Positions 1-49,116 of a stretch of 49,116 nt of DNA are shown piece after piece. Made by a program: the position numbers and the translations under genes. A model generated the notes under the pieces. It saw only the letters and a list, made by a program, of their open reading frames with translations. It made no database searches and had not been told where the DNA came from. The DNA lies in the IMG/VR virus record IMGVR_UViG_3300023174_000246, positions 1-49,116 of that record. The stretch is one strand, 5' to 3'. The stretch's first letter is position 1, and each line of letters begins with the position of its first letter. The stretch comes from a virus.

Positions 1-848
1 TTCTTTACACTACCAAACAATCCTTCAATTACCAATTTGTGTGTCATGCTACCATCAAGTGTACCAGTTGTACCAATACGCCAATCGCAAGTTGTTAATT
101 TAGACATGATAGCACTTAAAGATTTGGATTTGAATAAGTGGCATTCATCTCCAATCACTGCTTCAAATTGATCAAAGTATTTCTTTGGCATCTTGTAGAT
201 ACTCTGCCAAGTTGAAATAATAATTCTTTTATCAGAATCCTTGTCCTGACCACCGTGAATCTTATGGCAATGATCTCTAGTCTTCCAACCAGTCTTGGAT
301 GAATATTCAAAAAAGTCTGAATACATCTGGGTGACTAAGGATATGGTTGGAACGATTATTAGTATTTTTTTATCTTCTGGTAGAAGATTTAACAAATAAC
401 GACATAGGACATATATGATTAGACTCTTACCTGACCCTGTAGGGGACAATAGAAGGCTCCTACGCTCGTTTAAAGCGTGTAGGATCGCTTCCAACTGGTG
501 CTGGTGGGGTTCTAGACGCTTTCCTGCAGCGTAGGGGTTCAGAGTCTTAATATACTCTATAACCTGTTCAAGAGTGATTCTATCTTTATTTTTTGTAATT
601 CGGTTCTCAACCGAATACGATCTATCCTTTGCAAACTGGAGAACATAATCCTCAAGTCCTGCATAGATGGTCTGTCCGTAGATGTTATACAACTTGATCT
701 GTCCGTCCCACAGTTTGTTCCTGTAAGCGGGCATGAACTTATGTCCGGGGACTTGGAAGGTAAAGTAGTCAGATAACTCCTTTGCAAAACTTCTATCACA
801 GTCCACCTTTATATAAACAGAGTCTAACGGTTCAATCACTAAATCCAT
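1..848 (-). CDS. uvsW: UvsW-type DNA/RNA helicase, N-terminal part (cut by window edge)
   Basis: Superfamily 2 helicase; in T4, UvsW unwinds branched DNA and R-loops and helps move replication from origin-dependent to recombination-dependent mode. I translated the reverse strand from the ATG at 848: the frame stays open for 282 codons to base 1, so the C-terminal RecA-like domain lies outside the window. Visible motifs: Walker A SPTGSGKS (residues 135-142), DECH box GDECHLF (233-239), and motif III TGT (261-263 region). The N-terminal ~100 residues (FMPAYRNKLWDGQIKLY) match the substrate-recognition domain that precedes the helicase core in UvsW. uvsY lies immediately upstream, the usual partner in marine T4-like phages. 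There is no Shine-Dalgarno at a normal distance; a late-promoter-like motif sits just before the ATG. Confidence 0.95.
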   Translation of the reverse strand, partial: MDLVIEPLDSVYIKVDCDRSFAKELSDYFTFQVPGHKFMPAYRNKLWDGQIKLYNIYGQTIYAGLEDYVLQFAKDRSYSVENRITKNKDRITLEQVIEYIKTLNPYAAGKRLEPHQHQLEAILHALNERRSLLLSPTGSGKSLIIYVLCRYLLNLLPEDKKILIIVPTISLVTQMYSDFFEYSSKTGWKTRDHCHKIHGGQDKDSDKRIIISTWQSIYKMPKKYFDQFEAVIGDECHLFKSKSLSAIMSKLTTCDWRIGTTGTLDGSMTHKLVIEGLFGSVK

Positions 849-855
849 ATACAAG

Positions 856-863
856 TATTTATC
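856..863 (-). promoter_or_regulatory. Late-promoter-like motif GATAAATA before uvsW
   Basis: The minus strand reads GATAAATACTTG, a match to the NATAAATA late-promoter motif described for T4-like phages. It overlaps the uvsY stop codon. With T4 spacing (+1 about 6 nt downstream), transcription would start near 850, only about 2 nt before the uvsW ATG, so the message would be almost leaderless. The octamer is short and AT-rich, so chance occurrence is possible. Confidence 0.4.
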
Positions 864-1299
864 ATATACTTCCGTTAAGGAACTTACGCCAAGAGATAGC
901 GTCGCGTATATGAAACTGTCGATTTGTGATTCCCTTAAGAATAGAACTCAAATAATCTACCTTTTCTTCTTGAATTGACATCTTGTTCTTTAATTCAATT
1001 AGATCCTTATCGGCATCCAGATAAATGTCCACATCCTGACGAAGAATCTTTAGATCAAATGGTTCCCATCCAAGTTCCTTTAATTGATCCTCGCTGAGTT
1101 TACCACAATAGTATTCCCATTTGAGTTTGAACATCTTGGAATAGTTTGTCTTATATCCCTGATATCGCAACTTCTCTTCATGATAAAAGTTGAGATACTT
1201 GTTATGTAACTGAGGAATACGCAGAGACTCCTTATCGAGTTCTGTGTCGTCAAACTTCATGTCTTGTTTTGCTTGTTCAATTAGTTCATTTAAAGTCAT
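862..1299 (-). CDS. uvsY: UvsY recombination mediator
   Basis: UvsY loads the UvsX recombinase onto gp32-coated single-stranded DNA. The product is 145 residues (T4 UvsY is 137), mostly charged and helical, with the typical N-terminal pattern of the family (LNELIEQAKQD..., then a YHEEKLRYQGYKTNYSKMFKLKWEYY-like stretch) followed by a C-terminal helical region that would make the oligomerisation part. Assignment rests on family resemblance from memory plus the position directly before uvsW. The start at 1299 is the only good one. No Shine-Dalgarno is visible in the 18-base gap to the preceding gene, so translation may be weakly coupled or use an unstructured AT-rich leader. Confidence 0.85.
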   Translation of the reverse strand: MTLNELIEQAKQDMKFDDTELDKESLRIPQLHNKYLNFYHEEKLRYQGYKTNYSKMFKLKWEYYCGKLSEDQLKELGWEPFDLKILRQDVDIYLDADKDLIELKNKMSIQEEKVDYLSSILKGITNRQFHIRDAISWRKFLNGSI

Positions 1300-1318
1300 G
1301 ATGTAAGTATATCACAGA

Positions 1319-1849
1319 TTACGAACTAGTCAAATTTTCAAGATAATAACCACTATATGCAAATGATACTTGGCATGTAAGTGGTGTGACATCTGAAATA
1401 TTTGTTTCAAATTGTATAGCACCTAATGATGTTGGAAAACAATCTTTCAAATGAACTGCAAAAAATGGTTTAGATGAATTATTTAAAACAACCAAAGTTG
1501 CATCTGAATAATTATCTGGATACTTTTCGTATCTATTTGAAAAATTTACAGTTGGTGGAATTTTAATTAACCAATCATGTAATTGTTTCCAGTTTGACAT
1601 ATCTTCACTTAATGCAAATGACATATCAAAATTATCATAAGTCAATCCTCCCATCGGTCTACGAAGAGGTGTAGCAAATGGTGTTGGTTGTATATATTCA
1701 TTTATTGAAATTCCTGGTAGATTTGCTGCTTGGCAAAAATAAACTATATGTGGAATTCTATGAAATACCACACGAAACTTATTTGCACTTAATGGATTAA
1801 GTGTTTGTGGTTCTCGTGCTGTTATTGATTGATATATGATATTATCCAT
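1319..1849 (-). CDS. Tail-tube-like protein (gp19/gp54 fold)
   Basis: A 176-residue virion protein related to the tail-tube protein encoded at 9834-10625. Shared blocks: YFCQAANLPG here against FFCKAATLPS in gp19 (early strand), then FP/WP-x-x-(L/V)-(G/A)-A-(I/V)-Q and a closing Q-V-(S/T)-F-x-Y-S-x-Y. T4 has two proteins of this fold, gp19 (tube) and gp54 (the base on which the tube polymerises); this one may be a gp54-like initiator or a tube cap. In many marine T4-like phages the slot between gp23 and uvsY is given to gp3 (tail completion); I see no clear T4 gp3 likeness. A terminator and a CATAAATA motif precede it, so it probably has its own late transcript. No Shine-Dalgarno. Confidence 0.75.
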   Translation of the reverse strand: MDNIIYQSITAREPQTLNPLSANKFRVVFHRIPHIVYFCQAANLPGISINEYIQPTPFATPLRRPMGGLTYDNFDMSFALSEDMSNWKQLHDWLIKIPPTVNFSNRYEKYPDNYSDATLVVLNNSSKPFFAVHLKDCFPTSLGAIQFETNISDVTPLTCQVSFAYSGYYLENLTSS

Positions 1850-1854
1850 ACAAC

Positions 1855-1862
1855 TATTTATG
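1855..1862 (-). promoter_or_regulatory. Late-promoter-like motif CATAAATA before tail-tube-like gene
   Basis: The minus strand reads CATAAATAGTTG, fitting NATAAATA. It lies between the gp23 terminator and the ATG at 1849. Normal T4 late spacing puts +1 on or next to the A of that ATG, implying a leaderless message. The position just after a terminator supports a real promoter. Confidence 0.5.
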
Positions 1863-1871
1863 CAAATGATA

Positions 1872-1895
1872 AGGGGAGGTCTTTCGACCTCCCCT
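1872..1895 (-). terminator. Rho-independent terminator after gp23
   Basis: A 10-bp perfect stem (arms AGGGGAGGTC and GACCTCCCCT) closed by a GAAA tetraloop on the minus strand, followed by a broken T-run (TTATCATTT). It sits 22 bases past the gp23 stop. It is very GC-rich against the AT-rich background, and GNRA-type loops are common in phage terminators. It should end the capsid transcript and may protect its 3' end. Confidence 0.88.
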
Positions 1896-1917
1896 CTCGT
1901 TCAGAAACTAGACTCTA

Positions 1918-3390
1918 TCAAGTACCACCGTAACTTGCATCGTTACCATGTAGATTGTCTACGCGGAAAATGCGGTAGTATTGGTTTCTTCTGCGTTGTA
2001 GTCTCATTGCGTCTGGACTGTTATCAGAACCTAGAACGAATGGATTACTTACGATACCGTAACGGGTCTTGAAACCAATCTTTGGTTGGAAGGTGCTTGT
2101 ATCAACTGCTCTTACCATTTGTAGAGGTACATATGGGCAGTAGAAGATACCTGCATCATATGGACTTGTACCCTTATAACCTACGCAAACATAGTTTACT
2201 GGTGTCCATGTTTCGATGTGAGTTGGTACTGAGTATGGATCGATGTAAACCTTGATCTTACCACCAGAGATTGTACCAGCGAGTGTGTTACCGTTTACAT
2301 CGGTATTCATTGCGCTGTTGAATGCTGGTGAGAAGTCTAGAATACCACTCATTGCAAGGGCTGAAGCAACATCTGGGCTTACGATTGCCATGTTACCACG
2401 ACCTCTGCGAGTCTCTGCACCGATTTGGTTTGCTTCTCTTTCAATTTGGAAGAGTAGACCACGGAACTTCTCAGCACTCCAACGACCGTCTGAGTCCTTC
2501 TCTAGATCATAAACACCACCAGTTGTTGAACCTAGAACTGCTACTGCCTTTGATGCAATGTCTGCTTGTTGAGCACCGAGCTTAGCAACATCATAAACTA
2601 GTCTTACTAGTTCACGGTTGATTTCAAACATGATCTCGGTTGAGAGAATGTTTGCGAGTTCGGTTTCAGCATCTAGACCGTGAACTGCCTTGAGGTCTTG
2701 TGCCATTTCGATGGTGTACTCTGCCTTTAGAGCGCGAGTTTTTGCTTCAACTGCTGTCTTCTCGATTGTGAATGACATTTCATTGAAACCGTATGTACCA
2801 CCATTTACAGATGCTCCACCACCGAGGTTTTCACCCTTTGATGTATCCATACCACGACCTGGCTCAAAAGCACCGTCTGTGTTGCCTCTATCATCAGCAA
2901 AGAGTTCACCCATTGTACCTAGTTGAGCACCAGCACCTGATCCTGTTTTACCAGAAACACTGTTGCTGTTACTAAAACCAGAATCTGCTTCAGCAAAAAG
3001 TGCTTCTGCACCACTTCTTAGACCTGTGGAATCAGCGGCACCACCGTAACGGCTCTTCATTGCGAAGATGAGTCCGGTTGGACCGGTCATTGGTTGAACA
3101 CCAGCGATGTCGTATGCCATTAGATTTGGCATTGCACGACGAACGAGGCTGATAAGAATTGGATCGAATGAATCGATACCAGTTGTTGTGCCTGCGCCTG
3201 GGTTTGATGTACCGAGTTGTGTGCCTAGGATGCCTTGTGCTTCCTTGAGGCATTGCTCTTGGTTCTCTAGGAGAACTGTGGTGCAATGCTTCTTGTAATT
3301 GTCTTTGATCTCTGGAAGTGCCTTGTGTTCAAGGATTGGCTTCCATTTGTTCTTTACTGACTCTGATAATAGTTGACGAGTGGGGTCCAT
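1918..3390 (-). CDS. gp23: Major capsid protein gp23
   Basis: Main subunit of the head shell (HK97 fold); 490 residues, close to the size of marine T4-like gp23. Recognisable blocks: LVRRAMPNLMAYDIAGVQPMTGPTGLIFAMKSRYG (split across residues ~82-116), then FTIEKTAVEAKTRALKAEYT and ELANILSTEIMFEINRE, and the C-terminal GYKGTSPYDAGIFYCPYVPLQ. The N-terminus is probably removed by gp21: a candidate site of the L-x-E|A type is LKE|A after residue 50 (inference). A strong ribosome site (AAAGGAG) precedes the ATG. The 56-base spacer after gp22 is very AT-rich and holds TATATATAAAAT, at best a degenerate late promoter. The gene ends just before a strong hairpin terminator. Confidence 0.98.
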   Translation of the reverse strand: MDPTRQLLSESVKNKWKPILEHKALPEIKDNYKKHCTTVLLENQEQCLKEAQGILGTQLGTSNPGAGTTTGIDSFDPILISLVRRAMPNLMAYDIAGVQPMTGPTGLIFAMKSRYGGAADSTGLRSGAEALFAEADSGFSNSNSVSGKTGSGAGAQLGTMGELFADDRGNTDGAFEPGRGMDTSKGENLGGGASVNGGTYGFNEMSFTIEKTAVEAKTRALKAEYTIEMAQDLKAVHGLDAETELANILSTEIMFEINRELVRLVYDVAKLGAQQADIASKAVAVLGSTTGGVYDLEKDSDGRWSAEKFRGLLFQIEREANQIGAETRRGRGNMAIVSPDVASALAMSGILDFSPAFNSAMNTDVNGNTLAGTISGGKIKVYIDPYSVPTHIETWTPVNYVCVGYKGTSPYDAGIFYCPYVPLQMVRAVDTSTFQPKIGFKTRYGIVSNPFVLGSDNSPDAMRLQRRRNQYYRIFRVDNLHGNDASYGGT

Positions 3391-3446
3391 TTTTTTCTAG
3401 CTCCTTTTTAGAATTCTATTTTATATATAATTTTAATTTTTTAGAC

Positions 3447-4592
3447 TTAACCTTCGAGTGTTCTACCGAGAACATCTGAATACATTTTGATGCTCTCATT
3501 TATGAATTGTTGCTCTTCGTTTTGCTCTGTCTCTTCCATTAAATTGTCAATTACAGCACCTACAGCGGTGTTTTCTGCTGTTTTTACTGACTTTACTGGA
3601 GTAGACTTTGCCTTTGAATAGTTTTCAACAAGAACCTTAACCTTTGATCTGAAATCCTCTACACTTGAGAATTCTACATTTTCTGCAAGTTTTCTGAGAT
3701 TTTGTACATCAATAGACTTTAGACTCTTGGTTTCTTCTTCAAATGCTGCTGTTGCTTCTAGAAGTGCTACCTTTTCGCGGAGAGAGATGTTTCTTTCCAT
3801 CTCTTCGTTTACTCTGGTTTCTAGATTTTCAATTGCATCTGTCATTTCATCAAAAATGTTGGTCTTGTCTTCTGGAATCTCAATGTATGATTCTACGAAG
3901 AGGTTCTTTAGACCTTCAATGAAACTCTCTGCAATCTCGGTACGAAGACCGTTCTCTACGGCTAACTCATTTTCGTTGATCCATTCCTCTACAACATATG
4001 AGAGGTAATCGTTAATCTTGTTTTCTAATTCTTCAGCAACCATCATAGTTTGCTCTGCAAGTTTCTCTTCGAAGAGATTTGCCATTTGCTCTGTGATTGA
4101 TTGAAGATTTGTATTTAATGATGCTTCATAAAGTGAAGATGCCTTCTCTATGAACTCTTCTGATACATCTGCACCAAAGAGTGTCTTAACATCTTCTTGA
4201 ACTTTTTCTTTGTTCATGGATGGCATTTCAACGCCAGCAAAAGATGGCTTCATTGCTCTTGTTGCTCTGTTTGCTTCTGCTGAAACACCAGTTGTTTCAA
4301 ATTCTTGTGCTTCACCTACGCCTGGCCAAGGTTGATTACCCTTACCAGAAAAATCAACAGCACCCTTACTGCCGCCAGCAGATTGTGTTGGAGAAGATTT
4401 CATGCTGAGAGTAGAAGCATTTGATGTCTTGCCTTCTTCCTCTTCGCCTTCTTCATCAGTTTCCTCTTCTTCATCACCTTCTTCTTCGTCCTCATCCTCT
4501 TCCATTTCTTCTTCGGTTTCTTTTGCTTCAACAAGTTCTTCTGTTTCGAAGAGTTGATTGAGGATTTCTTCTGCTAGTTTCTTTGGATCCAT
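3447..4592 (-). CDS. gp22: Prohead core scaffold gp22
   Basis: Main scaffold protein on which the capsid shell assembles; in T4 it is degraded by gp21 after assembly. 381 residues, strongly acidic and helical. Residues ~20-55 are almost purely Glu/Asp, as in other gp22 proteins of this phage group. The middle carries long heptad-like helices (LYEASLNTNLQSITEQMANLFEEKLAEQ), expected for a coiled-coil core. It lies between the protease and the capsid gene, the conserved 21-22-23 order. The ATG is preceded by AAGGAGATTATC, and a perfect late promoter (4626-4633) gives a leader of about 28 nt. Confidence 0.95.
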   Translation of the reverse strand: MDPKKLAEEILNQLFETEELVEAKETEEEMEEDEDEEEGDEEEETDEEGEEEEGKTSNASTLSMKSSPTQSAGGSKGAVDFSGKGNQPWPGVGEAQEFETTGVSAEANRATRAMKPSFAGVEMPSMNKEKVQEDVKTLFGADVSEEFIEKASSLYEASLNTNLQSITEQMANLFEEKLAEQTMMVAEELENKINDYLSYVVEEWINENELAVENGLRTEIAESFIEGLKNLFVESYIEIPEDKTNIFDEMTDAIENLETRVNEEMERNISLREKVALLEATAAFEEETKSLKSIDVQNLRKLAENVEFSSVEDFRSKVKVLVENYSKAKSTPVKSVKTAENTAVGAVIDNLMEETEQNEEQQFINESIKMYSDVLGRTLEG

Positions 4593-4625
4593 TTTGATAA
4601 TCTCCTTGATCGTAGTTTCTGTTTT

Positions 4626-4633
4626 TATTTATA
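4626..4633 (-). promoter_or_regulatory. Late promoter TATAAATA for gp22
   Basis: A perfect TATAAATA on the minus strand, overlapping the gp21 stop codon (GAA TTA TAA ATA). The expected start near 4620 lies 28 nt before the gp22 ATG and leaves the Shine-Dalgarno intact. It would let gp22 and gp23 be made in excess over gp21. Confidence 0.75.
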
Positions 4634-5285
4634 ATTCTTTAATCTTTGACAAAAAGTGTTCAAATATCTTGAGTTGGGTTTGTTCTAGATCTTTTCTAGA
4701 AACATTATTCATTGCTTTTTTATAATTTGATATTTGAACTTCTTGCATAATTCCGTTATTCCAGACCCATTCTTTGCCTTCCATGATGCCATTGACGAAA
4801 GCACCTGGGGCTGATGGATCAGCAACGATATCTACTGCTGCAAGCATAAAGTCCTCTTGAACATGGTTTACACCTTGGAATTCTCTTAAAGAACCCATAC
4901 CACGGCTGGAAACACCTAATTTTGCACCTTCTTCAATGAGACTGCTTGCAATCTTGCCCATTGGGGTATTTGTTAAAATCTTGGCTTTTCCTTCACAAAC
5001 TGTTCCATTAAATGATAAATCTTTAATTAAATGTGAAACTTTATCTAGGTTTACAGTTGGACCTTCTGGATGTCCTAGTTCACCAAATGCTCTACCTGCG
5101 TTTACATAATTCTTCATATAAGCGGTAACAGCATTTCTTAGAATCTTTTCAGGATAAACTCTACCGTTGCGGTTTTGTTCTTCTGCAACCATGTAAGGAC
5201 CAACAATAAAAAGAGACTTTTTACCGTCTTCTGCTGCTTCGGTTACATACTTAACATCTTGAATTGTTTCTGTGATTAGTTTCAT
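4629..5285 (-). CDS. gp21: Prohead protease gp21
   Basis: Serine protease that matures the prohead by cutting core and shell proteins; 218 residues (T4 212). Family motifs: GPYMVAEEQNRNGRVYP (29-45), the catalytic His in ELGHPEGP (His72), the catalytic Ser in GVSSRG (Ser126 most likely), and AAVDIVADPSAPGA (149-162). The C-terminal ~45 residues are charged and helical and probably act as the self-cleaved tail. It lies 3 bases after gp67, with an AGAGGAA ribosome site at the gp67 end, so the two are translated together. Confidence 0.97.
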   Translation of the reverse strand: MKLITETIQDVKYVTEAAEDGKKSLFIVGPYMVAEEQNRNGRVYPEKILRNAVTAYMKNYVNAGRAFGELGHPEGPTVNLDKVSHLIKDLSFNGTVCEGKAKILTNTPMGKIASSLIEEGAKLGVSSRGMGSLREFQGVNHVQEDFMLAAVDIVADPSAPGAFVNGIMEGKEWVWNNGIMQEVQISNYKKAMNNVSRKDLEQTQLKIFEHFLSKIKEL

Positions 5286-5288
5286 TTA

Positions 5289-5468
5289 TTATTCCTCTGT
5301 TTCTTCTATTTCATCTTCTTCTTGTTCTGGGGTAGAATAAAGATTATTTGCAATTTCTACCTTTCTATCATCTAGTTGCTCTCCTGCTTTAGCATAGAGA
5401 GTATCAAAAATATTCTTTCTAAAACCTTCTAAATCACCATTTAACAAATTATTAATAAAATTGCTCAT
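5289..5468 (-). CDS. gp67: Prohead core protein gp67-like
   Basis: A small (59-residue) prohead core component: a helical N-terminus (NNLLNGDLEGFRKNIFDTL) and a very acidic C-terminus ending EEDEIEETEE. This is the composition and position (just before gp21) of gp67 in T4-like phages. I chose the ATG at 5468 rather than an in-frame ATG nine codons upstream because AAAGGAA sits 8 bases before it; the upstream ATG has no ribosome site. Confidence 0.8.
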   Translation of the reverse strand: MSNFINNLLNGDLEGFRKNIFDTLYAKAGEQLDDRKVEIANNLYSTPEQEEDEIEETEE

Positions 5469-5504
5469 ATTTAATTCCTTTATCTTATATATCAAAAATA
5501 ATTT

Positions 5505-7673
5505 TTAGTCTGGGCATTGTTCACATGCATTAGTTCTACACGGTGAATCGTTACCGAATGCTTCTTGTACCCAATTTAAATGGGGTTCTCCTGTATCTTT
5601 ACAATTTTGAACATTCCAAGAATTATCTGGTGGTGTCCAAGGACTTTGTATTGTGAGTAAACAACATGAAGCAGTTTCATCGGCAGACATTCCCGATTCT
5701 TCTCCAGTTCCACCACCTCCACCACCAGTACTATAACCATAAGCCAATAGTGATCGTACTGTATTGATGCCAACATATCCACTGGTTTTTCCTCTTGTTG
5801 GACATCCACCACCAGATGAACAAGTTACTAACCCAGTTATTGTTAAATTTGTTACATTTCCAACTGCGGCTCCTCTACCCCCAACACCACAACCACCAGC
5901 ATCCTCTCCAAGTTGAGATGCTATTTGAGATTTAGTTGTGTCTATAACAGTGGCTTGAACATCAGCACTATTATCGGCATCAACGCTTCTAGTATAAAAT
6001 TTATCATAAATAACTGGTATATTTGCGGCACAACCACTTCTTGATGATTGATCTGCTGGTACAGTGCCTGCACAGCTTTCAATTACTGAACACTCTCCAA
6101 CATAAAAAGCCATGTATGATTTTTTGGCTACACAGTTACTATATGGTACAATATAAGGTGGATCGAATCCACAAGTATTGGAACATTTTAATACTGGTAT
6201 AAGAGTTGGAGGATTAGTAGGAGGAACACTAGGCTGACAACTTACTCCTGCTGGAAATATACCAGCAGTTGTACATGTACAAATACTACTAGAATAATTA
6301 GTTTCTAATATAGAAGGCATAGAAGCACTACCATTATCACAATAACTTGTAGGATTGCATGGTAAAGCATAAATCGAATTTGCTGTTGTATTGCCTAAAC
6401 ATGCACCCCATGCAGATTGACTATTTGAACTTCTATAACCGTCATCATATCCATCGTTTGGCCAAAACTTAGACCATATTCTAGAACCTGATGACCATGT
6501 AGAACCCGCATCACTTGTTGTTGGTGCTCCATTAATACCTATACGATTACATGCTGATAGACAGCATCCTGGTCCTTTAGATCCATTCGAATCTGATAAC
6601 ATTTTACCAATACACTCTCCACAACTTCCAAAAGAAGTTAATCCTGCAGCACCAATTGTTGTTGGTTTTGTCGTTCCACTTGGACCACCACCCAAAGCAA
6701 ATTGTCCTGAAAATAATGATGCTTTTGCTCCATTACTACCACTTGTACTGTTATTACCAATAGAATAACAATTTGATCCAGTACTTAATACTGTATTGGT
6801 ATGATCACCAAATAGTGCTATATCATTTGGAAATTGTGTTTCTGAAGATGTTGGTAAAGTTCCTGTTTTTGGATTAGAACCATCCATACATTTTGTGCAT
6901 TTATCGTTATGACCATTATCGGTTATACAATTTGAATTACCATCACCAGCAAAGTGAACCGTTGTAACATTTCTTCCACAAGAATTTTCGGAAACTGCTG
7001 TTCCAGAAGTTGTTGGATTTCCTGATAATAATGGAAATGTGCCACTAGTTGGTATAGAAAATCCTGAAGTTATAAGTTGCATTGCATCATATACTTGATA
7101 ATTAGAACCACCAATAGTATAAACATTACCAACAGAACCAGAACTAGAATTTGGATAACAACCAGCAACATTTCCACTACTGCAACTAACTATACACTGA
7201 TATTGACCTCCACCACCATTACATACATTCATACCTAACCAATAACCACTTCTTGATATTGCTTGGTGATTGGAACTAGAAACCCATGAATTATAACTAG
7301 AAAGAGTTCCAGTAGGATCACTATTACTCAAAGGTGTTGCTGCGGAAGGTGGAGTAAAATTCACACTATTTAAAGTATTATATGCAGAACAGGGTCCAGA
7401 TTCTCTATCACCGCCACCACCAGGAATAAATTCTTCACAATCTGCACATAAGGATACTGCACCTGTAGTGAATGCAGAAGTGTAAAATTGTGAACAATCC
7501 AACTCTTTACATTTTTCAATGCTGCTCTGATATATTCTGTCTCTATGTTCTCCAACTAAAACAACATCAGTTTCAGTTGAACGATAAATTGATATCATAT
7601 CCTGTGAAGAAGTTACCTTCATTAAGTATTTTGGTAATTTATTATCTACTTCAACGAAGAATACGAATGCCAT
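5505..7673 (-). CDS. Cysteine-rich 722-residue protein of unknown function
   Basis: Not recognised. It starts with a compact ~60-residue domain (hydrophobic strands, no signal peptide), then becomes Gly/Ser/Asn/Thr-rich with 40 cysteines (5.5% by my count), often as C-x2-C, C-x3-C, CC and single C between Gly/Ser runs. A proline hinge (PSVPPTNPPTLIPV) lies near residue 480 and a C-terminal part (residues ~520-722) ends in NACEQCPD. The low-complexity, Cys-studded make-up suggests an extended surface or fibre protein, or a metal-binding one, but nothing proves it. It interrupts the usual gp20-gp67-gp21 order and shares the GAGATAAAA leader style of its neighbours, so it is probably expressed late and virion-associated. 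A reducing cytoplasm makes disulfides before lysis unlikely. Confidence 0.7.
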   Translation of the reverse strand: MAFVFFVEVDNKLPKYLMKVTSSQDMISIYRSTETDVVLVGEHRDRIYQSSIEKCKELDCSQFYTSAFTTGAVSLCADCEEFIPGGGGDRESGPCSAYNTLNSVNFTPPSAATPLSNSDPTGTLSSYNSWVSSSNHQAISRSGYWLGMNVCNGGGGQYQCIVSCSSGNVAGCYPNSSSGSVGNVYTIGGSNYQVYDAMQLITSGFSIPTSGTFPLLSGNPTTSGTAVSENSCGRNVTTVHFAGDGNSNCITDNGHNDKCTKCMDGSNPKTGTLPTSSETQFPNDIALFGDHTNTVLSTGSNCYSIGNNSTSGSNGAKASLFSGQFALGGGPSGTTKPTTIGAAGLTSFGSCGECIGKMLSDSNGSKGPGCCLSACNRIGINGAPTTSDAGSTWSSGSRIWSKFWPNDGYDDGYRSSNSQSAWGACLGNTTANSIYALPCNPTSYCDNGSASMPSILETNYSSSICTCTTAGIFPAGVSCQPSVPPTNPPTLIPVLKCSNTCGFDPPYIVPYSNCVAKKSYMAFYVGECSVIESCAGTVPADQSSRSGCAANIPVIYDKFYTRSVDADNSADVQATVIDTTKSQIASQLGEDAGGCGVGGRGAAVGNVTNLTITGLVTCSSGGGCPTRGKTSGYVGINTVRSLLAYGYSTGGGGGGTGEESGMSADETASCCLLTIQSPWTPPDNSWNVQNCKDTGEPHLNWVQEAFGNDSPCRTNACEQCPD

Positions 7674-7675
7674 TT

Positions 7676-8185
7676 TTATCTCGTAATATTTGGGGTTACT
7701 ATAAATCTTCCTTGCATTACTCTAAATGTAACTGCTTTTGGATTTGTAATTATATCCTGAGAGAATACTAATTCTAAATCATATAAAAAATTACCATAAT
7801 CAATGTTTGACATTACATTTGCATCTATGGTGATAATAATATTTGAATCACCATCTGTACCATCTTTAAGTTTTATTTGAATATTTGTATAATTTAAATT
7901 ACTTTGTCCCCAGAGATTTGTATCATCAACCATATTGGTTGGTGTATTATTTTGATCTACTGGAAGAATATCACCGTCTACACTATCTCTAACTTGCATT
8001 CGAGCATATGCTTTAATGACATAGTTACCATCAGTATCTTTACGAAAACTATCTTCAAATCCCTCAATAACAGATGCTGGTGGATTCACCAAATTTACTA
8101 ATTTCTTATTACTATCAAGAAATTTTAATTTAAGACGAAAAGATGAACCTTCATCTGCTTGTATATCATAATAGGCTGCTGGCAT
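7676..8185 (-). CDS. Small virion protein, BppU N-terminal-like
   Basis: 169 residues. The pattern Y-x-D-I-x-A-D-E-G-S-S-F-x-L-x-L-x-F-x-D, then ARMQVRDSVDG, a strand pair with IIITIDANV, and a final YDLELVFSQD...FRVMQGRFIVTP resembles the Ig-like N-terminal domain found in baseplate/adhesin-associated proteins (BppU-type) and in small proteins of T4-like phages. This likeness is from memory. The gene overlaps the last 20 bases of gp20 in another frame. GGGAGG lies 11 bases before the ATG, and a perfect TATAAATA sits inside gp20 43 bases upstream. Its end is 2 bases before the start of the Cys-rich gene, suggesting the two products work together. Confidence 0.65.
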   Translation of the reverse strand: MPAAYYDIQADEGSSFRLKLKFLDSNKKLVNLVNPPASVIEGFEDSFRKDTDGNYVIKAYARMQVRDSVDGDILPVDQNNTPTNMVDDTNLWGQSNLNYTNIQIKLKDGTDGDSNIIITIDANVMSNIDYGNFLYDLELVFSQDIITNPKAVTFRVMQGRFIVTPNITR

Positions 8186-9800
8186 CGAATGTCTTACCTC
8201 CCGTTGGATCTACTTGTGGTGCTTGGTTATTTATACCTTCGCCACCTGCTTGTCCTTCAGGTGCTGCTTGTTGATCTGCTCCACCACCAGACATTGCTGC
8301 TGCTTGTGCTGCTTCTTGCGCTGCCTGTTGTTGTTTCTCTAATTGCTGTTGTTGTTCTTCTTGAATCTCAACATCAATTTGTTGAATTTCAAGATCTGTT
8401 TGACGAAGAAGATTCTTTCTTAACCATTTATCAGAATAGAACTTTCCAGAATAGTCTGCAGCATCACGAAGAATTGCAATTCTATCACGAAGAATTTCTG
8501 CTTGCTTGGATTCTGCAAAATATGAATCAGTTGCATATTTAAATTGTATCTTTTGGAAGATTTGTTTCCAATCATCATCACTCATTACTTGTCGAGATAG
8601 AAGTTGTACTCTTAAGAAATTCAATAGAAGTTCACTGAACTTTGAGCGAAGTCTATTAATAAACTTAGCAAACTTAAGTTCATCTCTTGAAATTTCAGAT
8701 GCACGACCCATATTGAATCCTGTATTTGCTTCAATACGAGATTCTGGAATATTGAGTGCCTTTAGAAGTTTCTTTTGGAAGTAAAGAACATCTGCCATCT
8801 CTCCAAGGTTTTGACCACCGGGTAGAGTTGAGATTTCAGTTCCACGACCACCCTCTCTACGGGGTAGCCAGTAATCTTCCAACATGCTCATGTGTTTACG
8901 ATCATCACGGAGTTCTCCGGTATTTGCATCATAAACAAGTTTATTACGGAAACGATTCATCTGATCGCGCATGTACTGCTCTGCTTTGTTCTTAGGTAGA
9001 GAACCAACATCGATGTAGAACACACGACGCTCTGGAGCACGCGACCAACGATAAATGACTGTAGCATCTTCAACCATTCTTAATTGATTGAGAGGCTTAA
9101 TTGCTTTGTGTAAAAATCCGATAATTCTTTTACTTGAATAATCGTAAAGACCAGAATTCACATAGTTGATAGAGTCCGGTGAAATCTTAAGACCCTTTGA
9201 ATCATGTGGATTTAATTTTTCATAATTTGAGAAGACATAGTATTCATCGACATCTTGAATAATAGGAATGTTTCCTATCTTTGCTCCTCTTTTTACTTCT
9301 CTGATTTTCTTGATGAGAAGAGGATCGATTGGACGAATTTCTTTTATACCTTCAGTTGGATCTTCGTGTAAAATATGATGGAAGTACATACGACCATCGA
9401 TATACCATTTACGGAAAAGTTCTTGTGCTTTATTATTAAAGTTTAAAAGTTGAAGAATCTTTTCAAATTCTTCATACATTATTTGTTTAATTTCTTCGGG
9501 AACATTAACTTTGTTAAGTTCCAGTTCTACAATATATCCCTTAGCGTCTTCGGTTATTGCTTCATTTACAATATCATCAATTGCTTGATCCAATTCAGCA
9601 TGAAGACTCATTTCACGATATTTGCGTACTAGATCTGAATCTACTTTAAGAGTACCATCTAGGTCAATGTAAAAACCTTGAAATCCACCTGCTTCAACAA
9701 CGGTAGCACCGTCATCAAAATTCTTTGGTACGAATGACTCTACCTTATCCTGTGGTTTCTCTTTTTTGCCAAATGTAAATCCAAATAAATCAAATGCCAT
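8166..9800 (-). CDS. gp20: Portal vertex protein gp20
   Basis: Dodecameric ring at one head vertex through which DNA enters and to which the neck binds. 544 residues (T4 524). Conserved gp20 stretches are visible: AELDQAIDDIVNEAI (~49-63), IYRWSRAPERRVFYIDVG (~247), KNKAEQYMRDQMNRFRNKLVYD, MSMLEDYWLPRREGGRGTEI and LPGGQNLGEM. The C-terminal ~85 residues are Gln/Ala-rich (a QQQQ and QAAQEAAQAAA run) and probably disordered or coiled, then a Gly-rich tail overlapping the next gene. The leader holds TAAATAAGGA; CTTAAATA there is only a weak late-promoter match. Confidence 0.98.
   Translation of the reverse strand: MAFDLFGFTFGKKEKPQDKVESFVPKNFDDGATVVEAGGFQGFYIDLDGTLKVDSDLVRKYREMSLHAELDQAIDDIVNEAITEDAKGYIVELELNKVNVPEEIKQIMYEEFEKILQLLNFNNKAQELFRKWYIDGRMYFHHILHEDPTEGIKEIRPIDPLLIKKIREVKRGAKIGNIPIIQDVDEYYVFSNYEKLNPHDSKGLKISPDSINYVNSGLYDYSSKRIIGFLHKAIKPLNQLRMVEDATVIYRWSRAPERRVFYIDVGSLPKNKAEQYMRDQMNRFRNKLVYDANTGELRDDRKHMSMLEDYWLPRREGGRGTEISTLPGGQNLGEMADVLYFQKKLLKALNIPESRIEANTGFNMGRASEISRDELKFAKFINRLRSKFSELLLNFLRVQLLSRQVMSDDDWKQIFQKIQFKYATDSYFAESKQAEILRDRIAILRDAADYSGKFYSDKWLRKNLLRQTDLEIQQIDVEIQEEQQQQLEKQQQAAQEAAQAAAMSGGGADQQAAPEGQAGGEGINNQAPQVDPTGGKTFDASSLL
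8228..8235 (-). promoter_or_regulatory. TATAAATA inside gp20, upstream of the 169-residue gene
   Basis: A perfect late-promoter octamer on the minus strand within the gp20 C-terminal codons (GGT ATA AAT AAC). The expected start near 8222 gives a 37-nt leader with GGGAGG before the ATG at 8185. It is inside coding sequence, so it could be chance. Confidence 0.45.
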
Positions 9801-9833
9801 AATAAAAATCCTTATTTAAGAACACCGAACAAA

Positions 9834-10625
9834 TCAACCGCTCTGACCGAATCCAAAACTATTTCCCTTTGAAGTAGTTATGCCGAAACCAAATGAGGAT
9901 TTGCCACCACCGTTACCGACAGCAACGCCTACACTGTTGCCAGAACCACCTACACCGACTGCAACACCGCTGCCGTTACTACCTGCTCCTACTCCAACGC
10001 CTGTGCTGTTGAAGCCACCGAAGCCTGGAATACCGAATCCTGCTGCACCTGCTCCAGCGACTGCGCCTGGACCAACTGCACCAACACCCGTAGCACCGTT
10101 TACTTGGAATGGTGATGAACTTGTTACGAAATATGAATATTTGAATGTTACTTGGAAGTCGGAAACAGTATCATTTTGGTCGTAACCTAATTGAACTGCT
10201 GCGACATTTTCTGGCCAAAGATCGAAGAATTGATACCACTTAACTACTTGGTAATTTCTAGAAAGTTGTGCAACTGTTGCAGAACCGAAAGCACCACGAG
10301 GATTTGGGAAACTTGTGGTGTTACCTGCATATGAATTGAACAATTCGTTCCAGTATTCGAAAACATTTCTTAAAGACATGCCTTGATCGTTGATGATGTC
10401 AATTGTCCAATCTTCGAATTGACGATCACCGGGATACTTTGCCATACGACCGAGGTATGGAACATTTACTTCACCAAGAATTGATGAAGGTAGTGTTGCT
10501 GCCTTGCAGAAAAATTGTAATTGTGGTAGTGGACCAACTGGGCAAGCCAGTGTTACTGAATAAAGATTTGGTCTAGAACCGCCGTCGAAGGCTGACATGA
10601 ATGAATTGATTGATGAGTCTGCCAT
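9834..10625 (-). CDS. gp19: Tail tube protein gp19 with glycine-rich C-terminal extension
   Basis: Stacked hexamers form the inner tail tube. Residues 1-175 are a normal gp19 (NLYSVTLACPVGPLPQLQFF, FEDWTIDIINDQGMSLRN, YQVVKWYQFFDLWPENVA, FQVTFKYSYF), about the full length of T4 gp19 (163). Residues ~176-263 are an added tail made almost only of Gly, Ala, Val, Ser, Asn and Phe (GVGVGAGSNGSGVAVGVGG and similar), silk-like and low in complexity. Its DNA is clearly more GC-rich than its surroundings. The ribosome site AAGGAG is 7 bases before the ATG and a GATAAATA promoter lies upstream. The extension could face the sheath or fill the tube lumen; unknown. Confidence 0.95.
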   Translation of the reverse strand: MADSSINSFMSAFDGGSRPNLYSVTLACPVGPLPQLQFFCKAATLPSSILGEVNVPYLGRMAKYPGDRQFEDWTIDIINDQGMSLRNVFEYWNELFNSYAGNTTSFPNPRGAFGSATVAQLSRNYQVVKWYQFFDLWPENVAAVQLGYDQNDTVSDFQVTFKYSYFVTSSSPFQVNGATGVGAVGPGAVAGAGAAGFGIPGFGGFNSTGVGVGAGSNGSGVAVGVGGSGNSVGVAVGNGGGKSSFGFGITTSKGNSFGFGQSG

Positions 10626-10651
10626 TTATTTGCTCCTTGATTTTCCTCTTG

Positions 10652-10659
10652 TATTTATC
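10652..10659 (-). promoter_or_regulatory. Late promoter GATAAATA for gp19
   Basis: A NATAAATA match on the minus strand in the 47-base gap between gp18 and gp19. The predicted start near 10646 leaves a 21-nt leader carrying AAGGAG. Its intergenic position makes it more convincing than copies inside genes. Confidence 0.65.
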
Positions 10660-10672
10660 TTTATTTTTTGTA

Positions 10673-12433
10673 TTATCCACCGAATTCTGCGAAAGTTACT
10701 CCGGTTGGGGTAGCAACGAAGTTTAGACGGATGAAGTTGATACTTCTTGCTGGTGCAACAAAGATATCTGCAACGAATTGGTTTTGATCAATTACGCTGG
10801 ATGTATTGTTGGATTCGTCGCAAATTACTGCGTATGAACTTACACCACGCTTACCTTGAACTTCACGGAGGAAAGGTTCAACGAGTTGTCTAAATTGTGC
10901 TCTTGTGAATGCATCGTTGAATTCAAAGAGTTGGAACTTGGCTGCTGTAGCAATTGTTTTCTCTAGAACATTGAAGAGTCTGCGGACATTGATTCTATCA
11001 AATGCGCTTGGCTTGCTTTGTAGAGTCTTGTCACCGAAGAGAATTGCACCTGAACCTTGGAAAGAAACGATAGGATTGATGTTATTCTTATATAACTTAT
11101 CTCTATAGGTCTTTGATGGGTTCCAAACTAACTTAACGATGTTATTGATACGACCACGATCATAACCTGCTGGTGAGAACCAAGGTTCTCTTGTGTTATC
11201 TGTTCTTACACAGCAACCTGCGGTATCGCCGCAAAGTGGAATGTATAGGAATCTATCGTTATAGCGGTCATATTGATACTTAGCATTACCATCCATTACA
11301 CCGTAAGAAGAAGAACCTACTGTTGTTCTATAATTGTTAATTGCGGTATATACAGCATCGTCTGAAGTTCTTACTGGTGTGAGAACATCGGTTACTGCTC
11401 TTGGTGAAACGAATGCAATGCAATCTTGACGATTTGCTGCAAGTGTTACTACTTCTTTTGCATTTGCTGCAGCAAGATTACCAGCAATTAGTAGAGATAC
11501 ATCAACATCTTCTGCATTTGAGAATTGTGCTTGGAAAGTTGCAACAACATCTGCTTCTGCACTTACACCCTTTGTTGTATTGAGACTACCACCTGCTAGA
11601 GAATATTCCTTAACATCTGATAATACTCTAAATGTATTTGATGGATGAACTGCGCTATTCCAGTCTACTGTACCACCAGCAGTATATGTTGAACCTGTAT
11701 TTGGTTCGACTACACCTGCCCAGACATACTTTGATTGACCATTTACAACAGTTCTCCAATAATTACTAGAACCATCACCCGATCTTGCATCAGTTGCCTT
11801 TGAAACCTTTACGAATTGTTCAAGAACTGTACCTTTTGTACCTGTCCATGCACCATCTTCATCAATTACTAAAATTGTAATTTCATCGTTTGCGGATGCA
11901 TTAATTGTTGATGCATAATCAGATGTGCCTGGAATGCCGTAAGTATTTGTATATGTTTCCCACGATATACCAGTGTTTGTATTTGGTGATGGATCTTTAG
12001 AGTCAATTACAACTACCTTTAAACTGTTACCTAAAGTTCCTGGATATTTCGCTGCCCATTTGAATGGGTAACCAGTATAAGCACCTTGGAATTGTACTTC
12101 AAAGTCTTCTCTACTCTTGATGAGTATACCATCTGTATCGGAAGCATCTGTAGCATTGTCATCACCACTACCTACAGATCTTACGACTTGGAGAGCACCG
12201 CCGTAAGAGAGGAAGTTTGAAGCGACATACCAATCTGTTGCTAGATCGATACCTGTATCTGGTTTGCCGAAGACATCTGTTAGTTGCTTTTCTGTTTCAA
12301 TTAATACTCTAGTATCTGCAGGACCCCATTGAAATAAGCCGACATAGCCAGCTGGGGTGGTTGCAATGGCTGGAATAACTGAAGTAAGATCAAATTCTCT
12401 GATTTCTACACCGGGACTTAATTGGAATGCCAT
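10673..12433 (-). CDS. gp18: Tail sheath protein gp18
   Basis: Contractile sheath subunit; 586 residues (T4 659). Typical N-terminus: LSPGVEIREFDLTSVIPAIA, then AGYVGLFQWGPAD. The C-terminal core domain used for sheath contacts is clear: NIVKLVWNPSKTYRDKLYKN (~430), VSFQGSGAILFGDKTLQSKPSAFDRINVRRLF and NDAFTRAQFRQLVEPFLREVQGKRG. The middle (residues ~120-330) is the variable surface-exposed domain. AAGGAGA precedes the ATG. A weak late-like TATACATA (12469-12476) overlaps the end of gp17. Confidence 0.98.
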   Translation of the reverse strand: MAFQLSPGVEIREFDLTSVIPAIATTPAGYVGLFQWGPADTRVLIETEKQLTDVFGKPDTGIDLATDWYVASNFLSYGGALQVVRSVGSGDDNATDASDTDGILIKSREDFEVQFQGAYTGYPFKWAAKYPGTLGNSLKVVVIDSKDPSPNTNTGISWETYTNTYGIPGTSDYASTINASANDEITILVIDEDGAWTGTKGTVLEQFVKVSKATDARSGDGSSNYWRTVVNGQSKYVWAGVVEPNTGSTYTAGGTVDWNSAVHPSNTFRVLSDVKEYSLAGGSLNTTKGVSAEADVVATFQAQFSNAEDVDVSLLIAGNLAAANAKEVVTLAANRQDCIAFVSPRAVTDVLTPVRTSDDAVYTAINNYRTTVGSSSYGVMDGNAKYQYDRYNDRFLYIPLCGDTAGCCVRTDNTREPWFSPAGYDRGRINNIVKLVWNPSKTYRDKLYKNNINPIVSFQGSGAILFGDKTLQSKPSAFDRINVRRLFNVLEKTIATAAKFQLFEFNDAFTRAQFRQLVEPFLREVQGKRGVSSYAVICDESNNTSSVIDQNQFVADIFVAPARSINFIRLNFVATPTGVTFAEFGG

Positions 12434-12467
12434 TTTTCTCTCCTTATTCGCCTATTTTGGTCTACGG

Positions 12468-14141
12468 TTATGTATAAAAATCATTATTTCTAATTTCAGC
12501 ATCCCTCCAGACCGTCCCAGACGAGTCTTGTTCTTCATTTTGAAACATTATACCATCATCAATTACGCCGAATGGTGTCATTTCTTCTTCTAATTGTTTT
12601 AATTTTTCATCAAATACGGTCTTTCTAATATCCATATTTGTCATATCTTTAAAATAAGTTTGAGTCGTCAACCAACCAAACAGAACCATACACATAACCA
12701 AGTCATCATTATGACCAGTATCGGCTTCAAATGAATTATTTTTTGAAATAAAGGAAACAAGTTCCTGTATGATGTCGTAATCGGCTATGAGTAGTTTGTT
12801 TGATTCGATCAGAGACTTCAGCACAGAGCATCCTAGACGCTTTACAGCCTTCGTAGTGCGGAGTCCTAACTGGGTTTGACTACTGCCTCCGAATCCACCG
12901 TCAAGGGTCTGACCCTTTCTACCCCTAACACTGGACATTAACAAATTATCATATTCAAGTTCATTATGTAATAAATCAGCCACCTGACCACCAATGTCAT
13001 TTATTTCAACTAATATGTAAGCATCATTATATTGTTTGGCAATTGGGTATATTGCATTTGGGTATACCAAAGGAGACATCTCGTTATTTTTAAAAGTGGC
13101 TGCTATCTTATAAGGTGTCTTGGTTATATCAACAACTGTGAATGCATGGTAATCGTTTCCAGTACCTCTAGCAGTATCAACTGTTAAAATATAGGTGTGA
13201 TTGTTTGCAGGATTTTTAGAATCCACGACTGGTTTTTCATATACCTTTAATCCATCAGGGGTGGTATGGATTGGAGTCTTATAAACCATTGTTCTGAGTT
13301 TATCGGCAGAAATAAGAGTATTAGTACTACCAATGAAGTCACATTCGTGCTCTGTGCGGAATCGTTCTTCACCTAAGTTCTTGATTTCTCTCTGATACCA
13401 TTCCTCATCACGACCGGGAACATCTGACCAGTGAACATCTATATGCTTGAAACTGTTTCTTCCTTCAATTGCTTCAATCCATAGTTTATAATATAGATTC
13501 AATCCATTAGGTGTAGAAATTACAACCATTTTAGAAGTTTTACCGGATGTGATTGTTGGATATACTGAACTATAAAAATCATTTGCTATATTTTCAGGGA
13601 CATGGGCGAACTCATCCAACAGAATATAATTAAAAGATCCACCACGAATAGCAGATGCAGATGTTGCGGACGAAATGACTTTTGATCCATTTTCCAATTC
13701 GATAGAATGCTTATTCCATTCTTTAACACCCTGCTGCAGCCATTTTGGCAGGTTTTCATAAGCAGTCTTTAAACGATCCATATGACCCTTTGCAAGTTTT
13801 TCTTTATTTGCAAGAATTGCTATGGTCTGATTTGGATTAAACAGTGCATGGTGTAGAATATCTGCAATGATGGTAGTTGACTTACCACACTGACGAGGCA
13901 TCTTTGCAATAACGAATCTATTGTCACGAATAAGATTTACTAGTTTTTCTTGAAATGGATACATCGAGAAGGTCATCAATCCCTTATCGAGATTGACAAT
14001 CTTAATATAATTTTTCATGAAATAAACAGGATCTTCAGAACACTTTAAATATTCCTCAACTTGATCTTGAGTAAAGTTAACAGGAACATTTGTCTTCTTG
14101 AGATTTGGATTGCCGAGATATGAGTTCTTATCACCGATCAT
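12468..14141 (-). CDS. gp17: Large terminase gp17
   Basis: DNA packaging motor: ATPase plus headful nuclease; 557 residues (T4 610). ATPase motifs: Walker A RQCGKST (83-89), Walker B ILLDEF (173-178; D176, E177), coupling motif STPNG (209-213). Nuclease (RNase H-like) acidic residues: D322 in VDTARG, E379 in LVEIND, D479/D480 in GHNDDLVM, matching the D-E-D triad of T4 gp17. The ATG overlaps the gp16 stop (ATGA), so the two subunits are translationally coupled. Confidence 0.98.
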   Translation of the reverse strand: MIGDKNSYLGNPNLKKTNVPVNFTQDQVEEYLKCSEDPVYFMKNYIKIVNLDKGLMTFSMYPFQEKLVNLIRDNRFVIAKMPRQCGKSTTIIADILHHALFNPNQTIAILANKEKLAKGHMDRLKTAYENLPKWLQQGVKEWNKHSIELENGSKVISSATSASAIRGGSFNYILLDEFAHVPENIANDFYSSVYPTITSGKTSKMVVISTPNGLNLYYKLWIEAIEGRNSFKHIDVHWSDVPGRDEEWYQREIKNLGEERFRTEHECDFIGSTNTLISADKLRTMVYKTPIHTTPDGLKVYEKPVVDSKNPANNHTYILTVDTARGTGNDYHAFTVVDITKTPYKIAATFKNNEMSPLVYPNAIYPIAKQYNDAYILVEINDIGGQVADLLHNELEYDNLLMSSVRGRKGQTLDGGFGGSSQTQLGLRTTKAVKRLGCSVLKSLIESNKLLIADYDIIQELVSFISKNNSFEADTGHNDDLVMCMVLFGWLTTQTYFKDMTNMDIRKTVFDEKLKQLEEEMTPFGVIDDGIMFQNEEQDSSGTVWRDAEIRNNDFYT

Positions 14142-14593
14142 GGATTAGATTCTATTTGCTTTATCTCCTGCATTTTACCTCTTAGCAGTTTCTGCAATTC
14201 ATTTGTACTTCCTACAAATATAGATTGATTTGTAATGTTTTGTGCAGATTGTGTAGAAGCAGGAGTATCTTGTCTAATTTCTTTTAATTGTTTGTGTAAT
14301 TGAAGAAGATCTTTGTTCGCATCTGCTACACTCTTGATGAGTTGAGATACAACTTCATATGCTCTTGGGGAGTCTCCCTCTGAAGCAACATGAAGAATAC
14401 CATCTATTGCTTTTGAACCCTTGTCGATAATATCATAGAGATTTGCTCTTACAGTTTCATAATCATTTGTAAGATGATCTCTACCAGTTGGAACTGGTGC
14501 TGGAATGGGTTGTATATCTACAATCTCACCAACAGATTTTGGTAAATTAAAAGCGTTCTCCAACTTCTCATCAATTGATTCTTTATTTTCCAT
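14138..14593 (-). CDS. gp16: Small terminase gp16
   Basis: Regulatory/DNA-recognition subunit of the packaging motor; 151 residues (T4 164). The family core is visible: LTNDYETVRANLYDIIDKG, then GSPRAYEVVSQLIKSVADANKDLL, a helical oligomerisation region, and a short C-terminal tail. The 16-base spacer before it carries CATAAATT (14607-14614), a one-mismatch late-promoter motif, and no strong Shine-Dalgarno. It follows directly on the last of three accessory fibre genes rather than gp15. Confidence 0.92.
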   Translation of the reverse strand: MENKESIDEKLENAFNLPKSVGEIVDIQPIPAPVPTGRDHLTNDYETVRANLYDIIDKGSKAIDGILHVASEGDSPRAYEVVSQLIKSVADANKDLLQLHKQLKEIRQDTPASTQSAQNITNQSIFVGSTNELQKLLRGKMQEIKQIESNP

Positions 14594-14609
14594 AATATAA
14601 TTCTCTAAT

Positions 14610-17600
14610 TTATGTATATAAGTATAATGTTAGTGTAGTAGAATCATAATTTGCTTCTTTAATATCTATTATACTTGTATCTGTTGTAAACCAAATACCG
14701 GGAATTGTACTAACATCATAACTTGTTCCGTTTAAAGATACAGATTGTACAGTAGTTGAATCAATAGTTATTCTCCATAAATTTATTTTATCTATTGTAG
14801 TACAACCTGTAAATATATATTTTTTATTATAATTTAATTTATTATATGAACTAGAAACTGTAGAAATAATTTTTCTATTTGTTCTGGTATTAACATCCTT
14901 TATAATATTAATGAGTCTAGTATCATTTGATGATTGACCACCACCACCATTAAAATACAGTATTGGTTCTGGTTTTCTCAATAATGTATGATAAGCATTT
15001 TCATCCCAATAATTTCCCAAGGATCCATAACCAAAATATGCTAACCAAACGGATAATTTTTTACCATCTGCTATTCTATTTCTATCAACTGCTCTTAATT
15101 TTTGTTGTGTTAATAATAAAACTTTCCATGCATCATTACCAAAAGCCTGACCAGTAGATTTATCAACTAAAGAAGTTGGATCTGTTGGATCTATTTGTAT
15201 TGCATTTCCCGCAGTAGTAGACCATTCTCCAAACAATACAGGTGCAACAGAATTACCAACATCTTCATCCTTATATTGGAAGTGACTATTAGAATCTGGT
15301 ACTTTATCACTTGTTAAAAGTTTTATACTATCGTAATTTGATACTTGTGTTTTTGGAAATCTTGTCGCTACTGGAGAATAAACTGCATCATTTGCATAAT
15401 AAGCACCAGATCGACCTAATACAAAATTCCATAAGTAATAACCACCTTTTGTGCGATCTTGTTTATTAAAATCTGCTACTGTAAATGGAGTAGATCCAGT
15501 CATTTTTAATTGTGAACGAAGACTTCCATATATTGAAGAATTTCCTGCACCACCACTTGCTCTTGTATCATTTAGAATATAATTTAAATGTCTACTTCGG
15601 AGTGAATCACCAAGCGGATCGGCACTATCTTGTCTTAAAAAATTTCCCCAATAAGAAAGTGGATTATATGATTCTATATCATTGACAATATAAGAAACTT
15701 TACCAAAGTTAGGGGAGTTTTTATAAGTATCTAACCAAGTTGTCCATTCTGATTTAACTCTATTGCTTGTGTTATCAAACCATGGCGATGGATATGCTAA
15801 TTCACCACCAAATGCAAGATTACCAGTACCTACGGATTCTCTTGGATCAATTTTATCTTCTCGGATTATATTACCTGATGGATCTTTGCAACCATCATTA
15901 ACATTAAAACATTTATCTAAACTTTGTCTATCAGCACCACTTTGATTTCCTCTCATTAACCAGAAATCATCACCATAAGAAGCATCTAAGAATTTAGTCT
16001 GCAATACTCTTCTTTGTTCTGGTATTTTATTAGTATTAAAAAATGATATAGCAGAAGATGGTGTGAATATTGCTTCATTTAAGGGAGTTAACCCGTCAGC
16101 CTTCGTGGCACCTATTGTTGGAAATAATCTTCCATCTATAATATATGGACTTATTAGTTCTGTTAAATTTGAATTGAGTGTATATCTAAACGGTGTAGCC
16201 CATAAACCGTTCAATGATATATCTTTTAATAAATTATAACTCCAATAATCATTTGGATATATATCATTTTCAGATTTGCCAATTGTTTCCTGTGGATAAC
16301 AAGAATCACTGAATAAATTTAAAAATTGAATAAATTCTAAAAATGTTTTTTTTCTAATATTGTTATTCCAAAATGACCAATTACCAGTAGTAGTTGTTTT
16401 ATTCCAAAATCCTCCTGCATAACTTGATGGGTCTTGAGTAGCAGTAAGTGTAAATTCTGGACTATTAAAAAAACCACTAGTTGCTGCAGAAGAAGGATCT
16501 GTATTGGAAACAATATAATATGCATCTTTACTTTGAGAACTATTATTTGCCCAAATAGTACTATGATTTTTTGCAAATATATCAAGCGGCATAGAAATAT
16601 AATTTTTTGTTTTTAATTTAATATCTGATGCATTACTTGTTGCATTATATTTTAATTTATTATATAATCGATAATTATCGGAAAGTGCATAAAGACAATG
16701 AAGATAAAAATATGGACTATAATATAAATTTATTCCTGTCCAGTTTTTAAATGTTTTTGTCATACCTGCATTAGCAAAATAACTAGGTAAACCAAACGGA
16801 TCGCTACTTAAATCTTTATTTCCATTTTCATCATAAGTAAAGAAATAATTTTCAATACCATTTAAAGGTAGTCTAAAAATATAATTTGCATCAGAATTTT
16901 TTATATGTTTTGACCATACTGCTCTTTCGGCAGCATTAACAGAATTTGTTCTTGTGGGATTTTCTGGATCAGAAACCCACAACCAATATTCAATAGATGT
17001 AAAATTTTTCCAACCAGAATCATAATAAGTACCAGATGGCGTTCCCTGATAGCCTCCTGTACTACTTACTGCTTTATTTTTACTACTCGGTCTTGATTCA
17101 CAAAATACTGTTATTCCTGCATTTTCTAGTGCAGTTTTTACATTCCAATCTGCAAGTTCCAATACATCCGATTTATATACACCACTACCAACACCATCCA
17201 TACTTTGATATAATGTAATATTATTTGGTGTTGCACAATGAGATGAAGTATCAAAACATATACTTAATTTGCCTTTATTTTTATTGGTAGATGAACCTGC
17301 CATATAAATTAAATCATTAATATAATCATTTAATTTTATATTAAATGCAGTATCTCTTGCCGCATTATTCGCACCTAAAGAATTCCAATAAGTTGTGGTT
17401 TGTTCTCTATATGTCTCATACCCCATGAATGCGGGCAAATATAATGTTACATTACATGGTTCAGTAATGGATTCTCTGCCAGTTCCTGTAGGAATCATAT
17501 TGCCTTCAATAAGTGAGCGTATTGATTCTTTAAATCCTTTCCATATAGCAGGACATTGATAATCTGGAGTAGTACCATCTGTATTCTTATAAGTTCCTGC

Positions 17601-19583
17601 TGTATATACTGCTTCAGAGTATTGATTTTTTCTTTTAATATATTCAATTGGATTTGCATATGGAGAACTACCCGATGCTCTAGGACCACCAAGTGGAAAA
17701 AATAAAAAGAAACTTCTCATTCCCCATTTATACGCGCCAAAAATATTTTCATAAATTATATTATGCCAAGGACTTGAAGTTATTGGATTTACTGGATTTT
17801 CTTCCCAAGCGAATGCTCTACCATTTGAAACTATACTTCCACCATTAGTTGATACTAAATTTCCAGAATATGTTGCTATTATTTTATTTTCCCAACTTAA
17901 ATATTTTTCTGCTGGTTGTGTTCCATTTGGGAAATTAATAAAAGCATAATATTGATTTTTTGGATCTGCATCTGGATTTTTTTCTGTTCCGAGTTTAACA
18001 GAGCCACTCGATTCAAAATAATTCATAGTAAACAGATTAAGATTTGCAGATGATTCAATAACAATTGGATCACCAACAGCAACTATACAATTCATCATCG
18101 CAATATTACCAACAAAAACACCAGGAGTTGAATTGCTTTGCATTACTTTGACAAACGAACATCTATTTGTAGCACTTGGTGAATCTGTAGAAAAAACTCT
18201 GTAAAATAAATTATTTAAATTGTTTTTATTGTCACCATTATCAAATACAAAGGGTCTATCAACATTATTAAAAATTAAATCTATAAAAACATTTCCATCA
18301 GAACCATTTATATTAAATATTGGTGCATAATTACCAGTATTATTGATGTTACAATTTTTAAACAATATATTTTTTGGTCTTATGTAAAATTTACAATTTA
18401 TAAATTCACAAGACTCAAAAGTACTTCCATCTAATATTAATTGATTATAATTTTTACTACCAAATACAATTCCTTTAAATATACAATTTTTAAACAAAGT
18501 ATTTCTCATATCCACTGTTGTGATAATTCCACCAGTAGATTCAATTTTAACTAAATTTGTAATTCCAGATCCATTAAAGATTATATCAGAAAATATACTA
18601 TTTCTTAAAATTTTATATGTAGAAGAATTAGTAGTTATTTGTTTATCGCTTGCATTGAAAGTTGCTGTTCTTAATCCATTTGTTTCTATACAATATTTTT
18701 CATATTGATTTGATCCATATGTTTGTCCATTAATCAATAAATCTTTTACTGATATTTTTCTTCTATCAGCAGCATTAGAAGGAATATAAACAGTTTGAGT
18801 TTGTGGTGGTGGTGACCCTGTAAATTCATTTATTTCAGTTACTATATTTGATTGTAAAATTGCATCATAATTATTAACACATTTTACTATAATTTGTCGT
18901 TTAAAAAAATTTCCATTTTGATGTGATGCATGATCAACTGGTGTCCAAGGTCCAGTTGTTGATGATTTATAAGAGTTATAATCAGATTGTGCATCTGGAT
19001 TTGTTAAAATTGTATTTGTGCTCGTGGTTTTATATAATGCAGACTGTGCTTCATCTAATTCTATTTTATAATAACCAGGAGTTTTAAATATAAATGATCT
19101 TGAAAAATTATAGTTATTTACTCCAATTGGATCCTGTTCAGCATTTCCAGTTATTGATAAATTATCAGTTGCTCCTGTGTAAGTGTCATATTCTTCTAAT
19201 ATAGTACTACCTTGATAGGAATATCTAAAACTATTTTCATTTCCAAATTTTCTTTTATTCATAACAGGAGTTGCAGAAATTTTAACACTTATTAAATTTG
19301 TATTATTTGTATCATCATATGTATTTGTAACATTGAATACAGTTTGACTTACATAATTTTTTATTACAGTATAAGAATCACTAGGATTTGCTTTATAACT
19401 TATTTTTATACAATCTGCTTGTAATGCAGACATTTCACAACCTGTTAGATATATTTGTTTATCTTGTTGAACAAAAAAAACTGTATCTGTTCCCTCCATA
19501 TATTCTATAGATGGAGTTACAGATCTTAGTCCTGCTAATTTTCTAAGACCCAAATAATATCCCAAATCAATATAATTTGCCAT
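14610..19583 (-). CDS. Fibre paralogue 3: beta-helix protein with large extra C-terminal region
   Basis: 1657 residues. N-terminus shares the module of the two upstream genes: RKLAGLRSVTPSIEY, IYLTGCEMSALQADCIKI, SRSFIFKTPGYYKIELDEA, then KRQIIVKC. Residues ~360-420 form a beta-helix/pentapeptide-like stretch (FKNCIFKGIVF, then CEFINCKFY and LFKNCNI). From ~590 onward it differs wholly from its paralogues: alternating hydrophobic strands and helices such as GMRSFFLFFPLGGP, VTLYLPAFMG, LSICFDTSSH (~775), GITVFCESRP (~825), VSYIVNDIESY (~1298) and APVLFGEWS (~1449), aromatic-rich overall. That pattern recalls a glycoside-hydrolase barrel but no family is identified. A final beta domain ends at 1657. 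Likely a tail fibre/spike that binds and perhaps degrades a surface glycan. Confidence 0.72.
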   Translation of the reverse strand: MANYIDLGYYLGLRKLAGLRSVTPSIEYMEGTDTVFFVQQDKQIYLTGCEMSALQADCIKISYKANPSDSYTVIKNYVSQTVFNVTNTYDDTNNTNLISVKISATPVMNKRKFGNENSFRYSYQGSTILEEYDTYTGATDNLSITGNAEQDPIGVNNYNFSRSFIFKTPGYYKIELDEAQSALYKTTSTNTILTNPDAQSDYNSYKSSTTGPWTPVDHASHQNGNFFKRQIIVKCVNNYDAILQSNIVTEINEFTGSPPPQTQTVYIPSNAADRRKISVKDLLINGQTYGSNQYEKYCIETNGLRTATFNASDKQITTNSSTYKILRNSIFSDIIFNGSGITNLVKIESTGGIITTVDMRNTLFKNCIFKGIVFGSKNYNQLILDGSTFESCEFINCKFYIRPKNILFKNCNINNTGNYAPIFNINGSDGNVFIDLIFNNVDRPFVFDNGDNKNNLNNLFYRVFSTDSPSATNRCSFVKVMQSNSTPGVFVGNIAMMNCIVAVGDPIVIESSANLNLFTMNYFESSGSVKLGTEKNPDADPKNQYYAFINFPNGTQPAEKYLSWENKIIATYSGNLVSTNGGSIVSNGRAFAWEENPVNPITSSPWHNIIYENIFGAYKWGMRSFFLFFPLGGPRASGSSPYANPIEYIKRKNQYSEAVYTAGTYKNTDGTTPDYQCPAIWKGFKESIRSLIEGNMIPTGTGRESITEPCNVTLYLPAFMGYETYREQTTTYWNSLGANNAARDTAFNIKLNDYINDLIYMAGSSTNKNKGKLSICFDTSSHCATPNNITLYQSMDGVGSGVYKSDVLELADWNVKTALENAGITVFCESRPSSKNKAVSSTGGYQGTPSGTYYDSGWKNFTSIEYWLWVSDPENPTRTNSVNAAERAVWSKHIKNSDANYIFRLPLNGIENYFFTYDENGNKDLSSDPFGLPSYFANAGMTKTFKNWTGINLYYSPYFYLHCLYALSDNYRLYNKLKYNATSNASDIKLKTKNYISMPLDIFAKNHSTIWANNSSQSKDAYYIVSNTDPSSAATSGFFNSPEFTLTATQDPSSYAGGFWNKTTTTGNWSFWNNNIRKKTFLEFIQFLNLFSDSCYPQETIGKSENDIYPNDYWSYNLLKDISLNGLWATPFRYTLNSNLTELISPYIIDGRLFPTIGATKADGLTPLNEAIFTPSSAISFFNTNKIPEQRRVLQTKFLDASYGDDFWLMRGNQSGADRQSLDKCFNVNDGCKDPSGNIIREDKIDPRESVGTGNLAFGGELAYPSPWFDNTSNRVKSEWTTWLDTYKNSPNFGKVSYIVNDIESYNPLSYWGNFLRQDSADPLGDSLRSRHLNYILNDTRASGGAGNSSIYGSLRSQLKMTGSTPFTVADFNKQDRTKGGYYLWNFVLGRSGAYYANDAVYSPVATRFPKTQVSNYDSIKLLTSDKVPDSNSHFQYKDEDVGNSVAPVLFGEWSTTAGNAIQIDPTDPTSLVDKSTGQAFGNDAWKVLLLTQQKLRAVDRNRIADGKKLSVWLAYFGYGSLGNYWDENAYHTLLRKPEPILYFNGGGGQSSNDTRLINIIKDVNTRTNRKIISTVSSSYNKLNYNKKYIFTGCTTIDKINLWRITIDSTTVQSVSLNGTSYDVSTIPGIWFTTDTSIIDIKEANYDSTTLTLYLYT

Positions 19584-19585
19584 TT

Positions 19586-22375
19586 TTAAAAATACCTTTC
19601 GCCTATCTTTGTTAAATTATGTATAACATTTTCTCCACCACTCAATCTTTGAGTTAATTGTGCATCCGTTTCATTATTTGGAAAAATTGTAGATGGTCTT
19701 GGGCTTTTTGTTGTTGGGTCTACTTGCCATCCATAACCACCGCCAGAAGTTGGATATGAACCTCTGCTGGCAGTATCATCTGCAAATTTAAAATATTTTA
19801 CGGGTATAGATCCTACAGGATTGGTTGTAACTACAGGTGTAACACTTCTTTGACCATAAAGACCATAATCACCATAACTACTAAATTCATTTCTGGACGG
19901 ATAAAATGATTCATATGATTCTTTTGTTATTTTTTCATTATAATTTATTATTATGCAATTATTAAATAAATTTTTTGTTGGTGAAGCCGAAGAATCACCT
20001 ATTGAACCTTCAACATTTGACATTTGATATATAAACCTCTTAGAAGTATAATCGCTTGTTGCTGGATTTGTAAAATTACCATAATCTAAACCAACATAAC
20101 CAGGATTTTCAAAAACACAATTTAAAAATCTATTATTTTCAGCATTAGGTCTAAAATCTATTCCTTGACAACCACCAAAAGAATAATTATGCATATAGAC
20201 ATTATAATGCCACCAAATATTATTATCGGAATTACTTGCAGTTGAGTCTATTTTTCTACCAAAAAGATAATGACCAGGATCATAGTGGTGATTGGTAAAT
20301 GCTGATAGATTCAACTTACCTTTAGCAATAAAACCATGAAGCGAAATACTATTTCCTGATGACATAATAGAATTATTCATTAAACATAAATTACCATTAA
20401 ACTGTGAAGTTCTTATTTTTTCACTTTCGGAGAATCCTTCATTTGATCCATATTGTCTTTGTTTTAGTGTTCCACTGTTTAAGATAAAGGAATAACTTAC
20501 ATTTGGCCATGTACCATCAGGAGTACCGGAAACCGGATAAGAATTGGAAGCATCGATTGTAATTCCTTCTCCTGCTTGCATTTGTCCAGATCTTCTTTTA
20601 TCAAAACATCTTATTATAATATTATCAGTAAAAGGACCGTTTGCAATCATTTCTATAAATCTGCCTTGATGTTCAACAGAACATCCCATCATACAAACAG
20701 AATGAGTATTATAAAATCTAATAAGATCATCGCTAGTTGCACAATTTTTAGGTATTTGTTCAAATTTACAATTTTTTATTAATATACCAATACCATTAAA
20801 TCCTTGTAATAAATTAGCACCTTTAAATGTACAATTTTCAAATGTGCAACCATCTACAATAAAACTTTGACTATATTGATCAGTAAACACTCCTAAGGCA
20901 TTAAAAAGCATTCCTTCAAATGTACAATTTCGAATTATTGAACCACTTAAATCTATTATTGCTCTATGCACATAACCCCTACCAGAAGTATTATAATCAC
21001 CACCTGTAGTTTTTCTATAAATCCACCAATTATTCGGTCCTAAAAAATTTGGTTCTCCAGTACCTATACCAAAGGTATTTGAATACATGTTTAAATTTTC
21101 AATAATACTATTTCTAGCGTTTATTATTCTTAATCGTCTAAAATCATCATCAATTGATGATGAATAATTAATTGTAGTATTATTTCTAATATTATTATCT
21201 GTGGTTGAACCATTATTCAATTTACCACCAACATATAAATCTCTTGAGATTGGAGCATATTCCATATTATCATTAGAATCTGCATATAAAAATTCCAAAT
21301 CGGAATTCATTATTTTGGGCGGCGATTCGGAATTATGTCCTCTATTGAATAATGCCTTCCAACCTTCATTTCCATAAGCAGCAGTATCGCTACCAGAAGT
21401 ATATGAAATATATTTTACATTTGATGCTCCAGCATAAGTTCCAAATTCTAATGGTCTAAAAAATCTTCTAGAAGCAAAATGAGCATTATTTCCTTGAACA
21501 TTTAATGCACCAAATGTAGTTTTACCATTTACTAAAGCTGCTTGTATACTATCTTCATAATTATAACCAGATGAAAAAGTAATATTTCTTCTTGATATAG
21601 TTGAAGAATCAACTATATCTTTATTTGAAGATATAACTTTTATTATTATTTCTCTTTTAAATTCACTCTCTGTTCTTATTGCTTGTATCGGAGCCGCTGT
21701 TGGATCGTCATTCATATTGTTAAATGGATTATCCGATTGTGTGTTTGCGGAATTTGCACCTTTCATTCCATAAAAAGAAGTAGAATTATTTGTAGGATTC
21801 TTTAAAGTCGAACCCATCCATGATCTGGCATAATAATTAGTTAAAGGAGTGTATTGATCATCATTATAGTTTGCAACAAATCCAGAAGAACCAGTTAAAG
21901 GATTTATTCTTTCATTCAAAACTATTCTATAATAACCTTCATTTGGGAAAACAAAAGCTCTAAAGAAATTACTTTTTACTATTTTTTTTATTTCTTGATT
22001 TGTATCGGTTGTTATATAATTTACAAGATATGGATCTTCCCAGAAATCATCAAATCCTGGATATTCTATCAACCCAAAATTATAAGTCATTTTATCTGCA
22101 GAAATAAAATCAGTAATTGACTGTCCACCAGATTTATAAGGTGTAAAACTTCCATCACTATTAATCATATCAATAGTAATACAATCAGTGCCTCCTTGAA
22201 ACATTTCAACACCCCATAAGTAAACTAATTCATTTTGTCTTACATGATAAATTTTTTCTTTACTAGCACCTTGTGGTCGTTTTTCTAAAAATCTAACAGA
22301 TGGTGCAATACCACGAAGTCCTGCTAGTTCTTTAAGAGCCTGTGTATCTGTATATGCTTTCCATGTATCTGCCAT
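19586..22375 (-). CDS. Fibre paralogue 2: beta-helix tail protein
   Basis: 929 residues. N-terminal module: KELAGLRGIAPSVRF, VYLWGVEMFQGGTDCITI, FRAFVFPNEGYYRIVLNE, KREIIIKVI. Residues ~475-540 hold the Cys-decorated helix repeats (IIRNCTFEGMLF, CTFENCTFKGANL, IKNCKFEQIP), and the rest up to ~840 keeps the look of a right-handed beta-helix with short N/G-rich turns. No enzymatic motif seen. The ATG has AGGAAA upstream, 12 bases after the previous stop, and the next gene starts 2 bases past its own stop. Probably an alternative or co-assembled receptor-binding fibre; inference from architecture and context. Confidence 0.72.
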   Translation of the reverse strand: MADTWKAYTDTQALKELAGLRGIAPSVRFLEKRPQGASKEKIYHVRQNELVYLWGVEMFQGGTDCITIDMINSDGSFTPYKSGGQSITDFISADKMTYNFGLIEYPGFDDFWEDPYLVNYITTDTNQEIKKIVKSNFFRAFVFPNEGYYRIVLNERINPLTGSSGFVANYNDDQYTPLTNYYARSWMGSTLKNPTNNSTSFYGMKGANSANTQSDNPFNNMNDDPTAAPIQAIRTESEFKREIIIKVISSNKDIVDSSTISRRNITFSSGYNYEDSIQAALVNGKTTFGALNVQGNNAHFASRRFFRPLEFGTYAGASNVKYISYTSGSDTAAYGNEGWKALFNRGHNSESPPKIMNSDLEFLYADSNDNMEYAPISRDLYVGGKLNNGSTTDNNIRNNTTINYSSSIDDDFRRLRIINARNSIIENLNMYSNTFGIGTGEPNFLGPNNWWIYRKTTGGDYNTSGRGYVHRAIIDLSGSIIRNCTFEGMLFNALGVFTDQYSQSFIVDGCTFENCTFKGANLLQGFNGIGILIKNCKFEQIPKNCATSDDLIRFYNTHSVCMMGCSVEHQGRFIEMIANGPFTDNIIIRCFDKRRSGQMQAGEGITIDASNSYPVSGTPDGTWPNVSYSFILNSGTLKQRQYGSNEGFSESEKIRTSQFNGNLCLMNNSIMSSGNSISLHGFIAKGKLNLSAFTNHHYDPGHYLFGRKIDSTASNSDNNIWWHYNVYMHNYSFGGCQGIDFRPNAENNRFLNCVFENPGYVGLDYGNFTNPATSDYTSKRFIYQMSNVEGSIGDSSASPTKNLFNNCIIINYNEKITKESYESFYPSRNEFSSYGDYGLYGQRSVTPVVTTNPVGSIPVKYFKFADDTASRGSYPTSGGGYGWQVDPTTKSPRPSTIFPNNETDAQLTQRLSGGENVIHNLTKIGERYF

Positions 22376-22387
22376 GTTATTTTCCTA

Positions 22388-25291
22388 TTATTTTAAATCT
22401 AATCTATTAACTAGATCTCCAGTAAATATTGTGGGATTTGATCCATTTGTAACAAGTGTTATTGGTGTTGCAGAATTCGTATAAGTTGGTACTGATATTC
22501 TTCTATAAGAATTATTTCCTTGTTTTCCATGAGTACCAAATACATTTGTATATGGATTTGGATAAGTAGTTCCAGATCCAATATAAATTGAATTACAATT
22601 AAAATATGGAATAGTTTCTTTACATACACCATTTGGAAACCATAATGGAGTAAATGTTCCTATACTTGTGGAACTATCACCAATGCCAAAACAAGGATCA
22701 CTATTGGTAGCATAACCCGATCCTTTGCCTCTTGCAGATTGTGCTTCTGGATTTACTAATTGATTTCTATATGCTATATTTATAAATTTACCATCACTTA
22801 TAGTGTCACCATCAAAATCTGTTATATCTAACCAATCCAAAATTCCATTACTATTTTTTTCCACAGTAACACCACTATTATAATAATTAGCACCACATTT
22901 ACTGCAATGCAAAATATTATGAAAATTTAAGTATATTGAACAAGGAGATGTTGGCGTATTTGCAAAAATACCTTGCCAATTTTGTATTTTATTTCCAATT
23001 ATTTTATTTCCAGTTGCTCTTGATGTGTGTTTACAATCAGAATACCCGTTAGATGGATTTTCATATTTACTAACTATACTGAATATGGGGAGATTTTCAA
23101 ACATAGAAATATCCCAATTTGTAGTTCCCATTAATCCGCCAGTATTTCCAAATAATTGTGGTTCTGAAATTTGATTATATAATAATCTCATATGGTGAGT
23201 ATTTTCACCAAGTATCATTTTAAATTTTCTATAACTATTTAAATAATGAACATCATAATAATTACCACCACTCAGTTCTGTGGTACTTGTATTTTTTGTA
23301 GAATCTATATCGGTTAAGATTAATGTAGGACAAAATGTATCATTCATAGTATATACATTTGCTCTAGAGAATGAGTTTTTGTTTCCTATAGTAAATAATC
23401 CTGCTCCGTATATTCTATTGAACGCAAATATATTTCTAGAAAATTCTCTATTTTTTTGTTTTAATAGTAAAGGTTGTCCTGTAGGTACAGCATTTAGTAA
23501 TTTACTTGTATTATTTGATGATATAAACTGTTCATTTCCACCAGAATGAAAAAATGAATCATTAAAATAACATTTAAACCACAAATTATCTGTGCATGGT
23601 GCATCATCTGTACTCATAAAAAATGTTCTAAAATTGTTTTTAAATATACAACCCATAAAACAATTAGAATTTCCACTTATATTTAATGTATCTGTTCCTT
23701 CTGACCTTCCTATAAATTCACATTGTTTAAATAATATAGAATCAGAACTCATATTTAATTGGCATCGTTTAAATTTACAATCTAAAAATGAGCAACCCGT
23801 CCAACAGATAGAATCTGTTTTATCATCAAATATAATATTTTCAAATGTGCAATTTTTAAATACACTTCCTCTTAAATCTAAAATACTATTAGACGGAACT
23901 GTAAAATTAATTTTTGAAGGTAATACACTTGAATTTCCTCTTATAGTTAAACCTTCTACTGTTACCTGTCTTCGATTTATTAATGTTTTTGCTGTACCAT
24001 TCCATCTTTGATTTATATTTGAAAATCTTTGACTGGCAGTTGTAAAAGATGTAGTTTCTGGACTATTACTTGTTATAAAATTACCAGAACCATTATCTTC
24101 AAATACTGCACCGTACCCTATAACTTTTTGATATGGTTTATTAATTATTGATGTATTTATCACAGTTCCGGGAGTTATAGTAATAAGAGATGGACACTCA
24201 TTAACTGAACCATCTATGCAATCTATCATTTTTTTCTTTTTACTATCATTGTTATCAATATATTCTCTTGCATAACTTTGTATTAATATTTTTTTTGTAA
24301 AACATGATCTATAATTTTGAGAATAAGTTGTATTAGATTTTATTTGTTCTTTTAATGTTCCATATAAACCGGGATTTGAATTATAATTTATTGGGTTAAA
24401 TTTTTGATAAAATTGTTGAGTTGTTGAATTATAATTAGTACTTCCATTACCTGAAGAGGGAGTTGGTATTGTTTCGTGACTATAGAACCTATTTCCTTCT
24501 CCGGTTTGTGTTGATACATTTGAATATGATTTTCCGGGAGTTGAGTATGAAGATGCATTACCATAATTATAACCAGTACCATTTTTACCATCTGTATCGG
24601 AACCTGCCCATCCACATGCTTCATTTAATTCAACTAAATATTCACCTTCTCTAAAAAAAACAAATGATCTACAATGATTTTGAACATATAAATTGTATCT
24701 TCCCGGATCACCTGTATCACCATAAAGATCAGTATCTCCGGCAGTTCTACTTGTAAAAGTACCATATGCATAAGATTGTGTATATCCTAAAATAGGAAAT
24801 TCTGCAATATAAGGATATTGATTAAATGTAGTAACGCCAGTGATAGTACTTATTCCATTTGGATAAAAAGTAGTACCTATAGCATTTATCAAATCAGAGT
24901 TTGGATAATAATTATAAGAAGTACTTAATGTAGCAAAACTAGGACTTATAAAAACAGAACCAGTATAACCAGTACCCTTTACTATCTGCCAATTTGAACT
25001 GGAATTTTGTCTGTAGTATACATTAATAGTATCATAACCACCTGCATACATTTCTATTCCCCAAAAATAAATTTGTTCACCTATAGGAACTTTTAAAATT
25101 CTATCATCGGGTCGCATCAATTCTGTAGTTGTGATTGCTGTATCGGTATCATAAGTTGTATCGTGAAAATGAATAGCAGGAGCAAATCCTCTTATACCAG
25201 CAAGTTCTCTTGAAACTTGGCGATTATTGTGTGCTCTCCATGTGGGAAATTGTTGTAATTCTGTATCAGTTATATTTATAAATTGTGCCAT
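22388..25291 (-). CDS. Fibre paralogue 1: beta-helix tail protein
   Basis: 967 residues. N-terminal module: RELAGIRGFAPAIHF, IYFWGIEMYAGGYDTINV, CRSFVFFREGEYLVELNEA, TKKILIQSY. The module is longer than in its paralogues (extra loops at ~110-210 and ~225-320). Residues ~470-570 contain the helix repeats (FKNCTFENIIF, CSFLDCKFKRCQLNM, FKQCEFIG). The C-terminal third is variable, Gly/Asn/Ser-rich. It starts one base after the stop of the fibronectin gene with no Shine-Dalgarno (CACAATAATATG), so it depends on coupling. Likely a tail fibre or spike. Confidence 0.72.
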   Translation of the reverse strand: MAQFINITDTELQQFPTWRAHNNRQVSRELAGIRGFAPAIHFHDTTYDTDTAITTTELMRPDDRILKVPIGEQIYFWGIEMYAGGYDTINVYYRQNSSSNWQIVKGTGYTGSVFISPSFATLSTSYNYYPNSDLINAIGTTFYPNGISTITGVTTFNQYPYIAEFPILGYTQSYAYGTFTSRTAGDTDLYGDTGDPGRYNLYVQNHCRSFVFFREGEYLVELNEACGWAGSDTDGKNGTGYNYGNASSYSTPGKSYSNVSTQTGEGNRFYSHETIPTPSSGNGSTNYNSTTQQFYQKFNPINYNSNPGLYGTLKEQIKSNTTYSQNYRSCFTKKILIQSYAREYIDNNDSKKKKMIDCIDGSVNECPSLITITPGTVINTSIINKPYQKVIGYGAVFEDNGSGNFITSNSPETTSFTTASQRFSNINQRWNGTAKTLINRRQVTVEGLTIRGNSSVLPSKINFTVPSNSILDLRGSVFKNCTFENIIFDDKTDSICWTGCSFLDCKFKRCQLNMSSDSILFKQCEFIGRSEGTDTLNISGNSNCFMGCIFKNNFRTFFMSTDDAPCTDNLWFKCYFNDSFFHSGGNEQFISSNNTSKLLNAVPTGQPLLLKQKNREFSRNIFAFNRIYGAGLFTIGNKNSFSRANVYTMNDTFCPTLILTDIDSTKNTSTTELSGGNYYDVHYLNSYRKFKMILGENTHHMRLLYNQISEPQLFGNTGGLMGTTNWDISMFENLPIFSIVSKYENPSNGYSDCKHTSRATGNKIIGNKIQNWQGIFANTPTSPCSIYLNFHNILHCSKCGANYYNSGVTVEKNSNGILDWLDITDFDGDTISDGKFINIAYRNQLVNPEAQSARGKGSGYATNSDPCFGIGDSSTSIGTFTPLWFPNGVCKETIPYFNCNSIYIGSGTTYPNPYTNVFGTHGKQGNNSYRRISVPTYTNSATPITLVTNGSNPTIFTGDLVNRLDLK

Positions 25292-25292
25292 A

Positions 25293-28200
25293 TTATTGTG
25301 GGGTAATAGTTGTTTGTATTGTTTTAGTTAAAAGTTCATCATAATTTGGGTAAAATGCTACTATTGTGTCAAAGTATTTAGAACTTCCTTCTCCTCTATA
25401 AACATCAAAGTTTGTAAATAATTTTTTATTTGTTGGTTGAATATTTGCATAAGTTGAATAACCAAACATGCTTATTTTTTCCAAATAATTTATTTCATTA
25501 TTGGTGGTTGATAATTTATTTGAGTAAAATATTTGGTTTGTATATCTATTATTTCTATCTCTATATAGAGAACTCCAATTAATTGCTCTCATTGGCTCAT
25601 AAAAAGTCTCATATGAAAAATAATTATAAGTTACATTTGTATTAGCAGAATCCAATAGTGTTAAATTACTACCATTGTAAAAATTATGTCCAAAATGATT
25701 TTCAAAAATATCTCCGGGTTGTACTACTTGTAATGCTTTACTACCAGAAATCACATTACCAAAATCACTATCAGTACTAAATGATGTTGTGGCTTTTATG
25801 GAATAATAATAAGTAGTTCCAGCAGTAGCAGTTGTATCATCATATGAAGTAGTAGAAACACCACCCGATAAAAGAGACATGGTGGAAGTGTTAGAAGTTG
25901 TTCCTCTATAAACTTTATATGTGGATGCACCAGAGATGGGATTCCAATTTAAAGTTACTTTTGTTGTTAAATTATTTGTTACAGAAGTTAAAGTTGGTGC
26001 TAATAATTTTAGAGATCCATTTACAGAATTATTACTGTTTCTTGATGTTATATTATTCAAAGCAGTTACGCTATATGAATGATTGGTTCCATATGTTGCT
26101 GTTGTGTCTGTATATGTCCTTGATGTGACTGGTTCTGTTGTTGTTGGAATTAATGCGGTTGCAACAGAACCCTTTTCTAATTGAGCACCCCATATTACAA
26201 TACTACCATCTTCCCAGAATGTGGTTTCACCAGATGTAGTAGAATTATTTCCAATTGCAATATTTGATGTTATCTTAGTATTTGTATTGGTTGTAAATGT
26301 AAAGGTAAATCTTGTCGGTGTTGTATCGGCTGTGAATTCATTTGAAAAAGTACTTGTACTACCATCAAAATAACTCATTCTAAATTTTTGAGTATCTGTT
26401 ATAGATCTAACATAACAAGAAAGTGTGTATAATGTCGAACTTGTTACATTTTTTATTACTTGATAAATACCATTATTTGAAGTTTTTGATGATGAAAATG
26501 TTAATACTTTACCATATTCATCATCTGTGGTATTATTTGGCATATGGATTTGTGGACTAATACTAATAGATGAACTATTATATAAAATCCAATCTGTTTG
26601 TCCTTGTTGAAATGTATTACTATATGTTAAAAAGTTAGATGAAGAATAGCCATTTGTTAATGATGTCCCATCTCTACTTACAGAATAACCACCATATGCA
26701 TATTGTGATGAATTCCAAGTTACAATTACTTTATCGGTATAAATTGAACTTATGGAATTTAAATTAAAACTAGTTGGAGCAGGAGATTTTAAAATTCCAG
26801 CAGAATCACTAGTTATATTACTAAATGCACTTGTTGCAGCTGCAAAAGATGAATTTGCTTTTACTGCATAATAATAAATTGTATTATATGATAAATCCGT
26901 ATTTGTATCATAATATTCTGTAGTATAACTTGTATCAATTTGTGATAACGAATAAGGGGATGTTCCTCTAAAAATAGTATAACTTGTTGCACCAAGATCA
27001 GTAAAACTCCATGTTACTTTGATATAAGATTCTGTAGAGTTTGCATTTTTTGTTGCTGTGACACTTCCTGGCTGAGACAATATACGATAACCAATAGCAG
27101 GTGATGATGAAGAACTATCACCATCACTATTATTTGATTTTACAGTATAGGTATATTGAATGCCCGGTGTTGGTGTATCTCGATATGTGGTTGTTCCTGC
27201 ATTAGTTATTGCTACTTGTATTCCATCTCTAAAAATTTTATAACGAGTTGCGGATGTGACTGAAGACCACTTTAATTCTATAAAATTGGTGCTGGCTGGT
27301 TCAATTGTGAGTGTGGTTGGTGCATTTGGAGGAGTTAATTGTGTTGGCATATTTCTTAATATACCAGAATCTATATCACTAAATTCTGAAGTTTCACCAT
27401 TTGTAGAACAAGAAGCACAAACACAATTTGCTTTTACTGCATAATAATATGTGATTCCATAAACCAAATCTGTATTTGTATCATCATAAAATGCAGATGA
27501 AACAGTTACTAAAGGAATCATACTTGCTTCAGTACGAAGTAATGATCTATACAAAGTATAATTTAAAGCATTTGGAACAGAATTCCAAGATACGCGAATT
27601 TTTCCAGTATATTCAGAATCGGTTGCAAGTAGTCCATTTGGTTTCTGTAATTTTTTATAACCAATATCTGAATTTGAAAATGCACTTTCATCACCAAACA
27701 TCGTTCTTGCTTTTACTCTGTAAGTATAAGCGGTACAAGAAGATACTGAAGTATCATTGTCATCATAAGTAGTACCAGATACTACTGCAATTTGAGTAGA
27801 ACCTCTATAAACGATGTAATCCGAGGCATGTTCAACAGAATTCCAAGATAAAGAAATTTTATCATCATAATCACCATTTGTTGCAACAATAACCGGCGCA
27901 ACTGGTGTTGGATTTTTTAAAATCCCAGTATCTTCATCACTATCAATACTTTCTTGTTCTACACCATTTATATAAGATGCAGCACGAACTTTATAGACAT
28001 ATGTGCTTCCATAAACTAAATCAGTATTTGTATCTGTGTAATTAGAAGTTTGAACCGAAGCAATTTGTGAATATGGAACACCAGTAACTGCAAGTCTCCT
28101 ATAAATGTTATAATGTGTTGCATTTTGTACAGAAACCCAGTTTAAAGTAATATTTGATTCTGATGTTCCATCTGTAGCAGTGAATTGTTGTGGTGGGGAT

Positions 28201-29075
28201 AATTTTGCCCAACCTATTTCATAATTATCAGTTGTATCTGTACATAGTCCTGCTTGATTTTCTGATACTACCAGATAAGAGTATGCTATTCCCTGTTGTA
28301 TTGATGTATCAGTATATGTTAGTTGTGTGGTATTTTGTATTTCTACACCATCTCTATAAACTCTATAATTTGTTGCAGTCGATACAGAATTCCATGATAG
28401 TATTATTTTATCAGGATCTGTTCCATCACTTACATTTACTGATGGACAAGTTGGTTTATCAACGAATAAAAATCCAGAAGCATATGAACTTTCTGCACCA
28501 TTACCATCGTCTGATATTGGTATTATTCTATAGTAATAAACATTTCCATATATAAGATCTGATGAATCTGTGAAGGAATTTGATGAGGTTATACCCAAAA
28601 TTATCATACTTTGTAAATTTGTATCAGTACCTCTATAAACTGTATAGTTTATTGCATTTGGGTTGGAATTCCATGACAAATTTATAGTAGTTGGTAATGT
28701 TTGTGATGCTATTAAATTTTGAACACCATTAATCTTTCTAGAACCAGTATCAGTATTACTTTGATCGCTTTGAGAACTATTATTTGCAGCAGTTACAGAA
28801 TAAGTATAAACTTTTCCTTCTATTGCTGTAGTATCATCATAAGATGTTGAAGAAGTTTTTTCTAAAAAAACAAAATCTCTATAAACATTATAATATGTTG
28901 CATCGGTAACAGAGTTCCAGGTTAATGATACTTTATCCAAGTGTATGTTATTTGTTGCTAACAGATTTTCTGGTTTTGGTAATTTGGTTGAAGGAAAAAC
29001 TATATTTCCTACTGGTTCTCCAGAACCGTATATACCAGAACCTACACCTGCACTAAACTGATCTCTTTCTGCCAT
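25293..29075 (-). CDS. Ten-domain fibronectin-III tail protein
   Basis: 1260 residues. After a 30-residue Gly-rich start, I count ten fibronectin type III domains of ~85-100 residues, each with the S-W-N-S core, Y-x-V-Y-R strand and a Y-x-Y-x-V strand near its end, joined by linkers such as GYKKL or GILKN. Domain 9 is split by an insert (~811-970) resembling the carbohydrate-binding-type module common in phage structural proteins (LTYSNTF, YVRS, WGAQLEKGSVATALIPT). A unique ~145-residue C-terminal domain follows. Such arrays act as spacers or glycan-contacting decorations on tails. The ATG overlaps the stop of a 57-residue gene (TAATG) and the next fibre gene starts directly after it, so it may be the stalk or adaptor of the fibre set. 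Confidence 0.85.
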   Translation of the reverse strand: MAERDQFSAGVGSGIYGSGEPVGNIVFPSTKLPKPENLLATNNIHLDKVSLTWNSVTDATYYNVYRDFVFLEKTSSTSYDDTTAIEGKVYTYSVTAANNSSQSDQSNTDTGSRKINGVQNLIASQTLPTTINLSWNSNPNAINYTVYRGTDTNLQSMIILGITSSNSFTDSSDLIYGNVYYYRIIPISDDGNGAESSYASGFLFVDKPTCPSVNVSDGTDPDKIILSWNSVSTATNYRVYRDGVEIQNTTQLTYTDTSIQQGIAYSYLVVSENQAGLCTDTTDNYEIGWAKLSPPQQFTATDGTSESNITLNWVSVQNATHYNIYRRLAVTGVPYSQIASVQTSNYTDTNTDLVYGSTYVYKVRAASYINGVEQESIDSDEDTGILKNPTPVAPVIVATNGDYDDKISLSWNSVEHASDYIVYRGSTQIAVVSGTTYDDNDTSVSSCTAYTYRVKARTMFGDESAFSNSDIGYKKLQKPNGLLATDSEYTGKIRVSWNSVPNALNYTLYRSLLRTEASMIPLVTVSSAFYDDTNTDLVYGITYYYAVKANCVCASCSTNGETSEFSDIDSGILRNMPTQLTPPNAPTTLTIEPASTNFIELKWSSVTSATRYKIFRDGIQVAITNAGTTTYRDTPTPGIQYTYTVKSNNSDGDSSSSSPAIGYRILSQPGSVTATKNANSTESYIKVTWSFTDLGATSYTIFRGTSPYSLSQIDTSYTTEYYDTNTDLSYNTIYYYAVKANSSFAAATSAFSNITSDSAGILKSPAPTSFNLNSISSIYTDKVIVTWNSSQYAYGGYSVSRDGTSLTNGYSSSNFLTYSNTFQQGQTDWILYNSSSISISPQIHMPNNTTDDEYGKVLTFSSSKTSNNGIYQVIKNVTSSTLYTLSCYVRSITDTQKFRMSYFDGSTSTFSNEFTADTTPTRFTFTFTTNTNTKITSNIAIGNNSTTSGETTFWEDGSIVIWGAQLEKGSVATALIPTTTEPVTSRTYTDTTATYGTNHSYSVTALNNITSRNSNNSVNGSLKLLAPTLTSVTNNLTTKVTLNWNPISGASTYKVYRGTTSNTSTMSLLSGGVSTTSYDDTTATAGTTYYYSIKATTSFSTDSDFGNVISGSKALQVVQPGDIFENHFGHNFYNGSNLTLLDSANTNVTYNYFSYETFYEPMRAINWSSLYRDRNNRYTNQIFYSNKLSTTNNEINYLEKISMFGYSTYANIQPTNKKLFTNFDVYRGEGSSKYFDTIVAFYPNYDELLTKTIQTTITPQ
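25740..28980 (-). repeat. Array of ten fibronectin-III coding repeats
   Basis: Protein-level tandem repeats of about 270-300 bases each; one unit is enlarged by a ~480-base insert (26140-26640). Units are diverged at DNA level but keep the codons for SWNSV and YxVYR, so they look old or purified by selection rather than freshly duplicated. Boundaries are approximate. Confidence 0.75.
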
Positions 29076-29248
29076 TATGGATATTCCTCTATTTCTATTA
29101 GATAGTCATATGGTTCTTGTGGATTTATTTCATTAGGTGTTTTTAAAATAACTTTATCGTTATTTGTATCTAGTACAAAATCTCCATTTGTATCTCTTTC
29201 AAATATTACTGGTCTTACCCTGACTGTTGCATATTTTTTATAAGCCAT
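29075..29248 (-). CDS. Small 57-residue protein between gp15 and the fibronectin gene
   Basis: Open frame found by translating the gap by hand: it starts MAYKKYATVRVRPVIF and ends YLIEIEEYP. It begins 2 bases after the gp15 stop and its stop overlaps the next ATG (TAATG), the same tight packing as real genes here. Composition is charged with alternating strands (a small beta domain). The basic start and acidic end could bind a larger neighbour. No family recognised; may be a tail accessory or a fibre assembly partner. Confidence 0.7.
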   Translation of the reverse strand: MAYKKYATVRVRPVIFERDTNGDFVLDTNNDKVILKTPNEINPQEPYDYLIEIEEYP

Positions 29249-29250
29249 GA

Positions 29251-29916
29251 TTAGACCTCATCAAAATCAAAGAAATTGACTTTGACATCCTTAATGATAC
29301 TAGAGGAATTTCTGACGGGACCATAGAAATTTGTCTTGGCAGTAAACTGTAGATCCCAGTTTAATACTCTAGTATCCTCTGAAAAACTTTCATTGTACAC
29401 TTCATTGGGAATTACTTGATTAAGTATAATGGGAATATCTACTTTTTCTAATGAGTTATCGAGAACTTTTGGTTTTATAGTGATAGTAAAATCGGGAACA
29501 AAGAATGGGAGAATCTGTTCTACAATTTGAAGACCATCATCGATATTTCTTGTATAAATGTAAAGTTCAAAGTCTATATTGTAGGGAACATCTTCATATC
29601 GATATTGGAATGTTACTTCATCATTTGTTCCAATTTCTTGCTTCCATCTTTTGTTTAATGAATTTTTCTTTCTTTCAGCGTCATAACTTATACCAGCGAT
29701 TGAGAATCCCATTCTTGGTAGAACGGTTTGAATCATGGTCTTATCAATATCCAAATTTAAACGATGAATAAATTTTTCCTTTGGAGAATAAATTAATGGT
29801 ACTTTTATTTTTTTAGTAACACCTTCATCGGTTCTTTCAATATAAATGTTATTGAAAAGAGTACCGAAAGCGGTTACTAATTTTCTTGTTGTTGCGTGAT
29901 AAAAAGTACTAAACAT
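29251..29916 (-). CDS. gp15: Tail terminator / sheath stabiliser gp15
   Basis: Hexamer that caps the finished sheath and tube and docks the tail to the neck. 221 residues (T4 272). Family blocks: FYHATTRKLVTAFGTLFNNIYIER at the N-terminus, KVPLIYSPKEKFIHRL, LPRMGFSI, YRYEDVPYNIDFELYIYTRN, and a C-terminal LNWDLQFTAKTNFYGPV. The ATG overlaps the gp14 stop in TAATG, confirming the start. Confidence 0.95.
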   Translation of the reverse strand: MFSTFYHATTRKLVTAFGTLFNNIYIERTDEGVTKKIKVPLIYSPKEKFIHRLNLDIDKTMIQTVLPRMGFSIAGISYDAERKKNSLNKRWKQEIGTNDEVTFQYRYEDVPYNIDFELYIYTRNIDDGLQIVEQILPFFVPDFTITIKPKVLDNSLEKVDIPIILNQVIPNEVYNESFSEDTRVLNWDLQFTAKTNFYGPVRNSSSIIKDVKVNFFDFDEV

Positions 29917-30611
29917 TAATAATTACCTTCCGAGAATGGGTCTTTGGTAGTGAAGTCAATAATATTAGATGCTTCTGTTTGTATTTGACTATTATCCTTG
30001 ACTTCTTTCTTATCCATAAAATATGTACCATCTTGTGCAGTGGTAATCTGCTCCATGAGTTCGGATTGAATATCATCAACCTTACTGAACCCTGTAGTGA
30101 TATTCTCCATAGAGTACTTATATAGTTCACAATCGATGCGGAAAGTATAGTAATCTCCTTGTTGATACATCATGTCATCGTTTTCAACAAATTTAATTTC
30201 ATATAAGTTATCTGATGTTGGTGATAGTGGAAAATAGATAATGTCACCTTCCATCGGTCTGTTCATCGGATAAAGACGACCAGTAATTTCTGGTAGTTTA
30301 AATACTTCTTCTCTGAATCGTTTCTTTGAAACTACTAAAGTAATATTATCATTTACCTCCATACCGAATTTACTAATCATATCTCTTGTACCTTCAAATC
30401 CTTTTGCATTCTTTAGATACATCTCAATAGAGAATGAATTCTTTAATTTGCCATGTTGATTATCACCAAATAAAGTATCTACCTTATCGGTAGTCTTTAC
30501 AATATAAACAACATCAATACCATGCATCTTGATGGCTTCTTCCGATAGATCTTCTATCAGATTTTGAGTTGGTTTATAACCTTGATGTTTAAAATATGGA
30601 TTTGTTGTCAT
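29916..30611 (-). CDS. gp14: Neck protein gp14
   Basis: Head completion/neck protein that joins the portal-gp13 ring to the tail. 231 residues (T4 256). Recognisable: N-terminal NPYFKHQGYKPTQNLIEDLSEEAI, HGIDVVYI, then FSKFGMEVND-like block (MISKFGMEVNDNITLVVSKKRF), RPMEGDIIYFPLS, and YQQGDYYTFRIDCELYKYS. Starts within 2 bases of the gp13 stop and overlaps gp15 (TAATG). Confidence 0.95.
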   Translation of the reverse strand: MTTNPYFKHQGYKPTQNLIEDLSEEAIKMHGIDVVYIVKTTDKVDTLFGDNQHGKLKNSFSIEMYLKNAKGFEGTRDMISKFGMEVNDNITLVVSKKRFREEVFKLPEITGRLYPMNRPMEGDIIYFPLSPTSDNLYEIKFVENDDMMYQQGDYYTFRIDCELYKYSMENITTGFSKVDDIQSELMEQITTAQDGTYFMDKKEVKDNSQIQTEASNIIDFTTKDPFSEGNY

Positions 30612-30612
30612 T

Positions 30613-31437
30613 TTAACCTACGAAAAATTCTGGTGGGAGTTCCCACTTGCTTTGCATTTCGTTTTCTAGTTTTTCTACTTCTACTGTGCCTTCTTGGAAT
30701 ACTTCTGTACCGTTTAGCGTAATTCCGCCGGGTAGTTCAACACCACCAAACTTCATCATATTCGATCCCCATTGTTGCTTAATGAGTGCGGTTGTATAAC
30801 GCTTCAGGGTTTTATCGTTATAGATTTCTGTATACTTAGTTGGATCTAATATTTTATATGCTTCAAACATAATATATTGACCCAAATATGATTGTTGCTT
30901 CCAATCCATATTTACATAAATTCTATTTGTAACACGACTAAATTCTAGAGTCTTCTCTGGAGTTAATAAGTCCTGTAACATCTGCATATGACTTCTGGTG
31001 ATTGCATATGTGATCAGAGACTGACTATAGGTGTTTGTACGAAGACCGTATAAGTCGTTTAAAGCGATCTGGTAGCGTGCGTCGAACATACCAGTACCAC
31101 CAAGGGTATCAAACAACTGGAATACTTTGGTTACTGATATAATAGATCTACCATCTGGATCTATTGCATCTGCTGCAACAATTGGAATGGTTGCATTTGG
31201 ATTTGCAGTAGTTGGTGATTTTAAATCAATATATCCATTATCTACATCCTTTTGTTCAATTTGTTTGCGAATGTAGACCTTTTCCACACCATCAAAGTGG
31301 TACTCTGCAAAGAATTGCAAAGCATCGTCAAGACGATCCTCTAATTGAGCATCATCGACATTTATTTGAATAACTGGATAACCCAATTTTCTAAGACAGT
31401 ATTCTTTTAATTCTTCTCTGCTGGCTGGTTGAGCCAT
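30613..31437 (-). CDS. gp13: Neck protein gp13
   Basis: Forms the first ring below the portal after DNA packaging. 274 residues (T4 309). Family features: SREELKEYCLRKLGYPVIQINVDDAQLEDRLDDAL (~5-40), ALQFFAEYHFDGVEKVYI, then FDARYQIALNDLYGL and YLGQYIMFEAYKILDP. The start codon directly follows a T-run and a hairpin whose 3' arm is the ribosome site (AGAGGAGA). A perfect late promoter sits within that hairpin, so gp13 is probably well translated only from its own late message. Confidence 0.97.
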   Translation of the reverse strand: MAQPASREELKEYCLRKLGYPVIQINVDDAQLEDRLDDALQFFAEYHFDGVEKVYIRKQIEQKDVDNGYIDLKSPTTANPNATIPIVAADAIDPDGRSIISVTKVFQLFDTLGGTGMFDARYQIALNDLYGLRTNTYSQSLITYAITRSHMQMLQDLLTPEKTLEFSRVTNRIYVNMDWKQQSYLGQYIMFEAYKILDPTKYTEIYNDKTLKRYTTALIKQQWGSNMMKFGGVELPGGITLNGTEVFQEGTVEVEKLENEMQSKWELPPEFFVG

Positions 31438-31444
31438 AAAAAAA

Positions 31445-31477
31445 TCTCCTCTTTATCTGTTATTTATAAAGAGGAGA
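31445..31477 (-). terminator. Hairpin with T-run that also masks the gp13 ribosome site
   Basis: A 12-bp perfect inverted repeat: arms TCTCCTCTTTAT (31477-31466) and ATAAAGAGGAGA (31456-31445) on the minus strand, 9-nt loop, then seven T's (31444-31438) ending at the gp13 ATG. As read by polymerase coming from the right it has the form of a rho-independent terminator. The second arm is the gp13 Shine-Dalgarno, so read-through RNA would have it paired. Confidence 0.85.
31461..31468 (-). promoter_or_regulatory. Late promoter TATAAATA within the gp13 hairpin
   Basis: A perfect T4 late octamer covering the loop and the inner part of the upstream arm. Predicted start near 31455 gives an 18-nt leader that lacks the upstream arm, keeping the Shine-Dalgarno free. 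Confidence 0.8.
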
Positions 31478-31500
31478 CTTCTTAGTTTTGAAGAAATGTC

Positions 31501-31857
31501 TTATTCTGAGAATAAGAAAGCAATTTTTAACAAATCATTTGCTGACATATTGACACTATCGAACTTGGAAACTGGTACTGGTGTCCAATTTAGTTCAATT
31601 TCAGTCTCTAATAGTTCACCAAATTCCTTGAGGAATGCTTGTTTATTTGCTTCTGAAACGGTTACACCTTGATTTTCGGTGGTTTCGCCGTGCTTAGAAA
31701 CCAACTTTACTCGCTGATCTTCTATTACCTTAATTTCTTCATTTAGGGTCTTTAGAAGCTTTGTGAGTTGGAAAGCAACGGAAGCAGGTAATTCTGCGTC
31801 TAAAAGCTTATTCATCACTGGAACAGAACTATAAATTTCAAGTAACTTAACCTTCAT
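31501..31857 (-). CDS. DUF1617-like small phage protein
   Basis: 118 residues, helical N-terminal half (LDAELPASVAFQLTKLLKTLNEEIKVIEDQRVKL) followed by a helix/strand half (FLKEFGELLETEIELNW). The pattern of LP-x-x-x-A-x-x-L-x-K-L, a long E/K helix with EDQR and a late EFxELLxxEVEL-type block resembles DUF1617 proteins, small unknowns from tail gene clusters of other phages; the match is from memory. AAGGAGA precedes the ATG. It is the last gene before the hairpin terminator. May be a tail-assembly chaperone or minor virion protein; not shown. Confidence 0.6.
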   Translation of the reverse strand: MKVKLLEIYSSVPVMNKLLDAELPASVAFQLTKLLKTLNEEIKVIEDQRVKLVSKHGETTENQGVTVSEANKQAFLKEFGELLETEIELNWTPVPVSKFDSVNMSANDLLKIAFLFSE

Positions 31858-31867
31858 TGTAATCTCC

Positions 31868-32629
31868 TTATATTATAGATGCAAAAAATTCAACCGAACC
31901 AAACCAATCAATCTTTTCATTTTGAGTTAATTGTATACTTTTTGCTTGGATTGTCAAGACTAATTTATCATCTTGACCACCTTGCGTACTACTATTTATA
32001 CTGGCTTTTACCCTTGGATAATTATCTATTATAGCAGCATCCATTGGTGATGTAATTGTTGAAAACTTTGGTTGTAGAGAAAGTTCAGTTGATGATCCTA
32101 AATTTGTAAAATTTTGAAATTGTTTGTCTGGTCCAATTGAAGTAATTGTTGCAGAATTTGTTGATCCTGATTTATTAAAAATATGTGAAAAATGACCAGG
32201 AATATGTCTATAAGAATAATTATTTAGTCCATTTATATCAGAAATTATATTATATCCAGTTGTAAAATGATAATAATTATAAGTTCCACTAAAAGATCCT
32301 TGACCAATTAAATCTATTTTTGATACTAGATACAGTTTTTGTTTGCTGCCAATATCAAATGTAAATGATGTTAAATTGGTGAATGTTGTAGTTGGATTCA
32401 TTGTAGTAGTGAATACTTGTTTTTTTAAATATGAACTACCAGAAGATGGATAAACAACCGAACTATTTGCTATTGATGAAATGGATTGTGGATATAAGTA
32501 AAATTTACCAGTAGCATCTGGTTTTAAAACCAATATCTGATCATTAGTAGAAGAAACTCCTGAAAATTCTATATTGGCTATTTCACCTAAATCGAATCCG
32601 TATTTTGAATTAAATGGGGATGTTGTCAT
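31868..32629 (-). CDS. Putative virion protein sharing the FNS-x-x-G-F/Y N-terminal motif
   Basis: 253 residues, beta-rich, Ser/Thr/Asn-rich, no enzyme motif. It starts TTSPFNSKYGFDLGEIANI, close to the start of the preceding gene (FNSQTGYSADINNI), a short motif also seen at the start of fibre-like proteins in cyanophages (from memory). The remainder looks like one or two beta sandwiches (SKIDLIGQGSFSGTYNYYHF, then KLVLTIQAKSIQLTQNEKIDWFGSVEFF). Probably a small fibre or baseplate decoration that attaches through its N-terminus. AGGAAC is the ribosome site. Confidence 0.6.
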   Translation of the reverse strand: MTTSPFNSKYGFDLGEIANIEFSGVSSTNDQILVLKPDATGKFYLYPQSISSIANSSVVYPSSGSSYLKKQVFTTTMNPTTTFTNLTSFTFDIGSKQKLYLVSKIDLIGQGSFSGTYNYYHFTTGYNIISDINGLNNYSYRHIPGHFSHIFNKSGSTNSATITSIGPDKQFQNFTNLGSSTELSLQPKFSTITSPMDAAIIDNYPRVKASINSSTQGGQDDKLVLTIQAKSIQLTQNEKIDWFGSVEFFASII

Positions 32630-32649
32630 TGTTTGTTCCTATTAAATTA

Positions 32650-35600
32650 TTATTCTGCTACTGTGCCATTTTCCTCTTCTGCTGGTGGCGGTGTTATATC
32701 ATTTTTGGGTACTTGCGATCCTGTTATTGCTGCAGTATATGGATTTTGACCAATTATAACAGGTTTCTTTCCTAGTGAACCAGTTCCTGTTGTACTTGTT
32801 TCGTTTACTCTTGTCCAACCCGGAATATTAGTACCAAATTGAGTATGCTTTACATAGCATGTCCACTTTGTGGTTGCGAGGTAATTATACCAATTAGGAG
32901 TTCCATTACAGATTTTATTTCTCCAAACCAATCCATAATCCTTATATCCTAAGTGATTTAATAAAGATTCATGTACAAGTGGATGGTAATATGGAAATGC
33001 TCCAGCAAGAATTTGTACATAGAATTTTCCATTATTCTTTCTTATTGTTCTTATGATTGGATAATCATCTACTTCAGAAATTATACCAAAGTTTTTACTC
33101 GGATCTCTCTTATAATATGCATATTGAAGACCTCTCATTGGTACTAAGTGTTGATCATAATTTGTTTTTTGTGTCTTTAAAGAACCATCATATGATGCAT
33201 AATCTGCAGTTGCAAATCTTGCAGAGTTGATAGTAAATAATTCAAATTCATTCTTGTGTAACAGTGAAGTTGTTCTATCCAAATATGTTTTTACAGAAAT
33301 AAAATTATATTTATAGTTTAAAGGGTTGCTAGTAGATACATTAAATATTCCAGTTTTATCATAAGTTATAGAATCTGTAAATGCTGTTGCTGGACTCTTA
33401 ACTTTAAACATAAAATATCCAGTAAATGGTATTCTTGGTGTGCCCGAAGTTTTCCATCTTGTATATTTTCTATCAAGTTTAATTCTTATTTTATTTGTAG
33501 TTGCATCAAAAGTATAATCATTTATCAAAGTACCATCATTTAAAATATCATATGAAGTTATTACTGATATTTTTGTTGCACTTATATTTGAATAATTGTA
33601 TGCATTTACAGTAATAACTTTAGGATCTGTTGTAGATGTAACATCAATATTATTAAATATTTCATTTAATATATTTGCGGATGATACACCTGTTTGTTTA
33701 TTTCCATTTGGATCTGCAATTATATTTGCATTTGTAATTTCTATAGTTTCATCATCAACCATAGTTCCTAAAAATTTATAGTTCTCGTAATTTCTTGTTG
33801 TTGATTCAAAACTACGAGAATCTGTAATTATTCCAAAATCTTGACGAATACTATTGTTTACAAGATAATTTTTATAAGTGGTTGCAGAAGTGCCAGATGT
33901 TGCATTTCTAAAAGTAGAACCATTTGCAAGTTGTAAAGTATTTGTTGGTGTGATTGTGTTGTGATAAATCTTGTTATTGAAATTATTATCCCATTGAATA
34001 ACAGTTGTATCATCTAGAATAGGATCAACATTTAGTTGGTGTGATTGTCTACCAGTAGAAGTGTATGCTTCGTTCTTGTTTGTTCTTGGCCAATCCGTAA
34101 TTCTACCATTAGCATTTGTATCACTATTAATTAATTTTCCTGTTTCAACATTTGGAGTCAAACCAGTAATATTCTTTTGAACTATATTTACATTACTAGT
34201 TTGTTGAACACCATCAGAATTTCTTTGTCCATAAGTTGCATAGAATACTCTTGGACTACTTGTTCCCGGAGTTCTATACTCAGAGAGATAGTTTTGACTA
34301 TTTTGTTTTTCATAATAAGTATATTTTTTTACTACTGGATGTGATTCTTTATTTGTTCCATCTGCTTTGGTAGAATTATAGCCATAACCTAACGAAATAA
34401 ATGCATTTGCAGAATCATAGAAGGATGGACTTATAAGATTTGAACTGCTATGTAATTTATACTTTATGCTATTTGAGTCTATCATTTCAATATGATAAAT
34501 TGAATGGGTTTCATTTTCTGGTTTATATGCAAGTAAATTAGAATTTACAGATGTTGAGAAGTGGATAGTTCCACCTTGGTTATAAATCAAATCTCTAGAT
34601 TGTTTATTTGCATAAAAGTGACCACCAAGAAGTAACCAAGATACATCATCAAATGAATACTTCCAATACAGTTCTGGATTTGATGCAGTCAAAACAGCAC
34701 AATAGTTTGTTAAATTACTTATCGAATTTGGTATAGATGAACAAGGAACATTCCTATTAACTTTGTATAGGTTACTCTTAACACCATTTTGTACATCCAC
34801 ACATCTACCTAATCCAAATATCTGTGTAGTTGTAATGTATTCATGTAGTCTGGATTTTCCGTTCGGACAACCACCAACACTTCCACCACCATCAACATCA
34901 CTTCCACCTAGATCTTTATCGTTCCATGCGATTGGAATGGATCTGTTTAGTCCAACTTGACATCCTCCATAATCTCCACACGATCCAGAACATGGACATG
35001 CGGGATCACCACAGAGACATGCATTATAATTAGGACAAGTGGGATCTTCGCATACAGCACACAAACATGCAGTCCATGCGGGACATGAACGATCATTACA
35101 TGGATTTGTGCAATCTGTTGGAGGAGTAGTACTAATAACACAAAATGTACTTGTATTTTTACAGCAATCATTAGAACCAGTACCATCATCTTGTACAGTA
35201 CCTTCACCATCTATAAAAGAGTTATCATCAAGACAGCAATTGTCTACAGCCGTCGATGAAGAGGAAACTGATGCACAACATGGGAGACTGCAAGTAGGAC
35301 CAAAAGAAACTACAGTTTTTTGCTGTCCTAATCCAGAATAAATTGAATTCAGACATTGTGGTAGATATTGATTTGGGAAAGTTCCATATTGATTCAATTT
35401 TCTTTGTATCAGTGTGCATGTTGAAATTGAATCTGTTGTCTGTGAATTATAATTTAAATGAAGTCTATTATATTTTGTAACGGAATGACTTGTGCAATAT
35501 TGAAAAAAAGTTTCTGAAGATCCAATAAGTAATAAATTACTTTCACTACATTTTGTTTTTACTTCATTTAAAGTTAATTTTCCCAAATTGTAATCTTCGT

Positions 35601-36384
35601 AATATGAACAACACTTACAGCATGAATAATCGATTACATTATGATCCGATATTGCTGTATTATCGTCCATTTTGTTTGGAGCGTTATATGGTGGGAATTG
35701 ATTACTTGTAGTAGAAGGATTTGTATTTGCGTATGAATATGCTGTTAAACTTCTCTCATTATCATTAGATGAAATAAGCTTATCATATATTTCCTTGGCT
35801 TCATTTGTGGATCGTATACCTTGAGATGTCAATTCGAATAATAACTCATTCGACCAAGATGTTGTTTGATTATTAGTTGCAATTTGTGCTTTTTCAAAAA
35901 AACAATTTCCAGAATCATCACATACTCTTCTATGACCAACTAGATCAATTTCAAAAGAATGATATGCTTCTGGAAGAATTTCAAATTCTGCAATTACATC
36001 TTTATTAATTACTGGTAAGACTCTATCATCTATAATCTGACCAGAAGAGTCTACACCTGTTGGATAATATTGTGCTTTACTACCGCAGTTTTCACAACCA
36101 ACTACTGATGGGTTTATTAATTTTTCAAATACATAAGTTTTTACAGTTCCTTCATGATCTCTATTGAATGAAGAAAGATTGGCATTATAATTTGTATTAT
36201 CTGTTCCTATTGTTGGTAATAACGAATTATCTAATAATACAAATTCCGTGGCAGTTTCATCAACACCCAATATTGCATTTTTTGGATTAATAACATTTGT
36301 ATTAAAATCCAATCTTACTTTGGATGTTATGTTGTTTATATCGGCAGAGTAGCCTGTTTGACTGTTGAATTTTTGATTTGACAT
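32650..36384 (-). CDS. Large virion protein with cysteine-rich insert
   Basis: 1244 residues. Starts SNQKFNSQTGYSADINNI (motif shared with the next gene). Residues ~215-490 are packed with cysteines (YSCCKCCSYY, CSLPCCASV, DNCCLDD, SNDCCKN and the tandem block at 34990-35090), surrounded by normal beta-rich sequence containing a likely structural core (SHSIYHIEMIDSNSIKYKL, FYVQILAGAFPYYHPLVHESLL near the C-terminus). The C-terminus is Pro/Glu-rich (PPPAEEENGTVAE). No family recognised. Position between baseplate/fibre genes and the neck module suggests a tail or fibre protein. It starts 1 base past the 1864-residue gene, coupled. Confidence 0.65.
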   Translation of the reverse strand: MSNQKFNSQTGYSADINNITSKVRLDFNTNVINPKNAILGVDETATEFVLLDNSLLPTIGTDNTNYNANLSSFNRDHEGTVKTYVFEKLINPSVVGCENCGSKAQYYPTGVDSSGQIIDDRVLPVINKDVIAEFEILPEAYHSFEIDLVGHRRVCDDSGNCFFEKAQIATNNQTTSWSNELLFELTSQGIRSTNEAKEIYDKLISSNDNERSLTAYSYANTNPSTTSNQFPPYNAPNKMDDNTAISDHNVIDYSCCKCCSYYEDYNLGKLTLNEVKTKCSESNLLLIGSSETFFQYCTSHSVTKYNRLHLNYNSQTTDSISTCTLIQRKLNQYGTFPNQYLPQCLNSIYSGLGQQKTVVSFGPTCSLPCCASVSSSSTAVDNCCLDDNSFIDGEGTVQDDGTGSNDCCKNTSTFCVISTTPPTDCTNPCNDRSCPAWTACLCAVCEDPTCPNYNACLCGDPACPCSGSCGDYGGCQVGLNRSIPIAWNDKDLGGSDVDGGGSVGGCPNGKSRLHEYITTTQIFGLGRCVDVQNGVKSNLYKVNRNVPCSSIPNSISNLTNYCAVLTASNPELYWKYSFDDVSWLLLGGHFYANKQSRDLIYNQGGTIHFSTSVNSNLLAYKPENETHSIYHIEMIDSNSIKYKLHSSSNLISPSFYDSANAFISLGYGYNSTKADGTNKESHPVVKKYTYYEKQNSQNYLSEYRTPGTSSPRVFYATYGQRNSDGVQQTSNVNIVQKNITGLTPNVETGKLINSDTNANGRITDWPRTNKNEAYTSTGRQSHQLNVDPILDDTTVIQWDNNFNNKIYHNTITPTNTLQLANGSTFRNATSGTSATTYKNYLVNNSIRQDFGIITDSRSFESTTRNYENYKFLGTMVDDETIEITNANIIADPNGNKQTGVSSANILNEIFNNIDVTSTTDPKVITVNAYNYSNISATKISVITSYDILNDGTLINDYTFDATTNKIRIKLDRKYTRWKTSGTPRIPFTGYFMFKVKSPATAFTDSITYDKTGIFNVSTSNPLNYKYNFISVKTYLDRTTSLLHKNEFELFTINSARFATADYASYDGSLKTQKTNYDQHLVPMRGLQYAYYKRDPSKNFGIISEVDDYPIIRTIRKNNGKFYVQILAGAFPYYHPLVHESLLNHLGYKDYGLVWRNKICNGTPNWYNYLATTKWTCYVKHTQFGTNIPGWTRVNETSTTGTGSLGKKPVIIGQNPYTAAITGSQVPKNDITPPPAEEENGTVAE
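34990..35090 (-). repeat. Tandem Cys motif block within the 1244-residue protein
   Basis: At about residues 430-465 the pattern C-P-x3-A-C-L-C-(A/G) occurs twice (CPAWTACLCA and CPNYNACLCG), followed by a shortened third copy (CPCSGSCG), each preceded by Asp-x-x or Asp-Pro-x. Spacing of 12-14 residues suggests a small repeated metal-binding or knot-like unit. Confidence 0.7.
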
Positions 36385-36385
36385 A

Positions 36386-39300
36386 TTATACTTCGTACTT
36401 GATTAGTTTAATATCCAATGGTCCTGTATAATTATGAGATACAGTTGCCATAAGAGGTGTTCCTGCTACTGCTACTGAGAATGAAACTGTTAGAGAAGAA
36501 CTAGTCGTTGAAGATGCATATTGAAGAATGTTTGCAGTTGTTCCATTAATCTGAATCAATAGTTCTGTAGTGTAAAAATCACCACCAGTATTTTGTGCGT
36601 GTACTAGGTACTTATATGACTTCTTAGTTGAAGAAAAAACTGTGAATGAATCGACAATAGATGATGATGCTGGTACATATGTGTGGGTAATGTATGCAGT
36701 ATTCTTAGAATTTGCATATGCGGTACTGCCAGTATCGACATTAAGAACTTCCAAACCTAAACGACAACTTCTATCTTTTTGTATTGTTTTAACAGTATTT
36801 GTTGATAAATTATAGTTAGTAAAGATTAAACCATTATTTGTTGTATCATTTCTTAGATAGACACCATCACCAAGAGTATCTGAACTTGAATTTGGACCAG
36901 TTCCTATTAAGAAATTTGGCATACAAATTCTTGGAGAGGTTGCAGCTGATAGATTTGCCCAACCAGCAGAACCAAAATATCTTGTTTTAATAATTGTAGT
37001 CGCCGTTGGCGTGGTACCACCAGTTGTCAATCCAGTACAAGCCAAAATTAATTGTGTAACATAATCGCTTCCCGTCCAACTTGATAATAAAGAATCTTTT
37101 GTGCAAAATAAAAATTCAGTATTTCCACCATCACCATCAGTTGGATCATTCATTGCCAATCCAGATCGTAAACCTGGTCCAAAATAAATAGATGAACTAA
37201 TTTGTGGGAATGTTACTGGTGTTCCTGCACTAGCGTTGATTGTAATGGTTCCGGTTGAACTTGAAACAGTTAAACCACTAATACCAGAACCAAATTGTAT
37301 TTGGTTTATGAAAGAATCCGATGCAACTAATTGACCACCTGTTGAAAATCCTATGACTCTACTAAGAGCATTATTTCCAGTATTAGAAACATAACCCAAC
37401 GAATTGGACGAACCACCAACTCTCAATATTGGTAGAAAATCTCCTTCATTAGTAGTTCCAACTGGTGAAAATGTCATCACCAATGATTGTGGATTTGCAT
37501 TTTTATTTCCTGCAGCATACAATAAACCAGGACCAGTACCAGAACCAGTGCCACCAGGCAAAGTACTAATATCAATTGAATTATTTAATAGTACAGTATC
37601 TGATCCTTCTTTTGTTGCAACAAATTTAATAAACCCATCTTTAAATTTAATTTTTGGTAAACCACTTGGTCCTTGGACAGAACTTGTGGTAGCATTAGAA
37701 GAATTAATTGTAAATACATCAGTCAATCCCGTTGCCGTGGTGGTGGATCCACCAGAATAAGAAATTGTAATTTCATTATTTGTGCCAGTTGATGTTGAAA
37801 TACCAGAACCACCTTTAATTCTTATTGTTGATGATTCACTTGTTAATAATGAATTTCCATCATCAGTAACAACAGATGTAAACTGACTGACAGAAGGTAA
37901 CATTGCTGCCAATTGTGTTATTGATACAGATCGTAGATCACCATTACCTATTCTTCCCAAGAAACTATTTGAATTTATTGGTAAATCCTGTGGTGTGTTG
38001 TTAGCATTTGTAGATCCAGTACCAACCTTAACAGTATTATCTGCCATTGTAGCAAGATAATTATTTGTTATGGAATTTGAAGCAACATTAAAATAAATTG
38101 TAGAACTATTTGTATCAGAATCTAATACTATTGGTGAAGAAACAGAACTGAATGTAACTGATCCATTGCTTTCAGTTTCAGTTCTAAATCCTGGTGTAGT
38201 ATTATCTGTTAAAGATGGAATATATTCATTTGAACGATATCCCTCTTCAAATTGAATATTTGAAACATATATAGAACCACCTGTATCTGCTTTAAACGGA
38301 CTAACAATACTAATATGTGGCTGTATTGCGGATCTAAGAGTAGAAACGCCGATGCCGGTTCCAGAAGTTTTTGCTGGTTTACTAAAAACCACAGATCCTA
38401 TACCAGTAGCTTCATTATAATTTGTTGTATAACTTAAGGCTCTTGTTTCATCTTCAAAATATACACCAACATTACCGGGTACTGTTTCTCCAATTAAAAT
38501 ATTTAATGGGAAATTCCTTGTTGGTTCAGTAGCAGTGGGAGTAGGCGCTCCAGTAAATTCGACTATATTACTTCCTGCTGTTATATTTGCTGTCCAACCA
38601 GTTCTTTGTTTTTCAAAAGTAGTATTTACATTTATCTTTGTTGTATAATAAAATCTTTGAGGTGTTGTTGTTGCTGTGAAATCTTGAGATCTTTGAGAAG
38701 ATGAAGATGATTTTCCTTCCAATCTTCCTGGATAAACACTGAGTCTAAATTTTTGTGTTCCTGATTTAGTTGCAGCATCTATTGAAAATGTAAAAACTTT
38801 ATTTGCTATTTCTGTTGTCTTATAAAGAGTTCCATCCGGTTTATAGATACCACCCGAATATACACCGGATGTTGCATTATCTAAAGTATTGTTCCATTGG
38901 GTTCCTAAAGTAGAATCCCAATTAGTTTTATCAGCAAATGTAATTTTTAATCCATCTTTATTGTTATATGATGGGAAAGTTATAAGAGAAGAATCATCTG
39001 AACAAGAAAACACAATGCTACCAGCAGTTGCATGTGGAACATCCACAGTAAACACAGTGTCGGTATTTATTCTAGTAATTTTTGCATTTGTTCCAAATAC
39101 ACCAGTACCACTTTGTTTTATTAATGTTTGTCCTATTACTAAACCATTAGTGCTGGAAACAGTTACAGTAGTTCCACCAAGTGTTAAAGTTGAAGATATA
39201 TCTGTGGAAATAGTTTCATGAGCAGCAATTTGAGAATTTTTATAAGAATCAAATGTTATTGAACCAGCAGTAGCATGGTTTACAGTCATCGTAAATGTTG

Positions 39301-41980
39301 TGTCTGATGTTATTGTGTCAATACGAGCATTTGCTCCAAAAGCACCACCACCAGATGTTTTCTTTAATTGTGTACTTGGTCTTAAATTTCTTGTATCACC
39401 CGATGTTAATGTTACTACAGTTGTACCTGTTGCTAAAGTAGCTTGCAACCCAGTTTCATTAGTATTCACCATTATTTGTGAAGCTGATTGATTATCTCTA
39501 AATGCTAACCATCTACCATATGCTTTTCTACCAAAACTACTACCAGAGTATAATTCAGAAGTAAAACCATAACTCATTTTACTTCTAGGCATTAAATTAT
39601 AAACTTTTTTATCTCCAATTGAAGTTATAATTTCATTTGTATCTTGTATTAGTATTCTATTGAAAGATGATGTATATTTATTTTTAATTTTTAGTGTTGG
39701 TATACCACTTGGAGCATTAGAAACCAAATTATTTGCTTCTATTGTCAATCCTTCACCTTCTTGTAAACCAAGAATTGCAGAATTTATAGAATTTTCAATT
39801 GTATGAATAAAAGGAACAACATCACAATCTTGAGTTGTTCCTATCGTTGTATTATTTTTACCTAATCTAATAATACCAAATTTTCTATTATTACCAGTTC
39901 CATATAAGGTTGCTTTACTTGCATCTGTTATATTTTCAATTCCTTGTGATGGATCTGCTAATTTTTCCAAAACAAATTCATTTGGTGTTTGCCATTCGAT
40001 ATTACCAGTGCCTTTATCACTTGATAGAATAGAATTTAAATATGATTGTAAAGATGTTGGTGTTCCTGATGTATTTCCTATCAAAACACTATTTGGTGAT
40101 AAACTCTGTATATTCGATAGTAAAACACTACCAGCACCCAAAACCACCGTTCCTGTGCCTGTTGCTTCTATCCATAATCTTTTTGAATTTGATAGATCTT
40201 GTCTCATTCTTATGCCAGTTCCTGCATAGAATTGGAAAGAATCATCAAAATTGCTTGCAGTTATTGTGAATGTATCATCGTTTGTGTTTGGTCCTGTGCA
40301 TTCTATAGTTCGGAAATATTTACCTCTAATATTTAAAATATCACCAACAGTATTATCATCACCAATTACTTCTATTCCACCAATTCCTTGAATTGTTAAG
40401 GTTTCTCCAGAACTTAAAGCATTTAAAGTTTCACCAGAATTTGGTATAATTCTTGAATATGTTGGTTGATATCCTGCAGATAGCGCACTAATGATTATTT
40501 TTTTACTACCGGGAACTGTTTGTAAACCAATACCCGCTCCAGCATCCAGAGTAAATATATCATTAGGTGAAGTTGAACTTACAGTGTTACCACCTATTAG
40601 AGAACCTCCAGTTGCAATAGCATTAAATCTACCAAAACCAAGTCCTTGTGAACTCATTGGGAAGATAACACCACCAGTTGTGCTAGTAGCAACAAATACT
40701 GGTTTTACGATACCAGTTGTTGGTTTTGTTAAAGTATAATTTGGAGAACCACTAGTTAGGTAATAAACAGCACCAACATCAAGATTTGAATAAGATCCTG
40801 GAATATTGCTTAATACAAATTCACCATGTGTTACTACCCAAACCTTACCTCCGCTTATTCTTTCAACAATACCAAGTGAATATGCTTCGCTGTCATCTGA
40901 AACAGAAGTCAATGCACATTTTACTACAGTTGCTTGGTTATTTGTATCATTATAAATTTTTACTATATTACCAACTGCTAAACCAGAAGAATATGTACTA
41001 CTTACATAACGATTTGTCCACTTAGAATCAAGAATACCATTTGAATTGCTAATTGGAATTATATTTGCAGAATAATCAGTCACACTCTTAAAGTTTGTTG
41101 TAGATCCTGCAACATTTCCAATTTGAATCTTATCTGAAATTACAAATGTACTTGTTACTGGACTTAGAGTATCGATTTGTGCATAGAATATTCTATTCTC
41201 TACATCAGTGTTTACATATGTCTTATAGATGAAATTTAGTGCTCTATCTACATTTCTTGCTTCAATTAACCAAGAATGATCATCACCTTGTGTAATTTGT
41301 TGACCCATTAATAGTTCAATACCAACATCGTATTGGTTTGAACCATGAGTGCCAAATCTAAATTCTCCTCTTCTGTTATTACTATTCGTTAGGAATGAAT
41401 AACCAGATTGAAGACCTATATTTCTATTTGAAAACCATGCTGCTCGTGCTAGATCATAGGTAAACTTTACCTTTGAACTTGTGGTTGTATCCAAGATAAG
41501 ACCAGCACCATCTTCAGTGATTGTATCACCATATTGAAGACGAATTGCATTATCATTAACATTTAGAACAGATGCCGTTATTGTTCCGGTAAATGCATGG
41601 TTACCTGTAAGAGTTGGTGGCAACATGGCAGATGCGGATATCTTATAGACATCATTACTTACGCCTGTTGTTGGTGTTTCGATTACAAATAGATCATCAT
41701 TAGCAACAGAAGCAGCAGCAGTTAGTGATTCAAAATCAAGAGTTAATTTACCAGTAGCATCATTTGGATATGCCTTAAGACCTTTACCAGTATCAACATC
41801 AATAATTACATTACCACCAGATCTGGATTCTGTTAGACCCTTTCTTGGTGTAATATCATAGATGTTCAGTGGATTGATTGCATCAATGAGTAAATTTGTT
41901 CGTGTAAACCAAGTATAAAAATTATCACTGAGTGCTAGTGGTGTAATATCTGTTATTAGATTGCTACCGTCTGTGCTCAT
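36386..41980 (-). CDS. 1864-residue fibre-like tail protein
   Basis: N-terminal ~120 residues (SDNFYTWFTRTNLLIDAINPLNIYDI...) look like a baseplate/fibre attachment domain seen at the start of large cyanophage tail proteins. The long middle is Ser/Thr/Gly-rich beta repeats, including two tandem ~60-residue units (39003-39430) and a carbohydrate-binding-type module (~1020-1260) that shares QKFR(M/L)S and (T/P)RF blocks with the insert in the fibronectin protein. The C-terminal ~110 residues (SYKYLVHAQNTGGDFYTTELLIQINGTTANILQYAS...) resemble a C-terminal domain common to virion proteins of T4-like phages (from memory). The ATG overlaps the stop of the 73-residue gene (ATGA). Likely long tail fibre or baseplate spike. 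Confidence 0.75.
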   Translation of the reverse strand: MSTDGSNLITDITPLALSDNFYTWFTRTNLLIDAINPLNIYDITPRKGLTESRSGGNVIIDVDTGKGLKAYPNDATGKLTLDFESLTAAASVANDDLFVIETPTTGVSNDVYKISASAMLPPTLTGNHAFTGTITASVLNVNDNAIRLQYGDTITEDGAGLILDTTTSSKVKFTYDLARAAWFSNRNIGLQSGYSFLTNSNNRRGEFRFGTHGSNQYDVGIELLMGQQITQGDDHSWLIEARNVDRALNFIYKTYVNTDVENRIFYAQIDTLSPVTSTFVISDKIQIGNVAGSTTNFKSVTDYSANIIPISNSNGILDSKWTNRYVSSTYSSGLAVGNIVKIYNDTNNQATVVKCALTSVSDDSEAYSLGIVERISGGKVWVVTHGEFVLSNIPGSYSNLDVGAVYYLTSGSPNYTLTKPTTGIVKPVFVATSTTGGVIFPMSSQGLGFGRFNAIATGGSLIGGNTVSSTSPNDIFTLDAGAGIGLQTVPGSKKIIISALSAGYQPTYSRIIPNSGETLNALSSGETLTIQGIGGIEVIGDDNTVGDILNIRGKYFRTIECTGPNTNDDTFTITASNFDDSFQFYAGTGIRMRQDLSNSKRLWIEATGTGTVVLGAGSVLLSNIQSLSPNSVLIGNTSGTPTSLQSYLNSILSSDKGTGNIEWQTPNEFVLEKLADPSQGIENITDASKATLYGTGNNRKFGIIRLGKNNTTIGTTQDCDVVPFIHTIENSINSAILGLQEGEGLTIEANNLVSNAPSGIPTLKIKNKYTSSFNRILIQDTNEIITSIGDKKVYNLMPRSKMSYGFTSELYSGSSFGRKAYGRWLAFRDNQSASQIMVNTNETGLQATLATGTTVVTLTSGDTRNLRPSTQLKKTSGGGAFGANARIDTITSDTTFTMTVNHATAGSITFDSYKNSQIAAHETISTDISSTLTLGGTTVTVSSTNGLVIGQTLIKQSGTGVFGTNAKITRINTDTVFTVDVPHATAGSIVFSCSDDSSLITFPSYNNKDGLKITFADKTNWDSTLGTQWNNTLDNATSGVYSGGIYKPDGTLYKTTEIANKVFTFSIDAATKSGTQKFRLSVYPGRLEGKSSSSSQRSQDFTATTTPQRFYYTTKINVNTTFEKQRTGWTANITAGSNIVEFTGAPTPTATEPTRNFPLNILIGETVPGNVGVYFEDETRALSYTTNYNEATGIGSVVFSKPAKTSGTGIGVSTLRSAIQPHISIVSPFKADTGGSIYVSNIQFEEGYRSNEYIPSLTDNTTPGFRTETESNGSVTFSSVSSPIVLDSDTNSSTIYFNVASNSITNNYLATMADNTVKVGTGSTNANNTPQDLPINSNSFLGRIGNGDLRSVSITQLAAMLPSVSQFTSVVTDDGNSLLTSESSTIRIKGGSGISTSTGTNNEITISYSGGSTTTATGLTDVFTINSSNATTSSVQGPSGLPKIKFKDGFIKFVATKEGSDTVLLNNSIDISTLPGGTGSGTGPGLLYAAGNKNANPQSLVMTFSPVGTTNEGDFLPILRVGGSSNSLGYVSNTGNNALSRVIGFSTGGQLVASDSFINQIQFGSGISGLTVSSSTGTITINASAGTPVTFPQISSSIYFGPGLRSGLAMNDPTDGDGGNTEFLFCTKDSLLSSWTGSDYVTQLILACTGLTTGGTTPTATTIIKTRYFGSAGWANLSAATSPRICMPNFLIGTGPNSSSDTLGDGVYLRNDTTNNGLIFTNYNLSTNTVKTIQKDRSCRLGLEVLNVDTGSTAYANSKNTAYITHTYVPASSSIVDSFTVFSSTKKSYKYLVHAQNTGGDFYTTELLIQINGTTANILQYASSTTSSSLTVSFSVAVAGTPLMATVSHNYTGPLDIKLIKYEV
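39003..39430 (-). repeat. Two tandem ~60-residue beta repeats in the 1864-residue protein
   Basis: Unit 1 (39243-39430) and unit 2 (39003-39180) share T-T-V-x-x-L/V-x-S, then (A/V)FG(A/T)NA(R/K)I, TxFT(M/V)xVxHATAGSI and a closing F. The match is close at protein level and clear at DNA level around the HATAGSI codons. Suggests an internal duplication within the fibre shaft. Confidence 0.75.
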
Positions 41981-42198
41981 TTCTTGATTTCCCGTATTAG
42001 ATTATTTAATAATTCTTTTATATCACTTATTTCTTTTTTCATATTATCTACTGTCTTTTCCAAACTAATTGCTTTTTCTTTTTCCTGCCTCTTCATCTTT
42101 GCCAACTTAACTTCTTCTAGATTACAATTTAATACTGCTCCAGAATATTTATCACGATATAAATTGGGATTTCCTTCAACTTGTACTTTTTTAATCAT
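41977..42198 (-). CDS. Small conserved tail-cluster protein with C-terminal coiled coil
   Basis: 73 residues. N-terminus VEGNPNLYRDKYSGAVLNCN carries the Y-R-D-x-x-S/T-G-A-(I/V)-(L/I)-N pattern of a small protein often found beside large tail genes in marine T4-like phages (from memory); the C-terminal half is a coiled coil (LEKTVDNMKKEISDIKELLNNL). Both ends overlap neighbours (ATGA at each junction), so it is translated with the baseplate protein upstream and the fibre protein downstream. May bridge or trimerise them; inferred. Confidence 0.75.
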   Translation of the reverse strand: MIKKVQVEGNPNLYRDKYSGAVLNCNLEEVKLAKMKRQEKEKAISLEKTVDNMKKEISDIKELLNNLIREIKK

Positions 42199-45100
42199 GT
42201 TGCTGTTATTATTCTAAGATCTTTGATCTTTGGTATTACCGATTCACTTGTTGAGTATAGGACAACCTTTATAGAGAATTTAGAAAATTCTTGACCTATT
42301 TCACTAGCAGTTAATGCATATTTTGCTTCTTGGAAATCTGATTCTGATGTTGATACGAAATTTGTATAATTTGGAGTCATCAATTCATATTTTTCATTTG
42401 CAAATGGTGTATCTGTTCCCTGAACCTGTCTCTTGATATAGACATCAACTGCTGTTCCTTGTGGTTTATTTATTTTCATATAAACTGAGCAGTTCGTTGC
42501 TTCTAATCCCGGTTCCAATGTTACTGTCTTAGTTATATATCGTGCTTTTGTACTATATGCTATTGCAGATAGTTCTTCAGATACATTTGTTTGGGTACTA
42601 ATTAGATTTCTAATTCCTAAGAAGTTTAACTTTTCTGTATCAATAACTGGACTTAAATTGTTATTGGAATCAGACTTCATATTAATAGTGAGTCTTACAG
42701 AATCACCATCAAACATAATATTTTTATTATTTGTATATGTTATATTTGTATTTGGTTTAATTGTGTTTGTTGATAGTAATGAACTGTTTTCATTTAATGT
42801 TTCTAGGTTTATTGAAGAGATTAAACCACCAAAATCAACATATGACATTGTAACATTTGCTACAGAATACTTCTCAAAAGATGCATTAGGTAGAACTGGA
42901 TCAGTTAGAATCAATGTTCCTGTGCTACTAAAATTACACTTATTTACAACAAACATTAAATCTGTAGATTGCATCTCAACCCATGTTGAGTTATTGTTAG
43001 TCTTATACATCTTTCCAGTGTAAGGCTGTTCTGAAATTGCTATATTTGTATATAATTGATTTTGTCCAACTTCTGCAACATATACAGCATATTCAGAACT
43101 ATTTGAAGTTAGTACTAATGAGTGTTCTCCTGGTAGTAGATGTACTGGTGCATCAAATGTGAATGTTGTTCCATTTGAACTTACTGTACCATCACTTGAT
43201 CCTGGTGTTGGTGTAGAACTACCACCAATAACTGTTACGAGATCCGGAGTTAGTGTCTTTGTTGCATATGGATATACAACAGAACCTACACCAATTGATG
43301 GATAACCAGATGCAACTGGTCTAATTTCCAACTTAACTGGTATACCTTGGGTATCCTTAGAAGCAAAGAACAATTCAACACTATTTGTAAACAATCCCTG
43401 TGGATACTTAACAGGATCCACGAAGAATGTTTGTGCTAGTAGTGTCTGTGCAGTATCTGTTGTAGAAACTGCTGCTGGTCTTGGATATGTTAAATATTCA
43501 TTCTTGAATGAATTTATACCAGAACTTACATACTTTACTTCTGCAAATGTTGTTGCTAAATCTTTATTACCATTTGCATTATCCATTACACTTAATAGTT
43601 TTTCACCAATTCTAAATTTACCTGCTGGTAAATTGAATCTAAATGTAGTTGTTCCTGATGTGGTTGTTCTATTATTAGTACCATTTACATATGAACTATT
43701 TCCATCTGCAGTCTTACAATAAGAATCAATTCTTATACCATCAAAATATGGATATACAATCTTTGATGGCTTAAGACCAGTTACTGTTACTGTTATTGTG
43801 TTCTCTCTCATGAAAGGAATAATGTCAGTATTCAATACTCTATCTGCAATCTTTGTTTTACCGACTTCAGGTGTTCTAGATGATATATCTCTTGTTAGAC
43901 TTGTAATTCCATTCTTTGTGAATGATAGTTTCTTCTCATCAAGAGAAACACCTTGCCAATTTGTTTGCCAATTATTCCATTTAGTAGAAAATGCTCCAAG
44001 ATTATTGTTCTTACTTGCAGCGACCATATTTTTAAATGTATCATTCTCACCGTCAATATTGGTTAGTAGTAATGGTTTATTTGTGGTATCAAACCATGCA
44101 TCACCAGATGGTGACAAACTTGCAGTACCAAGCCAAACAGTATTTGCAAAATCATTTACTGTTATTGATGAACTAGATAGTGATTGAATAATGAATGGAC
44201 TCTCAGTGAAGTTTAGAGTTACCAATCCAGTTGTACTATTTATTTTTGCTGTATTCTCTGTATCTGAACTTATATCAAAATCAACAACTGTTGTCTTGAA
44301 TGGTGGTCGTAATATGTTACCATAAGTATCAATTGAGCAGTTATAGTCTGGGTTAGCAGTATCACCAATACCATGTCCTGAGAATCCGTCTACTAGAATT
44401 GATGTCTTGACAAGTTCTGTTCCTGTAGAATCGACAATCTTTGTATCTTGTGCTGTCTTTTCTAATAGGTTTAGTTTTGTAAAGTATTCTAGGTTTTCAA
44501 TTCTCTTTTCCAATTCTCTAATATCATTCATAGTGAATCTTTGGTGATTATATGATGTTATTGTTAAATCGTTTATATTAGAAAGATATGATGGTGAATT
44601 TATAGTGAATAATGTCATTGAATTTGGTTCATCTGGTGGCATTATTGGTGTAAGTGATGATGGACTTTCAAGAACCTTGAATTGCTTATCTCTGGTGAGA
44701 ACAACTTTATAGTTCTTTGCTTCAAAGTAAGAATAATCCACACTGAAAGATTCGGTAATAACTGGTATACCATAGATACCACTTAGACCACCGCTTGAAT
44801 TTCTATATGGTCTAAAATCTATAACTGTATCGAGATTATATTTTTGATTTGTTGATGGACTCGTATAAACAGGAACATCATTATGTGTTTCGTATGAATT
44901 TACTACAATTGGTCCATTTCCTTGATGTTCAAAATATGTGTATGATATAAGAACATCTGTATTTGTTAGAGAATAAACACCTAATTTTTCTTGCTTCAAT
45001 TGTAAAGTAGCATATTCATAAACATTGTCTGTTTGACCATTATTGAAATCAAAGAATGAAAGATCATAAATTTTACCAGAAGTATCTGTCATATAGTCAA

Positions 45101-48100
45101 TTGATACAACATCTGCTGTACTGATTGTTAATATGCTACTGGAACTGAATGATAATTTTTCTGTCTTTCTCTTCTTTACTTTCTTTCTTATTCCCAGTTC
45201 TGTAGAACCACCAACGGACATGGTAGCAATTAATCTATATGTTCCTATTGGAAGTACATTCGAACCATTTTGTTGTTGTTTTAGTGTTATTGTTAGTTCA
45301 GATACAGAACCTTGACTTGAGTTATTGTTAACACATTTAGTAAAATAAGTTGTATCTGATAGATCATATATTCTACCGTTATCAGTCTTAACAAAGATAT
45401 AGTGTGCAATTAAATCTGCAGTATCAATTCTTCCTTGTTCTTGTCCGACACCAGTTGCACCACCAATAAATCTAATATTTGCAGGAACATCTGCAGTTAT
45501 TGTTAAAGTTGGATTTGATGCGTCAGTATATTGTACTTCTATATCTCTTTGTAATCTGTATTTAAAATCTGAAATATTATTGATAGTGTCGCCTACAGGT
45601 AGATCAAATACTAGAGTATTTTGTTGTGGTGATTGTATTGTTGCTACACCATTAACAGAATCAACCGAGAATATATCAGTTACTCCTGTTGAATCTGCTA
45701 TCTTTACAGTGGTTGATAATGGATACTTTGCATTATTAGTACCAATATTATTCATACTAATATCAAATAAATGTACAGTATATTGATCATCCGATAATCT
45801 ATGTAATTGTCTAAGTTTAGCAGTACCAGTTGTAGTATATTCACCTGAAGATGGGAGAACTGTTGTATCGTTTACAATATAATTGAATGATTTTCTTTGA
45901 TTTGGTATTCCTGCATATACTAGTGGTTTTGCTGCAGTAACACCAAGTGTGAAACTAAAATCCTTACCAGCAATCTTATTCAAAATAATAGTAGTTGTTC
46001 CTTCAGCAACTGTTGCTGCTGGATTATTTACTTGTCCTGCTTTGAAGTAAACGACTTTACCATACGATGTAGCACCACCTGACTGAAGTTGATACACTTC
46101 ATCACCACTATACAGTTCTTTACCAGTTGTATATGCTTGTGAAAAAGAATTTATAATTTGTTTACTTGTGCCAAATTGATTATTTTCGTTAAAATCATTA
46201 CCAGAAACATATGTCTGATCAGAATCGATGAATATACCTGATGTTCTTTCTATTTCATTAATACTAGAAACATTAACTAATGTATGTTTATTTAATTCCC
46301 AGCCTCTGCCACCATATCTTGTTCCTGTATCTGTTTCAAATATCCAACCACATTTTTGTTTAAATGTATTCTTCTCTTGTAGTATTATTAATGTTCTTGT
46401 ATTTGAGTCCCAAGAAACTACACTACCAACTGCTATACATTGAGTTGCTGAAAATCCAGTTCCGGTTGAATCGGTTGGTAAATAATCAATATCATATTGG
46501 AAAACCTTTTTACCTGCAGTATAGTCACCATAACTTGGTGATTCTTTAAACTTAATAGTTGTAAAGAACCCGCATGGACTATTATCAAGAGATGAGACTG
46601 CTAGAATACTGTAACATGCACATGGTCCATATATAGCACTGATACTAGAATATTGTGCTGGTGTTTCATTAAATTTTACAAAATCAACAGAACCTTGTAC
46701 TTCAACATATATCTTATAACCATTACGAGTAGAACTTTCTGTCACTGCAACTACTAATCCTTGTGCCTGTAATCTTGAACCACCCTTTACATAAGATTGT
46801 TTGACAACATCACCTATTCTAAATTTACCAAGACCAGTAGTACCAGTACCATCAGAAGTTTCAGAACAGTCTAGACTACTTGTTGCCTCTACTAGAGTTA
46901 TCTGTATAATATTATTTTGTAGGTTTATACTTTCTATACTACTACCATATGCAACATCAGATCCTACCTCTGGATTATAAACCACACCTGCTTCTGTTGG
47001 TATTGTTGTTGTTGTGTTTGAGCCTGGTAAAGTCATACCACGAGTTCCTGTGACATTACCAAAGGCAATATTTCCTTGTGGTATATTTACATATAGAGTG
47101 CTACCAGCAGTAATTCCAGAACTACTTGCAGGAACCCATCTTCTGGTATATGCCTTCTTAATAATAATTCCAGTCAAATCTTCTTTACTATTTATTGTTG
47201 GTAGACTTGTAAAGTTACTATAATCCACTTGATAGACAGTGTTGTAAATACTGTTTCTATATTCATCTGCACTAAATAAATCCTCATTATCTGGTAATCC
47301 ATCTTGTCCAAATGCAGTTTTAAAATTACCATGATATGGTTCTGTGAATACTAAACGAGAAATATTTTCTTCTGTTTGAAAAGAAGAATTCGATACAGTA
47401 TAATAAATGCTCTTTGTTGGAGAAATTTGTTGTCCTATTTGTTTTACTCTATCATCTGCAGTTTCAGATGGTCTTATAAAACCAGAAGTATTACCTTCAC
47501 GCTTCAATGCAAGTGTGGAACCACTTGGCGGATTAACAAATAACACATTTGAATATCCATTATCAGATTGTTCTGTTGCAAATAGAGGTGACCAGTATTT
47601 TACTGGTAATTCCGAATAAGTATCGGCAATCTTTGGTATATTAATTTCAACAAATTCGCCCTTTAATGTTACTGCTGGGAATGAATTTATATTAAAATTT
47701 GTATAATCATCAAATGCATACACGAATCCGGGTGCACTTGATTTCGATGCGGTTACGATAAAATAATTACCAACATTTGTATCTACTTCATAATTATCCA
47801 AAGATACAATATCTCTTGGTCTATTTACTGATATATTTGTATTGTTTATATTTTCAAATTCGTAACCAAAGACATATGCTTTTCCTGGTTGAACAGAGAG
47901 AACAAATTTATCATCAGATCCCTTTGGAGTATCTGAAATTTTATATGTTCCAGTTTCATCTTGATCTACAGTAACAGTACTACTGGTTACTTTAAAATAA
48001 ATATTTGTTTCCGGAATAGTACTGCCTTTTCTGAATAGATAAAACTTTGTACTATTTGCAATTGGTAAAATATTGTTGATATCAGTGTTTTGGTATTTTG

Positions 48101-49116
48101 CAGTCATAGTAACGACGCTACTACCAGAAACACCTGCACTAACAGATACAATGTCAAGATATGAAATTGTTCCACTAGAATTGTATATTTTCAATACATC
48201 TCCGGGGAAAGGTGGTAGATCTGAAGAATTTGGATCACTATAGGAAAATGCTAATTGGTTTGCTCCTGTTATTTCTGTAATATCTCCAGAATAACGAGTT
48301 GCAGTGAATGTATACTTGTCAGAACGAATATGATTCTTTACTTCTAAACCAAATGGTCTTACAGTATAAGATCCAGATTCGTCATATGTTCTTCTAGCAA
48401 AAATATCAAGAAGGTCTGAATATGTTGGAGTTCTTCTTACAAAATCTAGTTTACCATTTACAGTTCTTGCAAGTTCAATAAAATCCTGAGTTGAATATTC
48501 TTCTGGTTTAGTTTCAAGATTTGAGAAAACAAATGATGTGAGAACTAAATTGATTGTATATCTATCAGCACCGGGGGCATTATAATTGTAGGAACCGTTT
48601 GCTGGATCCTTTAGAGTATTGTCTTCTGTAGCATCGATGGTTGTTCTTTCTACAGAGAAACCAATTCTATTTGTTGGCATATCAAAAATTCTAACACTAT
48701 TTGTTAGTGAATAGAGAGATACTGTTTGCTTTGTATTATTTACAAAGAAACCATCAACATAGAATATACCACTATCTACTGATACTAGAGTTGAATCTCC
48801 AACAGCAGCAATACCAGCGGCATCAACTGCTTGCTTTATTGAATAACTTCTATTATCTGCTGTATCAACAACTTGATTTATTACAGTTGTAGTTGATCCA
48901 ACAAATTCTGTTCCGCTCAAATATTGCAAGAACAATACAACATAATTATCACCTGTTTGCGCTGGTAGTGTATGAATGACTTTTGCTTTAACACCTGTGG
49001 TACTACCATCAGTAACTATGTGACCTCTTAGATCGGTATGGGTAAATGTATTACCAAGTATTGTTGGTGATACACGGACAAACTTGCAATTTGTTAAAGT
49101 TGTTACTCCACCAAAT
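42195..49116 (-). CDS. Large baseplate/tail structural protein, DUF4815-type (5' end outside window)
   Basis: At least 2306 residues. The frame stays open to the window edge: translating back from 48935 gives 60 further residues without stop (starting FGGVTTLTNCKFVRVSP), so the codon at 48935 (TTG) is not the true start. DUF4815 traits: DSGIFYVDGFFV near the start, VQPGKAYVFGYEFENI (~410 of the visible part), then much later RFTMNDIRELEKRIENLEYFTKLNLLEK and STKNQDTANPDY-like IGDTANPDYN, and QTFFVDPVKYPQGLFTNSVELFF. Such proteins are large virion components in cyanophages. Multiple beta repeats fill the middle. Likely baseplate wedge or proximal fibre. Its stop overlaps the next gene's ATG. 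Confidence 0.85.
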   Translation of the reverse strand, partial: FGGVTTLTNCKFVRVSPTILGNTFTHTDLRGHIVTDGSTTGVKAKVIHTLPAQTGDNYVVLFLQYLSGTEFVGSTTTVINQVVDTADNRSYSIKQAVDAAGIAAVGDSTLVSVDSGIFYVDGFFVNNTKQTVSLYSLTNSVRIFDMPTNRIGFSVERTTIDATEDNTLKDPANGSYNYNAPGADRYTINLVLTSFVFSNLETKPEEYSTQDFIELARTVNGKLDFVRRTPTYSDLLDIFARRTYDESGSYTVRPFGLEVKNHIRSDKYTFTATRYSGDITEITGANQLAFSYSDPNSSDLPPFPGDVLKIYNSSGTISYLDIVSVSAGVSGSSVVTMTAKYQNTDINNILPIANSTKFYLFRKGSTIPETNIYFKVTSSTVTVDQDETGTYKISDTPKGSDDKFVLSVQPGKAYVFGYEFENINNTNISVNRPRDIVSLDNYEVDTNVGNYFIVTASKSSAPGFVYAFDDYTNFNINSFPAVTLKGEFVEINIPKIADTYSELPVKYWSPLFATEQSDNGYSNVLFVNPPSGSTLALKREGNTSGFIRPSETADDRVKQIGQQISPTKSIYYTVSNSSFQTEENISRLVFTEPYHGNFKTAFGQDGLPDNEDLFSADEYRNSIYNTVYQVDYSNFTSLPTINSKEDLTGIIIKKAYTRRWVPASSSGITAGSTLYVNIPQGNIAFGNVTGTRGMTLPGSNTTTTIPTEAGVVYNPEVGSDVAYGSSIESINLQNNIIQITLVEATSSLDCSETSDGTGTTGLGKFRIGDVVKQSYVKGGSRLQAQGLVVAVTESSTRNGYKIYVEVQGSVDFVKFNETPAQYSSISAIYGPCACYSILAVSSLDNSPCGFFTTIKFKESPSYGDYTAGKKVFQYDIDYLPTDSTGTGFSATQCIAVGSVVSWDSNTRTLIILQEKNTFKQKCGWIFETDTGTRYGGRGWELNKHTLVNVSSINEIERTSGIFIDSDQTYVSGNDFNENNQFGTSKQIINSFSQAYTTGKELYSGDEVYQLQSGGATSYGKVVYFKAGQVNNPAATVAEGTTTIILNKIAGKDFSFTLGVTAAKPLVYAGIPNQRKSFNYIVNDTTVLPSSGEYTTTGTAKLRQLHRLSDDQYTVHLFDISMNNIGTNNAKYPLSTTVKIADSTGVTDIFSVDSVNGVATIQSPQQNTLVFDLPVGDTINNISDFKYRLQRDIEVQYTDASNPTLTITADVPANIRFIGGATGVGQEQGRIDTADLIAHYIFVKTDNGRIYDLSDTTYFTKCVNNNSSQGSVSELTITLKQQQNGSNVLPIGTYRLIATMSVGGSTELGIRKKVKKRKTEKLSFSSSSILTISTADVVSIDYMTDTSGKIYDLSFFDFNNGQTDNVYEYATLQLKQEKLGVYSLTNTDVLISYTYFEHQGNGPIVVNSYETHNDVPVYTSPSTNQKYNLDTVIDFRPYRNSSGGLSGIYGIPVITESFSVDYSYFEAKNYKVVLTRDKQFKVLESPSSLTPIMPPDEPNSMTLFTINSPSYLSNINDLTITSYNHQRFTMNDIRELEKRIENLEYFTKLNLLEKTAQDTKIVDSTGTELVKTSILVDGFSGHGIGDTANPDYNCSIDTYGNILRPPFKTTVVDFDISSDTENTAKINSTTGLVTLNFTESPFIIQSLSSSSITVNDFANTVWLGTASLSPSGDAWFDTTNKPLLLTNIDGENDTFKNMVAASKNNNLGAFSTKWNNWQTNWQGVSLDEKKLSFTKNGITSLTRDISSRTPEVGKTKIADRVLNTDIIPFMRENTITVTVTGLKPSKIVYPYFDGIRIDSYCKTADGNSSYVNGTNNRTTTSGTTTFRFNLPAGKFRIGEKLLSVMDNANGNKDLATTFAEVKYVSSGINSFKNEYLTYPRPAAVSTTDTAQTLLAQTFFVDPVKYPQGLFTNSVELFFASKDTQGIPVKLEIRPVASGYPSIGVGSVVYPYATKTLTPDLVTVIGGSSTPTPGSSDGTVSSNGTTFTFDAPVHLLPGEHSLVLTSNSSEYAVYVAEVGQNQLYTNIAISEQPYTGKMYKTNNNSTWVEMQSTDLMFVVNKCNFSSTGTLILTDPVLPNASFEKYSVANVTMSYVDFGGLISSINLETLNENSSLLSTNTIKPNTNITYTNNKNIMFDGDSVRLTINMKSDSNNNLSPVIDTEKLNFLGIRNLISTQTNVSEELSAIAYSTKARYITKTVTLEPGLEATNCSVYMKINKPQGTAVDVYIKRQVQGTDTPFANEKYELMTPNYTNFVSTSESDFQEAKYALTASEIGQEFSKFSIKVVLYSTSESVIPKIKDLRIITAT

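Follow-up and report, generated by a model that had tools for sequence, protein, structure and literature searches.

The gp13 leader and its surroundings

The window, by which we mean the whole analysed stretch of 49,116 nt, a genome fragment of an uncultured T4-like phage, carries on its minus strand a gene for a gp13-like neck protein (head-tail adaptor Ad2; 274 aa; 30613..31437; PHROG 211, E 3e-38), followed on the same strand by a gp14-like gene (29916-30611; PHROG 460/679) and a gp15-like gene (29251-29916; PHROG 227). The first junction is a 1-nt gap and the second a 1-nt overlap, and the two downstream genes are probably part of the same late RNA as gp13. Since they abut gp13 so tightly, a block on gp13 translation could reach both by translational coupling. 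On the upstream side, a co-directional gene for a 118-aa protein (31501..31857, minus strand; phrog_1401, function not assigned) ends 63 nt before gp13, and the ORFs upstream of gp13 resemble fibre and structural genes, which are probably expressed late.

Read 5' to 3' on the minus strand from 31477, the gp13 leader is TCTCCTCTTTAT - AAATAACAG - ATAAAGAGGAGA - TTTTTTT - ATG. All 12 bases of the 5' arm TCTCCTCTTTAT (31477-31466) pair with the 3' arm ATAAAGAGGAGA (31456-31445) around a predicted 9-nt loop, AAATAACAG (31465-31457). The 3' arm holds the gp13 Shine-Dalgarno sequence (SD), GGAG at 31449-31446, separated from the ATG (31437) by 8 nt that comprise one A and the T-run (31444-31438). 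A late-promoter-like octamer, TATAAATA (31468-31461), spans the inner 5' arm and the loop. These positions agree with an earlier note on this DNA, which had described a perfect 12-bp hairpin followed by seven T's, with the SD in its second arm and TATAAATA over the loop and inner first arm. In the predicted fold an A-rich flank, AAGAAG (31483-31478), pairs with the T-run so that the stem reaches 18 pairs; this pairing may lengthen the structure that locks the SD, and relatives of the T7 clade retain an A-rich flank. The RNA from 31500 to 31420 folded with -26.4 kcal/mol (z = -5.6), and none of 200 shuffled sequences folded as well.

By itself the late octamer carries no weight, as it matched 7 times in the window vs 5 times for a reversed control; its placement inside the hairpin is what matters. 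The ordered pattern TCCT / ATAAATA / AGGA occurred once in the window vs 0.06 expected, and the gp13 layout was absent from all other large-ORF leaders there. The element was likewise found once, at gp13, in seven of eight related records; the eighth (that of locus L038) has a gp13 hairpin with a variant arm missed by the pattern. A scan of the window against Rfam matched no family.

Among the other minus-strand leaders of the window, only that of the tail tube gene (1849-1894, minus strand) is strongly folded. Here a perfect GC-rich hairpin, GGGGAGGTCGAAAGACCTCCCC, is followed by CATAAATA five bases before the ATG, with no SD before the ATG, and a late RNA begun at the T4 spacing would have its 5' end on or beside the ATG, making it a leaderless late mRNA. 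This layout was kept in two relatives (L349, TATAAATACTTGT-ATG; L352, TATAAATACCCTAT-ATG), and L350 and L351 have a longer leader with an SD. A candidate leaderless late mRNA was also seen before gp13 of Pelagibacter phage HTVC008M (L089:2950-2982), which reads GCATAAATAGTAGTATT-ATG with no SD.

Conservation and covariation of the hairpin

Searching IMG/VR with gp13 yielded 79 related loci. In 49 of these (L008-L056, all environmental, gp13 64-100% identical) the hairpin, the late octamer and the pairing of the SD were kept without exception, with the octamer appearing in related leaders as N(A/C)TAAATA. The stem sequences varied among these relatives (CTCCTC/GAGGAG, CTCCTTATA/TATAAGGAG, CTCCTTGATT/AATCAAGGAG, CTTTGATAC/GTATCAAAG). 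By tblastn, all 49 loci carry the phrog_1401 gene on the upstream side of gp13, which indicates that the lock travels with this gene junction; at gp13 loci beyond this group tblastn did not find it, the match in L057 being at chance level (E 0.31).

Because the SD was out of register in some rows of the MAFFT alignment, covariation was measured on a gap-poor subset of 12 rows, and a register-anchored count was added. In the 12-row alignment, 99.1% of stem cells were paired vs 49-62% when the arms were slid, four of nine stem pairs showed changes on both sides, and the covariation score was 0.418 vs 0.173 for shuffled alignments, a value that none of 500 shuffles reached. Among 31 distinct leaders, Watson-Crick pairing was 77% in register vs 33-37% when slid, a comparison that favours register 0 to a degree since each leader's own fold set the register. 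As a control for this bias, only the 5' flank was shuffled, with the promoter and SD held fixed; 0-9 of 200 shuffles per leader hid the SD equally well. This indicates that pairing, and not the promoter, is the reason why the 5' arm is kept. The earlier note had raised the possibility that related phages keep the SD and not the opposite arm; in the 49 loci the opposite arm was retained, with compensatory changes.

The clade-to-clade differences also bear on the idea that a repressor of the late promoter uses the inverted repeat as its DNA operator, the RNA hairpin being incidental. The repeat is symmetric over the promoter, and I-TevI is known to bind its own promoter at an operator overlapping the late promoter (PMC2988022). 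However, the arms differ by clade (CTCCTC, CCTTATA, CCTTGATT, TTTGATAC) with pairing kept, which leaves no fixed binding site, and the SD forms one of the arms in every case. G-U pairs opposite the G's of the SD point the same way, weakly, as those G's cannot change. We consider an operator very unlikely. Even less credible is a processing site for RNase III or another nuclease that would generate the mature gp13 mRNA by cleavage and not by a new start. The closest clade would offer such an enzyme up to 18 pairs, but stem length is variable, with the contiguous stem down to ~7-9 pairs in some relatives, and ATAAATA was invariant in the aligned set despite lying mostly in the loop.

A T4 gp55-like late sigma factor was encoded in five of six related records (E 1e-18 to 1e-22), one of the five being a 118-kb record whose gp13 is 86% identical.

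More distant relatives gave a different picture. In many loci with gp13 40-44% identical (L060, L062, L064, L068-L071, L075-L081) the hairpin begins at the octamer and extends downstream, with SD accessibility in the predicted late RNA of 0.02-0.51; as the SD is not clearly exposed there, they were not counted as the same device. In all of these except L075, the layout upstream of gp13 is TATAAATAGTCCTATAG...CTATAGGACTATTTTTTT, and a late RNA would retain part of the stem. L059, L061, L063 and L065-L067 have the late promoter and no hairpin. No such lock was seen in the cultured phages P-SSM2, S-SRM01, Melnitz, DLP_6, Cr30 and HTVC008M, and in cultured Mosig the lock is weak at most (8 bp, SD accessibility 0.40 vs 0.88). 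In L075 (1880-1953), one palindrome occurs three times before gp13: two copies are divergent promoter-like TATAAATAGTCCC sites, and the third lies close to the start codon. Since the middle one is able to pair with the copy on either side, a two-state leader would be possible.

Predicted opening of the SD and the possible role of the T-run

T4 late transcription starts six bases after the octamer. Late RNAs were modelled with starts at this spacing, which in the window gives ~31455, the position the earlier note had named, with the purines at 31456 and 31454 equally possible. The predicted start lies past the 5' arm, which would be present only in RNA arriving from upstream, and the predicted late RNA lost this arm throughout the L008-L056 group. 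When read-through and late leaders were folded, as the earlier note had proposed, median SD accessibility was 0.0003 in the former vs 0.59 in the latter (43 leaders, including the poorly opening 40-44% group). Within the window, accessibility rose from 0.00 to 0.55-0.56 for any start from 31458 to 31453. Depending on the setting, the late-leader value was 0.55-0.83, remaining below 1 because of predicted weak pairing with the coding sequence. Locks were weaker in L031, L034, L043 and L054, with read-through accessibility of 0.09-0.20.

We believe, with a probability of roughly 0.85, that the element works as a switch like those of T4 gene e and I-TevI, allowing translation only from late RNA. 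This reading draws on the sequence, the predicted fold, conservation, covariation, the single copy per genome and the late sigma homologue in relatives. Read-through RNA from the upstream gene would contain both arms and fold, hiding the gp13 SD. Late polymerase, its promoter being spread over the 5' arm and loop, would start at ~31455, and the resulting RNA, having no 5' arm, would form no hairpin and would expose the SD on a leader of ~18 nt. The earlier note's proposal that the ribosome site is locked and that a late start within the hairpin opens it is well supported by conservation and compensatory change. We infer the start site, the read-through, the translation block and any termination at this leader from these features together.

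The same note had placed a terminator in the element as well, and here the evidence divides. A stable stem with T7 directly behind it scored +28 on a d'Aubenton-Carafa-type scale, and the T-run could serve as the U-tract of an intrinsic terminator. The U-tract was not conserved with the hairpin, however. Of the 49 lock loci only 14 have T6-T7 behind the stem (exactly T7 in 13 close ones, T6 in L022); T5 was present in 4 and at most T3 in 31, with two or fewer consecutive T's in 29 of the 49. The T5 group scored +10, and three lock-bearing relatives tested that have no T-run scored -29 to -56. As the T-run is lost in most lock-bearing relatives, the function that is conserved is the lock. Termination is likely a function added in one clade, and we give about even chances that the T-run hairpin also terminates part of the upstream RNA in the closest clade. 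Of the three activities that the earlier note had combined, the lock and its octamer are conserved, and the terminator is plausible only in that clade. Where a terminator operates, late RNA, not containing the 5' arm, would escape it together with the lock.

These data also address whether the element is mainly an operon boundary, i.e. a terminator that ends the upstream unit and contains the late promoter of the next one, the hiding of the SD being a by-product. The 12-bp stem with T7 has a score similar to that of the T4 gene 9 terminator (+35), T7 is exact in the 13 close loci, and in the same genomes the tail tube gene has a terminator-like hairpin ahead of its late promoter. Yet the SD is paired in all 49 loci, including the 29 with hardly any T-run, the score turns negative in the relatives that have none, and a consensus terminator scan did not list the gp13 hairpin (the scan allows loops of up to 8, and the loop here is 9). 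We regard a boundary as the main function as unlikely.

For a late-only switch, the reason to silence read-through RNA at gp13 is not obvious, since the upstream neighbours look structural. Those neighbours are probably late, unlike the early read-through case that provides the rationale in T4. The element might insulate the neck genes from the baseplate and fibre genes, as the earlier note suggested.

Relation to T4 leaders and occurrence elsewhere

An SD hairpin combined with a late promoter has been described for T4 e, soc, 49, I-TevI to III, segB and Aeh1 mobE (PMC3014915, PMC2988022), and the mechanism is established for T4 e (PMC3014915) and I-TevI (PMC2988022). The T4 precedent of genes e and 49 had been quoted correctly in the earlier note. 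In the leader of T4 gene e, encoding lysozyme (McPheeters 1986, as reviewed in PMC3014915), the SD lies in the 3' arm of the hairpin and TATAAATA in the 5' part, as at gp13; the long RNA is locked and the late RNA open (PMC3014915). Gene e differs in being a lysis gene reached by early RNA and in having two late octamers, whereas the gp13 element has one octamer, precedes a neck structural gene and, in the close clade, carries a T-run spacer. The late RNAs of I-TevI, I-TevII, I-TevIII, segB and Aeh1 mobE likewise start without the 5' half of the SD hairpin (PMC2988022), but these are homing endonuclease genes and the gp13 gene encodes a core virion protein. T4 soc and 49 hide the SD or start in a long-RNA helix with the late octamer in its 5' part (PMC3014915); their stems and genes are different, and they have no T-run. 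The T4 gene 9 boundary also joins termination to a late restart at a gene junction, but there a terminator-like hairpin and the late promoter after it stand side by side, and the SD is outside the hairpin.

Under the same analysis as the gp13 leaders, the T4 e, soc, 49 and I-TevII leaders showed the layout; the T4 gene 13 leader had no late octamer and a different hairpin. As far as sequence can test, the gp13 element is of the T4 e / I-TevI kind in every feature. In marine T4-like cyanophages a late promoter NATAAATA has been reported (PMC2984593). We found no report of gp13 with a late-promoter SD hairpin in the openly accessible literature, although this does not prove that none exists.

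A scan of IMG/VR for CTCCT...TATAAATA...AGGAG gave at least 99 distinct matches. Among the matches listed, 33 had a stem of at least 7 contiguous pairs and a correctly spaced ORF, compared with 3 of 91 among the matches listed for a scrambled octamer, AATTAATA. The genes behind the listed TATAAATA matches included gp13 (several clades), the terminase large subunit (L142), a baseplate hub gene (L162), a gp25-like baseplate wedge gene (L111), a head maturation protease (L141), tail tube genes (L094, L097) and homing endonucleases (L098, L148). As such matches precede virion genes, the device is probably used on virion genes elsewhere; stems before some of them are short. In L171 (4005-4640), separate leaders with TATAAATA in an SD hairpin stand 578 bases apart, one before each of two adjacent small genes.

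Tentatively, and with somewhat less than even confidence, we suggest that late-promoter SD hairpins commonly precede the genes for core virion functions (neck, terminase, baseplate, protease, tail tube) in uncultured T4-like phages and are not special to lysis or homing genes, and that in one clade the hairpin has become fused with a terminator, so that a single 40-base element would provide termination, translation block and late restart. A classic T4 control device, known from a handful of genes, here stands before a core virion gene, and throughout a large family of uncultured phages selection on RNA pairing has conserved the lock at gp13. Its breadth and purpose thereby become testable, including why a neck gene should be silent in read-through RNA, and TATAAATA inside an SD hairpin offers a searchable signature that predicts late genes in metagenomic phages.
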